Part shown: positions 1 through 53,779 of the stretch, piece after piece
Layout of the letters: every line of letters starts with the position of its first letter
How positions within the stretch are numbered: position 1 is the first letter of the stretch
Source: Aequorivita sp.
GTDB lineage: Bacteria; Bacteroidota; Bacteroidia; Flavobacteriales; Flavobacteriaceae
Length of the DNA: 53,779 nucleotides
Reading direction: 5' to 3'
Assembly (NCBI GenBank): GCA_024637015.1
Contig: JAGXGE010000016.1
Span: 1-53,779, forward strand
Made by a program: the position numbers and the translations under genes
Notes under the pieces: generated by a model
The model's database searches: none
Seen by the model: only the letters and a program-made list of their open reading frames with translations
What the model was told of the DNA's origin: nothing

Positions 1-203
1 ATAATATTGCGACCATACTCCAGTAAGAGCTCGACTCCCTCAAAAAAATCTCAGAAAATCTTACTTAGTTTAGTTTCTTTGTCGATAAACATCCTTTCGA
101 ATGATTATCTACGCTGTCAATTTCAATATCTCAATGAACTTATGTTTCTATTTTTGCTCGCTTTCAAATCGTGTTTTGTAGTCACTCATTGTTTTAGCGG
201 GTG
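1..203 (-). promoter_or_regulatory. Probable rRNA operon leader (16S gene lies left of window)
   Basis: Read on the minus strand, this stretch follows two tandem promoters and carries no convincing protein gene. It contains AGTTCATTGAGATATTG (about 124-140), which resembles the conserved boxA-like leader (AGTTCTTTGACATATTG type) that precedes 16S rRNA genes in Bacteroidota. The 16S gene itself is not in the window, so the assignment is inference. It could instead be the leader of another strongly expressed stable RNA. Confidence 0.45.
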
Positions 204-234
204 CAAATGTACAACTCTTTTTTAATCCCGCAAT
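204..234 (-). promoter_or_regulatory. Promoter P2 of the leftward (probable rRNA) transcript
   Basis: The minus strand reads ATTG (231-234), 19 bp, TACATTTG (204-211), followed by CACCCGC. This matches the Bacteroidota primary-sigma promoter TTTG-N19-TAnnTTTG. The spacer holds GGGATT followed by an A run, almost the same as in the upstream promoter at 318-348, so the two look like duplicated units 114 bp apart. Confidence 0.65.
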
Positions 235-317
235 ACTTTTTAAAAAATATTTCAAAAATTTTCAAGAACGTTTTTTTTGCTTTGCTGAACGTTTCTATTT
301 GTTCTTTTAAGCGGGTG

Positions 318-348
318 CAAATATAGATTGCTTTTTCAATCCCACAAA
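318..348 (-). promoter_or_regulatory. Promoter P1 of the leftward (probable rRNA) transcript
   Basis: The minus strand reads TTTG (345-348), exactly 19 bp, TATATTTG (318-325), followed by CACCCGC. This is a full match to the Bacteroidota consensus. It is the upstream member of a tandem pair with the promoter at 204-234, an arrangement usual for rRNA operons. Bases 349-578, between this promoter and the thrS promoter, are very AT-rich and I see no gene there. Confidence 0.7.
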
Positions 349-578
349 CTTAATTGTCGATTATTTTGAAATATTTTTTTTGTTATTAACTAAGCATTTG
401 AAAAGCCATGACTTAGCTTAAAAAATAAATTTATACCTTAATATATATACTATTTCAAAAATCAATAGCGAAACCATTGCAAAATGACAATAGACATCTT
501 ACTCGGCAAGGCCATGAAGTTTCAAAAATCATTTCTTTATTGGTTAATTAAAAGAAGTAAGAATACCATAAATTCCAT

Positions 579-610
579 ATTGCAAACCGCCGAAACTAAT
601 AGTATATTTG
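579..610 (+). promoter_or_regulatory. thrS promoter
   Basis: ATTG (579-582), 20 bp, TATATTTG (603-610), followed by CACCC. The thrS ATG lies only 22 bases beyond the -7 box, so the mRNA leader should be about 15-18 nt. The CACCC after the box matches the rRNA-type and tRNA-Lys promoters in this window. Confidence 0.7.
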
Positions 611-631
611 CACCCTAAAATTTTTCAGTAT

Positions 632-2578
632 ATGATAGCCATTACCCTACCCGATGGAAGCGTAAAGCATTTTGATACAGGAGTTACGCCTATGGATGTA
701 GCAAAAAGTATTAGTGAAGGATTCGCCCGTAACGTGATTTCAGCATCCTTTAATGATATAACCATTGAATCAACCACCCCATTAATGGAGGACGGAAGTC
801 TTGTACTATATACATGGAATAATGATGAGGGGAAAAAAGCTTTCTGGCATTCTTCTGCACATATTCTTGCCCAGGCCTTGGAAGAATTATATCCTGGAAT
901 CAAATTGACTATCGGTCCAGCTATTGAGAATGGGTTTTATTACGATGTTGATTTTGGCGACAAAACCATATCAGAAAAAGATCTTAAAGAGATTGAAGAT
1001 AAAATGCTGGAAATTGCTCGTGGAAAATTTGAGTTTTCAATCCGTGAATCTTCAAAAGCAGATGCTCTGGAGTATTACAAAAAACAAGGCAACGAATATA
1101 AAGTTGAACTGATTGAAAACTTGGAAGACGGAACAATCACTTTCTGCGACCACGATACATTTACAGATCTTTGCCGAGGTGGACATATTCCTAACACCGG
1201 AATTGTAAAAGCCATTAAACTAATGAGCATTGCCGGAGCCTATTGGCGAGGTGATGAAAAAAACAAACAGCTTACACGTATATACGGAATCAGTTTCCCG
1301 AAGCAAAAAGATTTAACTGAATATCTGGAATTATTAGAACAAGCTAAACAACGTGACCATAGAAAGCTTGGTAAGGAACTGGAGCTTTTCACTTTTTCAC
1401 AAAAAGTTGGGCAAGGTTTACCACTTTGGTTGCCAAAAGGAGCTGCTTTGCGCGAAAGACTTGAAAACTTCTTAAAAAAAGCACAGAAAAAAGCGGGTTA
1501 CGAGATGGTTATTACACCACATATTGGACAAAAAGAACTGTATGTTACTTCTGGCCATTACGCAAAGTATGGAGCTGACAGCTTTCAATCTATAAAAACA
1601 CCAAACGAAGGGGAAGAGTTTCTGTTAAAACCCATGAACTGTCCGCACCACTGTGAAATATACAACAGTAAACCATGGTCATATAAAGATCTGCCAAAGC
1701 GTTTTGCAGAATTCGGAACCGTATACCGTTACGAACAAAGCGGAGAGTTACATGGTTTGACTCGTGTTCGAGGTTTTACACAAGACGATGCACACATTTT
1801 CTGTACACCAGACCAATTGGATGACGAATTCAAAAAAGTAATTGATTTGGTTTTATACGTTTTCGGCTCTTTAGGTTTCGAAAACTTTTATACGCAAGTT
1901 TCCTTGCGTGATCCAGAGAAGCCAGAAAAGTATATTGGCAGTCTTGAAAACTGGGAGAAAGCTGAAAAAGCAATTATAAGCGCCGCAGAATCAAAAGGAC
2001 TTGATTATAAAATTGAATATGGCGAAGCCGCATTTTATGGCCCCAAGTTAGATTTTATGGTGAAGGACGCTTTAGGAAGAAGCTGGCAATTAGGTACAAT
2101 TCAAGTGGATTACAACTTGCCTGAGCGATTTGAATTAGAGTACAAAGGCAGTGACAATGAGACGCACCGTCCAGTTATGATTCACCGTGCACCCTTTGGA
2201 AGTATGGAACGTTTTATAGCAATTCTTTTGGAACACACGGGAGGAAACTTCCCGCTTTGGTTGATGCCCGAACAGGTAAGTATATTATCATTAAGTGAAA
2301 AATATGAAAAATACTCACAAAAAGTTTTAAATTTGCTTGAAAATGACGAAATTCGCGCCCTTGTTGACAATAGAAACGAGACAATTGGCAAAAAAATTAG
2401 GGAGGCAGAAATGAACAAAATCCCATATATGCTGATTGTTGGCGAACAGGAAGAGAAAGATGGAACGGTTTCTGTACGTAAACACGGTGAAGGTGATTTG
2501 GGTACAATGACGCCAAAAGCCTTTTCAGAATTGATACAACAAGCAGTAAAAGAAGAATCGAAAGAATTTAATGTTTAA
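632..2578 (+). CDS. thrS: Threonine--tRNA ligase
   Basis: Charges tRNA-Thr with threonine in the cytoplasm; a class II synthetase with an editing domain. The 648-residue length is normal for the family. An N-terminal TGS domain (1-60) is followed by the editing domain with H73, H77, C181 and H185 (HSSAH and CRGGH motifs). The catalytic core carries the zinc cysteine in MNCPHH (C337) and motif 3 HRAPFG, and a C-terminal anticodon-binding domain ends the protein. The ATG at 632 is chosen because it begins the conserved [10 protein letters not shown]. An in-frame TTG at 608 lies inside the -7 promoter box and cannot be the start. infC follows within 20 bases, giving a translation operon. Confidence 0.97.
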
Positions 2579-2594
2579 CTAAAAATAGTAAGCC

Positions 2595-3149
2595 ATAGCA
2601 ATACGAAGAAAAAGAAGTAGAGGACCTGCAAGGGTGATTAAGGAAGATCAACACAGAATCAACGGAAAGATTCGTGCTGAAGAAGTACGCCTTGTAGGAG
2701 ATAATGTTGAAATAGGAGTTTATCCTTTAAAAAAGGCACGTGAAATTGCCGAAGAGCAAGAGCTTGATCTTGTTGAAATTTCACCAAATGCAAACCCTCC
2801 CGTTTGTAAAGTAATAGACTATAAAAAGTTTGTTTACGAACAGAAAAAACGTGAGAAAGCCCTAAAGGCAAAAGCAACCAAGGTTACCATTAAGGAAATC
2901 AGGTTTGGGCCAAATACGGATGATCACGATTACGATTTTAAAAAGAAACACGGCGAAAAGTTTTTGCAAGAAGGTTCAAAATTGAAAGCATATGTTTTCT
3001 TTAAAGGGCGTTCTATAATTTACAAAGACCAAGGTGAAATTTTGCTTTTGCGTCTTGCCCGTGACCTTGAAGAATTTGGAAAAGTAGAGCAAATGCCAAA
3101 ACTAGAAGGCAAACGAATGATTATGTTCATTGCCCCTAAAAAGAAATAA
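2595..3149 (+). CDS. infC: Translation initiation factor IF-3, probable ATA start
   Basis: Binds the 30S subunit, checks initiator tRNA and start codon, and prevents premature 50S joining. The N-domain ([20 protein letters not shown]), linker and C-domain ([24 protein letters not shown]) are complete. The first conventional start in frame is GTG at 2634. However, the frame stays open back to a TAA at 2589, and codons 2595-2633 encode a basic [13 protein letters not shown] stretch like the N-terminus of flavobacterial IF-3. I therefore place the start at ATA 2595. Rare start codons on infC allow IF-3 to repress its own mRNA in other bacteria. If GTG is used instead, the product is 171 residues. 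Confidence 0.9.
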
Positions 3150-3150
3150 C

Positions 3151-3177
3151 ACTTCAGTTTTCATAAGAAACTGAAGT
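3151..3177 (+). promoter_or_regulatory. Hairpin between infC and rpmI
   Basis: A perfect 10-bp stem (ACTTCAGTTT, 3151-3160, with AAACTGAAGT, 3168-3177) and a 7-nt loop begin right after the infC stop codon. Only three T follow, so it is a poor intrinsic terminator. It could be a partial terminator, an RNA-processing site or part of a ribosomal-protein control structure. Confidence 0.5.
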
Positions 3178-3215
3178 TTACAATAAAGCGAAATAATTAA
3201 TAAAAAGTAGGAAAC

Positions 3216-3413
3216 ATGCCGAAACAAAAAACAAAATCCAGTGCCAAAAAGCGTTTTAAGCTTACAGGTACAGGTAAAATCAAAAGAAAGCATGCGTTTA
3301 AAAGCCACATCTTAACAAAGAAAAGCAAAAAACGCAAACTTGCATTGACCCATGATGGGTTGGTGGACAAGGCCGACGAAAGCAATGTTAAGCAAATGCT
3401 TCGATTGAAGTAA
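3216..3413 (+). CDS. rpmI: 50S ribosomal protein L35
   Basis: A small, very basic protein of the large ribosomal subunit. The 65-residue sequence begins with the L35 signature [15 protein letters not shown], continues with the conserved GTGKIKR and ends in a basic tail, the normal family length. It sits in the universal infC-rpmI-rplT order. Spacers of 66 bases before it and 96 bases after it are longer than usual within a ribosomal operon, leaving room for regulatory RNA structure; a 12-bp palindrome TTAACCGGTTAA is at 3420-3431. Confidence 0.97.
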
Positions 3414-3509
3414 TAACGCTTAACCGGTTAAAACAATTATTTAAACCCTGGAGTAGTGCAATAAAAGTATTCACAAAGATGGATCGCCTGCTACAAAAAA
3501 AACAAAATT

Positions 3510-3854
3510 ATGCCAAGATCAGTAAATTCAGTTGCGAAGAGAGCCCGCAGAAAAAAGGTTCTTAAACAAGCCAAAGGTTTCTTTGGAAGACGTAAAAACG
3601 TATGGACAGTTGCTAAAAACGCTGTGGATAAAGCAATGCTTTATTCATACCGTGACCGTCGTACCAAAAAGAGAAATTTCAGATCCTTATGGATTACCCG
3701 TATCAACGCGGGTGCAAGACAGCATGGAATGTCTTATTCGCAATTTATGGGAAGTTTAAAAAATAATGGAATCGAACTTAACCGTAAGGTTTTGGCAGAT
3801 TTGGCTATGAACCACCCAGAGGCTTTTGCCGCAATCATAAACAAAGTAAAATAA
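3510..3854 (+). CDS. rplT: 50S ribosomal protein L20
   Basis: Binds 23S rRNA and is needed early in large-subunit assembly; in several bacteria it represses its own operon at the mRNA level. The 114 residues start [16 protein letters not shown] and contain the conserved GFFGRRKN and YRDRRTKKR segments and the WITRINA core, the full family length. It is the last gene of the thrS-infC-rpmI-rplT block and is followed by a strong hairpin terminator. Confidence 0.97.
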
Positions 3855-3884
3855 GACATTTATAAACTATATTATTTCGCCTTA

Positions 3885-3915
3885 AAACCGCTTCAGCAAT
3901 GAGGCGGTTTTTTTA
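3885..3915 (+). terminator. Intrinsic terminator after rplT
   Basis: A 10-bp stem (AAACCGCTTC with GAGGCGGTTT, one wobble pair), a 6-nt loop and a run of seven T. It closes the thrS-rplT transcript. Confidence 0.85.
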
Positions 3916-3967
3916 TGAGAAAACTTCAACTAAAGAAGAATCATTATCTTCGTTAAAAATAAAATAG

Positions 3968-4915
3968 ATGTTCCGCTCCAGTTTTCTTCTTTTTGCAATT
4001 CTTGTGATTTCGGGAAATTTTCTTTTCGCACAAAAAGGAATGGGAAAACTATACAGGATTGATAGATACAAATCTATTTATCTTCCCTTAGGAAAGATTT
4101 CATTTGCCGATAAACTTGTAGAATACAAAGTTGGATTACCGGCTCCCATTCAAAAATATAGGGACAGCGTGCAATGTCTTCACGAACCAAACTACAAAAA
4201 TTATCAAACCCCAAATTTTATTTCGTTAGGCTGCGGTGGAAGTTTGACGGTAGAGTTTACAGACAATGGTTTTATGAACTTACCGGGCGATGATCTTTAT
4301 CTATTTGAGGTTGGGCCCTCCCAAGAACCCGCAAAAGTAGAGATTTCTCAAAATGGCATTGATTGGGTATATGCGGGGGAAATAGCAGGTGGAAAATCTT
4401 CTATAGATTTAAGCAAAGCTGAAATTGATGACGAAACTGTTTTCTATTTCCTTCGAATTACAGACTTAAAAGACCTCTGTAAAAGCAAAAGTGCAGGTGC
4501 CGATATAGACGCCATTGGAGCCATCAACAGTGTAATAAAACTTACTATTGATGCTGATGTTTTGTTTGATGTAGCAAAATACGATTTAAAGGAAACAGCG
4601 AAACTGAGCATTGATTCGCTAATAAAATTTATCAAAAAAGTTGACAAGGCAACTATATTGATTCAAGGCCATACCGATAGTGACGGTGACGAAACTTCAA
4701 ATATGACACTTTCTGAAAATAGATGTATTTCAGTAAAGGACAGATTAATGGAGATATTTGGAACTTCTTCGTTTTATGAATTTAAAATCAAAGCTTACGG
4801 CGAAAGCAAGCCTAGATATCCAAACGATTCCGAAGAAAACAAACAACAAAACAGAAGGGTAGAAATTACCGTTTTACCACCGAAGGATTACTACGAAAGC
4901 TTAAATCAACATTAA
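3968..4915 (+). CDS. Exported protein with C-terminal OmpA domain
   Basis: A 315-residue envelope protein. A signal peptide (about 1-21, ending LFAQ) is followed by a beta-rich middle region with LGCGGSLTVEF and GADIDAIGA motifs, a pattern seen in lectin- or adhesin-like surface domains. Residues about 190-305 form an OmpA/MotB domain (VLFDVAKYDLK, then QGHTDSDG, then ENRCISVKD, then NRRVEITV), which normally binds peptidoglycan. It probably anchors the cell surface to the wall; the role of the N-terminal half is unknown. Its stop codon overlaps that of the converging gene at 4912. Confidence 0.85.
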   Translation: MFRSSFLLFAILVISGNFLFAQKGMGKLYRIDRYKSIYLPLGKISFADKLVEYKVGLPAPIQKYRDSVQCLHEPNYKNYQTPNFISLGCGGSLTVEFTDNGFMNLPGDDLYLFEVGPSQEPAKVEISQNGIDWVYAGEIAGGKSSIDLSKAEIDDETVFYFLRITDLKDLCKSKSAGADIDAIGAINSVIKLTIDADVLFDVAKYDLKETAKLSIDSLIKFIKKVDKATILIQGHTDSDGDETSNMTLSENRCISVKDRLMEIFGTSSFYEFKIKAYGESKPRYPNDSEENKQQNRRVEITVLPPKDYYESLNQH

Positions 4916-6174
4916 GTTTTCTGTTTTTTCTTTTTTGCGGCGGGAAATAAAACGTTATTTAAAATAAGTCGATAACCAGGGGAATTTGGATGCAAAGCCA
5001 ATTCAGTTTTGGCATCCCCTACTCTATGCTGATAATCTTCTGGATCGTGGCCACCGTAAAAAGTAAAGAAACCCTTCCCTTTTATTCCGTGAATATAACG
5101 TGCTTCACCGTTGCTCTTATTCTCACCCATCACCAAAACATTACTTTTAATTTCATCTGGATCAAAAGAAGTGGTCTGTCCCATAAAACCTTTTACTAAA
5201 GAAGTGTGATTTTGGCAAAGCATTGTCGGAATCGGATCCCATTTTGCTGAATAATCCATTAAAGTAAAATAATCAGACTCCTTGGAAACTCTTCTTTTTT
5301 CAGTCATATCAATACTTGAAAATTCATAAACCATCGGGCTTCGCTCCAAAATATAATCTTTAAAAGCAAAGGTTCTGTTGTAATCAATTTTGCTTTGGTA
5401 TCCAGGCTCACTCGGATCACCATCAAACATAGGTTCACAAATATCAACACCTTCAGCGGAAAGAGCAATATCAAAACTATCGGTCGCGCTGCACATAGCG
5501 AACATAAAACCACCACCAATTACATAATCTCGAATTTTTTTTGCAACGTCCAATTTTTCTTCGGAAACTTTATTATAACCTAACTTTGCAGCAAGTGCTT
5601 CGGCTTTATTTTTTTCTTCAATATACCAGGGTGCAGAACGATAGGCCCGGTAAAATTTACCGTATTGACCTGTAAAATCTTCGTGGTGTAGGTGAAGCCA
5701 ATCATAAAGAATTAGTTGGTCGCCAAGAACTTCTTCGTCATAAATTACTGTATACGGAATTTCAGCATAGGTTAAAACCATTGTTACCGCATCATCCCAC
5801 GGAAGGTTTCCTTTAGGCGAATAAACTGCTATTTTCGGAGCTTTCTCCAAAACAACGGCGTCCATATTTTTAGAAGGGCTGCTTATATCGGTAAGGATTT
5901 GTTCTGTTTTGCTATCAGAAATCACTTCAAAAGAAACACCGCGAATCTGGCATTCCTTTTGAATTTCGGGTGAATCGGGCATCAAAAAAGAACCGCCACG
6001 ATAGTTTAGTAACCATTTAACCTTTTGTTGCTTTTCCAAAATCCAATAGGTAATTCCGTAAGCTTTTAAATGTTCTTTCTGGCTATCGGCATCCATTGGA
6101 ATTAGAATATAGGAAGCTGAAGCTTTTATTGAAAAAAGGAGTAGGAATATGATTAGAATAAAACGTGTCATCAT
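4912..6174 (-). CDS. Exported protein of the family mislabelled 'asparagine synthetase B'
   Basis: A 420-residue protein with an N-terminal signal peptide (about 1-21, ending ASA). It matches a conserved flavobacterial family often labelled asparagine synthetase B. I see neither the N-terminal Cys glutaminase domain nor the AsnB ATP-pyrophosphatase motif SGGxDS. Conserved-looking segments are IPMDADSQKEHLKAYG, a GGGFMFAMCSATDSFDIA stretch that could hold a nucleophile elbow as in class I amidotransferase folds, and FYGGHDPEDY. Export argues against asparagine synthesis. The true function is unknown to me. It converges with, and overlaps by 4 bases, the OmpA-domain gene. Confidence 0.8.
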   Translation of the reverse strand: MMTRFILIIFLLLFSIKASASYILIPMDADSQKEHLKAYGITYWILEKQQKVKWLLNYRGGSFLMPDSPEIQKECQIRGVSFEVISDSKTEQILTDISSPSKNMDAVVLEKAPKIAVYSPKGNLPWDDAVTMVLTYAEIPYTVIYDEEVLGDQLILYDWLHLHHEDFTGQYGKFYRAYRSAPWYIEEKNKAEALAAKLGYNKVSEEKLDVAKKIRDYVIGGGFMFAMCSATDSFDIALSAEGVDICEPMFDGDPSEPGYQSKIDYNRTFAFKDYILERSPMVYEFSSIDMTEKRRVSKESDYFTLMDYSAKWDPIPTMLCQNHTSLVKGFMGQTTSFDPDEIKSNVLVMGENKSNGEARYIHGIKGKGFFTFYGGHDPEDYQHRVGDAKTELALHPNSPGYRLILNNVLFPAAKKKKQKT

Positions 6175-6269
6175 GCGAATATAACGACAATTTTTAAGCC
6201 ATGTTTTAGATATTAAAAAATATAATTGGAAACAAGGACCTTTCGACTGTACTCAATGTGACATTTTAA

Positions 6270-7823
6270 TTAAAATGGAACATCGTTATCATCATCAGCT
6301 GAAAAATCATCGTTCATTGAACTTCCAAAAGCTTCATTTGCTGATGGTAAATTTTTGGTCTTAAATGTATCATCATTAGCAGCATCATTCATTCTGGAAT
6401 GAATTTCGGTGGGGATGTCAAAGGTTTCAAGATTATCAAATTTACCTAAATTACCTACGAATTTGAGGCGTATTTCATCCAAGCCACCGTTACGGTGTTT
6501 GGCTATTATAAGTTCAGCCTGGCCTGCTGTTGGGGTGTGTTCCTCATCATCCCATTCATCAATTTTATAATATTCTGGACGATAAATAAAGGAAACAATA
6601 TCCGCATCCTGCTCAATTGCCCCAGACTCACGAAGGTCTGATAGCAATGGTCGCTTACTGCCTCCACGTGTCTCAACAGCACGAGAAAGCTGGGAAAGCG
6701 CAATTACTGGAATACTTAATTCCTTCGCCAATGCTTTTAAGTTTCGTGAAATAGTAGAAATCTCCTGTTCCCGGTTGCCTCCTTTTTGGCTTCCTCCGGC
6801 AGTCATCAATTGCAAATAATCTACAATTATAAGCTTAATGCCGTGTTGGGAAGAAAGTCTTCTGGCCTTGGCGCGCAAATCAAAAATAGAAAGTGAAGGG
6901 GTATCATCAATAAAAAGTGGTGCTTTCTCAAGACCTTTCACTTTTACGTTCAACTGCTCCCATTCGTGTTTTTCGAGATTTCCAGTACGCAATTTTTCTG
7001 AACTCAACTGGGTTTCTGAGGAAATTAAACGTGTAATAAGTTGTACTGAGGACATTTCCAAAGAGAAAAAAGCTACAGGAATATTGTGCTCAACAGCCAT
7101 ATTTCGAGCCATGGACAACGTCAATGCTGTTTTACCCATACCGGGACGGGCTGCAATAATAATTAAATCACTCGGCTGCCAGCCAGAAGTAAGCTTATCA
7201 AGTCTAGTAAATCCAGACGGAACTCCTGAAAGTCCTTCCTTATTGGCTATTTCTTCAATTCTTTTCTTTGCTTGAATTACAAGATTCTGGGCAGTTTCGG
7301 AAGAACGTTTTATGTTGCCTTGGGTTACTTCATATAATTTTGCTTCCGCATTGTCTAAAAGATCAAAAACGTCGGTACCTTCATTATAGGAATCTTCAAT
7401 TATTTCGTTTGAAATTTTTATAAGACTTCGTTGAATATATTTCTGAAGAATGATGCGCGCGTGGAATTCAATATGTGCCGAAGAAGATACTTTTTGGGTC
7501 AATTGAATCAAATAAAATTCCCCTCCAACCAACTCGATTTTCCCTTGCTTCTTAAGTTGTGTTGAAACGGTTAATAAGTCCACAGGTTGGCTATCTTCAA
7601 ACAGATTGTGAATGGCTTCAAAGATGTGTTGATGCGCCTGTTTGTAAAAAACTTCAGGATGTAGAATATCTATTACTTCATCTACCCCTTTTTTGTCAAT
7701 CATCAAAGCTCCAAGCACAACTTCCTCTAAATCAATAGCTTGTGGCGGTATCTTTCCTTTTTCAAGCGATATAACCTGCGAAGTACGGGTTGAAAAACTG
7801 GTTTGAGGTTTGATTTTTTCCAT
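6270..7823 (-). CDS. dnaB: Replicative DNA helicase DnaB
   Basis: The hexameric 5'-3' helicase that unwinds the replication fork and recruits primase. In 517 residues it has the N-terminal DnaB domain (about 27-130, PPQAIDLEEVVLGALM), a linker, and the RecA-like motor with Walker A ARPGMGKT at 225-232 and Walker B IIVDYLQLM; LSQLSRAVE and SDLRESG follow. There is no sign of an intein, a frequent passenger in dnaB. An acidic low-complexity tail (DDDFSADDDNDVPF type) ends the protein, as in other flavobacterial helicases. The gene is transcribed alone. Confidence 0.96.
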   Translation of the reverse strand: MEKIKPQTSFSTRTSQVISLEKGKIPPQAIDLEEVVLGALMIDKKGVDEVIDILHPEVFYKQAHQHIFEAIHNLFEDSQPVDLLTVSTQLKKQGKIELVGGEFYLIQLTQKVSSSAHIEFHARIILQKYIQRSLIKISNEIIEDSYNEGTDVFDLLDNAEAKLYEVTQGNIKRSSETAQNLVIQAKKRIEEIANKEGLSGVPSGFTRLDKLTSGWQPSDLIIIAARPGMGKTALTLSMARNMAVEHNIPVAFFSLEMSSVQLITRLISSETQLSSEKLRTGNLEKHEWEQLNVKVKGLEKAPLFIDDTPSLSIFDLRAKARRLSSQHGIKLIIVDYLQLMTAGGSQKGGNREQEISTISRNLKALAKELSIPVIALSQLSRAVETRGGSKRPLLSDLRESGAIEQDADIVSFIYRPEYYKIDEWDDEEHTPTAGQAELIIAKHRNGGLDEIRLKFVGNLGKFDNLETFDIPTEIHSRMNDAANDDTFKTKNLPSANEAFGSSMNDDFSADDDNDVPF

Positions 7824-7933
7824 GAAGCGAATGTAAAGAAAATGTTAAGAGCAAGTATTGGTTTTATGTTGTTCTATATTAACCGTTCTTCAACAATTGA
7901 ACTGTTGAAAACTCGAAAATATTGTTGATAACC

Positions 7934-7966
7934 CGTAAAAAAATCCGAGGCTCTCGCTTCGGATTT
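7934..7966 (-). terminator. Intrinsic terminator of accA
   Basis: The stem AAATCCGA (7941-7948) pairs with TCGGATTT (7959-7966). On the minus strand it is followed by a run of seven T (7937-7943, partly in the stem), correct for ending accA transcription. Confidence 0.8.
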
Positions 7967-7991
7967 ACGGTATGATAAGCTATAGTTAGTT

Positions 7992-8945
7992 TTAACTTTT
8001 GAACTCGCCCATAGCCAAATATTTATCCATTCTGTTTTTGACCAAATCTGATGGGGATAACATTTTTAGAGCTTTATATGACTTTTCTATCGCGCCAGCA
8101 ACTATTGTAAAAGTTTTCTCACGATTGCTGTGAGCACCGCCTAAAGGTTCCTTTACAATTTCATCAATTAAATTTAGTTTTTTCATATCGATTGCCGTCA
8201 GTTTCAAGGCTTCGGCAGCTTGTTCTTTAAATTCCCAGCTTCTCCATAATATAGAAGAACAACTTTCTGGGGAGATTACAGAATACCAAGTGTTTTCAAG
8301 CATAAGCACTTTATCACCAACTCCTATTCCTAAAGCACCACCACTAGCTCCTTCACCTATTATTACAACAATAATTGGCACTTTAAGACGTGTCATTTCC
8401 AAAATATTTCGGGCAATGGCTTCACCCTGTCCCCTTTCTTCTGCTTCCAAACCTGGAAAAGCTCCGGGAGTATCTACTAAACATACTACAGGCACATTGA
8501 ACTTTTCAGCAGACTTCATCAATCGTAATGCCTTTCTGTAGCCTTCCGGGTTTGCCATTCCAAAGTTTCTGAGCTGGCGGGTTTTTGTATTATAGCCTTT
8601 TTGTTGACCCACAAACATATAGCTTTGGTCGCCTATTTTTCCGAGGCCACCAACCATTGCTTTATCATCCTTAAAGCCGCGGTCACCATGTAGTTCCAAA
8701 AATGAATCACCACAAATGGCTTTTATATAATCCATCGTATATGGACGATCTGGATGGCGTGAAAGCTGCACTCGCTGCCAAGGCGTTAGGTTTTTATATA
8801 TATCTTTTTTAGTATCGTTCAGTTTTTTTTCAATCTGTTTGCAAGTATTGGTTACGTCAACATTACTTTCAGTACCAATTAAGCAAGCCTTTTCGTATTG
8901 CTCCTGCAATTCTTTTATAGGGAGTTCAAAATCAAGATATTCCAT
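7992..8945 (-). CDS. accA: Acetyl-CoA carboxylase carboxyltransferase subunit alpha
   Basis: With AccD, it transfers the carboxyl group from biotin-BCCP to acetyl-CoA, making malonyl-CoA for fatty acid synthesis. The 317-residue protein has the AccA N-terminal coiled region followed by the crotonase-like carboxyltransferase fold ([48 protein letters not shown]). The ATG at 8945 begins [13 protein letters not shown] as in relatives; an upstream in-frame ATG at 8981 overlaps the -7 box TATCTTTG (8979-8986), so it is rejected. accD is not in this window. Confidence 0.96.
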
Positions 8946-8996
8946 AATTTTTTCCTTCGTTTTATAAAGGTTGGTGTACAAAGATAAAATTTTGTT

Positions 8997-9899
8997 TTAG
9001 GTGTTAGGCAATCTTCTTCGTTTTCTTTCTTGTGTAATTTTAATGATTCCATTCGCCATGACTGTAAGCAATATAATTACAGCCCCATAATAAAACTGAG
9101 GGCTCATGTTTTCAGAATCGCCCAAAACAATAAGAGCCAAAATGATACCGTACACGGGCTCCATATTTATAGTGAGCATAACGGTATATGGACTAATCCA
9201 TTTCATTACATGTATTGATGCTATAAAAGCATACGCAGTACAAGCCGATGCCAATATTATTAAATAAATCCAATCGTGTGCAGAAACGGTAAAAAATTCT
9301 GTGGTAAATCTTCCTGAAAAAGCCAAATAAATTGAAATACCCAAAACGCCAAACATCAACTCGTAAAATGAAATCACAGATGCTTTATTTTTAAGTACAA
9401 ATTTTCCATTGATTACAGAAAATAGTGCACTCAAAAATGCTGAAATGAGAGCCAAAATAATCCCTAAAGTATAGGAAGCCTCTACGTCAAAAATTATGTA
9501 GAGTCCTGCCACCACAATCAGTCCGAACAAAACTTCATATACTATTATTTTTCTTTTGTAAAACAGTGGCTCCAATATTGAAGCAAAAAAGGCTCCCGTT
9601 GAAAGTACAGCGAGGGTCACTGAAACATTCGAGGCTTTTATTGCACCAAAAAATGTTAGCCAGTGCAAAGCGATAATAATTCCTGCCAAGGCAAAACCTC
9701 CTAAGGTTTTCAGTGAAAACTTCAATTTCTCTTTTCTGAATTTCAGAAATACAAAAATTATGATTGAAGCCAAAAGCATCCGATACCAAACCAACGGAAT
9801 GGCTTCCAAAGAAATCAAGGCGCCTAGAACGGCTGTAAAACCCCAAATAAAAACTATAAAATGGAGATGGAGATAGTTGAGGAGCTTATCGTTTCGCAT
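8997..9899 (-). CDS. EamA/DMT-family membrane transporter
   Basis: A 300-residue inner-membrane protein with about ten hydrophobic helices arranged as two EamA repeats, the usual architecture of drug/metabolite transporters. The first helix begins HFIVFIWGFTAVLG, and the second repeat is around TLGIILALISAFLSALFSVING. A short basic tail (KITQERKRRRL) lies in the cytoplasm. The substrate cannot be inferred. The start overlaps the end of the LptF/G-type permease gene by 14 bases, so the two are probably co-transcribed with tgt. Confidence 0.85.
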   Translation of the reverse strand: MRNDKLLNYLHLHFIVFIWGFTAVLGALISLEAIPLVWYRMLLASIIIFVFLKFRKEKLKFSLKTLGGFALAGIIIALHWLTFFGAIKASNVSVTLAVLSTGAFFASILEPLFYKRKIIVYEVLFGLIVVAGLYIIFDVEASYTLGIILALISAFLSALFSVINGKFVLKNKASVISFYELMFGVLGISIYLAFSGRFTTEFFTVSAHDWIYLIILASACTAYAFIASIHVMKWISPYTVMLTINMEPVYGIILALIVLGDSENMSPQFYYGAVIILLTVMANGIIKITQERKRRRLPNT

Positions 9900-10965
9900 T
9901 TCTTAAAAGATAGATTGCCAAAATTGCAAAAACAAAATTTGGAAACCACGTTGCTATAAAAGGAGAAAAATCACTTTGCTCTGCCATAGTTCCAAAAATT
10001 TTATCAAAAAATATAAATACCATTCCAATACTAATACCAATAGCAAGGTTAATTCCCATACCACCGCGTCTCTTTACAGAGGAAACGGCAACCGCAATTA
10101 TTGTAAGTATATATGCCGAAACAGGCAAGCTCCAGCGCTTGTAGCGCACCACCTCATAACGGTTTATATAAGATGAACCTCTGGCCTTCTCTTTTTTAAT
10201 AAAGTCATTTAGTTCTGTAAAACTCAGCGTTTCTGCAATGTAAGTTACAGGGGTTAAATCTTCCAAATCGAAGGAAAAAACAGTATCCAGTTTTGGTTTA
10301 CTTTCTAAAATATCCTGATTCTCCCCTATTTTCCTTTTGTTATAGTGAAACAACGAATATGTGCTGTCCTTTTCGTTGTATTTAATCTGCCCCGCAGAAA
10401 TTTTATAGGTCATCTTGTTCCCTTCAAAATGTTCCAAAGTGAAATTGCTTCCTATTTTATCGGTAACGTTAAAGTAGCTTACGTAAATGTAATCGTTATC
10501 GTTTATCTGTGTGAAAACGTTGCTTTGGTCCCTATCCTGTTTTCCTTTTTTTAAATAATTATAGGAAAATTCATTAAAACCCTTACTGGCTTTTGGCGCC
10601 AAATACATACTGAAAATAAGTGCCGCGATACAAACAATGGTGGCACCAATAATATAAGGCCGCAAAAACCGATAATAAGAAACACCGCTGCTTAAAAAGG
10701 CTATTACTTCAGTATTATTGGCCAATTTTGAAGTGAACCAAATAACCGATAGAAAAAGAAATAGCGGGAAAAGTAAGTTTGCAAAATAGATGGTGAAATT
10801 ATAGAGATAGATCATCACCTCTGATAAAGGCACTTCGTTTTCAAGGATTTTGTCAATCTTTTCTGCTAAATGGACCGTGATTCCAATAGGTATGAAAAGT
10901 AGTAAAAGGAGCGAAAAAGTGCCCAAATATTTTTTTAATATGTATCTGTCCAGTATGCTGAGCAT
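9886..10965 (-). CDS. LptF/LptG-family permease (YjgP/YjgQ)
   Basis: A 359-residue inner-membrane permease of the family that, with the LptB ATPase, extracts lipopolysaccharide from the inner membrane toward the outer membrane. It opens with ILDRYILKKYLGTF, typical of LptF/G. Three N-terminal helices, a periplasmic beta-jellyroll segment (about 145-250) and three C-terminal helices follow. ATG 10965 is chosen because the upstream stretch overlaps the end of tgt. Which of LptF or LptG it represents cannot be told here. It lies 1 base after tgt. Confidence 0.88.
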   Translation of the reverse strand: MLSILDRYILKKYLGTFSLLLLLFIPIGITVHLAEKIDKILENEVPLSEVMIYLYNFTIYFANLLFPLFLFLSVIWFTSKLANNTEVIAFLSSGVSYYRFLRPYIIGATIVCIAALIFSMYLAPKASKGFNEFSYNYLKKGKQDRDQSNVFTQINDNDYIYVSYFNVTDKIGSNFTLEHFEGNKMTYKISAGQIKYNEKDSTYSLFHYNKRKIGENQDILESKPKLDTVFSFDLEDLTPVTYIAETLSFTELNDFIKKEKARGSSYINRYEVVRYKRWSLPVSAYILTIIAVAVSSVKRRGGMGINLAIGISIGMVFIFFDKIFGTMAEQSDFSPFIATWFPNFVFAILAIYLLRNAKR

Positions 10966-10966
10966 C

Positions 10967-12097
10967 TTACAATCTTTGATCCAGTTTTTTGACCATGCCG
11001 TTTTTCCATTCGGCAAAAGTACCCGCTAATATATGTTTTCTGGCTTCACGAACCAACCACAAATAAAATCCTAAGTTATGGATAGTGGCAATTTGCCTTC
11101 CCAACATTTCGTTCACGGTAAACAAATGACGAAGATAGGCTTTGTTATAATCGGTATCTACCCAAGTTATTCCCATTGGATCTATCACTGAAAGATCAGC
11201 TTCCCACTTTTTGTTTTTGATATTTATAATTCCTTCGGAAGTGAAAAGCATCCCATTTCTTCCATTTCGGGTTGGCATCACGCAGTCGAACATATCAATA
11301 CCCAATGCGATATTTTCCAAAAGATTCACAGGGGTTCCCACGCCCATTAAATAACGGGGTTTTTCTTTGGGAAGAATTTCAGTAACCACTGCAGTCATTT
11401 CATACATTTCATCAGCCGGTTCACCTACGGAAAGTCCGCCAATTGCATTGCCCTCTGCTCCTACTGAAGCAATATATTCAGCAGATTGTCTTCTTAAATC
11501 TTTATAGGTACTTCCCTGTACAATCGGAAAAAAAGTCTGCCCATAATCATATTTCAAAGGTGTTTTTTCCAAATGTTTTATGCAGCGATCCAACCAACGG
11601 TGCGTCATGTGCATAGAACGCTTTGCATAATTGTATTCACATGGATAGGGCGTACATTCATCAAAAGCCATTATTATATCGGCGCCAATAATGCGTTGGA
11701 TTTCCATTACATTTTCAGGCGTGAAAACGTGATAACTACCATCAATATGACTTTTAAATTTTACGCCTTCCTCTTTAATTTTTCTGTTTGCCGAAAGCGA
11801 ATAAACCTGATAACCACCACTGTCGGTAAGAATATTACGATCCCAATTCATAAATTTATGAAGTCCACCCGCTTTTTCGAGAACAGGTGTTTGTGGTCTT
11901 AAATATAAATGATAAGTATTCCCAAGAATAATGTCTGGGTTGATGTCTTCTTTCAGTTCACGCTGATGCACACCTTTTACAGTGCCAACGGTGCCAACGG
12001 GCATAAAGATTGGAGTTTCAATCACCCCGTGATCTGTAGTAATCGTTCCAGCGCGCGCGCTGCTTTGTATATCTGTGGCTTCTAATTTAAAGTGCAT
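10967..12097 (-). CDS. tgt: tRNA-guanine transglycosylase (Tgt), zinc cysteines absent
   Basis: Exchanges the wobble guanine of GUN-anticodon tRNAs for preQ1 in queuosine synthesis. The 376-residue protein has the (beta/alpha)8 core with ILTDSGGYQVYSL (catalytic Asp), MAFDECTPYP, and IGGLSVGEP, followed by CVMPTRNGRNG. Where the usual zinc site CxCxxC lies, the sequence reads DPMGITWVDTDYNKAY (about 306-321), with no cysteine; only the histidine of TIHNLG (340) remains. The start MHFKLEATD matches relatives. A -7 box TATCTTTG is at 12120-12127. tgt leads the operon with the LptF/G-type permease and the EamA gene. Confidence 0.94.
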   Translation of the reverse strand: MHFKLEATDIQSSARAGTITTDHGVIETPIFMPVGTVGTVKGVHQRELKEDINPDIILGNTYHLYLRPQTPVLEKAGGLHKFMNWDRNILTDSGGYQVYSLSANRKIKEEGVKFKSHIDGSYHVFTPENVMEIQRIIGADIIMAFDECTPYPCEYNYAKRSMHMTHRWLDRCIKHLEKTPLKYDYGQTFFPIVQGSTYKDLRRQSAEYIASVGAEGNAIGGLSVGEPADEMYEMTAVVTEILPKEKPRYLMGVGTPVNLLENIALGIDMFDCVMPTRNGRNGMLFTSEGIINIKNKKWEADLSVIDPMGITWVDTDYNKAYLRHLFTVNEMLGRQIATIHNLGFYLWLVREARKHILAGTFAEWKNGMVKKLDQRL

Positions 12098-12293
12098 GTA
12101 GCAATTTTTATTGAGGGGGCAAAGATAGAGGATATTAAATTCCAAAACCCAAATTCCAAATCACAAAATTTTGATTTGCGATGAGAGATGACAGATGACG
12201 GATGAGATTTGCGTCACCTTTCTCCTGTCATCCGTTATTAAGCAACTATGTTAACAAAACTCTCAAATCGTTAATAAAAGCATACGTTTCAAC

Positions 12294-12324
12294 TTTGAAC
12301 GGCTCGCTGAATGCTTTACTTTTG
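12294..12324 (+). promoter_or_regulatory. Promoter of the transketolase operon
   Basis: TTTG (12294-12297), exactly 19 bp, TACTTTTG (12317-12324), with the ATG 22 bases downstream. This is a complete consensus promoter. The rest of the 249-bp gap back to tgt holds only short degenerate GATGACA-type repeats. Confidence 0.75.
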
Positions 12325-12346
12325 ACACTGAAAATTAAAACTAATT

Positions 12347-13192
12347 ATGGCAGATTACAAAGCACTCGAAGATTTGGTTGTTCAAGTCCGAAGAGATATT
12401 TTACGGCAAGTGCACAAAGTAAATTCCGGCCATCCGGGAGGTTCATTGGGTTGTACCGAATTTTTTGTTGCGCTCTACAATGAATTGATGGAACGCAATG
12501 AAAACTTCACTATGGACGGATTTGGAGAAGATCTTTTCTTCCTTTCAAACGGGCATATTTCCCCAGTTTTTTACAGTGTTTTGGCTCGCGCTGGATATTT
12601 TCCAGTTGAAGAACTGAACACCTTCAGACTTTTAAATTCACGTTTGCAGGGTCACCCAACAACCCACGAAGGTTTACCCGGTGTTCGCATTGCTTCGGGT
12701 TCATTGGGGCAAGGCATTTCAGTTTCTATTGGAGCTGCGCTTGCAAAAAAACTCAACAAAGACAAACATTTAATCTACACGCTTTGTGGTGATGGTGAAT
12801 TGCAAGAAGGCCAAAACTGGGAGGCCATAATGTATGCTGCTGGAAATAATGTGGACAACTTGATTGTAACCGTAGATTTAAACGGACAGCAAATTGATGG
12901 TTCTACAAACAATGTCCTTCCAATGGGAAATTTAAAAGCAAAATTTGAAGCTTTCGGCTGGGATGTAATGGATATTGAAAAAGGAAACGATTTGAAATCA
13001 ATTGTTGATGGAATGAAAAAGGCGAAAGAAAAAACTGGTAACGGAAAGCCTATTTGTGTTTTACTTCATACTGTAATGGGCAACGGCGTTGACTTTATGA
13101 TGCACACCCATGACTGGCACGGAAAAGCTCCAAATGACGAGCAATTGGAAAACGCACTTGCACAAAATCCTGTAACCTTGGGAGATTATTAA
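12347..13192 (+). CDS. Transketolase, N-terminal (TPP-binding) subunit
   Basis: The thiamine-diphosphate and metal-binding half of transketolase, which moves two-carbon units between sugar phosphates in the pentose phosphate pathway. The 281 residues contain HPGGSLG, GHISPVFYSVLARAG, and GSLGQGISVSIGAA, and the diphosphate motif GDGELQEGQNWEA followed by DLNGQQIDG. The C-terminal half is a separate gene 18 bases downstream, so the enzyme is split. This arrangement is common in Bacteroidota and archaea and is not a frameshift: both genes have their own starts and complete domains. Confidence 0.93.
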   Translation: MADYKALEDLVVQVRRDILRQVHKVNSGHPGGSLGCTEFFVALYNELMERNENFTMDGFGEDLFFLSNGHISPVFYSVLARAGYFPVEELNTFRLLNSRLQGHPTTHEGLPGVRIASGSLGQGISVSIGAALAKKLNKDKHLIYTLCGDGELQEGQNWEAIMYAAGNNVDNLIVTVDLNGQQIDGSTNNVLPMGNLKAKFEAFGWDVMDIEKGNDLKSIVDGMKKAKEKTGNGKPICVLLHTVMGNGVDFMMHTHDWHGKAPNDEQLENALAQNPVTLGDY

Positions 13193-13209
13193 AATTGAAA
13201 ACATTTCAG

Positions 13210-14163
13210 ATGAAAAAATACACAGATACAGGCAAAAAAGATACACGTTCAGGTTTTGGAGATGGATTGACGGAACTTGGAAAGAAAAACAAAGATGTTG
13301 TAGCACTTTGCGCAGATCTTACGGGTTCATTAAAGATGGACGAGTTCAAGGAAAATAATCCAGAACGTTTCTTTCAAATAGGAATTGCTGAAGCAAATAT
13401 GATTGGAATTGCAGCAGGATTGACTATTGGCGGAAAGATTCCTTTCACTGGAACTTTTGCTAATTTCTCAACAGGAAGGGTTTATGACCAAATTCGCCAA
13501 AGCGTTGCCTATAGTGGAAAAAATGTGAAAATATGTGCCTCGCATGCAGGTTTAACTCTGGGTGAAGATGGTGCAACGCATCAAATTTTGGAAGACATCG
13601 GATTGATGAAAATGCTTCCTGGAATGACTGTTATCAATACGTGCGATTACAATCAAACTAAAGCCGCAACCATTGCAATTGCAGATTACGAAGGTCCTGT
13701 TTATCTTCGTTTTGGAAGGCCGAAAGTTGCAAACTTCACATCTGCCGACCAGAATTTCCAAATTGGAAAAGCGGTTCAATTACAGGAAGGGACTGATGTG
13801 ACTATTATAGCCACTGGCCATTTAGTTTGGGAAGCTCTGCAAGCTGCTGAAACTTTAAATGAAAATGGAATTACCGCAGATGTGATAAATATTCACACAA
13901 TAAAACCTTTGGATGATCAAGCAATATTGAAAAGCGTTAAAAAAACTGGCTGTGTGGTAACTGCTGAAGAACATAACTTTTTGGGAGGTTTAGGTGAAAG
14001 TGTAGCTCGCTTACTTTCTACGCAGTATCCCGCCCCACAAGAATTCATAGCCACACAAGACACATTTGGTGAATCTGGAACTCCAGAACAATTGATGGAT
14101 AAATACGGCTTGAATGCTTCAGCTATAGTAAGTGCTGTAGAAAAAGTAATTGCCCGTAAATAA
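13210..14163 (+). CDS. Transketolase, C-terminal subunit
   Basis: The partner of the gene just upstream, carrying the pyrimidine-binding and C-terminal domains. The 317-residue protein has ALCADLTGSLKMDEF, and RFFQIGIAEANMIGIAAGL with the catalytic-type Glu, then SHAGLTLGEDGATHQ and EEHNFLGGLGESVA. The ATG at 13210 starts MKKYTDTGKKDTRSGF; an in-frame TTG at 13195 would add five residues and is less likely. A strong terminator follows at once. Confidence 0.92.
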   Translation: MKKYTDTGKKDTRSGFGDGLTELGKKNKDVVALCADLTGSLKMDEFKENNPERFFQIGIAEANMIGIAAGLTIGGKIPFTGTFANFSTGRVYDQIRQSVAYSGKNVKICASHAGLTLGEDGATHQILEDIGLMKMLPGMTVINTCDYNQTKAATIAIADYEGPVYLRFGRPKVANFTSADQNFQIGKAVQLQEGTDVTIIATGHLVWEALQAAETLNENGITADVINIHTIKPLDDQAILKSVKKTGCVVTAEEHNFLGGLGESVARLLSTQYPAPQEFIATQDTFGESGTPEQLMDKYGLNASAIVSAVEKVIARK

Positions 14164-14180
14164 TTTTATAATTCAACAAT

Positions 14181-14220
14181 AAAAAAAGCCCCGAACTATA
14201 AGTAGAACGGGGCTTTTTTA
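14181..14220. terminator. Bidirectional terminator between transketolase and FKBP-like gene
   Basis: The stem AAAAAGCCCCG pairs with CGGGGCTTTTT across a 14-nt loop. A runs on one side and T runs on the other serve both converging transcripts. Confidence 0.88.
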
Positions 14221-14241
14221 GTTAAATACTTTTTCTGCACA

Positions 14242-15165
14242 TTAACTATCAGAATCTAAATAATCTGGAATTCCATCACCATCCACATCTGGGAAAGTAA
14301 TGTTGCCATTGCCATCTACTTCTATTTCAAATTTTGTAAGCCTCCCATCACCATCGTCGTCATTGTCCAAATAATTTGCACCACCGCTGCCATCCGTATC
14401 ATCATCTAGCAAATAGCCATTACCATTAAGGTCTTCCATATAAGAAGGAATACCATCTTCATCATGATCAGCTACTTCTGAGTCAAACAATTCAAATGAA
14501 AAAATAAGTTGATCATAAGCATTTAAGCCTCCCGTAGCAGTTGGGTATTGATAATAGGCTAAACCTGAAGGAATAAAAACTGCTCCAATTCCAAACCCTT
14601 CAAAAGTAAGGGTGCCATCTGGGTTAGATATAATATTAGAGGCTCCTCTAAACTTTATAATAGCTTGTTGCAATCCCCTAATTATTCCAGGTGACGTTGG
14701 AGTATCTACAAGATTGAATCTAACAGGTATTACAGAGCTGTCAAACAAATCTAGATTCATTAACCTTCCTTCATAAGTATTAAAGGTATAATCAGAAAAA
14801 TGTGGTATTTCGCCCTCACCTTCACGAACATTCAAATAGTATAGTTTATAGGTAACATCGGTATCCACTATATCATCCACCTCCATAAAATCAACCTGCT
14901 CCATTAAAGGTGTTTTTGAGGCATTGTCTCCAGCAATTGTGTCAAACTTTAAATTAAAATTTTCGGGATCGGCCTGAAAGTCTTCGTAATTATAAAAATG
15001 GGTTTCCAAGAACTCTTCAATTTCAGCTTGTGCACGTATGGCCTCTTCTCCACGGTCTCTTGGAGGTATCGGCGGAGTTACAGAATCATCCTTTTTACAG
15101 GAAACGGCAATAGTGAGCATTAAAACTAATAAGGCAAATGCATATTTAATTTTTATCATCATCAA
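14242..15165 (-). CDS. FKBP-type peptidyl-prolyl isomerase lipoprotein with acidic C-terminal repeats
   Basis: A 307-residue lipoprotein: a signal peptide with lipobox cysteine (TIAVSC, about residue 23), a short PP-rich linker, then an FKBP-like domain (YYLNVREGEGE, IRGLQQAIIKFRG, FGIGAVFIPSGLAYY). From about 235 onward are acidic repeats of the type DxDxDGIPxYxxD that resemble calcium-binding thrombospondin type 3 repeats, ending DGDGIPDYLDSDS. It probably acts in folding at the outer membrane or periplasm. Catalytic activity is not proven by sequence. It is divergent from the S4-domain gene. Confidence 0.85.
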   Translation of the reverse strand: MMMIKIKYAFALLVLMLTIAVSCKKDDSVTPPIPPRDRGEEAIRAQAEIEEFLETHFYNYEDFQADPENFNLKFDTIAGDNASKTPLMEQVDFMEVDDIVDTDVTYKLYYLNVREGEGEIPHFSDYTFNTYEGRLMNLDLFDSSVIPVRFNLVDTPTSPGIIRGLQQAIIKFRGASNIISNPDGTLTFEGFGIGAVFIPSGLAYYQYPTATGGLNAYDQLIFSFELFDSEVADHDEDGIPSYMEDLNGNGYLLDDDTDGSGGANYLDNDDDGDGRLTKFEIEVDGNGNITFPDVDGDGIPDYLDSDS

Positions 15166-15239
15166 TTTTTTGTGGGCGCAAGATACAATTTTCCGCTATT
15201 TTTGTATAACACATTAACGTTGTTTTTGGGATAATAATT

Positions 15240-15626
15240 ATGAGGATTGATAAATATTTATGGTGCGTTCGGTATTTAAAAACCCGAAATATTGCAACGC
15301 AGGCTTGCAAAAAAGGCTCGGTTCGGGTCAATGGTGACATTGTGAAACCTTCACGCGATGTTTATCCCGGAGATAAAATAACGCTTCGCAAAGAACAAAT
15401 TAACTATGAACTTGAAGTTTTGGATCTTCCTCCAAGTCGCGTAGGCGCAAAACTTGTGGGTATTTATAGAAAAGACACAACACCCAAAGAAGCTTTTGAA
15501 ACCAACGAAATGCTTCAATATGCCAAGACTTATTACAGAAAAAAAGGAGTTGGCAGGCCTACAAAAAAAGACCGACGGGATCTGGACGATTTTACAGAAA
15601 CACCTGAGGGGGAAACAGAAGCTTAA
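15240..15626 (+). CDS. S4-domain RNA-binding protein, Hsp15-like
   Basis: A 128-residue protein with an N-terminal S4 domain (about 1-60: MRIDKYLWCVRYLKTRN, GSVRVNGDIVKPSRDVYPGD). It matches the heat-shock 15 family, which in Escherichia coli binds stalled 50S subunits carrying nascent chain-tRNA. A charged, low-complexity tail (KKGVGRPTKKDRRDL...) follows. It stands 27 bases upstream of the phosphoribosyltransferase gene and is divergent from the FKBP-like gene across a 74-bp gap. Confidence 0.85.
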   Translation: MRIDKYLWCVRYLKTRNIATQACKKGSVRVNGDIVKPSRDVYPGDKITLRKEQINYELEVLDLPPSRVGAKLVGIYRKDTTPKEAFETNEMLQYAKTYYRKKGVGRPTKKDRRDLDDFTETPEGETEA

Positions 15627-15653
15627 TAACTATATTTGGAAAAACATTTGAAG

Positions 15654-16157
15654 ATGCAAGACACAAGCACAGTAATCCTTGACAAAAAACAGATAGCGCA
15701 CAAGATAAAGAGGATTGCCTATCAAATATATGAAAGCAATGTAAATGAAAAACAAGTTGTGATAGCTGGAATTATGGACAATGGCTTTTTACTCGCAAAA
15801 AAAATAAAAACAGAAGTTGAGAAAATTTCACCAATAAAGGTTGTGCTTTGCGAAGTGGTCATAAACAAAAAAAAACCAACAAACGAAATAAAGACATCGC
15901 TGAAAAAGGAAGATTACACCAATAAGTCGCTACTTTTGGTTGATGATGTGTTACACTCTGGAACTACGTTAATTTATGGTGTAAAGCATTTTTTGGAAGT
16001 GCCATTAAAGCAATTTAAAACTGCCGTACTAGTAGATAGAAATCACAAAAAATATCCTATCAAAGCTGACTTTAAAGGAATTTCGCTGTCAACTTCCTTA
16101 AATGAAAATGTTGCGGTAATCTTTGAAAAAAACAATGATAGGGCTGTTTTAGAATAA
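15654..16157 (+). CDS. Phosphoribosyltransferase, PyrR-like
   Basis: A 167-residue type I phosphoribosyltransferase. The PRPP-binding loop is LLLVDDVLHSGTTL (about 100-113), preceded by the flexible-loop region. Overall length and layout resemble PyrR (uracil PRTase/attenuation protein) or hypoxanthine PRTases. The exact base is not certain. A TATATTTG (15631-15638) just upstream looks like a -7 box, so ATG 15654 is preferred over TTG 15636, which lies inside it. The 3' end overlaps converging aroK by 9 bases. Confidence 0.82.
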   Translation: MQDTSTVILDKKQIAHKIKRIAYQIYESNVNEKQVVIAGIMDNGFLLAKKIKTEVEKISPIKVVLCEVVINKKKPTNEIKTSLKKEDYTNKSLLLVDDVLHSGTTLIYGVKHFLEVPLKQFKTAVLVDRNHKKYPIKADFKGISLSTSLNENVAVIFEKNNDRAVLE

Positions 16158-16670
16158 TTTCAATACTATTTTTTCTACAGTGTCAGCTATATTCCCCGAA
16201 CCGGTATCAATAACCACGGTTGCTTGATTATAATAAAATGCTCTTTCAAAAAGATGTTTTCTGATGAAATCATTTAGTTCTTCTTCACTCTTTAAATGTG
16301 CTATTAAAGGGCGCTTCGATTTTTCATGGAAAAGTCTTGTGCACAAAACATCAAGAGGAGTTTTTAAATATACCGCCACTACGTTTTCCCGTTCAGCCAT
16401 AAAAGACATCGAATCTGCATAACAAGGAGTTCCCCCACCAGTTGACAAAACCAAATTGCCTGTTTGGGAAAGTATTTTTTTAAGTACGGCATTTTCAACT
16501 TTTCTAAAATAGATCTCTCCTTTTTCCGAAAAAATCTTTGAAATTGAAACACCTTCCTTTTTCTCAATTTCAGCATCCATATCTTTAAAAGGAATTCCCA
16601 AAACAGATGCAAGTTTTTTCCCAATAGAAGATTTTCCACTTCCCATATATCCAATCAAGACTATTTTCAT
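16149..16670 (-). CDS. aroK: Shikimate kinase
   Basis: Phosphorylates shikimate to shikimate-3-phosphate in aromatic amino acid synthesis, in the cytoplasm. The 173-residue protein has Walker A GYMGSGKSS near the N-terminus, the DMDAEIEKKEG substrate-binding segment with its conserved Asp, FRKVE, STGGGTP, and the lid arginine in KSKRPLI. ATG 16670 starts MKIVLIGYMGSGK; a TTG three codons earlier is unlikely. The gene converges with the phosphoribosyltransferase gene. Confidence 0.94.
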   Translation of the reverse strand: MKIVLIGYMGSGKSSIGKKLASVLGIPFKDMDAEIEKKEGVSISKIFSEKGEIYFRKVENAVLKKILSQTGNLVLSTGGGTPCYADSMSFMAERENVVAVYLKTPLDVLCTRLFHEKSKRPLIAHLKSEEELNDFIRKHLFERAFYYNQATVVIDTGSGNIADTVEKIVLKLF

Positions 16671-16825
16671 ATTGATCAAAGTACTATTATTTAATTTGAA
16701 GAAACAAATAGCTTCAAAAATTTTACAGATTTTACAGGCTAAAACTAATTTAAAACAAAAAATACATTTGCGAACGCCTGTTTGTCAAGTGTTTTGAATT
16801 TTTATCAAATTTAATTGATTTTCGT

Positions 16826-16857
16826 TTTGAAAAATTAATTTAATGATAGTATATTTG
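16826..16857 (+). promoter_or_regulatory. tRNA-Lys promoter
   Basis: TTTG (16826-16829), 20 bp, TATATTTG (16850-16857), followed by CACCCGC, identical in box and discriminator to rRNA-type promoter P1 at 318-348. A second -7-like TACATTTG at 16763-16770 may be an upstream tandem promoter, though it has no clear -33 box. Confidence 0.7.
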
Positions 16858-16875
16858 CACCCGCATTCAAAGGAA

Positions 16876-16948
16876 GACCTGGTAGCTCAGTTGGTAGAGC
16901 ACCTCCCTTTTAAGGAGGTGGTCCTGGGTTCGAGCCCCAGCCAGGTCA
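16876..16948 (+). tRNA. tRNA-Lys (anticodon TTT)
   Basis: A 73-nt cloverleaf: acceptor GACCTGG/CCAGGTC with discriminator A, D-arm GCTCAGTTGGTAGAGC, anticodon stem CCTCC/GGAGG with loop CTTTTAA (anticodon TTT), and T-arm CTGGGTTCGAGCCCCAG. The 3' CCA is not encoded. It has its own promoter and a perfect 12-bp terminator hairpin. Confidence 0.97.
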
Positions 16949-16950
16949 CA

Positions 16951-16981
16951 AAAAGTTAAACCCACGGTTTAACTTTTTTTG
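16951..16981 (+). terminator. Terminator after tRNA-Lys
   Basis: A perfect 12-bp stem (AAAAGTTAAACC with GGTTTAACTTTT), a 3-nt loop and trailing T run. It separates tRNA-Lys from tRNA-Leu. Confidence 0.88.
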
Positions 16982-17025
16982 TTTAGAGCATTTCTTAACT
17001 TGCTTTAAATTTTTAACGAGTATCC

Positions 17026-17108
17026 ACCCGGGTGCTGGAATTGGTAGACAGGCATGGTTGAGGGCCATGTGTCCTTAGGGCGTGTGGGTTCAAGTCCCAT
17101 TCCGGGTA
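17026..17108 (+). tRNA. tRNA-Leu (anticodon GAG)
   Basis: An 83-nt class II tRNA: acceptor ACCCGGG/TCCGGGT with discriminator A, anticodon stem CATGG/CCATG with loop TTGAGGG (anticodon GAG, reads CUU/CUC), a long variable arm (TGTCCTTAGGGCG) and T-arm with TTCAAGT. CCA is not encoded. I see no clear promoter between it and the tRNA-Lys terminator. Confidence 0.95.
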
Positions 17109-17121
17109 CAAATTTTATTTA

Positions 17122-17155
17122 ACTGTTTAAAGAATTTATCATTTTTATAAACAGT
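17122..17155. promoter_or_regulatory. Putative operator upstream of the MerR/B12 regulator
   Basis: The inverted repeat ACTGTTTA (17122-17129), 18 bp, TAAACAGT (17148-17155). The core TGTTTA-N18-TAAACA has exactly the same half-sites and spacing as the repeat in front of crtI. Probable binding site of the regulator encoded next to it (autoregulation); inference from shared geometry. Confidence 0.6.
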
Positions 17156-17204
17156 ATTCACTTCTTTTTAGTACATTAACCCAATATTTTAAAAAAATTC
17201 TTCT

Positions 17205-18107
17205 GTGGTCAAAAATCAATTTGGCATTAAAGATCTTGAAAATCTTTCAAACGTTAAAGCTCATACCATTAGGATTTGGGAGAAACGGTACAACCTTCTT
17301 GAACCGGATCGTACTGATACTAACATTAGGAAGTACGATCTTGAAAACCTAAAAAAGTTACTGAATGTTGCCTACCTATATAATGCTGGGCATAAAATTT
17401 CAAAAATTGCAAGCTTAGACGCATCAGAAATTCAAGCGTTGATTAAAAAAAATATCAACGGGCTTGATTCTGAATATGTGCTCAATATATTTAAATCGGC
17501 AATGTTTGAGTTTGACGGGGATCTTTTTGACGATACGCTTGAAAAACTTTTAGAAAAGAAATCGTTTAGAGAAGTTTTTTCGGAAATATTCGTGCCCTTG
17601 CTTAATGAAATGGGTATTCTCTGGCATTCTGGAACTATAGACCCTTCTCATGAACATTTCATTTCAGAAAAGATAAAGCATTCTATAATCGTGCATTCAG
17701 CAAATCAAAAAGGAAATATTTCAGAGAAAAATCAACAAATATTTTCCCTTTATCTTCCTTATCAGGAAATTCATGAAATTGGCTTGCTGTATGCAAACTA
17801 TGAACTTGTTTCAGCAGGGTTTAACACAATATTTTTAGGAGCTAATATTCCTTTGGAAAGTTTAATACATGTGCTTAAAACTAAAACTAAAATTATTTTT
17901 GTAGCCTATTTTACTGTCCGTCCAGAAAAAGACAATTTTGATAAGTATCTTGAAGATTTTCAGAGTGAGGTATGTACGAAAGGTCCATGTGAATTATGGA
18001 TTCTGGGGCGTAAGGTTGGAAAAAACACTAAGAACACTAAAAACGTAAAATTTTTCAAAGACATAAAACAATTCACAGATCAAATTGACAATGGGTTAAA
18101 AATCTGA
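17205..18107 (+). CDS. MerR-family regulator with B12-binding domain (CarH/LitR-like)
   Basis: A 300-residue probable light-responsive transcription factor. An N-terminal MerR winged helix (6-75: IKDLENLSNVKAHTIRIWEK) is followed by a helical B12-cap region with W140-x9-E150-H151 and a Rossmann-like cobalamin domain with E188-x-H190-x-x-G193. In CarH proteins these two signatures hold adenosylcobalamin: the tetramer represses carotenoid genes in the dark and falls apart in light. The start is GTG; the next in-frame ATG lies inside the cap domain. It stands directly upstream of crtI, in the same orientation, with matching palindromes before both genes. The function is inferred from motifs and context. 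Confidence 0.88.
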   Translation: MVKNQFGIKDLENLSNVKAHTIRIWEKRYNLLEPDRTDTNIRKYDLENLKKLLNVAYLYNAGHKISKIASLDASEIQALIKKNINGLDSEYVLNIFKSAMFEFDGDLFDDTLEKLLEKKSFREVFSEIFVPLLNEMGILWHSGTIDPSHEHFISEKIKHSIIVHSANQKGNISEKNQQIFSLYLPYQEIHEIGLLYANYELVSAGFNTIFLGANIPLESLIHVLKTKTKIIFVAYFTVRPEKDNFDKYLEDFQSEVCTKGPCELWILGRKVGKNTKNTKNVKFFKDIKQFTDQIDNGLKI

Positions 18108-18217
18108 TATTTAGACCCTTGAATAATATCTTATAAAACGTAAGTATACTCCCCGGTTAAATGTTATTCACAAAAACTATATAACAATATAAAAATAGAT
18201 TCTGCAAATCTCTTTTT

Positions 18218-18249
18218 TTGTTTAAATAAAATGTAAATTTGTTAAACAA
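18218..18249. promoter_or_regulatory. crtI promoter and overlapping operator palindrome
   Basis: TTGTTTAA (18218-18225), 16 bp, TTAAACAA (18242-18249), directly before the crtI ATG (18251). The core is TGTTTA-N18-TAAACA, as upstream of the regulator. The -7 box TAAATTTG (18234-18241) lies inside the spacer, and no -33 box sits at the normal distance. A repressor on the palindrome would cover the promoter. Confidence 0.65.
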
Positions 18250-18250
18250 T

Positions 18251-19714
18251 ATGAAGAAAATTGCGATTATAGGTTCTGGTTTTTCGTCGCTTGCTGCTTC
18301 TTGCTATTTGGCCCAAGCAGGAAACAATGTAACCATTTACGAAAAAAACCAAACCATTGGCGGAAGGGCCCGACAGTTCAAAAAAGATGGTTTTACTTTT
18401 GACATGGGTCCTACGTGGTACTGGATGCCTGATGTTTTTGAACGTTTTTTTAAAGATTTCGGTAAAGTTCCATCAGATTTTTATGAACTGGAAAAACTAA
18501 ATCCCGCCTACCGTGTTTACTTTGGAACGGATGATTATATAACTATTGAAGATACTCTCGAAAAGATATGTACCGCTTTTGAAAAGGAAGAAGCTGGAAG
18601 TTCAGTAAAACTTCGCAAATTTATGGCCCAAGCCTTGGATAACTATAATATTGCCATTAAAGATTTGGTATATAGACCAGGTGTTTCCCCTTTGGAATTG
18701 GTTACAGTAACCACAATGAAAAAGATTGGCCAGTTTTTCAGCACCATAAGTAAAGACGTTCGCCGTGAGTTCACCAATCCAAAATTGATTTCAATTTTAG
18801 AATTCCCCGTTTTGTTTTTAGGAGCAAAACCTTCGAATACGCCTGCTTTTTATAGTTTTATGAACTATGCAGATTTTGGTCTAGGTACTTTTCACCCAAA
18901 AAAAGGAATGTATTCAGTAATTGAAGGAATGAAAAATCTCGCCGAAAAACTTGGTGTAAAAATAATGACCAATCAAAATGTTGAAAAGATAAATATAGAA
19001 AATGGAAAAGCTAATGCCCTCATTATAAATGGTGAAAAAATCGAGGCAGATATAATTTTAAGCGGCGCAGATTATCATCATACAGAAACACTTTTGGATA
19101 AAAAATTCCGACAATATTCCGAAAACTATTGGGAAAAGAAAACCTTTGCCCCTTCTTCTCTGCTATTTTATGTTGGTTTTGACAAAAAAATTGAAAACGT
19201 AGATCACCACACCTTGTTTTTTGATGTGGATTTTGAAAAGCATTCACAAGAAATATACGATTCACCGCAATGGCCGAATGACCCACTTTTTTATGCGAGC
19301 TTTCCTTCAAAAACAGATAAAAGTGTTTCCCCGGAAGGGAAGGAAGCTGGCATTTTTTTAATTCCTTTAGCACCCGGATTAGATGATATTCCGGAAATAC
19401 GAGAAGAATATTTCGAAAAAATAATAGAGCGTTTTGAAAAAATTACCAACCAAGAGGTTAAAAAATACGTTATATTTAAAGAATCCTTTTGCATCAATGA
19501 CTTCATGTCTGACTATAATAGCTATAAGGGCAATGCCTATGGGCTAGCAAATACATTGATGCAAACTGCTTTTCTAAGACCAAAATTAAAAAGTGGTAAG
19601 GTGAAAAATCTATTTTTCACTGGACAGCTTACCGTACCGGGACCGGGAGTTCCGCCAGCCCTTATCTCTGGAAAATTGGTGGCTGGTTTAATCGAAAAAG
19701 ACAACAAAAATTGA
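18251..19714 (+). CDS. crtI: Phytoene desaturase
   Basis: A membrane-associated FAD enzyme that desaturates phytoene stepwise to lycopene. In 487 residues it has the N-terminal dinucleotide-binding motif IAIIGSGFSSLAASC, the IGGRARQF segment following it, and the C-terminal CrtI signature TGQLTVPGPGVPPALISGKL. ATG 18251 (MKKIAIIGSG) is preferred over an in-frame TTG at 18239, which overlaps the -7 box. The stop codon overlaps the crtB start. First gene of the carotenoid operon. Confidence 0.94.
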   Translation: MKKIAIIGSGFSSLAASCYLAQAGNNVTIYEKNQTIGGRARQFKKDGFTFDMGPTWYWMPDVFERFFKDFGKVPSDFYELEKLNPAYRVYFGTDDYITIEDTLEKICTAFEKEEAGSSVKLRKFMAQALDNYNIAIKDLVYRPGVSPLELVTVTTMKKIGQFFSTISKDVRREFTNPKLISILEFPVLFLGAKPSNTPAFYSFMNYADFGLGTFHPKKGMYSVIEGMKNLAEKLGVKIMTNQNVEKINIENGKANALIINGEKIEADIILSGADYHHTETLLDKKFRQYSENYWEKKTFAPSSLLFYVGFDKKIENVDHHTLFFDVDFEKHSQEIYDSPQWPNDPLFYASFPSKTDKSVSPEGKEAGIFLIPLAPGLDDIPEIREEYFEKIIERFEKITNQEVKKYVIFKESFCINDFMSDYNSYKGNAYGLANTLMQTAFLRPKLKSGKVKNLFFTGQLTVPGPGVPPALISGKLVAGLIEKDNKN

Positions 19715-20553
19715 AAGAGCTTTTTGACATAGTTTCCAAAGAATGTAGCAAAAAGGTTACTGAAACCTACAGTACATCCTTTTCGTTGGCAACCCGCATG
19801 CTGGGTCCGTCCATTCGACAAGACATTTATAATATTTATGGTTTTGTTCGTTTTGCTGATGAAATTGTGGATTCGTTTCATTATTACAACAAAGAAGTTC
19901 TTTTCAGTCGCTTTGAAAATGCTATGGAAGAAGCATTACTAGATCGCATAAGTCTCAACCCAATTTTAAATTCTTTTCAAGATACAGTTTACAAGTACAA
20001 TATAGATAGAGCGCTTATAGATACATTTATGTCCAGTATGCGTATGGACCTGACCAAAAGCGTTTATTCAACAACAGAAGAATTTAATGAATATATATAT
20101 GGTTCTGCAGACGTCGTGGGTTTAATGTGTTTAAAAGTTTTTGTTAAAGGTGATGCTGAAAAATACAACCAACTGAAAGAATCTGCTATGAATTTGGGGT
20201 CGGCATTTCAGAAAGTGAACTTTTTACGTGATCTGAAAGAAGATTATGAAAACTTAAGCCGAACATACTTTCCAAATACCAATTTAGATTCTTTAGACGA
20301 AGAATCCAAAGCTAAAATCATCCAAGAAATTGAAGAAAACTTCAACCACGGATATCAAGGTATTCTGCAATTGCCACACGATGCAAAGCTCGGTGTTTTT
20401 GTAGCCTATAGATATTATAAGCGTTTATTGAAAAAACTACAACATACGCCTGCAAAAGAAATTAAAAATGCCCGAATACGGGTCCCTAATGTTGAAAAAA
20501 TCGGACTTTTAACACGTAGCTACGTAAAATATCAATTAAATTTGGTAAAATAA
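19711..20553 (+). CDS. crtB: Phytoene synthase (TTG start)
   Basis: Joins two geranylgeranyl diphosphates into phytoene, the first committed carotenoid step. The 280-residue protein has YSTSFSLATRML, the first Asp-rich motif DEIVD at 50-54 and the second, NFLRDLKEDYE, with D174 and D178. Both are needed for magnesium-diphosphate binding. The start is TTG 19711, overlapping the crtI stop in TTGA; the next in-frame ATG is codon 30, inside the conserved core. Translational coupling with crtI is likely. Confidence 0.94.
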   Translation: MKELFDIVSKECSKKVTETYSTSFSLATRMLGPSIRQDIYNIYGFVRFADEIVDSFHYYNKEVLFSRFENAMEEALLDRISLNPILNSFQDTVYKYNIDRALIDTFMSSMRMDLTKSVYSTTEEFNEYIYGSADVVGLMCLKVFVKGDAEKYNQLKESAMNLGSAFQKVNFLRDLKEDYENLSRTYFPNTNLDSLDEESKAKIIQEIEENFNHGYQGILQLPHDAKLGVFVAYRYYKRLLKKLQHTPAKEIKNARIRVPNVEKIGLLTRSYVKYQLNLVK

Positions 20554-20620
20554 TTTTTAGGGAATAATATCCCTTATAATGCAAAATAGCATTTCCCGAA
20601 TTACAAATTAAGAAGTAAAA

Positions 20621-21070
20621 ATGACAACGGTTCTTTGGATAATAATTTTCATTGCCACTTTCTGCATTATGGAATTTATGGCTTGGTTTACACATAAATA
20701 CATTATGCATGGTTTTCTATGGAAACTCCACAAAGACCATCACCACAAAGATCACGGGAGTTGGTGGGAGCGTAATGATTACTTTTTTATTTTTTACGCA
20801 TTGGTCAGCATTAGTTGCTTTGTGGGATGGAGTTATTTTGGCTTTTGGGCTGGGCTGCCCATCGGACTTGGTATTTTTGCATATGGTGTTGCCTATTTTT
20901 TCGTGCACGACATTTTTATTCACCAACGCTTTAAAATGTTCCGAAATGCCAACAATTGGTATGCACGAGGAATAAGACGTGCGCATAAAATTCATCATAA
21001 GCATTTAGGAAAAGATAAAGGCGAATGTTTTGGAATGCTTTTTCCGCCGTTGAAATATTTCAAAAAATAA
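20621..21070 (+). CDS. crtZ: Beta-carotene hydroxylase (CrtZ type)
   Basis: A di-iron membrane hydroxylase that adds 3-hydroxyl groups to beta-carotene rings, giving zeaxanthin. The 149 residues carry the expected histidine boxes: HKYIMH (25-30), HKDHHH (37-42), HDIFIH (about 91-96) and HKIHHKH (about 127-133), with four hydrophobic segments between. Three bases separate it from the lycopene cyclase gene. The length suits a minimal CrtZ rather than a larger sterol desaturase. Confidence 0.92.
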   Translation: MTTVLWIIIFIATFCIMEFMAWFTHKYIMHGFLWKLHKDHHHKDHGSWWERNDYFFIFYALVSISCFVGWSYFGFWAGLPIGLGIFAYGVAYFFVHDIFIHQRFKMFRNANNWYARGIRRAHKIHHKHLGKDKGECFGMLFPPLKYFKK

Positions 21071-21073
21071 GCT

Positions 21074-21778
21074 ATGTGGCATCTTTATCTATTGCTGGAC
21101 ATAGCCTCAATCAGTGTTCCTTTTCTTTTTAGTTTTCACCCAAAGTTGAAGTTTTACAAACTTTGGATTTTTTTTATCCCCGCCACCTTTATAATGATGG
21201 CTTTTTTTATACCCTGGGACATCATTTTCACACAGAACGGCATTTGGGGATTCAATGAAAAATATCTTTCGGGAATTAAATTGGCGAAATTACCTTTGGA
21301 GGAATGGCTTTTCTTTATTTGTATTCCCTATGCATGCCTTTTTACAATTTATGCATTTAAAAACTTACTTCCGAAGTTTTCATTCTCAAATAAAACAACA
21401 GCGATAGTTTACTTTTCCTTACAAACCATTTTGATCGCCTCTCTGCTCTATTTTTACGATCGTTGGTATACGGCGGTAAATTTTGGATACGCTATTGTTT
21501 TACTGGCCTTGGTTTTCAATTATAAACGCGAGACTCTGAATGTTTTCTTTCCAGTTTTCCTGATTCTTTTGATACCTTTTTTTATTGTGAATGGATTCCT
21601 AACTGGCAGCTGGATTCACGAAGAAGTAGTTTGGTACAATAATACAGAGAACCTAGGAATACGAATTGGCACTGTACCCATTGAGGACAGTATTTATGCA
21701 TTGGGAATGTTGCTTACTATTTTTGTTTTAATGGAAAAATTCAAAGAAAAATATTCTTCCAAACCAATCGATTCATAA
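21074..21778 (+). CDS. Lycopene beta-cyclase, fused CrtYc-CrtYd type
   Basis: Closes both ends of lycopene to give beta-carotene. The 234-residue, seven-helix membrane protein contains two related halves: the first has PLEEWLFF (about 75-82) and the second PIEDSIY (about 205-211). In heterodimeric lycopene cyclases these motifs lie on the separate CrtYc and CrtYd chains; here both are on one chain. The gene follows crtZ by three bases and completes the zeaxanthin set. Confidence 0.88.
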   Translation: MWHLYLLLDIASISVPFLFSFHPKLKFYKLWIFFIPATFIMMAFFIPWDIIFTQNGIWGFNEKYLSGIKLAKLPLEEWLFFICIPYACLFTIYAFKNLLPKFSFSNKTTAIVYFSLQTILIASLLYFYDRWYTAVNFGYAIVLLALVFNYKRETLNVFFPVFLILLIPFFIVNGFLTGSWIHEEVVWYNNTENLGIRIGTVPIEDSIYALGMLLTIFVLMEKFKEKYSSKPIDS

Positions 21779-21896
21779 AATTTTCTGTTGAAAAAATCGG
21801 TAAATTAACAGCTATAAAAGTTTATATGCAATAGATTGGAAAATGTAAATCAATTAAGATTTTGCATTACATTTAATCCTAAAATTACTATTGTTT

Positions 21897-22481
21897 ATGA
21901 TACATCCTAAAACAGAACTTAAATTTATCAGCACCGAAATTGGATACGGTGTTGTTGCTACAGAGTTTATTCCTGCTGGAACCATAACTTGGGCTTTAGA
22001 TGATTTGGATCGCGAGTTCACGCCACCCAAGTTGAAGAAAATGAACCCGCTTTACCAAAATATTTTAGAAACCTATTGCTATAGAAACAAAAAAGGAAAC
22101 TTTGTGCTATGCTGGGATTATGGACGTTATGTAAATCACAGTTTTAAAAGCAATTGCCTTTCCACTGCCTATGATTTTGAAATTGCAATCCGCGATATTC
22201 ATCCCGGTGAAGAATTGACTGATGATTATGGCTATTTAAATGTTTCTGAACCCTTCACGGGAATAGAAGAAGGAACCCGACGTAAAACAGTATATCCAGA
22301 CGACCTTTTAAACAATCATGAGGCTTGGGACAAGAAACTAATTAAAAATTTCCCTAAAATCATTAAATTAGAACAACCTTTAAAATCTTTGTTAACCCCG
22401 AATCTGTGGAATGACATTATAGCCATTGCGGAAGGAAAGAAAGAGATGAGGTCTATTAAAGAGATTTATTTTCCAGGATAA
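21897..22481 (+). CDS. SET-domain protein
   Basis: A 194-residue protein consisting mostly of a SET domain, the S-adenosylmethionine-dependent lysine methyltransferase fold. Visible parts are GYGVVATEFIPAGTI, the YVNHSFKSNC segment with the NHS motif (80-82) and ELTDDYGY with the catalytic-type tyrosine (111 or 113). The post-SET cysteine cluster is absent. It lies 118 bases after the carotenoid genes in the same direction; whether it belongs to that transcript is unclear. The substrate is unknown; bacterial SET proteins can modify ribosomal or DNA-binding proteins. Confidence 0.8.
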   Translation: MIHPKTELKFISTEIGYGVVATEFIPAGTITWALDDLDREFTPPKLKKMNPLYQNILETYCYRNKKGNFVLCWDYGRYVNHSFKSNCLSTAYDFEIAIRDIHPGEELTDDYGYLNVSEPFTGIEEGTRRKTVYPDDLLNNHEAWDKKLIKNFPKIIKLEQPLKSLLTPNLWNDIIAIAEGKKEMRSIKEIYFPG

Positions 22482-22492
22482 TTTTTTAAAAA

Positions 22493-23053
22493 TTATTTAT
22501 TGAGAAGTTGATCTAGAAGTGTTCTCATTTTATCGCTGTTCCAATCGGCAGCGCCTTCTTCATTGATAATGATTTCACCAGATTTTGAAATTAAATAAGA
22601 AGTTGGAAGTACATTGGATTCCAATTGTTTTGGTGCTTTAAAAGATTGAAGATAAACAGGCAGTGTATAACCATTCTTCACCATAAATTTTTCAACCTTC
22701 TCAGCTTTTTCCGAAGTGACAAAATAGAAATCCACTTTATCGCCGTAAGTGTCGTATAACTTTTGAAATGAGGGCATTTCCGCAACGCAAGGAGGACACC
22801 AAGTGGCCCAAAAATTTACAATCGTAACTTTTCCCTTCGATTGAGAAAAGTTTGCTTCTTCAGTATTTAATTGTTGCAAATTCCAATCGTAATCTTGAAT
22901 TGTTTCTCTCTCATCTACAGACATTTCCGAAGGAGAAAAAGAAACAAGTCTTTGAACAAACACCTGGATTGGCATTCGTGTTTGTGGAATTATTAAAAGT
23001 GCCAAAAACGCAAAAAAAAGGATGTTGCTCCAATGTTTCCTTATAAACTTCAT
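22493..23053 (-). CDS. TlpA-family thioredoxin-like protein
   Basis: A 186-residue membrane-anchored thiol-disulfide oxidoreductase. One N-terminal helix (about 9-25) leads to a periplasmic thioredoxin fold with the active site W85-C-P-P-C89 and a later cis-proline segment VLPTSYLI. It probably reduces disulfides during cytochrome c or envelope protein maturation. It converges with the SET gene, 11 bases away, and is downstream of the aconitase terminator. Confidence 0.9.
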   Translation of the reverse strand: MKFIRKHWSNILFFAFLALLIIPQTRMPIQVFVQRLVSFSPSEMSVDERETIQDYDWNLQQLNTEEANFSQSKGKVTIVNFWATWCPPCVAEMPSFQKLYDTYGDKVDFYFVTSEKAEKVEKFMVKNGYTLPVYLQSFKAPKQLESNVLPTSYLISKSGEIIINEEGAADWNSDKMRTLLDQLLNK

Positions 23054-23069
23054 GAATTTTGTAGGTATA

Positions 23070-23104
23070 AAAAAACCTAACAGGTCTCAAAAACCTGTTA
23101 GGTT
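23070..23104 (-). terminator. Terminator of aconitase gene
   Basis: A perfect 12-bp stem (AACCTAACAGGT, 23074-23085, with ACCTGTTAGGTT, 23093-23104) and 7-nt loop. The minus strand continues into a T run, correct for the leftward aconitase transcript. Confidence 0.85.
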
Positions 23105-23123
23105 TATGTATTTATATAGTATT

Positions 23124-25388
23124 TTAAGCGTTCTGCTTTTTTATCAAATTAAGGGCCGAACCTTCACGATACCACCTTATTTGCGCATCGTTATAAGTAT
23201 GGTTCACTTTGATAGTGTCTTTACTTCCATCTTTATGAACAATCTCAATGGTCAAGGGTTTGTTTTCAGAAAAATCAGCAATATCTAAAAAGTTGAAAGT
23301 ATCATCTTCTTGGATCAAATCGTAATCTGCTTCATTCGCAAAAGTCAATCCCAACATTCCTTGCTTTTTCAAGTTTGTTTCGTGGATTCGTGCAAATGAT
23401 TTTACCAAAACCGCCGCAACACCCAAAAATCTTGGTTGCATAGCAGCGTGCTCACGTGAAGAACCCTCACCATAATTATGGTCACCCACAACAATAGTTT
23501 TTATTCCCTTCGCCTTATACTCACGTTGCACATCTGGCACACCGCCGTACTCGCCAGTAAATTGATTTTTTACAAAATTTGTTTTTTTGTTGAAAGCATT
23601 TACGGCGCCAATCAACGTATTGTTCGCAATGTTGTCCAAATGACCACGGTAGCGTAACCACGGACCAGCCATTGAAATATGGTCTGTAGTACATTTTCCG
23701 AAAGCTTTGATCAACAGTTTTACACCTTGTAATTCAGAATCCTTTATAGGTACAAAAGGTTCTAACAATTGAAGACGCTCGCTATCAGTAGCCACTTTAA
23801 CTTCTACAGAGCTTCCATCCTCTTTCGGTGCTAAATAGCCGTTATCGTCCACTTCAAAACCTTTTGGGGGAAGTTCTAGACCTACAGGTATATCCAGTTT
23901 TACTTCTTGGCCATCTTCATTTAATAATGTATCGTTCATTGGGTCAAAATCCAAACGACCAGAGATTGCAATTGCGGCAACCATTTCCGGAGAGCCTACA
24001 AAAGCGTGGGTATTTGGGTTCCCATCAGCACGTTTCGAAAAGTTTCTGTTGAAAGAATGCACAATTGTGTTCTTCTCATCTCCCTTTCTATCACTTCGGT
24101 CCCACTGACCAATACAAGGTCCGCAAGCATTTGTAAAAATAGTCGCTCCTAGGTTTTCAAAAACTTCAAGCAAACCATCACGTTCTGCTGTAAAACGAAT
24201 TTGCTCCGAACCGGGATTAATTCCGAAATCACTTTTGGGTTTTAATTTTTTATCGATTGCCTGTTGTGCAATAGAAGCAGCTCGGGTTAAATCTTCATAG
24301 GAAGAGTTGGTACAGCTACCTATCAACCCCCAATCTACTTTTATGGGCCAATCATTTTTCTTTGCCTTTTCACCCAACTCGCCAACCGGAGTTGCCAAAT
24401 CTGGAGTAAAAGGTCCATTTAAATGTGGTCGAAGCGTGGTCAAATCTATTTCAATAACTTGATCGAAATATTTTTCAGGATCTGCATATACTTCATCATC
24501 ACCAGTTAAATATGCTCGAATTTTATTAGCTTCATCAGCAATATCTTCTCGGTCTGTTGCTCTTAGGAAACGCTCCATAGCATCGTCATAACCAAATGTT
24601 GAAGTAGTTGCACCAATTTCGGCACCCATATTACAGATTGTTCCTTTTCCGGTACAAGAAAGATTTTTAGCTCCAGGTCCAAAATATTCAACAATAGCTC
24701 CAGTTCCTCCTTTTACAGTCAGGATTCCAGCTACTTTCAGAATAACATCTTTTGAGGCTGTCCAACCGTTTAATTCTCCAGTTAATTTAACACCGATTAG
24801 TTTTGGAAACTTCAATTCCCAAGGCATTCCAGCCATCACATCAACGGCATCTGCACCACCAACACCTATAGCTACCATCCCTAAACCACCAGCATTCACC
24901 GTATGGCTATCAGTACCAATCATCATTCCTCCTGGGAAAGCATAATTCTCTAAAACAACTTGGTGAATAATTCCAGCTCCCGGTCTCCAAAAACCGATTC
25001 CGTATTTATTTGAAACAGATTCCAAAAAGTCAAAAACTTCATTACTGGTTTCATTCGCGCGCTTCAAATCTGGAGCGGCGCCTTGTTTGGCTTGAATTAA
25101 GTGATCACAGTGAACTGTGGTTGGCACAGCAACTGTTTTCTTTCCCGCCTGCATAAATTGCAAAAGGGCCATCTGTGCAGTTGCATCTTGACATGCAATT
25201 CTATCAGGGGCAAAATCCACATAATCCTTTCCTCGTTGAAAAGCTTTATTTGGGTTGCCATCCCATAGGTGTGAGTATAATATTTTTTCAGAAAGAGTAA
25301 GTGGTTTTCCCGTGATTTCACGTGCTTTATCTACACGTTCTACCATCTGGGCGTAAACCTTTTTAATCATATCAATATCAAAAGCCAT
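23124..25388 (-). CDS. Aconitate hydratase
   Basis: Interconverts citrate and isocitrate through cis-aconitate in the tricarboxylic acid cycle. At 754 residues it is of the mitochondrial type, shorter than AcnA (about 890). The three [4Fe-4S] cysteines lie in [10 protein letters not shown] and CGPCIGQW. Other motifs are [14 protein letters not shown], and in the swivelling C-terminal domain [15 protein letters not shown], with the catalytic serine. Monocistronic: upstream is a 211-bp AT-rich gap after moxR with only AT-rich inverted repeats (for example 25507-25548), downstream a terminator. Confidence 0.95.
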
Positions 25389-25599
25389 AGTTACATTTTT
25401 TAATCTTGCGAAAATACAAAATTTTAAAATAATTAAAAAATATTTAATGAAATTGCTTATTTAGTGAATATAATTTATTAAATATTATATTTTATTGAAT
25501 AAAATTACGAATTCCTTAATTTTAAGTGCCAAAAATTAAGAATTTCTAAATATTACTATTCAGATATTTGGGAAAGTTAAAGGTGAAGATGCAATTTGT

Positions 25600-26553
25600 T
25601 TAATACAAGCTTTTGATAATTTCTTCTATGCTCAAACCTTCGGCTTCTGCCTTGTAGTTTTTGATTAAGCGATGTCTAAGAATACCGATTGCAGCTTTTT
25701 GAACATCCTCAATATCTGGAGAAAATTTACCGTGAAGAGCGGCGTGCGATTTTGCAGCCAGAATTAAATTCTGTGAAGCTCGTGGACCAGCGCCCCAATC
25801 GATGTAATTTTTTACTGTATCTGTTGCAGTAGAACTATTGGGTCGAGTTTTTCCAACTAATGTAACTGCGTATTCCACAACATTATCGGCCACAGGAATT
25901 CTTCGAATCAATTGTTGAAAATCGATAATTTCCTGTGCGGTAAAGAGTGCATTTACTTTTTGGGTTTCGCCTGTTGTAGTCTGCTTTACTACTTCTACTT
26001 CTTCCGAAAAAGAAGGATATTCAAGATTGATAGCAAACATAAAACGGTCCAACTGTGCTTCAGGCAATGGGTATGTTCCCTCCTGCTCTATCGGGTTTTG
26101 GGTGGCAAGCACAAAATAAGGTAAATCCAATTTATAATGATGTCCTGCAACAGTAACAGCACGTTCCTGCATTGCTTCCAGAAGAGCAGCTTGGGTTTTT
26201 GGCGGAGTTCTGTTAATCTCGTCTGCAAGAATAATGTTGGCGAAAATTGGGCCTTTTATAAATTTGAATTCGCGGTTTTGATCAAGAATTTCAGAACCTA
26301 AAATATCGCTTGGCATCAAATCTGGTGTAAACTGGATTCTTTTGAATTTTAATCCAAGTGCTTCCGCAACAGTATTAACCAACAAGGTTTTTGCAAGTCC
26401 AGGAACGCCAATCAGCAAAGCATGACCGCCTGAAAAAATGGCGAGCAAAACTTGCTCAACTACTTCATCCTGACCTACTATTACTTTTTTTATTTCCTGC
26501 CGAAGGGCATTGTATTTTAAAACCAATTGTTTTACCGCTGCTACGTCTGACAT
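25600..26553 (-). CDS. MoxR-family AAA+ ATPase
   Basis: A 317-residue AAA+ protein of the MoxR/RavA class, thought to act as chaperones that activate metal- or VWA-domain partner complexes. Walker A GVPGLAKT is at 49-56, Walker B in ILADEINRTPP, with sensor motif ATQNPIEQEGTYPLPEAQLDRFMF and a C-terminal lid. In Bacteroidota such genes commonly precede DUF58 and VWA genes, but here the neighbours downstream are not of that kind. It is 12 bases after a SurA-like gene, so probably the last gene of that operon. Confidence 0.9.
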   Translation of the reverse strand: MSDVAAVKQLVLKYNALRQEIKKVIVGQDEVVEQVLLAIFSGGHALLIGVPGLAKTLLVNTVAEALGLKFKRIQFTPDLMPSDILGSEILDQNREFKFIKGPIFANIILADEINRTPPKTQAALLEAMQERAVTVAGHHYKLDLPYFVLATQNPIEQEGTYPLPEAQLDRFMFAINLEYPSFSEEVEVVKQTTTGETQKVNALFTAQEIIDFQQLIRRIPVADNVVEYAVTLVGKTRPNSSTATDTVKNYIDWGAGPRASQNLILAAKSHAALHGKFSPDIEDVQKAAIGILRHRLIKNYKAEAEGLSIEEIIKSLY

Positions 26554-26565
26554 ATTTTTTCGATA

Positions 26566-27999
26566 TTATTTTTTCAACCAATTTCCAGCAAAATCACAAT
26601 CCTGGTAATCTTGATTGATGCTAATATAGGTATCTTTTATTTTCTCGTTCTGCCACTTGTTGATTACTTTGATTTGTTTTTCACGAAGCGCTAACTGCTT
26701 GATGCGTTCGTAATCTTTGGCATAATCAGCTTTATGTTCTGGGTATTTCTTGGTAACGGTAAGGATTTTCAAACTGCTCTTTCCTGTGCGATCACGGTCT
26801 GTAAAAACTTTTGAAACTTCACCTTCCTTTAAATTATAAACCTGGGCGCTTAAAGTCGGATCCATTTTAGTAAGATCAAATTTGGTGTCAAAATTAACCG
26901 GGTTTATTAATTGTCCTCCGTTATTACGCGTTTCCTTATCATCTGAAAACTGACGAGCTGCTTCCGCAAACGTTAGTTCGCCTGAATCTATTTTGGATTT
27001 TAAATCTTCTATTTCATTCTGTGCAGCGTCAATGGATTTCTGTGAAACTTCAGGAAACATAAGGATGTGTCTTACATCCACTTCCTGTCCGCGTATTTTT
27101 TCAACATATAGAATGTGATACCCAAACTCAGTTTCAAAAGGCTCGCTTATTTCTCCTTCCAAAAGGGAAAAAGCTTGGTCTTTAAATTCTTTTGCCCAAG
27201 GCGAATCTCTTTTCACACCTGTATAAAGACCTCCTTTAGAATTAGAGCCAGGATCCTTGGAATATAAAACTGCTTTAGTGGAAAAACTTGCTCCATTGTC
27301 TATTATATCTGCGCGAATTGCATTTAGTTTGGCTACAACTTCATCTTTTGCTTGTTGCGTAATTTCGGGATCTATCACTATTTGTGCTACTTCAATTTCA
27401 GCACCAAAAACAGGTCGCTCTTCTTCTGGAATAGAAAAGAAAAATGTTCTCACCTCTTCTGGTGTTACCTCAACTTTTTCAATCACTTTTTGCTGCATCA
27501 ATCCTGCAAGTTTTATGCTTTTGTTGGCTTCAAAAAGATCTTTTTTTAATTCAGCAATATTGTCTTTTCTGTAATAGGCAGCCACTTTTTCTTCACTACC
27601 CAATTCACTTATCATATACTGTAACTGCTGATCTATCATTCCATTAATTTCAGAATCGGCAACAACCAAGCTATCCTGTTTGGCTTGATGTGCATAAAGT
27701 TTGTCTTCCATCAATTTGCCCATCAATTGACAGCGGGTAATATCTTCAATAGACATTCCCTGTGATTGCATTTCTACATAGGCTTTATCAATGTCGCTAT
27801 CCAGAATAACATATTCACCAACCACGGCACTTACGCCTTCCGCCTTAAATCTTTTAAATGGAACGGAATCCCGTTTCACAACTTGTTGCACAACAAGGGA
27901 ATCATTACTTTTTACAACCCCCGTACTGTCAGGTTCTAACACAACCTGCGCTTGCAGGATGGCGGTAGAAAATAACAATATCAATAAAAATTTATTCAT
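26566..27999 (-). CDS. SurA-like peptidyl-prolyl isomerase, third of three
   Basis: A 477-residue periplasmic foldase: signal peptide (about 1-18, ending LQAQ), SurA_N-like chaperone region (about 45-190), two PpiC rotamase domains (about 195-300, VAQIVIDPE...GYHILYVEK; about 305-400, DVRHILMFPE) and a C-terminal helix. It probably escorts outer-membrane beta-barrel proteins. ATG 27999 is chosen for the signal peptide MNKFLLILLF; the frame extends 12 codons upstream but overlaps the previous gene. It overlaps that gene by 8 bases. Confidence 0.9.
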   Translation of the reverse strand: MNKFLLILLFSTAILQAQVVLEPDSTGVVKSNDSLVVQQVVKRDSVPFKRFKAEGVSAVVGEYVILDSDIDKAYVEMQSQGMSIEDITRCQLMGKLMEDKLYAHQAKQDSLVVADSEINGMIDQQLQYMISELGSEEKVAAYYRKDNIAELKKDLFEANKSIKLAGLMQQKVIEKVEVTPEEVRTFFFSIPEEERPVFGAEIEVAQIVIDPEITQQAKDEVVAKLNAIRADIIDNGASFSTKAVLYSKDPGSNSKGGLYTGVKRDSPWAKEFKDQAFSLLEGEISEPFETEFGYHILYVEKIRGQEVDVRHILMFPEVSQKSIDAAQNEIEDLKSKIDSGELTFAEAARQFSDDKETRNNGGQLINPVNFDTKFDLTKMDPTLSAQVYNLKEGEVSKVFTDRDRTGKSSLKILTVTKKYPEHKADYAKDYERIKQLALREKQIKVINKWQNEKIKDTYISINQDYQDCDFAGNWLKK

Positions 28000-28849
28000 T
28001 TTTATAGATTTCAAAATTATTTGTTTCAATAGCATCTTTTGTAATATCTGTTTCTAATTTTTTAATAAGCTCAAGCTTCCTCTTGTTCAAAATAATCTGT
28101 TTCAAAGTGGGCTTAGCATAGGAAATTGGCGCAGTATCATTGGGATTGAGCACATTTTCAATTTTCACCAAATATACTCCTAATGAATCTTGCAACTGCG
28201 AAAAATTAGATTTTTTTAACACTTGTTCGCTATTCCCTCTTAATACTGGCAACGTCTGGAGCAAAACTTCTTTTTTAACCCAAATCGAATCATTAAAATT
28301 TGAAGAAACAAATTGATAATCTTGACTGTTGAGGGATGCTTTGTCCTTTTGATTGTAACGGTTCAATTTTTCTTTTACTTTGGCCAGACCGTCATAATTT
28401 ACAGGAAGCTGCACGTAACGCAATTTAACCAGAAGATCTTTTAGTTTGAAGTTTTCCTTATTAGCCTCATAGTATTCTTGGTATTCTTGTTCCGTAATGG
28501 TGCTATCCAATTGTTTACTTACAATTACATTTTTATAGGCCTCGGTCAAAAGATCATTTTGATATTCTTGAACTAGTTTATTGTATTGGTCAAGTTTATC
28601 TGAGGTAAGGTTAATTTTTGCTTGGTCTATAAGCAATTGCTGGGTTGCCCAACGGTTTATATAGTTGTTTACTATTAACGTACTGTCTTCTTCCGAAGTG
28701 TTTTCTGCAATCAATTTTGCAATGTCTTCCTTATATAAATAACTGTTGTTAACACGCGCTACGACATCCTTTTTTGTTTCCTGTTTAAAATAATTACAGG
28801 AGCTCAAAAAGATGCTTAACACCAATATATTAATAATATTCCGAATCAC
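27992..28849 (-). CDS. SurA-related lipoprotein, degenerate isomerase
   Basis: A 285-residue lipoprotein with lipobox LSSC (C18). The following region (about 30-110: VARVNNSYLYKEDIAKLI) resembles the N-terminal chaperone part of SurA/PpiD proteins. I do not find the two-part PpiC signature (HILI...GYHI) that its neighbours have, so it is probably a non-catalytic holdase. It is the middle gene of the operon: it overlaps the upstream gene by 4 bases and the downstream gene by 8. Confidence 0.78.
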   Translation of the reverse strand: MIRNIINILVLSIFLSSCNYFKQETKKDVVARVNNSYLYKEDIAKLIAENTSEEDSTLIVNNYINRWATQQLLIDQAKINLTSDKLDQYNKLVQEYQNDLLTEAYKNVIVSKQLDSTITEQEYQEYYEANKENFKLKDLLVKLRYVQLPVNYDGLAKVKEKLNRYNQKDKASLNSQDYQFVSSNFNDSIWVKKEVLLQTLPVLRGNSEQVLKKSNFSQLQDSLGVYLVKIENVLNPNDTAPISYAKPTLKQIILNKRKLELIKKLETDITKDAIETNNFEIYKNE

Positions 28850-30801
28850 TTAAGCTCTTTTTTTAAATGCTTCAAGGTTTTTTTATCAACTTCCACTTTA
28901 TATTTTGAACGTAAATCTTTTATCCATCTTGCTTCAATATCGTTTTGATAGTTGCTTAGAACCTTTCCTTTTACATCCTCTAAAGACTTTTCGCTGGGAG
29001 CCATTATTGTTTTTACGTTTACAATCACGAATGAATCGTTGCTTGGGTAAACTTTTGAAATACCTTCTTTGATTTCCAAACCAGCAGGGAGTTCGTGTTG
29101 TCCGACTTCAAAAAGGCCAGGAGTAATCAAAACACTTACCTTTTCTTCGGTATTTAGTGCTGCTTTAATTTCTTCTGCAGTTTTACCTTCAGTAAGCATT
29201 TTCTGAATTTGTTGCGCTAGCATTTCTGAAGTAGCTGAATATATTTCAGCATCAACTCGCTGCTTCCATTGGTAGTCTTCCTTCGTTTTAGTGTAATATT
29301 CTTGAATACCAATAGAATCGTTCTTTGCTTTCTGCCAAATATTTTTGTTCATCACATCAAATATCAAAAGCCCATCGCGATACTCAGTAAGTATTGCAGC
29401 ATAATCTTCGTTTTCATCCTCAAGGTGTTCCTTAAAATAATCTTTTAAACTCTCTGTTTCAAACTCATCATACATATCCACCAATAGAGCTTCTTTCTGC
29501 TTATAAGGTCTAGTTGTTTTTTGGCGGCCAGCAACAAATTTCGCAAAATCGGTATAGCCCATCTTTTTGTCGCCAATAGTAAAGAGTGTTTTTTCCTTAT
29601 CGTTAGGTATTGGACTCATTACCCATTTTCTCTTCAAAACATCATCGGTAACGTAAGTATCAAAATAGGGTAAAAAGCTCTCTCCTTTTTTAAAGCCGTA
29701 TTTTTCCTTTATTTTATTATTGATGGCGTTGGTAACAATTTTGGAACGGTCACCTTCGGTCACTCTTTTCTCCAGCGATTCTTTTTGTTTTTCAAAAGTT
29801 TCTACGGGCAATTTCTCGTCCAAACGAATAATGTGCCAGCCAAAATCAGTCTTAACTGGTTTGCTTATATCGCCAATATTTTTAAGATCGTATGCCGCAT
29901 CTTCAAACTCGGTTGCGCGAAGGTCACCCTTTGTAAAGGGATTTAGTTTACCTCCTTTTACTGCAGAATTTTTATCATCTGAATATTGCTTCGCAAGGCT
30001 CTCAAAAGACTCTCCTTGCTTTAACATGGTATAAAGTTCGTTGATGCGCTCTTCTGGGTCAAAAGTACGAGCCCCTTTTTTATCTGAAATCATTATGTGT
30101 GATACCGCAATTTTTGGCAATTTCGTTCTTCGGTCGTTTACTTTCAGAATATGATACCCAAAACTAGTACGTATAATTTTTGAAATTTCGCCAACCTTAG
30201 TATTATAGGCAGCATTTTCAAAAGGATAAACCATGTTGAACACTGAAAAATAACCCAAATTCCCACCACTTTCTTTTGCTCCAGGTTCTTCGGAATATGT
30301 TTTTGCCAGTTGGTTAAAGTCTTCTCCTTTAAGGGCTTTTTCACGTATAGATTTGATTTTGTTATATGCCACCAAGGTATCTTGCGGTACCGATTCATAA
30401 TCTACACGAATCAAAATATGTGAAGCATTTACATCTTCTTTTCCACGCTCATATGCTTCTTTGGCAAGCTCTTCGGTAACCTTATCTTCAAAAAGATAAT
30501 TTCTTGAAAGCTGGTCTCTATACTTTGAAAGTTCACTTTTATATGAATTCTCTTTATCCAAATCCTGTGCTTGGGCTTCGGCAATTTTCAGTTTGTAATC
30601 AATAAAAAGTTCCAGATAGCCATCTATATCTTTTTGCGACTCGTCCTGAACCAAATCAAGGTTTTTATTATAAACCCGTTTGAATTCGCTGGCATACACT
30701 GGTTTGCCATCAATGGTCATTAATACTTCTTTTTTGTTTTGTGAAAAAACGGTGGTGGCGCTCAAAAGTGCCAAAATGAATACGGAAAGAAAATTTTTCA
30801 T
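28846..30801 (-). CDS. SurA/PpiD-like peptidyl-prolyl isomerase, first of three
   Basis: A 651-residue exported foldase with a signal peptide (about 1-20, ending VFSQ), a short chaperone segment, and two tandem PpiC domains: VNASHILIRV to FGYHILKVND (about 105-205) and IAVSHIMISD to FGWHIIRLDE (about 210-310). A long C-terminal region (about 320-651), rich in charged helices, follows. ATG 30801 is set by the signal peptide. A -7-like TATTTTTG (30865-30872) followed by CACC lies 63 bases upstream. It leads the operon with two SurA relatives and moxR. Confidence 0.88.
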   Translation of the reverse strand: MKNFLSVFILALLSATTVFSQNKKEVLMTIDGKPVYASEFKRVYNKNLDLVQDESQKDIDGYLELFIDYKLKIAEAQAQDLDKENSYKSELSKYRDQLSRNYLFEDKVTEELAKEAYERGKEDVNASHILIRVDYESVPQDTLVAYNKIKSIREKALKGEDFNQLAKTYSEEPGAKESGGNLGYFSVFNMVYPFENAAYNTKVGEISKIIRTSFGYHILKVNDRRTKLPKIAVSHIMISDKKGARTFDPEERINELYTMLKQGESFESLAKQYSDDKNSAVKGGKLNPFTKGDLRATEFEDAAYDLKNIGDISKPVKTDFGWHIIRLDEKLPVETFEKQKESLEKRVTEGDRSKIVTNAINNKIKEKYGFKKGESFLPYFDTYVTDDVLKRKWVMSPIPNDKEKTLFTIGDKKMGYTDFAKFVAGRQKTTRPYKQKEALLVDMYDEFETESLKDYFKEHLEDENEDYAAILTEYRDGLLIFDVMNKNIWQKAKNDSIGIQEYYTKTKEDYQWKQRVDAEIYSATSEMLAQQIQKMLTEGKTAEEIKAALNTEEKVSVLITPGLFEVGQHELPAGLEIKEGISKVYPSNDSFVIVNVKTIMAPSEKSLEDVKGKVLSNYQNDIEARWIKDLRSKYKVEVDKKTLKHLKKELK

Positions 30802-30981
30802 TTTTTTAATGTTTATTTTTATTGAAGTAATTTGCTTTTGCTTAAGCTTTGGAGAACAAAGGTGCAAAAATAACAAAAAGGTATGGTAACATACATCAGA
30901 AAAGCTAACGAATTTAATATAATTATAGTGTTTTCTGCTTTTTAAAATATTCTCAAAAACCCGTACCTTGCCTTATATTTA

Positions 30982-31008
30982 AAATAAAAGAGAATTTCTC
31001 TTTTATTT
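30982..31008. repeat. 27-bp near-perfect palindrome in a divergent promoter region
   Basis: AAATAAAAGAGAA, one base, TTCTCTTTTATTT: 13-bp arms with a single central base. It lies between the leftward isomerase operon and the rightward 31043 gene, so it is not positioned as a terminator for either. It could be an operator or a 5' leader hairpin of the rightward mRNA. Confidence 0.55.
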
Positions 31009-31042
31009 AGAACCAGGATAATTTCATCACAACTAAATGTAA

Positions 31043-31282
31043 ATGACTGAAAGAGTAAAACTTATATGGGATTTTCGCGGTCCAAATGCCCAGCCCATTG
31101 CCATACATCACGCAAAACACCTTGCCGAGTTTGCCGAAACTGACAAATTGCAGAACACCATTACCGGAAATGAGGAAATTACCCCGATGCATCACATCGC
31201 TTATATGGTAGTAGAAAAATCTTTGATGAATACCTTACGGGAAACCCTTAAGCCCACACGTGGACAAATTTATGAGGAATAA
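31043..31282 (+). CDS. Small conserved hypothetical protein
   Basis: A 79-residue soluble protein with no signal peptide or membrane helix that I do not recognise. It contains a histidine-rich stretch (AIHHAKHLAEFAE; TPMHHIAY), which could bind metal. Its stop codon overlaps the start of the DinB-family gene (TAATG), so the two are translationally coupled and likely act together. The length, coupling and regular codon use support a real gene. Confidence 0.7.
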   Translation: MTERVKLIWDFRGPNAQPIAIHHAKHLAEFAETDKLQNTITGNEEITPMHHIAYMVVEKSLMNTLRETLKPTRGQIYEE

Positions 31283-31725
31283 TGAAAGCCTTCTTTTTAG
31301 ACAAATTTGAATATACAAAGCATTGCAACAGATTGCTTATTGAACTGTTGCGAAAAAATCCAGAAACCTATAAAGAAAAAATCAGCCTTTTGGCAAGCCA
31401 CACTTTAAATGCCCATCATATTTGGAATCACAGAATATTTGGTGTTGCCACAGCACTTTCGGTTTGGCAAATTTTGGATCTTAATCATTTGGATGCCATT
31501 AATGAGGAAAATTTTGAACACACCAAAGAGCTTCTTCAAAAAAAGAACTTAAAAGAACCTATAGATTACTCAAATAGCAAAGGTCAAAATTTCACAAATA
31601 CAGCCGAAGAAATTTTTTTTCATATAATCAATCATAGCAACTACCACCGTGGGCAACTTGTTAGCCAACTGAAAGTAAAAGGCGTCGAACCTATAGTGAC
31701 GGATTATATTTTTTATAAACGATAA
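31282..31725 (+). CDS. DinB-family protein
   Basis: A 147-residue four-helix protein of the DinB/YfiT-like putative metalloenzyme superfamily. The expected metal-histidine pattern is visible: an early H in ASHTLNAHHIWNHRIFG (about 39-55) and the C-terminal HIINHSNYHRGQLVSQL (about 113-129). Related enzymes include thiol-transfer proteins and mycothiol-dependent ones; the substrate here is not known. It is coupled to the 79-residue gene just upstream. Confidence 0.82.
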   Translation: MKAFFLDKFEYTKHCNRLLIELLRKNPETYKEKISLLASHTLNAHHIWNHRIFGVATALSVWQILDLNHLDAINEENFEHTKELLQKKNLKEPIDYSNSKGQNFTNTAEEIFFHIINHSNYHRGQLVSQLKVKGVEPIVTDYIFYKR

Positions 31726-31793
31726 AGTCACATTCTGTTTATTTGTAATATTTATAGTAATATTGCGCTTTAAATACTTTAAAAACAAACACA

Positions 31794-32309
31794 ATGAATT
31801 TTTTAAAAATTGCCATATTTTTTATTGGAATTACCACTTTCGCACAGGGTAAAGTAGGTGCTGTTGATGTAGATTACATCCTTTCCAAAATGCCCGAAAT
31901 GATTACCGTACAAACACAATTACAAACGTACGGACAACAGTTGGATACAGACCTCAATAAAAAAATAGATGAATACAAAAAACTCGCAGAAGAATACAAA
32001 AAGGGTGAGGCCACTTTTACACCTGTAGAGAAAAAGGAAAAACAAACTGCTCTAGTAAATTTGGATACAGACATCCAAAAGTTTCAGGAAAATGGCGCCA
32101 AGCTCATGGATATCAAACAAAAAGAATACCTGCAGCCTCTTTATAAAAAAATTGGAGAGGCACTCAACAAAGTGGCAAAGGCACAAAATTACACCCAAGT
32201 GATGCAGACAAACACAGATTTGGTTTATTTGGATCCAAATTATGATCTTACGGTGCCAATTTTAACAGAGCTTGGTATTACTATTACAGTAGAAGAGGAA
32301 GGGAAATAA
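31794..32309 (+). CDS. OmpH/Skp-like periplasmic chaperone
   Basis: A 171-residue exported protein with a signal peptide (about 1-18, ending TFAQ), the opening KVGAVDVDYILSKMPE typical of OmpH/Skp proteins, and a long coiled coil (about 40-110, lysine-rich). Skp trimers hold unfolded outer-membrane proteins in the periplasm. Consistent with this, the SurA-like operon lies close by on the other strand. An intrinsic terminator follows. Confidence 0.88.
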   Translation: MNFLKIAIFFIGITTFAQGKVGAVDVDYILSKMPEMITVQTQLQTYGQQLDTDLNKKIDEYKKLAEEYKKGEATFTPVEKKEKQTALVNLDTDIQKFQENGAKLMDIKQKEYLQPLYKKIGEALNKVAKAQNYTQVMQTNTDLVYLDPNYDLTVPILTELGITITVEEEGK

Positions 32310-32334
32310 TTCAACATTTTCCTTAAAAAAACAG

Positions 32335-32368
32335 AAAACGTGGAGCCATTCGGCTTCACGTTTTTTTT
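32335..32368 (+). terminator. Terminator after the OmpH/Skp-like gene
   Basis: The stem AAAACGTGGAGCC pairs with GGCTTCACGTTTT (one wobble), a 4-nt loop (ATTC) and a run of eight T. Confidence 0.87.
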
Positions 32369-32417
32369 AACAAACTTTTGAAATAGTTATATTTGAAGAG
32401 CTTTAGAGTTGTTTTCT

Positions 32418-32948
32418 GTGAATCTTCTTAAAAATTTTGTCGAAAAAAATAATGGAACTTATACAGAAGAAGTCATAAAAGAAGCCTTTTCGCCCATTGG
32501 CAAAATGATTTATCAACCCAAGAGTGCATATTTTATTATTGCTGGATCAAAAATCTCGGTAAATCTTAATGAAGTTGGTGGCGCAATTCCAACAGCGGAA
32601 CCTTTCAGAATAATACTTCATTTACATAATAAGTGCGAAAATACCTTAGAAATATACCCAATTCCCTTTTGGGAAAGAATACTTCAAAGTGTTTTTCCTT
32701 CTAAGAGTATAACAATCAAAGACCACTATATTTTTAAAGGAGATAAGAAGTTAATTCAAGATTTGATAAAAGAAAAATCAATTGTCAGCAAACTCAAAAA
32801 ACAAAGAATTTACATCCGCATTCCTAAAGAAAACACTTCAAAAATCATTCTTACACCCGCAAGAGGAATTGAAACTGAAACTGAATTTGAATACTTCATC
32901 ACAATTCTAAAAATTCTTGAAGAAAAAATAAACTTCCTCAATGTCTGA
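32418..32948 (+). CDS. Uncharacterised protein (first of a pair)
   Basis: About 176 residues, no signal peptide or membrane helix. I do not recognise the family. Recognisable features are an N-terminal helix (LLKNFVEKNNGTYTEE), a GGAIPTAEPFRIILHLHN strand-turn-strand segment and a late IILTPARGIET. The start is GTG 32418 by preference; a TTG at 32409 would add three residues, and there is no ATG near. It overlaps the following gene by 8 bases, so the pair is probably one functional unit. Confidence 0.7.
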   Translation: MNLLKNFVEKNNGTYTEEVIKEAFSPIGKMIYQPKSAYFIIAGSKISVNLNEVGGAIPTAEPFRIILHLHNKCENTLEIYPIPFWERILQSVFPSKSITIKDHYIFKGDKKLIQDLIKEKSIVSKLKKQRIYIRIPKENTSKIILTPARGIETETEFEYFITILKILEEKINFLNV

Positions 32949-33357
32949 AAAAATCATTGAACATATTCTCCAAAATCCTTCAGGTATTAAATCTGAAAAA
33001 ATTAAAATACATGGTCAAGATTATAGCGTTACCTATACATGGAAACGGCGAATTCATATAGAAGTAAAACCTGCTCAGTATTTATTCCAAAGTAAAGATG
33101 TATGTGAAATTCGAAAAATGCAATTGGTAAGTATAATTGCACGCTATCCTAACTACAGTCTAAGAGGAAAACGAACCGAGCTCACAGAAAAGTTGCTTTC
33201 AAACAAATACACAACACCCTTACTCCAATATCCAGCTTCCAAACTAATTTGCGAAAACAACCAAATATATTATACTGCAACAATTAAGAAAAAAGAAGTG
33301 GATCACCTAAAAAAAATAATCAACTATTTTGAAGCACTACTAATTACTTCTAAATAA
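32941..33357 (+). CDS. Uncharacterised protein (second of a pair)
   Basis: A 138-residue basic, soluble protein that I do not recognise. No signal peptide, membrane segment or catalytic motif stands out. An internal basic stretch (TYTWKRRIHIEV, then RYPNYSLRGKRTELTEKLL) could contact nucleic acid or an acidic partner. Its ATG lies inside the end of the preceding gene, and a shared terminator follows. Lysine and AT content are somewhat higher than in neighbouring housekeeping genes. Confidence 0.68.
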   Translation: MSEKIIEHILQNPSGIKSEKIKIHGQDYSVTYTWKRRIHIEVKPAQYLFQSKDVCEIRKMQLVSIIARYPNYSLRGKRTELTEKLLSNKYTTPLLQYPASKLICENNQIYYTATIKKKEVDHLKKIINYFEALLITSK

Positions 33358-33388
33358 AAAGCGCTAGAAAATTTCCAGCGCTTTTTTA
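33356..33388. terminator. Bidirectional terminator between the hypothetical pair and guaB
   Basis: Arms of about 15 bp (AAAAAGCGCTAGAAA at 33356-33370 with TTTCCAGCGCTTTTT at 33372-33386, one mismatch) flanked by A and T runs. It serves both converging transcripts; the first bases overlap the stop codon of the upstream gene. Confidence 0.85.
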
Positions 33389-33414
33389 TTCTTTATTTTT
33401 TAATAATTTAGGTC

Positions 33415-34887
33415 TTATCTACTATAATTTGGAGCTTCTTTGGTAATGGTAACATCATGCGGATGGCTTTCTGCAATTCCTGAGAAAGTTATTTTCACAA
33501 ACTTTCCATTTTCTTTCAATGCCTCAATATCCTTAGCACCACAATAGCCCATTCCAGCTCTTAATCCACCAATAAACTGTGTCATACTTTCAACCAATTC
33601 ACCTTTGTAAGGCACACGGCCCACAATTCCTTCGGGAACCAGTTTTTTTATATCATCTTCAACATCTTGGAAATAACGGTCTTTGGAACCTTGTTTCATC
33701 GCTTCTACAGAACCCATTCCTCTGTATGATTTAAATTTTCTTCCTTCGTAAATAATAGTTTCCCCAGGAGATTCCTTTGTGCCGGCTAACAATGAACCAA
33801 GCATCACACAATCCGCCCCAGCAGCAATAGCCTTAGGAATATCACCCGTATAACGAATTCCACCATCAGCAATTACGGGAACTCCGCTACCTTTTAGGGC
33901 TGCAGCAACTTCCAACACCGCCGAAAATTGAGGAAAACCTACCCCTGCAACTACACGTGTAGTGCAAATTGAACCAGGACCAATCCCCACCTTCACAGCA
34001 TCGGCACCAGCTTCTACCAAATATTTGGCAGCATCGGCTGTAGCAATGTTTCCAACAATTACATCTAAGTCTGGAAATTTTTGTTTTACCTTTTTCAAAA
34101 CCTCAACCACACCCTTTGTATGGCCGTGGGCAGTATCAATAATTACTGCATCAATCTGTGCATATACTAATGCTTCTGCCCTTTCCACAGCATCTGGAGT
34201 TACACCAAGTGCAGCGGCAACGCGAAGTCTTCCGTATTGGTCTTTATTGGCAATTGGTTTTTGGGTAAGCTTTGTAATATCCCTAAAAGTAATAAGTCCC
34301 AAAAGTTTTCCGTCATCGTTTACCACTGGCAATTTTTCAATTTTGTTTTTCTGAAGAATTATTTCAGCCTCCTTTAAAGAAGTTCCCTGCGCCACGGTAA
34401 CCAAATTCTCGGAAGTCATTACTTCGTGCAGTGGGCGTTTCATATCTTTTTCAAAACGAAGGTCACGATTGGTGACAATCCCTATCAATTTTCCGGCATC
34501 GTCAATAATGGGTATTCCGCCAATACTGTATTCACGCATTGTTTTTTGGGCATCGCCTACAGTGTTTGATTTTTTCAATGTTACTGGATCGATGATCATT
34601 CCACTTTCGGCACGTTTCACTTTGCGTACTTCGGCGGCTTGGTCTTCAATGCTCATGTTTTTATGAAGCACCCCAATTCCACCTTCCCGTGCAATAGCAA
34701 TAGCCATGGCACTTTCTGTAACTGTATCCATTGCTGCGGAAACAATAGGAACATTCAGTGTAATATTTCGTGAAAATTTGGTGGCGATGGAAACCTCGCG
34801 TGGTAAAACTTCAGAATATGCGGGAACTAATAGTACGTCGTCATAAGTAAGTCCTTCTCCTAAAATTTTGTTATCGTGTGCAGTCAT
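33415..34887 (-). CDS. guaB: Inosine-5'-monophosphate dehydrogenase
   Basis: Oxidises IMP to XMP with NAD+, the committed step of GTP synthesis. The 490-residue protein has the TIM barrel split by two CBS domains (about 95-210). The catalytic loop is [13 protein letters not shown] with the thioimidate cysteine, then [16 protein letters not shown] and the flap [11 protein letters not shown] -7 box TACATTTG followed by CACGC lies at 34942-34949 on the minus strand, without a clear -33 box. Monocistronic. Confidence 0.96.
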
Positions 34888-35018
34888 TGCAATTAAATTA
34901 ACTTCCGAAAGTTACGAAAGTGATTATGGATTAATTGCGTGCAAATGTACGGTATTTAATTCAGAAATATGAATACTAAATTCAAACAATAAGTGCAACA
35001 GTTGAAAAGATGAAAATA

Positions 35019-35513
35019 TTATTTCTTTTCTGAAACAAACAATTGCATTAGCACTGCTCCCACCGCTATCACATAAACTACTGTCATCAAGATGCCCGAA
35101 ATCATGACAACCCAATTCATCCACAGTATGCCCTTCCACATAAAATATATTCCACCGAAGGTCAGAAGGATAGAAAAAAAAGGTTCAATCATTAAAAAAG
35201 ATTTTAATTTTGAAGGAAGTGAAGTGATAGCCACCAAGCCACCAAGCAAAAAGAAGATAAACGAAATGGAAAGAATGTGGGTATGCAGGATGGTAAGCAT
35301 TTCGCGCTCCCCTTTTTTAAATTTCATTACCGCGACATCTTCAACTTCCTCATTGCCAAGGTAGTTTTCCTTAAGGCCATGCGGGTTTACCGAGCCCGTT
35401 TCGCGAACAAAGTTCAGGCCCGTGAAATATCCCACGCTTAAAACAATAACAAATGCCGCAATAAACTGTTTTGCGTAACGAGGGAGGCTATGGATACGGC
35501 CATGAAGTTGCAT
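35019..35513 (-). CDS. Four-helix membrane protein beside FMN-binding gene
   Basis: A 164-residue protein with four hydrophobic helices (about 16-33, 78-98, 106-126 and 135-158) and a soluble loop between helices 1 and 2. I do not recognise a named family. Helix 2 begins LHTHILSISFIFF; its histidines could ligate haem or a quinone. The ATG directly follows the stop of the FMN-binding gene, so it is almost certainly its membrane partner in electron transfer. This role is inference. Confidence 0.7.
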   Translation of the reverse strand: MQLHGRIHSLPRYAKQFIAAFVIVLSVGYFTGLNFVRETGSVNPHGLKENYLGNEEVEDVAVMKFKKGEREMLTILHTHILSISFIFFLLGGLVAITSLPSKLKSFLMIEPFFSILLTFGGIYFMWKGILWMNWVVMISGILMTVVYVIAVGAVLMQLFVSEKK

Positions 35514-36044
35514 TTATAACACTTTTGATTTTTGCAGGATTGCAATACTCTTTAATAGTAGGTTCATTTCTGTGGTCAAGGACTTTACCGAAATTGTAGC
35601 CCCACTGATGGGGATGATATTGCGGTTGTAAACAAGTTCTTTGGAAGTGGGAGATGCGCCTACAAACTGTTTCAGCCAACGTTTGCTGCTTATTTCGCCG
35701 CCGTACTCTTCGCGGTAAAACAGCACTTTGCTAGTTGTAACGACGAAGTTTTTATCAAACAACACCAAATAATCAAAAGTAGCGGTTTTACTGGGTGCAT
35801 TCCCAATATATCCATAACCTAAAAGTTTACCCTCCGTATAGATCTTAAATAGGTTTTCATCTCCAAATTCCGACAGGGTCTTTGCATTCAAATCCTTAGG
35901 GACCGAAATGATTTCTTTCGATAAATTTACGGTCTCATAAAATCTCACCATCTCTTTATGGGCCTTTTTGGCCACATTATCCGGAACGGAAAAAGCTGCA
36001 AAAGCAAGTGCTGTAATTAAAAGGAAGGATACTCTTGTTTTCAT
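35514..36044 (-). CDS. FMN-binding domain protein (flavinylated, extracytosolic)
   Basis: A 176-residue protein with an N-terminal signal (about 1-20) and an FMN_bind domain of the NqrC/RnfG type. The flavin attachment motif SGATIS is at 147-152, where ApbE normally links FMN to the threonine through a phosphoester. The segment LLGYGYIGNAPSKTATFDYLV precedes YREEYGGEISSKRW. It probably shuttles electrons outside the cytoplasmic membrane. It is encoded between the porin gene and the four-helix protein gene; ApbE is not in the window. Confidence 0.83.
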   Translation of the reverse strand: MKTRVSFLLITALAFAAFSVPDNVAKKAHKEMVRFYETVNLSKEIISVPKDLNAKTLSEFGDENLFKIYTEGKLLGYGYIGNAPSKTATFDYLVLFDKNFVVTTSKVLFYREEYGGEISSKRWLKQFVGASPTSKELVYNRNIIPISGATISVKSLTTEMNLLLKSIAILQKSKVL

Positions 36045-36110
36045 AAAGCAAAGGTATTGATTTCAAAAATTATGTTGAACCATATTTAAAATAGTGTTTA
36101 CTAAGGTGTA

Positions 36111-37292
36111 TTAGAACCAAATGCCAATCCCGAAATTGAGTTGGTTCGACACCTCAGCTCCATTCAGCGCATTGTCCTTAATTTGGTAATCGCCTTTAAT
36201 CACCACTCCAGGGGCGATGTGGTAGGATAAACCTGTTGTTAAAGTTTGACGGTTATAGGCATCGTTGCGATCCAAACCGCTTTCTGTGTCGGCGTGTGTG
36301 TCATACTGTTCATACCTGGCAAATGCAAAAAGTTTTTGTTTGGCGGTAAGAGGTAGCAAATTATACGCCCCTTCTACATAATATCCCATTAGGGCACTGC
36401 CCAAGTCCTTTCCAGTAAGGGTGTTGTATTGGTCTGTATCAGTAAGGGATGCATAAATAAATTCGCCACGGGCGGTAAATTTACGGAAAGCATAACGAAC
36501 GTCGAAACCAACCATAGAAATGCCAATATTTGCACCGTCCAAATCTTCCACTTCATCATCAGCCTGTGTTTTTCCAAAATACCCAGCTAACCCAAATCGT
36601 AACCCTGGAATTCCATAGTAATCCAATTTTGCTGAAAAAGTTGGGCTGTCTACGGTGGATTCTATCCCTTTTTGACGTCCTCCTCGCAGACCATCTTTGC
36701 CTTTTAAAAATCCTTTTATCCCTCCAGAATTGTCTGGGGCAGTGGATTTGAAACCATTAAAAATGTAAGCTTGGTAACCCAATGATATTTCGGGGAAACG
36801 CCCGCTTATCCCTACTCCCAATTCACGCCAAGTAGTCGGCACTATATCGTGGTCCACGGCAGGACGATCTGTACCGTTAAATGTGGTGGGCTCGTGGTAT
36901 TCATTGATTATACCCATTGGAACTAACATAAGCCCTCCGCGAAGGTTTACATTATTGCTTAAGGCGTAGTTTACAAAAGCTTGTTCTATGTATATTTCTT
37001 CCACATGTTCCACTTCAATCTCGGTAACGAACTGTGTTTTTTCATCAAATTTATAGCCAAAAAGCAGCACCAAACGGTGTACATCAAGGGTACCGTTGTC
37101 GCCCTCTGGCTGGTTATAAACCATTTCACCATAACCACTAAGGGTCACTGCTTTTCCAAAATTACCAGAAAGAATGCGTTGGCTGGAATTTTGTTGTTCT
37201 TGGGGATTATTTGATGAAATTGAATCAGAATTGATTTGCGAAAAGGAAATGGCACTAAAAAACAAAAAAGGTAAAGTGATGCTTTTTTTCAT
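36111..37292 (-). CDS. Outer-membrane beta-barrel porin (OprO/OprP-like)
   Basis: A 393-residue protein with a signal peptide (about 1-18, ending SFSQ), a Ser/Asn/Gln-rich linker and then an array of amphipathic strands ending in aromatic F (FGIGIWF), the hallmark of a barrel. The pattern GYGEMVYNQPEG, LRGGLMLVPMGIINEYHEP resembles phosphate-selective porin O/P relatives; the substrate is not evident. It has its own promoter and is 66 bases ahead of the FMN-binding gene. Confidence 0.83.
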   Translation of the reverse strand: MKKSITLPFLFFSAISFSQINSDSISSNNPQEQQNSSQRILSGNFGKAVTLSGYGEMVYNQPEGDNGTLDVHRLVLLFGYKFDEKTQFVTEIEVEHVEEIYIEQAFVNYALSNNVNLRGGLMLVPMGIINEYHEPTTFNGTDRPAVDHDIVPTTWRELGVGISGRFPEISLGYQAYIFNGFKSTAPDNSGGIKGFLKGKDGLRGGRQKGIESTVDSPTFSAKLDYYGIPGLRFGLAGYFGKTQADDEVEDLDGANIGISMVGFDVRYAFRKFTARGEFIYASLTDTDQYNTLTGKDLGSALMGYYVEGAYNLLPLTAKQKLFAFARYEQYDTHADTESGLDRNDAYNRQTLTTGLSYHIAPGVVIKGDYQIKDNALNGAEVSNQLNFGIGIWF

Positions 37293-37336
37293 AGTTATTA
37301 TTTAGACTGAATTAAAATAGGTTGGTTTTTCAGATG

Positions 37337-37368
37337 CAAAAATAATAGTGATTATAAAACCTCACAAG
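37337..37368 (-). promoter_or_regulatory. Promoter of the porin-FMN-membrane protein locus
   Basis: The minus strand reads CTTG (37365-37368), 20 bp, TATTTTTG (37337-37344). The porin ATG is 44 bases downstream. Confidence 0.55.
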
Positions 37369-37405
37369 TTTATTTAGATTTAATTTAAATAAATTAGATA
37401 ATTAA

Positions 37406-37888
37406 TTATTTAGTTGAAGAAACCTCCAATTGATGTTTATATTTAAGCCTTGCTAAACCAGCCCATTGAAGCAATAATTTTTTGTCATCTTCAGAAAGAT
37501 TGCCATGAATAATGGTGTAGGACTGCAATGGCATTTCACCATCTTCCACCATCTCAATAAGCTCTTCAAGCTTGTGTTCCTTCTTTTTCACTGTATAGTT
37601 TTCCCAAGCAGATACATTGAGATGTTCCTTTCCTTCTTCAATATGATCATCGAGCCAAAGTGAAAAGGGCGCAATTTCAGCATACCAAGGATATTGGGTT
37701 TGATTGCTGTGGCAATCGTAACAGTTTTCTTTTAATATGGAAGCAACTTTTGCCGATGGTTTGGTTTCGGCTTCAAAAGAAGCAACACTTTTGTAACCTT
37801 CATTGTTTTTTTCTGGACGAATAAACTGAATGGCCACTAACGCAATAAGTGCCACAATGAGAACGATTTTTATAACTCTTTTAAACAT
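37406..37888 (-). CDS. Haem-binding domain protein (CxxCH)
   Basis: A 160-residue membrane-anchored protein: one N-terminal helix (about 5-22), then a periplasmic domain with a c-type haem site C56-Y-D-C59-H60 and the following YPWYAEIAPFSLWLDDHI, as in the Haem_bd family. The late GEMPLQSYTIIHG may supply the distal methionine ligand. The partner is unknown. It starts 2 bases after the 5'-nucleotidase gene in the same transcript. Confidence 0.86.
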   Translation of the reverse strand: MFKRVIKIVLIVALIALVAIQFIRPEKNNEGYKSVASFEAETKPSAKVASILKENCYDCHSNQTQYPWYAEIAPFSLWLDDHIEEGKEHLNVSAWENYTVKKKEHKLEELIEMVEDGEMPLQSYTIIHGNLSEDDKKLLLQWAGLARLKYKHQLEVSSTK

Positions 37889-37890
37889 TG

Positions 37891-39429
37891 TTAATTTTTT
37901 TTCGAATTTAAATAGAAAATGATTGATTTCCGAATATCGGCAGCAGTTTCGTTTTCTTTTGGTGTATAAACTTTTACAATACCCTTGTTTTCAGGAGTTA
38001 AAAAAGGAATATCCAATCCTTTCAGCAAAAAATCGCTAAATGCAACTGTATAGGTTTTTGAGTCACTAATTACTTTATCCCCTATTTGCCATTCGTCATC
38101 CTTATTTTGGGAAAAATTATAGCGCTGAAGGTACGCCCCCTCTCCACTTTGAGATTTTCCGTATTCCAAAACTTCTTTTAAAAGATTTCCTTTTAAATCA
38201 ACTTTCAAAACACTACCTCCAAAGGGAAGCACCCTAAAAATATCAGTACTGGTTATATCACCCACCAATCTATCGTCTATTCTTATTGAACCTCCGTTTA
38301 CTATGGCTCCATCTACTTTATCATTGTAAACATAGGCCATTGAACGTGTAATTAGATCACCAATATTGGTTTGTTTGCTTCGGTTTGCGGTATCTGTGCC
38401 ATCAAGTGGCGTTGCTGCATAATAGATTACTTCATTAGGATTATCCACCACTTCTTTTAGTTTCTCATCCAAAAGATCGGTCCATTTGTTAACCACACGT
38501 TCCACTTTGGCAGAAGAAGCTATTTTATCGGTAACCATCATCAATTCTGAATTGATATGAAGATATTTTGTTCGCAGATTATAAATAAGGGTATGTACAT
38601 ACACACTTTTTGCATTTGCGTCTGCTTTGGCTATAATGGTTCTACCCTCTTTCTCTAACATGTTGTAATGCTCGTGGCCGCCCATTATCAAAGGAAGAGA
38701 TCGCAATTGCCTGGCAATATCTTTATCTTCTTCCACAGAAACGTGAGTCAAACCCACGACAAAATCAGATTTTTGAATAGCCAAATCATATGCTCTCACC
38801 GCGTTTTCATATATATCACCATAGGAAACATATGCCTGCGGATTTGAAGGAATAGTTACACCAAACACGCCAAATTTCATTTTGTTTCCGTCGGCATCCA
38901 TAGCATTAAATGTAGAGTAATCTGATGTAGGTACACTAGTGTAGTCCCATTTGGTTGTAAAAGGTACAATACCCTTTTCGGTTACGTGACGCACGTTGGC
39001 TGTAGTCCAAGTGAAATTTGACTCATTCAACCGTTTTTGCAGATCCTTTTCACTCAAATCAAACTCATGGTTTCCGAAGGTCACCAAATCTACATCCATT
39101 GCATTGAGCACATCTACCATCTGCTTTCCATTAACGCGTTCGTCATCAACTTTAAGCGTTCCTAGTAAGGATGGATTTAAAAAATCGCCAGCCAAAAACA
39201 AATATGTATTTGGAAATATTTCTTTAATGGAATCGCGAATATGAGCCACTCGGGCTAATCCGCCGTATTCACCTCCATTCAAAGGTGCTATTTCATAAAC
39301 GTCATTTATTTGAACAAATTTAAGGGTAATGGCGCCTGCGCCTTTTATTGGGTCATCGGGAGCTAGCTGAAGAATTTCACAGCTTACAGAAAAATAGCCC
39401 ACTATAGCTAAAAGTAAAAATTTTCTCAT
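37891..39429 (-). CDS. 5'-nucleotidase/metallophosphatase lipoprotein (UshA-like)
   Basis: A 512-residue lipoprotein with lipobox SVSC (C17). The N-terminal metallophosphoesterase domain carries FVQINDVYEI, AGDFLNPS, FGNHEFD and GGHEHYN metal-binding motifs. The C-terminal 5'-nucleotidase domain (about 330-500) contains NGGSIRID and PFGGSVLKV. It probably hydrolyses extracellular nucleotides to scavenge phosphate and nucleosides. The start is immediately next to the stop of the HMG-CoA lyase gene, indicating one transcript with it and the haem protein. Confidence 0.88.
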   Translation of the reverse strand: MRKFLLLAIVGYFSVSCEILQLAPDDPIKGAGAITLKFVQINDVYEIAPLNGGEYGGLARVAHIRDSIKEIFPNTYLFLAGDFLNPSLLGTLKVDDERVNGKQMVDVLNAMDVDLVTFGNHEFDLSEKDLQKRLNESNFTWTTANVRHVTEKGIVPFTTKWDYTSVPTSDYSTFNAMDADGNKMKFGVFGVTIPSNPQAYVSYGDIYENAVRAYDLAIQKSDFVVGLTHVSVEEDKDIARQLRSLPLIMGGHEHYNMLEKEGRTIIAKADANAKSVYVHTLIYNLRTKYLHINSELMMVTDKIASSAKVERVVNKWTDLLDEKLKEVVDNPNEVIYYAATPLDGTDTANRSKQTNIGDLITRSMAYVYNDKVDGAIVNGGSIRIDDRLVGDITSTDIFRVLPFGGSVLKVDLKGNLLKEVLEYGKSQSGEGAYLQRYNFSQNKDDEWQIGDKVISDSKTYTVAFSDFLLKGLDIPFLTPENKGIVKVYTPKENETAADIRKSIIFYLNSKKN

Positions 39430-40293
39430 TTAATGGTATTTAGTAAAAATTTTAGTTGCTTCATTATGAGCGCTTTCAAAAGACATTGGGTTTATGCTGC
39501 TCGAAACTTTTTCAGCTGTAAAATAGCTGAGCATTTTTTCGGTGGGCATATTTCCTGTTAATTCGTCTTTCGCCATCGGGCAGCCTCCAAAGCCTTGAAT
39601 GGCACCATCAAAACGGTTACAACCTGCCTTAAAGGCGGCGTCAACTTTTTCGTGCCAAGCTTTTGGAGTGGTGTGCAAATGCGCGCCAAATTCTATGTGG
39701 GGATATTTGTGTATCAAGTTAGTAAATAAATATGAAATAATATCTGGCGTGGATGAACCCACGGTATCGCTAAGCGAAAGAATTTTAACGCCCATTGCGG
39801 AAAGCTTTTCGGTCCACTCTCCTACTATCTCAACATTCCACGGGTCGCCGTAGGGATTTCCGAAGCCCATGGAAAGATAGGCTACTACTTCTTTATTGTT
39901 TTTATGAGCAAGGTTTAAAATTTCCTGAAGTATTACCAAAGATTCAGTGATTGTTTTGTGCGTATTCCGCATTTGGAAGTTTTCAGAAATTGAAAAGGGA
40001 TAGCCCAAATAATCAATTTCAGAATGTTTCACGGCATCTTCAGCACCGCGAAGGTTGGCAATAATGGCAAGTAATTTACTTTTTGTAGCAGAAAGGTCCA
40101 GTTTTGATAGCACTTCTGCAGTGTCCTGCATTTGCGGAATTGCTTTGGGTGAAACAAAGCTTCCAAAATCAATTGTATCAAAACCACATCGTAAAAGCGA
40201 TTGTATGTATTTCACTTTTTGCTCGGTGGGAATCCAATCTCTGATGCCTTGCATGGCATCGCGTGGACATTCTATAATTTTTACTTGCTGCAT
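39430..40293 (-). CDS. Hydroxymethylglutaryl-CoA lyase
   Basis: Cleaves HMG-CoA to acetoacetate and acetyl-CoA, the last step of leucine breakdown. The 287-residue TIM barrel starts with IIECPRDAMQG (metal- and catalytic-type Asp/Arg), has SDTVGSSTP, the metal-binding GAHLHTTP, and the active-site loop GGCPMAKDELTGN with its cysteine. This loop differs slightly from the usual GGCPYAxGASGN, as in other Bacteroidota members. A leucine-type dehydrogenase gene elsewhere in the window (45309) may feed the same pathway. Confidence 0.9.
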   Translation of the reverse strand: MQQVKIIECPRDAMQGIRDWIPTEQKVKYIQSLLRCGFDTIDFGSFVSPKAIPQMQDTAEVLSKLDLSATKSKLLAIIANLRGAEDAVKHSEIDYLGYPFSISENFQMRNTHKTITESLVILQEILNLAHKNNKEVVAYLSMGFGNPYGDPWNVEIVGEWTEKLSAMGVKILSLSDTVGSSTPDIISYLFTNLIHKYPHIEFGAHLHTTPKAWHEKVDAAFKAGCNRFDGAIQGFGGCPMAKDELTGNMPTEKMLSYFTAEKVSSSINPMSFESAHNEATKIFTKYH

Positions 40294-40357
40294 TGCCCCA
40301 AAGATAGCAATTCCTGTGAAGGGAGGAATTGTTCAACTTTAAAAAAGAATTAAGCTT

Positions 40358-40972
40358 TTAGGGCAACAATATAAAAATGGCAATTCCCACAAAAACGATT
40401 ATTTGCAACCATTTCAATACAACACCCATGCTTTTCCATTCCAAAAGCAATACAGAAATTCGCCCCGCGGCCATTGCGATAGTGCTAAAAGTTAAAAAGG
40501 AAACTATCATAAAAGTAATTCCTAAAGTATAGAATTGTAGCACGGTATTTCCACCTTTATCCCAAAGAAAACCAGGAAAAAATGCCAAAAAGAAAATCAT
40601 AACTTTTGGGTTTACCAAATTCATGATTACACCTGTTTTGAAAAGCTGAGAGTACGATTTTTTAGGAGCATTTTCAGACAACGAAATGTGATCATCGCTT
40701 TTATATACTTTGTATGCCAAATAAAGCAAGTAACAAGCGCCCAAAACTTTTATTGCGTAAAAAATTTCTTCCGAAGCGGTTATAATTGCAGAAATACCAA
40801 ATGCTAAAAGTGTTGTGTGTACAATACAACCACTTATCAATCCCGCAGTGGTTGCGATACCGCTTTTGGTGCCATTAACCAACGATTGTGTAAGTACATA
40901 AATATTGTCTGGTCCCGGAGAAATGGCCAGTGCAAGTGTGGCGATTGAAAAGGAAATTAGGGTTTCAATCAT
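40358..40972 (-). CDS. LysE-family amino acid exporter
   Basis: A 204-residue inner-membrane protein with about six helices. The N-terminal signature [14 protein letters not shown] (about 18-31) is typical of LysE/RhtB exporters, and the later [18 protein letters not shown] is also conserved. It probably exports amino acids or related small molecules; the substrate is undetermined. It overlaps pyrD by 4 bases (ATGA), so both are co-transcribed. Confidence 0.88.
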
Positions 40973-41985
40973 CTTCGCTTCAAAATCGCTTTGTTTATTT
41001 CTTTTAACAAGGCTGGACCTTCATAAATAAAACCCGTGTAAAGCTGCACCAAGCTTGCGCCAGCATCCAGTTTTTCCAAAGCATCTTCTGCGGAATGGAT
41101 CCCGCCAACGCCAATAATTGGAAATGCCTTATTGCTCTTTTCCGAAAGAAAACGGATTACTTCAGTAGCTCTTTCAGTCAAAGGTTTTCCGCTCAAGCCA
41201 CCCATTTCCTTTTTATTTTCCGAAGAAATTCCTTCGCGTGAAATAGTAGTGTTGGTTGCTATAACGCCGTCAATTTCTGTTACTGCAACAATTTCGATAA
41301 TATTCAAAAGTTGCTCATCCGTTAAATCGGGTGCGATTTTAAGAAGAATTGGTTTTCGTTTTTCTTTTGAATTATTTCTATCTTGAAGTGTTTGCAACAA
41401 ATCTGTCAAAGGTTTCTTTTCCTGTAAAGCACGAAGGTTTGGTGTGTTTGGTGAGCTAACGTTTACAACAAAATAATCTACATAATCAAAAAGCGCCTCA
41501 AAACAGATTATGTAATCGTTGACCGCTTCTTCATTGGGTGTGACTTTATTCTTGCCTATGTTTCCACCAATTAAAACATTTGTATTACTCTTCAATCTTT
41601 CAACCGCTTCTTCCACTCCACCATTATTAAAACCCATTCGGTTAATTATGGCTGAATCTTCTTTCAGTCTGAACAAACGCGGTTTGTCGTTTCCAGGTTG
41701 TGGTTTTGGGGTAACGGTCCCTATTTCAATAAAACCGAACCCAAAATTTGAAAGTTCTTTGTAAAGCTTCGCATCTTTATCAAAACCTGCAGCAAGTCCA
41801 ACGGGATTGGGAAACTTCAACCCAAAAAGTTCTCGTTCCAGTTTAGTGTTTTCAATTTTATATATACTTCGGAAAATACTTCCAAAGCCAATTTTATGGA
41901 AAAAACGAATCAACGAAAATGTAAAATGATGAATTTTCTCAGGATCGAAGGTAAAAAATATGCGACGGATGATGGTTTTGTACAT
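40969..41985 (-). CDS. pyrD: Dihydroorotate dehydrogenase (quinone), class 2
   Basis: Oxidises dihydroorotate to orotate in pyrimidine synthesis, passing electrons to membrane quinone. The 338-residue protein has an N-terminal amphipathic helical extension (about 1-40) for membrane contact. The FMN barrel contains [32 protein letters not shown], and [12 protein letters not shown] with the class 2 serine base, followed by NTTISREG and [11 protein letters not shown]. The gene is the head of a two-gene transcript with the LysE-family exporter. Confidence 0.95.
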
Positions 41986-42070
41986 GGTTGAAAAATGTGG
42001 TACAAAAATACACTAAACTATGTATTTGTTATTTTGAATATGCTTTATTTTGCATTGTAAAAGAAAAGTT

Positions 42071-43333
42071 ATGATTGAAAAACAACACATTATTGATCGC
42101 TTCAAAAGTTATGTTACTATTGACACCGAAAGTGATCCAAACAGTGATACCACACCCAGCACTAAAAAACAATGGGATCTCGCCAATAAATTGGCCGAAG
42201 AACTGAAACAGATAGGAATGGAAGATGTGAGCATTGACGAAAACGCTTACATAATGGCTACTTTGCCTTCCAATGTTTCGCATCCTGTTCCTGTGATTGG
42301 TTTCGTTTCACACTTTGATACTTCGCCAGATTTTACAGGAGCGAACGTGAATCCACAAATAATTGAGAACTACAACGGAAAGGATATTGTTCTTAATAAA
42401 GAAAAGGACATCATTCTTTCGCCAGATTATTTTGAGGATTTGTTGCTTTATAAAGGACAGACGTTAATCACAACTGATGGAACAACGCTTTTGGGTGCCG
42501 ATGATAAAGCTGGAATTACCGAAATAGTTTCCGCAATGGAATACCTAATAAATCATCCCGAAATTAAGCACGGAAAAATCCGTGTAGGTTTTACTCCCGA
42601 TGAAGAAATTGGTCGAGGCGCACATAAGTTTGATGTGAAAAAATTCGGTGCAGATTGGGCATACACAATGGACGGTAGCCAAGTGGGTGAACTGGAATAT
42701 GAAAACTTCAATGCAGCCAGCGCGGTAATAACTGTAAAAGGAAAAATAGTACACCCAGGGTATGCCAAGGGAAAAATGGTAAACAGTATGTACATTGCCA
42801 CCGACTATATCAATTCGCTTCCAAGACTTGAAACTCCAGAACATACGGAAGGACGTGAAGGATTTTTTCACCTTCATGGTATAAAAGGATCTGTTGATGA
42901 AACTAAAATTCAATACATCATCCGCGATCACGACAAGAAACACTTTGAGGCTAGAAAAGAAATGGTTCAAAGATTGGCAGACGATCTAAACGAGCAATTT
43001 GAAATGGAAGTCGTTACTGTTGAAATAAAAGACCAATATTTTAACATGCGTGAAAAGATTGAGCCGGTAATGCACATTGTGAAAATCGCAAAACAAGCAA
43101 TGGAAAAAGCCGGTATCGAACCTTTAATAAAGCCAATACGTGGAGGAACGGATGGTTCGCAGCTAAGCTTTATGGGGCTTCCGTGTCCTAATATTTTTGC
43201 TGGAGGCCACAACTTTCATGGAAGGTATGAATACGTTCCCGTTGAAAGTATGCAAAAGGCTGTGGAAGTAATTGTGAACATTGCAGAGTTGACAGCGCAG
43301 GATCTTTCAAAATTCAAAAAAGAAGATGAGTAA
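42071..43333 (+). CDS. pepT: Peptidase T (tripeptide aminopeptidase)
   Basis: A cytoplasmic M20 metallopeptidase that removes N-terminal residues from tripeptides. The 420 residues contain metal and catalytic motifs [11 protein letters not shown] (HxD), [11 protein letters not shown], and [11 protein letters not shown] with the Glu-Glu pair, and the C-terminal [14 protein letters not shown] and [12 protein letters not shown]. The dimerisation lobe lies between about 210 and 330. ATG 42071 ([11 protein letters not shown]) is preferred over a TTG at 42050. Confidence 0.94.
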
Positions 43334-43359
43334 ATTTTAAAATAACATCCTCAAAAAAG

Positions 43360-43398
43360 AAACTCCCTCAACTATTTAAAAATAATGAGGGAGTTTTT
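43360..43398. terminator. Bidirectional terminator between pepT and yajC
   Basis: A stem of AACTCCCTCA (43361-43370) with TGAGGGAGTT (43386-43395), flanked by A and T runs. It serves both converging genes. Confidence 0.87.
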
Positions 43399-43419
43399 AT
43401 TTAAAAAAGGAACAATTTA

Positions 43420-43710
43420 CTATTTCTTTTCTTTTTCAGGAGCGTTAATTTTTGCAGTTCTTTCCATAGAAATGGCAGATCTTTCAAACTTTATTTTTCC
43501 GGCACCACATTCAATAATACAGGTTCCATCGTCATTAAGCTCCAGTACTTTACCGTGTATTCCACCAGTGGTAATTACTTTGTCGCCTTTTTTAAGTTGG
43601 GCTGCAAACTGTTTTTCCTGTTTGGCTTTTTTCATTTGGGGACGTATCAAAAATAGATACATAACCAAAAACAATAATATTATCGGTAAAAAACTTTGTA
43701 TTTGTTCCAT
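43420..43710 (-). CDS. yajC: Preprotein translocase subunit YajC
   Basis: A 96-residue accessory subunit of the SecDF-YajC complex that aids protein export. One N-terminal transmembrane helix (about 5-23) is followed by the conserved IRPQMKKAKQ and the small beta-domain KKGDKVITTGGIHGKVLELND. It lies 28 bases after the DUF1573 lipoprotein gene in the usual flavobacterial order nusB, DUF1573, yajC. Confidence 0.93.
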   Translation of the reverse strand: MEQIQSFLPIILLFLVMYLFLIRPQMKKAKQEKQFAAQLKKGDKVITTGGIHGKVLELNDDGTCIIECGAGKIKFERSAISMERTAKINAPEKEKK

Positions 43711-43738
43711 AGCAATTTTTAGTGATCCAAAAAATTAA

Positions 43739-44224
43739 TTATTTGGATGTTGGGGTTTTTACTGGAGTAGCGGCACCACCGGCTTTTGGAGTTACAAAAG
43801 CTTTAATGGTTAAAGTTTCGGTTCCAGCTTTGGTATTGGTTGTAAGGGTTACTGTTTTGCTTACTTGGTTTTGACCGCTTCCGTTGAATTTTACCAATAA
43901 CTCACCTGACTCACCTGGAGCAACTGGTTCTTTAGTGTATTCTGGGATTGTGCAACCACAGCTACTTTTTGCGTTTACGATCATCAAAGGAGCTTCGCCC
44001 GTGTTTTTGAATTTAAACACGTGTTCTACATTGGTTCCTTGATCGATAGTTCCGAAATCGAACTGACTTTCTTCAAAAGCGATTGTTGGGAATTTACCAG
44101 ATTCTGCATCGCGATCTGCGGCAGTGGCAACATTTTCCTCATTTACTTTGTCTGCAGCATTGTCTTTACAAGAAGAAAAGGCAAAAACAGATAGTATTGC
44201 TACTATTAAAACTGATTTTTTCAT
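43739..44224 (-). CDS. DUF1573 lipoprotein
   Basis: A 161-residue lipoprotein with lipobox FSSC (C19). The DUF1573 immunoglobulin-like domain (about 48-145) shows FDFGTIDQGTNVEHVFKFKN, SCGCTIPEYTKEPVAPGE and FNGSGQ. The family is common in Bacteroidota envelopes and its role is unknown. A -7 box TACTTTTG lies 32 bases upstream on the minus strand (44256-44263). Usual neighbour of nusB and yajC. Confidence 0.88.
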   Translation of the reverse strand: MKKSVLIVAILSVFAFSSCKDNAADKVNEENVATAADRDAESGKFPTIAFEESQFDFGTIDQGTNVEHVFKFKNTGEAPLMIVNAKSSCGCTIPEYTKEPVAPGESGELLVKFNGSGQNQVSKTVTLTTNTKAGTETLTIKAFVTPKAGGAATPVKTPTSK

Positions 44225-44278
44225 GGTATTTAAAATTTTTATGTTTTTAGCACGCCAAAAGTATGTATTTTTTTGCTT

Positions 44279-45223
44279 TTATTGAAGTCCTCGTCCAATT
44301 TTATTCAGTTTACCGTTTTCTGAAAACTCTTTAACAATTTTATCCAAAATTCCGTTGACGAAGATGCTACTTTTTGGGGTTGAATATTCTTTGGAAACTT
44401 CCAAGTATTCGTTGATTGTGGCCCTAACAGGAATTGAAGGAAAGTATAAAAATTCAGCGATGCCCATTTTTAAAATAATCAAATCTATATCAGCGATGCG
44501 ATCTTGGTCCCAGTTTGGGGTCTTGCCTTCTATTTGGGCGTTAAGCTTGTCTTCGTTTAGAATTACTTTTCTGAAAAGTTGCAGTGCATATTCGCGGTCT
44601 TCATCATTTTTATAAAGATTAGGGACCAAAAGCGCAGAAGCATTTTTTTCTGAAAGCTTTCCAAGCATTTTAACAATGGCAGTGTTCACTATCGGAAAAT
44701 CATCAACCCAAGTAAGGCGTTTGTCTTCTATATATTCATAAAGTTTGTCATTGGGAGCAACTACTTCCTTAAAAACTTTAATGACAAAATCTTGATCTTC
44801 TTTATAGGTAGTTTCTTTTTTTGAGAGGTAATCATTATACCACTCCAATTTACGTAGTTCGTTGAATATGATATTAACATATTCCCCATCCAAATGCCAG
44901 TAATTAAGTTTTTTCTTTTCAATAATATCAGAAAAAGTAGTGTTATTGGCAATTACCTGAAGCAGTTTATTTTCCACAAAGGTGCGGCTCGGGTCTTTTT
45001 CCAGAGCAGTGGCAAGATGTTTTTTTTGGGACTTTGTAAGAAAACTATCAGCTTGTTGTTGAAGCGCCAAAAGCAGCTGTAACATCAATAAATAGAGGTC
45101 CTGCATTTGGTCTATACTGTGCAGCAGAAATTTTTCCTGTGAATCGATATTCGGGTTTTCACGTTGGTTATAGGCGTAAACGGACTGCAAAACTTTTACT
45201 CGGATATGTCTTCTTGTAAGCAT
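44279..45223 (-). CDS. nusB: Transcription antitermination factor NusB
   Basis: Binds boxA RNA with NusE (S10) to promote antitermination on rRNA operons. The 314-residue protein is about twice the length of E. coli NusB; the N-terminal half (about 1-170) is a Bacteroidota-specific extension starting MLTRRHIRVKVLQSVYA, and the NusB fold proper is in the C-terminal half (about 190-300, INEYLEVSKEYSTPKSSIFVNGILDKI). ATG 45223 follows relatives. The 5' leader carries an 8-bp inverted repeat (45254-45278) just after the -7 box TATCTTTG (45280-45287). Confidence 0.92.
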   Translation of the reverse strand: MLTRRHIRVKVLQSVYAYNQRENPNIDSQEKFLLHSIDQMQDLYLLMLQLLLALQQQADSFLTKSQKKHLATALEKDPSRTFVENKLLQVIANNTTFSDIIEKKKLNYWHLDGEYVNIIFNELRKLEWYNDYLSKKETTYKEDQDFVIKVFKEVVAPNDKLYEYIEDKRLTWVDDFPIVNTAIVKMLGKLSEKNASALLVPNLYKNDEDREYALQLFRKVILNEDKLNAQIEGKTPNWDQDRIADIDLIILKMGIAEFLYFPSIPVRATINEYLEVSKEYSTPKSSIFVNGILDKIVKEFSENGKLNKIGRGLQ

Positions 45224-45253
45224 ATTTTTTTGAAAGAACTTTTTTAAAGTAAC

Positions 45254-45278
45254 AACGCACAAGAATTCCCTGTGCGTT
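45254..45278 (-). promoter_or_regulatory. Inverted repeat at the 5' end of the nusB leader
   Basis: AACGCACA (45254-45261), 9 bases, TGTGCGTT (45271-45278), immediately downstream of the nusB -7 box TATCTTTG. In the mRNA it would form a hairpin at or near the 5' end; on DNA it would be a dyad over the start site. Regulatory role inferred from position only. Confidence 0.45.
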
Positions 45279-45308
45279 GCAAAGATAGTGTTTTAAGAAA
45301 ACCGAAAC

Positions 45309-46406
45309 CTATTTTTCGTTTTTTCTTGCATCAATTCTGGCTTGGGCCACATTAAACGCTGCTTGATGGGTTGTAATATTTTCCAACTCAGCTTTTTTCA
45401 ATATTTCAAGCGTGGTATTGTAAATGTTTTCGGTCTTACGCATTATTTCCTTTCGGTCATAATTTTCAAGTTCAGCATAAACGTTTATAATTCCACCAGC
45501 ATTTATCAAGAAATCTGGAGCGTAAACAATTCCTTTTTCGCGAAGCATCTTTCCGTGCTTCTGCTCTTCAGCCAACTGATTGTTTGCAGCACCAGCAATT
45601 ATTTTTGTATTCAATTGATTGATGGTGAAATCGTTTATAGTTGCGCCCAAAGCACAAGGAGCGTAGATATCCATTTTTTCTGCGTAAAGGTTGTTTCCGC
45701 CGTAAATCTCAACGCTGTATTTGTCGCGAACTTCTTCCAAACGGTCTTGGTTGATGTCTGAAATATAAACTTTGGCACCTTCGTTGCTCAGGTTTTCAAC
45801 CAAAGCTTCACCTACGTTTCCAATTCCCTGAACAAAAACAACTTTATCTTCAAGCACATCGCTTCCAAAAGTGTATTTTGCAGCGGCTTTCATTCCCATA
45901 AAAACACCGTAAGCTGTAATTGGGGAAGGATTTCCGGCACCACCTTTTGATTCTGAAATACCAGTAACGTAAGGAGTAACAGTTCTTACCAAATCCATAT
46001 CAGAAGTTGCCATCCCAACGTCTTCAGCAGTAATATATTTTCCGCCTAATGAGTTTACAAACTCACCAAACTTCAACATAAGCTCAGGCGTTTTTTGTGT
46101 TTTTGCATCACCTATCAAAACTGCTTTTCCGCCACCAAGGTTAAGCCCCGTGATTGCACTTTTATAAGTCATTCCGCGCGATAAGCGAAGTACGTCATTC
46201 AACGCTTCCCACTCACTGCCATAGTTCCACATTCTTGTTCCTCCCAAAGCTGGTCCCAAAACCGTATTGTGGATACCAATTATTGCTTTTAAACCAGTAT
46301 CTTTGTCGTTGCAAAAAACGATTTGTTCGTGATTGTCAAAAGAAAGTTGCCCAAAAACTGGGTCCATCTTGTGAAGTTCGTTTGTATTGATTACCTCAGT
46401 TATCAT
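45309..46406 (-). CDS. Leucine (branched-chain) amino acid dehydrogenase
   Basis: A 365-residue NAD-dependent Glu/Leu/Phe/Val-family dehydrogenase that converts branched-chain amino acids to 2-oxo acids. Motifs: GPALGGTRMW, GMTYKSAITGLNLGGGKAVLIGD (substrate-binding and catalytic lysines), TAEDVGM, the NAD fold VFVQGIGNVGEAL and IIAGAANNQL. Leucine dehydrogenase fits best, but valine or phenylalanine specificity cannot be excluded. Confidence 0.9.
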   Translation of the reverse strand: MITEVINTNELHKMDPVFGQLSFDNHEQIVFCNDKDTGLKAIIGIHNTVLGPALGGTRMWNYGSEWEALNDVLRLSRGMTYKSAITGLNLGGGKAVLIGDAKTQKTPELMLKFGEFVNSLGGKYITAEDVGMATSDMDLVRTVTPYVTGISESKGGAGNPSPITAYGVFMGMKAAAKYTFGSDVLEDKVVFVQGIGNVGEALVENLSNEGAKVYISDINQDRLEEVRDKYSVEIYGGNNLYAEKMDIYAPCALGATINDFTINQLNTKIIAGAANNQLAEEQKHGKMLREKGIVYAPDFLINAGGIINVYAELENYDRKEIMRKTENIYNTTLEILKKAELENITTHQAAFNVAQARIDARKNEK

Positions 46407-46446
46407 AGCTTTTTAATTATTTTGTTCATCCTCTAAAAAGGCGGTG

Positions 46447-46478
46447 CAAAAGTAACTTTTTGTTGTCAATTTCACAAA
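46447..46478 (-). promoter_or_regulatory. Promoter of the leucine-type dehydrogenase gene
   Basis: The minus strand reads TTTG (46475-46478), 20 bp, TACTTTTG (46447-46454), then CACCGCC. The ATG is 40 bases downstream. Confidence 0.7.
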
Positions 46479-46526
46479 ACATCGGCTGTTAATTTAAGAA
46501 TTTTAAAAACATTGTTTTTTTTCGAA

Positions 46527-48284
46527 ATGAAAGAACTAAAATACCTAAATAAATATTTCATAAAATACAGGGGGCGACTGTTATTGGGCGTTTTCATAAC
46601 CATCATTGCAACGGCTTTCAAACTGGTGGTGCCTATGAAAGTGGGCGATTCTGTAACTGCAGTAAAACAATATATGAACGGGGAAATAACCGATATCGGT
46701 GTTGTTGAACACGAACTTCTCATTAATATTTTAATGCTTTTGGGCGCTGCATTACTTTCTGCGTTTTTCACTTTTATGATGCGACAGACTTTTATCGTGG
46801 TTTCCCGTTATGTGGAATATGACCTTAAAAACGAAATTTTTCAACATTACGAGAAACTTTCCCTCGGTTTCTACAAACAAAACCGCACGGGCGATTTGAT
46901 GAATCGTATTAGTGAAGATGTTTCCAAAGTACGAATGTACGTTGGACCCGCTTTAATGTATAGCATTACTACAATTACGCTTTTTATAGTGGTAGTGAGC
47001 TATATGTTTTACAAAGCGCCTACGCTAACTTTATATGCAATTGCGCCATTACCCATTTTATCAGTAGCAATCTATAAATTAAGCGTCCTCATCAACCACC
47101 GAACCACTATTGTTCAGCAATACCTTTCAAAACTTACCACCTTTACGCAAGAAAGTTTTAGTGGAATTGCGGTTATAAAAGCCTACGGAATTGAGCCACG
47201 AACCAATACAAATTTTGAAGAACTTGCCGAAGGTAGCAAAGTAAAAAATATTGATTTGGCAAAAGTTCAAGCCTTATTTTTCCCACTTATGATGCTTTTG
47301 ATTGGCGTAAGTAACATTTTGGTTATTTACATTGGAGGCACGCGCTACATTAGCGGGCAAATTGCAGAATTTGGAACGATTGTAGAATTTTTAATTTATG
47401 TGAATATGCTCACATGGCCCGTTGCCGTTGTAGGTTGGGTTACCTCAATGGTGCAGCAGGCCGAAGCTTCACAAAAACGTATCAACGAATTTTTGGAAAC
47501 CGAACCTTCCATTCAAAATTTGGTAGATGAAAACACGCCAGTAGATGGAAATATTGAATTCAACAACCTCACCTTTACATACCCAGATACTGGAATTACG
47601 GCTCTCAAAAATGTTTCCTTCACTGTAAAGCCAGGCGAAACATTGGCAATTGTTGGAAACACAGGTTCAGGGAAATCTACCATTTTGGAATTAATTGGAA
47701 GACTATACGATGTTGAAGAAGGAATGTTGAAGATTGATGATATGGCAATAAGAAATCTAAATCTCGAGGATTTGCGAGAGAGCATTGGTTATGTGCCGCA
47801 AGATGCTTTCCTTTTCAGTGATACCATTCGGAACAATATTCGTTTTGGAAAAGAAAAAGCTTCCGAAGAAGAAGTGATAGAAGCCGCAAAAAATGCAGCA
47901 GTTCACAGAAACATCGTCGGTTTCACCAAAGGGTATGATACAATCTTGGGCGAACGCGGAATCACTTTGAGCGGTGGGCAAAAGCAGCGTGTTTCAATTG
48001 CGCGTGCAATTATAAAAGATCCTCAGATTTTGTTATTTGACGACTGCCTTTCAGCTGTAGATACTGAAACCGAGGAAGAAATACTTCAAAACCTGAATAA
48101 AATTTCAAAAGAAAAAACCACTATCATTGTTAGCCACCGGATCTCTTCTGTCAAGAATGCCACCAAGATAATTGTGCTGGAAGAAGGAAAAATCATACAA
48201 AGTGGTACGCACAATGAATTGGTAAATACCGAAGGCTATTACAAGGAACTCTACGCAAAACAGCTTTTGGAAAAAGAAATGTAA
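46527..48284 (+). CDS. ABC exporter, fused permease and ATPase (MsbA-like)
   Basis: A 585-residue half-transporter: six-helix exporter domain (about 1-310) followed by an ATPase domain with Walker A GNTGSGKST, Q-loop YVPQDAFLFSD, signature LSGGQKQR and Walker B ILLFDDCLSAVDTET. The coupling segment QESFSGIAVIKAYG is typical of MsbA/multidrug exporters. It acts as a homodimer or with another half. The substrate is unknown. ATG 46527 gives MKELKYLNKYF; an upstream TTG is less likely. Confidence 0.92.
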   Translation: MKELKYLNKYFIKYRGRLLLGVFITIIATAFKLVVPMKVGDSVTAVKQYMNGEITDIGVVEHELLINILMLLGAALLSAFFTFMMRQTFIVVSRYVEYDLKNEIFQHYEKLSLGFYKQNRTGDLMNRISEDVSKVRMYVGPALMYSITTITLFIVVVSYMFYKAPTLTLYAIAPLPILSVAIYKLSVLINHRTTIVQQYLSKLTTFTQESFSGIAVIKAYGIEPRTNTNFEELAEGSKVKNIDLAKVQALFFPLMMLLIGVSNILVIYIGGTRYISGQIAEFGTIVEFLIYVNMLTWPVAVVGWVTSMVQQAEASQKRINEFLETEPSIQNLVDENTPVDGNIEFNNLTFTYPDTGITALKNVSFTVKPGETLAIVGNTGSGKSTILELIGRLYDVEEGMLKIDDMAIRNLNLEDLRESIGYVPQDAFLFSDTIRNNIRFGKEKASEEEVIEAAKNAAVHRNIVGFTKGYDTILGERGITLSGGQKQRVSIARAIIKDPQILLFDDCLSAVDTETEEEILQNLNKISKEKTTIIVSHRISSVKNATKIIVLEEGKIIQSGTHNELVNTEGYYKELYAKQLLEKEM

Positions 48285-48350
48285 ATTTACTTTGGTTGGT
48301 TTAAATTTTTTTTGGATTTTTGGCAAAACGTAAGCCAAAAAATAGAAATT

Positions 48351-48746
48351 ATGAGTGACCACTATACGATGGAGCAAGAAGAGATTTTTTCAAAAGTTAT
48401 GCGCGCCGGAAGACGCACCTACTTTTTTGATGTAAGGTCCACAAAAGCAGGGGATTTTTACCTTACCATTACCGAGAGCAAAAAATTCACAAATGATGAT
48501 GGTTCCTACCATTACAAAAAACACAAAATTTATCTTTACAAAGAGGATTTCATTGAGTTTAAAGACACTTTGGATGAAATGATAAACTACGTAATCGATG
48601 AAAAAGGCGAAGAAGTAATAAGCGAACGCCACCAAAAAGATTACAAAAAAGAAACTGACGAAATGCCGATAGCTTCCGAATCAACTTCAGAAAATGGAGA
48701 AACAGACACAAGCAATTTCACCGATATAGAATTTGACGATATATAA
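48351..48746 (+). CDS. PUR/DUF3276 nucleic acid-binding protein
   Basis: A 131-residue protein of the DUF3276 family, a bacterial relative of eukaryotic Pur-alpha (PUR repeat, a whirly-like single-stranded nucleic acid binder). The PUR core is EEIFSKVMRAGRRTYFFDVR followed by DFYLTITESKKF and KKHKIYLYKEDFIEFKDTLDEMI. A disordered acidic C-terminus (from about 95) follows. ATG 48351 is chosen because relatives begin at this MSDxxxMEQEE; the frame extends to a TTG at 48312. Confidence 0.87.
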   Translation: MSDHYTMEQEEIFSKVMRAGRRTYFFDVRSTKAGDFYLTITESKKFTNDDGSYHYKKHKIYLYKEDFIEFKDTLDEMINYVIDEKGEEVISERHQKDYKKETDEMPIASESTSENGETDTSNFTDIEFDDI

Positions 48747-48765
48747 ATTTTAACTCAAAAAAGAT

Positions 48766-48804
48766 AAAACCGGCACAGGTAAAACTGTTGCTGGTTTTTT
48801 TATT
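48766..48804 (+). terminator. Terminator after the PUR/DUF3276 gene
   Basis: Arms AAAACCGGCACAG and CTGTTGCTGGTTTT, pairing with one bulged base and one wobble, followed by a run of T. Confidence 0.72.
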
Positions 48805-48865
48805 TTTAAGCTTAAATACTTTGCTTATTTTTCAATGTTGAAAACCACAAAAACAAATTCTTTCT

Positions 48866-50467
48866 ATGGTCAAAAAACTATACCAACCCTACAGGCCTAA
48901 TCTGGATTTTTCAGGGTTGGATCATATTGTGATTGGCAGTGGAATGGGCGGATTAACTGTTGCCACTTGGCTTGCTAAGGCTGGAAAAAAAGTTGCAATT
49001 TTTGAAAGACATTACGTTCCAGGCGGATTCACGCACAGTTTCAAGAGAAAGGACGGTTTTCAGTGGGATGTTGGCGTTCATTACGTTGGTAATATGGCAG
49101 AAGGTTCTTCACTCCGTGATTTTTTCGACTTTTTAACTGACGGAAAACTGGAATGGGAATCGATGGGTGAAATTTATGATGTGGCAAATATTGATGGCAC
49201 TGAATATAAATTCAAAGCTGGAAAGGAAAACTTCAGAAAACAAATCCTCAATTATTTTCCCGAAGAAGAAAAAGCCATTGACACCTACTTAAAACTCATT
49301 AAAAAAACCAACAGCCGCGCGAGTGTTTTTTACTTTGAAAAAATATTCGAACCTTGGTTCAGTAAGGCAATCGGCTGGATTTTTAGAAAAAGATATTCAA
49401 AATATTCACAAAAAACTACTTGGGAAGTTTTAAGTGAAATCACAAAAAATGAACGCTTGATTGCCGTGCTTTGTGCACAGTGTGGAAATTATGGCCTATC
49501 GCCAAAGAACAGTAGTTTCGGCACACACACAATGGTAATCGGTCATTTTTTGGAAGGAGGCTACTACCCTATTGGCGGTGCGGATCAAATTTGTGAAAAA
49601 ACGCTCGAAGTCTTTACGGCAAATGGCGGAAAAGTTTTTATAAACGCAGATGTCACAAAAATTGTTACAGAAAACAATCGTGTTAAAGGAATACAACTCG
49701 GTGAAAAATTTATTGCCTGCAAAAGTGTAATAAGTAATGTTGGGGTGAACAATACTTTTAACCATTTACTTTCAGAAGCTGATAGGAAAGTTTGCAATTT
49801 TAGTCTGAAAAATGTGCAAGCTGCAAGTGCGCATATTTGTTTGTATCTCGGTTTGAACAAATCCAGCAAAGCTTTGAACCTTCCGAAACACAATCTTTGG
49901 TATTATAAACACGACGGTATCGATAAAATTTTTGATGAAGCTACCTTGGAAAACGCTCCTGAAAATTTCGCTTACATCTCTTTCCCTTCTGCCAAAGATC
50001 CTAATTGGGAAACCAAAAACCCTAGCACTGCAACTATTCAAGCCATTTCCGTGGGGAATATAGATTGGTTTAAAGCTTATAAAGACTCACATTGGATGAA
50101 ACGTGGCGATGAGTATTTGAAGCTTAAAAAGAATTTTGAAACCGAAATGTTAAAGGTTCTCTTCAAATTTTTTCCCCAAATTGAAGGAACTATTGTGGCA
50201 TCTGAAGTTTCAACCCCGCTTTCAACAGAAAACTTTACCAATTACAAAAGCGGCGAAATATATGGACTGGCACATTCACCTGAACGATTTACGCTTCCTT
50301 TTTTAAGGCCGAAAACCAAAATAAAAGGATTGTTTCTTACTGGCCAAGATATAACGCTAGTTGGTGTTGCGGGCGCCATGCTGTCGGGGTTATTGTGCGC
50401 CACGGCTATTTTGAAACTTCGTTCTTGGAAGATTTTTAAGGAAATCAGAACCTCTAAAAATTCCTAA
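48866..50467 (+). CDS. NAD(P)/FAD oxidoreductase, CrtI/retinol saturase-like
   Basis: A 533-residue flavoenzyme. The N-terminal dinucleotide fold is HIVIGSGMGGLTVATWLAKAGKKVAIFERH (about 21-50), then VPGGFTHSFKRKDGFQWDVGVHYVG as in retinol saturases and carotenoid isomerases. The C-terminal FAD signature is LFLTGQDITLVGVAGAMLSG. It may act on carotenoids or other polyprenoid chains, but it lies 27 kb from the crt operon. Retinol-saturase, CrtISO-like and prenyl-desaturase roles are all possible. Confidence 0.82.
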   Translation: MVKKLYQPYRPNLDFSGLDHIVIGSGMGGLTVATWLAKAGKKVAIFERHYVPGGFTHSFKRKDGFQWDVGVHYVGNMAEGSSLRDFFDFLTDGKLEWESMGEIYDVANIDGTEYKFKAGKENFRKQILNYFPEEEKAIDTYLKLIKKTNSRASVFYFEKIFEPWFSKAIGWIFRKRYSKYSQKTTWEVLSEITKNERLIAVLCAQCGNYGLSPKNSSFGTHTMVIGHFLEGGYYPIGGADQICEKTLEVFTANGGKVFINADVTKIVTENNRVKGIQLGEKFIACKSVISNVGVNNTFNHLLSEADRKVCNFSLKNVQAASAHICLYLGLNKSSKALNLPKHNLWYYKHDGIDKIFDEATLENAPENFAYISFPSAKDPNWETKNPSTATIQAISVGNIDWFKAYKDSHWMKRGDEYLKLKKNFETEMLKVLFKFFPQIEGTIVASEVSTPLSTENFTNYKSGEIYGLAHSPERFTLPFLRPKTKIKGLFLTGQDITLVGVAGAMLSGLLCATAILKLRSWKIFKEIRTSKNS

Positions 50468-50497
50468 GTCTTATTAATGAAACGAATAAATCTGCCT

Positions 50498-50528
50498 ATT
50501 GGCGTCCAAAAAGAAAACCCTATATTTG
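50498..50528 (+). promoter_or_regulatory. SulP transporter promoter
   Basis: ATTG (50498-50501), exactly 19 bp, TATATTTG (50521-50528), then CCGC. The start codon is 18 bases downstream of the -7 box. Confidence 0.72.
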
Positions 50529-50546
50529 CCGCTTTTTTAAACGGAT

Positions 50547-52166
50547 ATGATGCTAGCAAAAACACTTAAGAACTTTACCCAAAACCCAAAAAACGATATA
50601 CTTTCTGGGCTTACCGTAGCTTTAGCCTTGATACCAGAAGCCGTTGCCTTTGCCTTTGTTGCTGGAATTGACCCTTTAGTGGGATTATACGGTGCTTTTA
50701 TCATGGGAATTGTAACCGCTCTTTTTGGTGGCCGTCCCGGAATGATTTCTGGAGCTACGGGAGCGATGGCCGTGGTAATGGTGCATTTAATTCAAAAAGG
50801 AAATGAAGTTGGTTTAACTTTGACCGAACCGGTTCAATATCTGGGATTGCAATGGCTTTTTATAACGCTTTTGTTTGTAGGCGCCATTCAAATTATGGCA
50901 GGCGTTTTTAAACTTGGAAAATTTGTCAGGCTTATTCCGCACCCAGTAATGATGGGATTTGTGAATGGTTTAGCTATCGTTATATTTCTTTCACAGTTAG
51001 GACTTTTTAAAGAAAGTCGCGGCACCGTTCCGCAATGGCTTAATGGGCTCGATCTTTGGGTTATGTTGGCGCTTGTAGCCTTAACAATGGGCATTATGTT
51101 CGGTTTGCCAAAACTTACCAAAAAACTTCCTGCAGCATTAATCGCTATAGCTGTAGTAGCCTGTATTACCATATTTGGAAACCTTGACGTTAGTACGGTA
51201 AGCTCATTCATCCACGATGGCGGTGGAAGTGGTTTAAAAGGATCACTGCCAGTATTTCAAACACAGATTTTTGGGTTTTTAGACACTTTGAATGGGCATT
51301 GGGATTTGATCATTTCCACAGCATTTTTATTGGCTGCTGTTGGTTTAATTGAATCTTTGATGACGCTTAATTTAATTGATGAAATGACCGAAACCCGCGG
51401 AAGCGGAAACCGCGAATGTGTTGCTCAAGGTGGCGCAAATATATTGAACGGACTTTTCGGTGGAATGGGTGGTTGCGCAATGATCGGACAATCCATTATC
51501 AACGTAAGTTCTGGTGGTCGCGGAAGGCTTTCGGGTGCTACGGCAGCAATTGCGCTTTTATGCTTTGTGCTTTTTGGTGCACCTTTAATTGAGCAAATCC
51601 CTATTGCAGCTTTAGTGGGCGTAATGTTTATGGTGGTAATTGGCACCTTTGCGTGGAGCAGTTTTAGGATTCTTCATAAAATTCCAGTGGCAGATGCTAT
51701 CGTTTTGATTACGGTTTCGGCTGTAACCGTTTGGCAAGATTTGGCAATTGCGGTACTTGTAGGTGTAATTATGAGTGCTCTTGTTTTTGCTTGGAAAAGT
51801 GCCACTATGATTAGAGCCAGAAAAAGAATTAAAGAGGATGGTACGAAAGTTTATGAAATCTGGGGACCACTATTTTTTGGTTCAACCACAACTTTTAATA
51901 GCAAATTTGATGTTTCCACCGATCCAAATTCAATTGAAATTGATTTTATAGAATCCAAGATCTCCGACCATTCCGGTGTAGAAGCAGTTCGAAATATTGC
52001 CAATAAATATATTGATAGCGGAAAGAAAGTGAAACTCACACACCTCAGCCCAGATTGCAAGTCACTTCTTTTAAAATGGAATCCAGAGTTTGAAGCTTTT
52101 ATTGAAGATTCTATTGAAGATCCACGGTATTATGTGGTTACAGATACACTGGATGCGGAAGCCTAA
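50547..52166 (+). CDS. SulP-family anion transporter
   Basis: A 539-residue inner-membrane transporter of the SulP/SLC26 family. The membrane part (about 1-420) shows the signature DILSGLTVALALIPEAVAFAFVAGIDPLVGLYGAF, GGRPGMISGATGAMAVVM and GGMGGCAMIGQSIINVSSGGRGRLSG. A C-terminal STAS domain (about 440-530, IWGPLFFGSTTTF) regulates it. Typical substrates are sulfate, bicarbonate or dicarboxylates; the specific one cannot be told. The gene starts at ATG 50547, monocistronic, with a near-consensus promoter. Confidence 0.9.
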   Translation: MMLAKTLKNFTQNPKNDILSGLTVALALIPEAVAFAFVAGIDPLVGLYGAFIMGIVTALFGGRPGMISGATGAMAVVMVHLIQKGNEVGLTLTEPVQYLGLQWLFITLLFVGAIQIMAGVFKLGKFVRLIPHPVMMGFVNGLAIVIFLSQLGLFKESRGTVPQWLNGLDLWVMLALVALTMGIMFGLPKLTKKLPAALIAIAVVACITIFGNLDVSTVSSFIHDGGGSGLKGSLPVFQTQIFGFLDTLNGHWDLIISTAFLLAAVGLIESLMTLNLIDEMTETRGSGNRECVAQGGANILNGLFGGMGGCAMIGQSIINVSSGGRGRLSGATAAIALLCFVLFGAPLIEQIPIAALVGVMFMVVIGTFAWSSFRILHKIPVADAIVLITVSAVTVWQDLAIAVLVGVIMSALVFAWKSATMIRARKRIKEDGTKVYEIWGPLFFGSTTTFNSKFDVSTDPNSIEIDFIESKISDHSGVEAVRNIANKYIDSGKKVKLTHLSPDCKSLLLKWNPEFEAFIEDSIEDPRYYVVTDTLDAEA

Positions 52167-52173
52167 ATAGACT

Positions 52174-52683
52174 TTAGTTTTTTCTTTTAAAGTAGAAATC
52201 AACTTTCTTTGCTTCCCCATTTACCGTTCCTTCAATCCAAGCGTGTAAGGAATCTTTAACAGGATTTGAATAAGTAATGCGGTGCGGGAAATCGTGCTCT
52301 TTATTCTCAAAAGTAACTAGTCCCTTTTCAGAAGAAACCATTTTAAATGTAATAGGCTTTTCATCATTTTGATTGACTGTTACCACTGTCAACAAAACGT
52401 TTTCCCCCTTTTGCTCCAAAGCCATAGTTTCTGCAAAAACTGTTTCTTTTCCCTTCTGCGTAAAACTAAATGCCGTAAAGCTATTTTCATTTTCCTTTGA
52501 CCAAGTTTCTTGAGAAAACTCTTCTCCTGATTCATTAGTCCAAGTTCCCAAAAGCCATTGCAGTTGGTCAATTTTTTCAAATTTCTCTCCAGCGGTTTCA
52601 GTATCAGACTGCTGTGTTTCTGAATTATTTTTACAGGAATTAAGCAGCAATGGAAGCAATACAAAAAGTAAATACTTTTTCAT
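52174..52683 (-). CDS. DUF6265-like lipoprotein
   Basis: A 169-residue lipoprotein with lipobox LNSC (C17), a Ser/Gln/Glu-rich linker and one domain (about 38-165) with LQWLLGTWTNES, FSQETWSK and FENKEHDFPHRI. The LLGTW opening resembles calycin-like or DUF6265 proteins. Function unknown. It converges with the SulP gene, 7 bases away. Confidence 0.78.
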   Translation of the reverse strand: MKKYLLFVLLPLLLNSCKNNSETQQSDTETAGEKFEKIDQLQWLLGTWTNESGEEFSQETWSKENENSFTAFSFTQKGKETVFAETMALEQKGENVLLTVVTVNQNDEKPITFKMVSSEKGLVTFENKEHDFPHRITYSNPVKDSLHAWIEGTVNGEAKKVDFYFKRKN

Positions 52684-52728
52684 AGTGGTCAGGTTTTGTT
52701 GGGCGAAGGTATCAAAAAAAGCTTTGAT

Positions 52729-53067
52729 CTATAATATTCTTAGTCCATTCTGAACTTCTTTTCCAGGCTGTAAAAGTGTTACGTTTTTTCCTTCCACAGC
52801 ACCCAAAACAAGACATTCGCTCATAAAATTTGCGATTTGTTTCTTAGGAAAATTCACCACAGCAACCACTTGTTTACCAATCAACTCCTCTTTAGTATAA
52901 ACTGAAGTAATCTGAGCGGAAGTTTTTCGCTCTCCTAGTTCACTCCCAAAATCTACTAAAAGCTGATAGGAAGGATTTCTCGCTTCCAGAAAGTCATTGG
53001 CTTCAAGAATTGTTCCCACACGCATTTCAACCTTTTCAAAGTCGGCCCAAGAAAGATTATTCGTCAT
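52729..53067 (-). CDS. tRNA-binding-domain protein (CsaA-like)
   Basis: A 112-residue OB-fold protein of the tRNA_bind family. MRVGTILEANDF, YQLLVDFGSELGERKTSAQIT and VVNFPKKQIANFMSECLVLGA follow the CsaA pattern. CsaA-type proteins bind tRNA and have been described as export chaperones. It overlaps the upstream gene by 11 bases, so the pair is translationally coupled. Confidence 0.88.
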   Translation of the reverse strand: MTNNLSWADFEKVEMRVGTILEANDFLEARNPSYQLLVDFGSELGERKTSAQITSVYTKEELIGKQVVAVVNFPKKQIANFMSECLVLGAVEGKNVTLLQPGKEVQNGLRIL

Positions 53068-53368
53068 GATGGATGGTAAGTTTTTTAATCATTTCTGGAG
53101 AAATTTCACCTTGATCTGCGCCGTAAGCATCTACAAGCAAGCCTTTGGTTCCGTCATGCGCTTCAATTAAATAGAGAATAGTATTGTCTCCTGGGTCGGT
53201 CATTCCTTCAAAACGATAGAATTTAACAATATCCAATTCGCCAGCCTTCCACTTTTTTTTAAGTGATTTTGATTCTATGCCTTCACCTACGAGATTAAAA
53301 TCTTCGGTAAAACCGTGGTTCTGCAAATCTTCAATTGCAACTGAGAGTGATGAGTATGAGTTTTTCAT
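53057..53368 (-). CDS. Conserved hypothetical protein upstream of CsaA-like gene
   Basis: A 103-residue soluble protein that I do not recognise. It shows SVAIEDLQNHGFTEDFNL, then FYRFEGMTDPGDNTILYLIEAHDG and LLVDAYGADQGEI. Homologues are sometimes labelled phosphoribosylpyrophosphate synthetase, but I see none of the PRPP-synthetase motifs and it is far too short. No signal peptide or membrane helix. Coupled to the CsaA-like gene by an 11-base overlap. Confidence 0.75.
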   Translation of the reverse strand: MKNSYSSLSVAIEDLQNHGFTEDFNLVGEGIESKSLKKKWKAGELDIVKFYRFEGMTDPGDNTILYLIEAHDGTKGLLVDAYGADQGEISPEMIKKLTIHHDE

Positions 53369-53449
53369 AATAGTTGGTTTAATTTTTAAAGTTAATGGAG
53401 ATATTGTTCAACGGCAAAGTTTTATAAATTCTTTAGGAAAAGTATATGG

Positions 53450-53631
53450 TTGATGGTTGATGGTTGATGGTTGATTGTTGATTGTTGATTGTTGATTGTT
53501 GATTGTTGATTGTTGATTGTTGATGGTTGATGGTTGATTGTTGATGGTTGATTGTTGATTGTTGATTGTTGATTGTTGATTGTTGATTGTTGATTGTTGA
53601 TTGTTGATTGTTGATTGTTGATTGTTGATTA
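53450..53631. repeat. Tandem heptamer array (TTGATTG/TTGATGG), about 26 units
   Basis: 26 head-to-tail 7-bp units on the plus strand: TTGATTG is the main form, TTGATGG occurs at units 1-3, 11, 12 and 14, and the last is TTGATTA. Six frames stay open through it, giving an artefact of repeated NQQSTIN on the minus strand. There are no unique spacers, so it is not CRISPR. The array ends within about 10 bases of the probable insertion sequence end. Bases 53369-53449 have no gene. Confidence 0.9.
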
Positions 53632-53637
53632 GTGTAG

Positions 53638-53779
53638 AAGAGTCTATTCAATTAAGTGTGTCAATTTATAATTTAATAAATTAGACATATGAAAAGTACA
53701 GAAAGTAATTTAGATATGGAAGCACTCATAAAACAAATGGGCGAAGAGCTTCGATCCGGCAAACCACTTACAGGAACTG
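53638..53779 (+). mobile_element. Left end of a probable IS256-family insertion sequence (truncated)
   Basis: Bases from about 53638 (AGAGTCTATTCAATTAAGTG) resemble IS256-family terminal repeats, and a transposase-like frame starts 50 bases inside. The right end is beyond the window, so the inverted-repeat pair and target duplication cannot be checked. Confidence 0.55.
53689..53779 (+). CDS. Transposase N-terminus, IS256-like (partial at window edge)
   Basis: The first 30 codons are visible: MKSTESNLDMEALIKQMGEE and LRSGKPLTGT follow each other. The LIKQMGEELRxGKPLTG block is like the N-terminus of IS256-family (mutator-type) transposases, in which the catalytic DDE domain lies further downstream. 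The gene is cut by the window end, so family and integrity are provisional. Confidence 0.6.
   Translation, partial: MKSTESNLDMEALIKQMGEELRSGKPLTGT

Follow-up and report, generated by a model that had tools for sequence, protein, structure and literature searches.

A wide inverted repeat, TGTTTA-N18-TAAACA, stands before a gene for a MerR-type regulator and again before crtI in a stretch of Aequorivita sp. DNA of 53,779 bases (the window), and on our best reading these copies represent a conserved operator and light regulon of the Bacteroidia, a larger finding than the one first noted. It is very probable that the CarH/LitR-type MerR regulator whose gene lies between the two copies (Table 1) uses the palindrome as its operator, and probable, at a lower level of confidence, that this regulator responds to light. 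We found no earlier account of the motif in the literature searched, outside which most subscription papers lay.

Table 1. Features of the regulator and carotenoid locus in the window.
Feature	Position	Strand	Description
tRNA-Leu (GAG), directly 5' of first palindrome	17026..17109	+	Neighbour, outside the system
Palindrome TGTTTA-N18-TAAACA (30 bp), 5' of regulator gene	17124..17153	.	Proposed autoregulatory operator; all 13 named related loci have it exactly
CarH-like regulator, 300 aa, GTG start	17205..18107	+	MerR winged helix, PF02607 B12-binding four-helix domain, ExHxxG motif
Palindrome TGTTTA-N18-TAAACA (30 bp), over crtI promoter	18219..18248	.	Ends 2 bases 5' of crtI ATG
-7-type box TAAATTTG in crtI palindrome (site bases 16-23)	18234..18241	+	24 of 28 exact sites 3' of carH share this register (15 of the 28 not independent)
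crtI-like phytoene desaturase	18251..19714	+	Amino_oxidase, PF01593
crtB-like phytoene synthase, in crtI gene run	19711..20553	+	SQS_PSY, PF00494
FA_hydroxylase-family gene, crtZ-like by position	20621..21070	+	FA_hydroxylase family match and position
Lycopene cyclase	21074..21778	+	PF18916

The sequence-only reading had described two copies with identical hexamers and identical spacing, and this was borne out, the spacer being 18 bases in both; its 8-bp arms, ACTGTTTA/TAAACAGT and TTGTTTAA/TTAAACAA, were likewise correct as read from the sequence. The judgement that two such copies are improbable by chance agrees with our counts, since 0.01 exact matches were expected and none of 100 dinucleotide shuffles gave two. 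The window holds these two exact matches and no others even when one mismatch is allowed, a tolerance at which 0.62 matches were expected and 15 shuffles had at least two. Used as a search key for a regulon, as had been proposed, the exact pattern returned 11 copies in the whole genome (3.22 Mb, 39 contigs) against none for the reversed control pattern, and none of the 11 lies within an ORF of at least 90 aa; the scatter through coding regions that had been raised as a counter-indication is not seen. Over spacers from N4 to N32, N18 is the single favoured one, with 11 of the 31 palindromes and, as counted from the list of hits, at most four for any other spacer, while the reversed control gave 26 in all. 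With up to one mismatch the excess in this genome is small (46 versus 25 for the control), thus the hexamers seem to be strictly read; one-mismatch sites, considered as a broader regulon, were too noisy for use.

The crtI copy does enclose a -7 box, as had been claimed, and the promoter likewise appears to be without a properly spaced -33 box: a -33 TTG is expected 17-23 bases 5' of a -7 box, and none was seen at that distance from the -7-like box. The box is of the TA..TTT(G/A) type, which is the flavobacterial -7 element by the consensus quoted in an excerpt of PMC3587595. A box of this type occupies site bases 16-23 in 24 of 28 exact sites 3' of carH, 15 of which come from the genus itself or the named related loci and are hence not independent; of the 13 crtI-side sites outside that group, 11 show a slightly looser -7-like box, which on the gene strand always begins at base 16. 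Because the operator, with the box inside it, runs to two bases short of the ATG, the crtI transcript should be almost leaderless, a prediction drawn from this arrangement.

Conservation in related crt loci had been suggested as a check, and both the carH and the crtI sites are exact in all 13 named loci (12 from Aequorivita and one from another member of the Flavobacteriaceae), with the palindrome at -32 from the start codon of crtI and, in the genus, at about -80 from that of carH. In 29 further family loci, which are best matches and not a random draw, the carH site is present at 11 or more of 12 positions in 21 (7 exact) and the crtI site in 16 of 26 located crtI genes (12 exact); at least one of the two was found in 27 of the 29. 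Locus L015 has an exact site 3' of carH, where our script did not locate crtI, and L037 is the one among these 29 with no site at 11/12, its best being 10/12. Ten of the 21 carH sites (L028, L029, L031, L033, L034, L036, L038, L039, L040 and L042, all at 11/12) have a right half with one mismatch that overlaps the start codon (ATGAACA), and these are weaker evidence because coding sequence may explain the match; N27 hits at the same sites do arise from coding sequence. Hexamer inverted repeats of any sequence, at spacers of 4-30, were tallied across 28 family loci without reference to the motif; TGTTTA-N18 and its shifted forms came out on top, in 15 loci, and the next unrelated repeat reached 2. 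At the class level, where 29 best-matching carH loci were compared, an exact site lies within about 1.5 kb in 17 and is absent from 12; of the 24 loci from other families, 14 have an exact site.

Besides the carH-like gene and the crtI operon, sites in the same genome precede thyA, a TetR gene followed by an ABC1 kinase gene, and a gene for a 560-aa oxidoreductase that is the second CrtI-like protein. The site at folE (GTP cyclohydrolase I) stops six bases 5' of the ATG, and another lies upstream of a same-strand run made up of an SRPBCC-like gene (named by eye), a short-chain dehydrogenase gene and a photolyase gene; several of the 11 sites, those of the photolyase run and folE among them, precede genes for which a role in light response is known or plausible, which is what the proposed genome scan had been meant to look for. 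One site is shared by a FAS1 protein gene and, on the other side, a gene for a CMAS-type methyltransferase, 329 bp across, and at another a second FAS1-like gene faces a gene for an M28 peptidase. A further site heads a run of a 54-aa ORF, DUF2452 and DUF2805; the thyA site has a 121-aa ORF on its opposite side; and a second site directly after the ABC1 kinase gene lies 240 bp 5' of a KAS III-like gene (named by eye). For thyA, the M28 peptidase and the KAS III-like gene a light role is not evident. Both thyA (L010:5065) and folE (L005:5177), which belong to folate and pterin synthesis, adjoin sites, and these are perhaps tied to the antenna cofactor of photolyase.

We then considered 66 exact sites from 12 genomes, namely this one and the first 11 of the genome list, the sites beside carH being excluded in the 11 others and scored separately. 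Sixty of them lie outside ORFs of at least 90 aa, and two of the six inside are both sites of genome G059. In the regulator-bearing genomes an ORF of at least 45 aa starts within 150 bp and reads away from 52 of 64 sites, a count taken without a random control. The commonest cluster of neighbours consists of FAS1 (fasciclin) genes (L008:5107-5682, L007, L091, L092, L095 and others), with 14 site entries at 12 loci, the Pfam assignment having been run on one; by analogy with algal AstaP, a carotenoid-binding role is conceivable. Among the publications listed on fasciclin and carotenoids, microalgal AstaP and other carotenoproteins predominate, and none carries a flavobacterial term. Further neighbours are a CrtW-like ketolase gene, a TspO-like gene and a proteorhodopsin gene facing blh, and another run is composed of folE, DUF2805-like, dehydrogenase, TspO and SRPBCC-like genes. 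In L090, L097 and L108 a photolyase/cryptochrome-family gene stands 5' of the site on the same strand, rather than 3', and in L108 a DPRP photolyase-related gene also precedes the site. The SRPBCC-like gene has an exact site within 1.5 kb upstream in 5 of 30 loci, a poor test because the sites of L090, L097 and L108 precede an earlier gene of the run. Three of the 60 sites outside ORFs (L093:3083, L101:3025 and L119:3064, from three family genomes) are false positives that belong to one near-identical repeated element (...GTGTTTAAGCACCTAATTTAGC...) and not to promoters; this element had no Rfam match.

Enrichment of the palindrome follows, on average, the presence of the regulator gene, both in the family and elsewhere in the class. 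The 111 of 149 family genomes that carry a strong orthologue have a mean of 5.35 sites versus 1.25 for the reversed control, whereas the remaining 38 (9 with weak B12-type homologues, 4 with a MerR domain only and 25 with none) have 1.32 versus 1.11, a difference with a Mann-Whitney p of 6e-14 when related genomes are counted as independent. There are exceptions on both sides, with two sites or fewer in 13 of the 111 and at least three in 7 of the 38, including G079 (81% complete) and G147 (73% complete). Outside the family (192 genomes; class counts cover 197 of 198 genomes, with the own genome omitted), the 112 genomes with a homologue, from 40 families, have 2.31 sites versus 0.85 for the control, and the 80 without one have 0.72 versus 0.97 (p 3e-13, related genomes again counted as independent).

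The same counts bear on a different owner for the site, a TetR-family protein (TetR_C_23) with a site at its own gene (G000:C36:3813), in which case the CarH-like gene would merely co-occur. TetR-type dimers classically bind palindromes, the TetR gene adjoins 8 of the 66 sites, CarH-positive genomes have 5.94 sites with it and 3.32 without it, and nine genomes that have TetR and no close CarH orthologue still show 2.78 sites versus 1.00 for the control (2.00 versus 0.67 in the six more complete ones, completeness classes having been assigned by hand from listings). However, six of these nine do have a homologue of the regulator, weaker and of B12 type; G059, with TetR and no regulator match, has its two sites inside ORFs; and every one of the 13 named loci has a site at the carH gene. 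The 25 genomes with a CarH-like gene and no TetR keep the excess (3.32 versus 1.04), which weakens the case for TetR, and the 29 with neither gene have 0.86 versus 1.14. We therefore regard ownership by TetR as improbable and retain the CarH-like protein as the candidate regulator.

To our knowledge, no transcription factor has been proposed before for proteorhodopsin in this phylum. The rhodopsin query had no match in the own genome; it matched 31 family genomes (best matches), from which 27 promoters were scored, the unscored ones being G067, where the script gave no upstream sequence, and the weak matches G104, G132 and G017. The N18 site is exact in 12 of the 27 promoters and present at 11/12 or better in 18, compared with 0 and 0.23 in dinucleotide shuffles. 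Regulator-bearing genomes contribute 21 promoters, with 11 exact sites and 15 at 11/12 or better, leaving 6 of the 21 with none at 11/12; the 6 promoters from genomes with no close orthologue include 1 exact and 3 at 11/12 or better, and those three genomes are 73, 81 and 86% complete. In one of these, G055 (86% complete), the site is at -122, off the usual place, the nearest sites in proteorhodopsin promoters being generally at -38 to -55 from the start codon. Fourteen of the 18 promoters have a gene-strand -7-like box whose first letter falls on site base 14-16 (base 15 in 12 of them), a register close to that of crtI (base 16). A study of Dokdonia, in the portion available, states that proteorhodopsin regulation in flavobacteria needs further work and describes constitutive proteorhodopsin expression in one strain (PMC3587595), so that control by light may not be the rule in all of them.

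The regulator matches CarH-type PDB chains by sequence (best E 8e-10), and its closest named relatives are 12 Aequorivita records with 78-92% protein identity, followed by one record from another member of the Flavobacteriaceae at 69%. The MerR DNA-binding domain (PF13411) is found in all 35 aligned orthologues, and the recognition helix RIWEKRY is invariant among them, with one R to K change relative to the RxWERRY of CarH. Intactness of Wx9EH, the motif that contacts the adenosyl group, is a CarH criterion in the sections available of PMC9304148; the window protein has it intact (W140, E150, H151), and over the orthologues W and E are kept in 35 of 35 and H in 22 of 35. The same source gives the full B12 motif as D/ExHx2G-x41-SxT/V-x22-27-GG. 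Its E and lower-axial histidine are present in 35 of 35 orthologues, and S, as the column was placed, in 25 of 35, the window protein having A there; the C-terminal part is degenerate, the second G of GG being found in 2 of 35, and PF02310 was reported for none of the 35 at E 0.01. The NCBIfam CarH equivalog NF052513 scored 63.7 bits, below its cut-off of 400. The earlier label "CarH-like" is thus apt as to kind, but it does not extend to CarH itself given this score and an operator unlike those of the studied CarH proteins, and we place the regulator as a variant of the CarH/LitR kind, outside CarH proper, because two tested CarH features are lacking. An adenosyltransferase (PF01923) is encoded in the own genome and in 137 of 149 family genomes; the near-complete G008 and G064 gave no match in that search, yet keep the regulator and the sites (8 versus 0 for the control in G008 and 6 versus 0 in G064). 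Adenosylcobalamin dependence is therefore uncertain, or else the cofactor may be taken up or made by another enzyme, and we lean only slightly towards adenosylcobalamin as the light sensor of the regulator. Genome G064 also carries a proteorhodopsin gene with an exact site.

The CarH proteins of Thermus, Bacillus megaterium and myxobacteria (class I LitR, adenosylcobalamin-dependent photoreceptor-repressors) share with the window regulator the RxWE(K/R)RY MerR helix, PF02607, Wx9EH, the ExHxxG histidine and a neighbourhood of crt genes, as well as the TnnACA half-site and an operator that lies over promoter elements. Operators of CarH are tandem 11-bp repeats, nnnnTnnACAn, in which TnnACA is bound (PMC9304148, in part). 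The half-site TAAACA fits this element, but its two copies form an inverted repeat across 18 bases; the regulator also differs from CarH in having no GG of the B12 motif and in a larger, dispersed regulon. A direct-repeat operator was not found: triples of tandem TnnACA repeats are absent from 113 promoter regions, in which doubles numbered 3 versus 1.68 when shuffled. CarA of Myxococcus xanthus, a B12-independent paralogue, is described in the same source as having an inverted-repeat operator on which two dimers bind cooperatively. By that description it resembles the present case, where sites are paired in some promoters, although CarA has no Trp in Wx9EH and here this Trp is kept in 35 of 35 orthologues.

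The class II LitR proteins of Pseudomonas (PplR1-3, PmlR2) are likewise repressors, with photolyase, folE, their own gene and a short-chain dehydrogenase nearby; PMC9758184, as far as available, lists photolyase, folE, a cryptochrome-like protein and the regulator gene as the light-inducible set, and says that these proteins retain only the four-helix bundle. When that set was compared with our genome, with no control gene set, the regulator's own gene, folE and the photolyase run had a site upstream. The class II system differs in its consensus, T(G/A)TACA-N12-TGTA(C/T)A, with another half-site and spacer, and in its partner, a short LOV protein; we rejected this consensus as the site, as its best match in the 113 promoter regions was 10/12 (4 regions) and none reached 11. 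MliR, a flavobacterial MerR-like regulator, is without an effector domain according to an excerpt of PMC9478572 and hence a different protein. Two reviews that name CarH (PMC9614035, PMC12627116) had no mention of "Bacteroid-" in their available text.

These comparisons also bear on the idea that some other dimeric regulator of stress or light owns the site and that carH is one target of its regulon. The targets are compatible with a photo-oxidative stress regulon too, and a wide inverted repeat is not the known form of CarH operator; against this, the half-site matches the TnnACA element of the CarH family, the recognition helix is invariant, and of the two regulators compared it is the CarH-like gene whose presence tracks the site more closely, so that we hold such an owner to be unlikely. 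That the repeat is instead a promoter or structural feature (an alternative sigma site, an AT-rich chance match or a transcript hairpin) is very improbable, for although it keeps a fixed register with a -7-like box at crtI and proteorhodopsin, lies in AT-rich DNA, and related Dokdonia has a second RpoD of uncertain promoter specificity (PMC3587595), its distance to the start codon varies from gene to gene, regulator-lacking genomes have no mean excess of sites and shuffled proteorhodopsin promoters gave no exact match.

As an operator of the CarH-like regulator, the palindrome would work as follows. A dimer or higher oligomer of the regulator would, in darkness, contact two outward-facing TnnACA half-sites (TTAAACA), and with the inverted repeat over or next to the -7 box, the bound protein would block RNA polymerase; light would release it, probably through photolysis of adenosylcobalamin. 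Such light-relieved repression agrees with the register of the -7 box. In this way the regulator may repress the carH-like gene itself and the crt operon, along with a light regulon scattered over the genome (photolyase, folE, FAS1 and the TetR-ABC1 kinase genes), and in rhodopsin-bearing relatives also proteorhodopsin and blh. It is somewhat more probable than the contrary that the system is Bacteroidia-wide, with a CarH-like photoreceptor-repressor that acts at a wide, in places paired, inverted repeat and directly switches proteorhodopsin and blh together with carotenoid genes, photolyase, pterin synthesis and FAS1, in some lineages maybe without adenosylcobalamin. With the regulator named, its proposed operator defined to the base and the targets listed, the control of flavobacterial proteorhodopsin becomes directly testable.

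The CarH half-site in an inverted and wide layout is also relevant to the assembly of CarH-type proteins on DNA. Twenty distinct pairs of sites lie within 120 bp and include an exact site; the start-to-start distance is 40-45 bp in 15 of them, and among pairs in which both sites are exact it is 41-44 bp in 8 of 11 (52, 54 and 64 bp in the others). Such spacing is near whole helical turns, which suggests that regulator oligomers could sit side by side on paired sites. The pairs of about 42 bp (41-44) are those of L095, L122, L136, L209, L214, L215, L219 and L221, and the rarer distances of 52, 54 or 64 bp occur in L212, L199 and L216.
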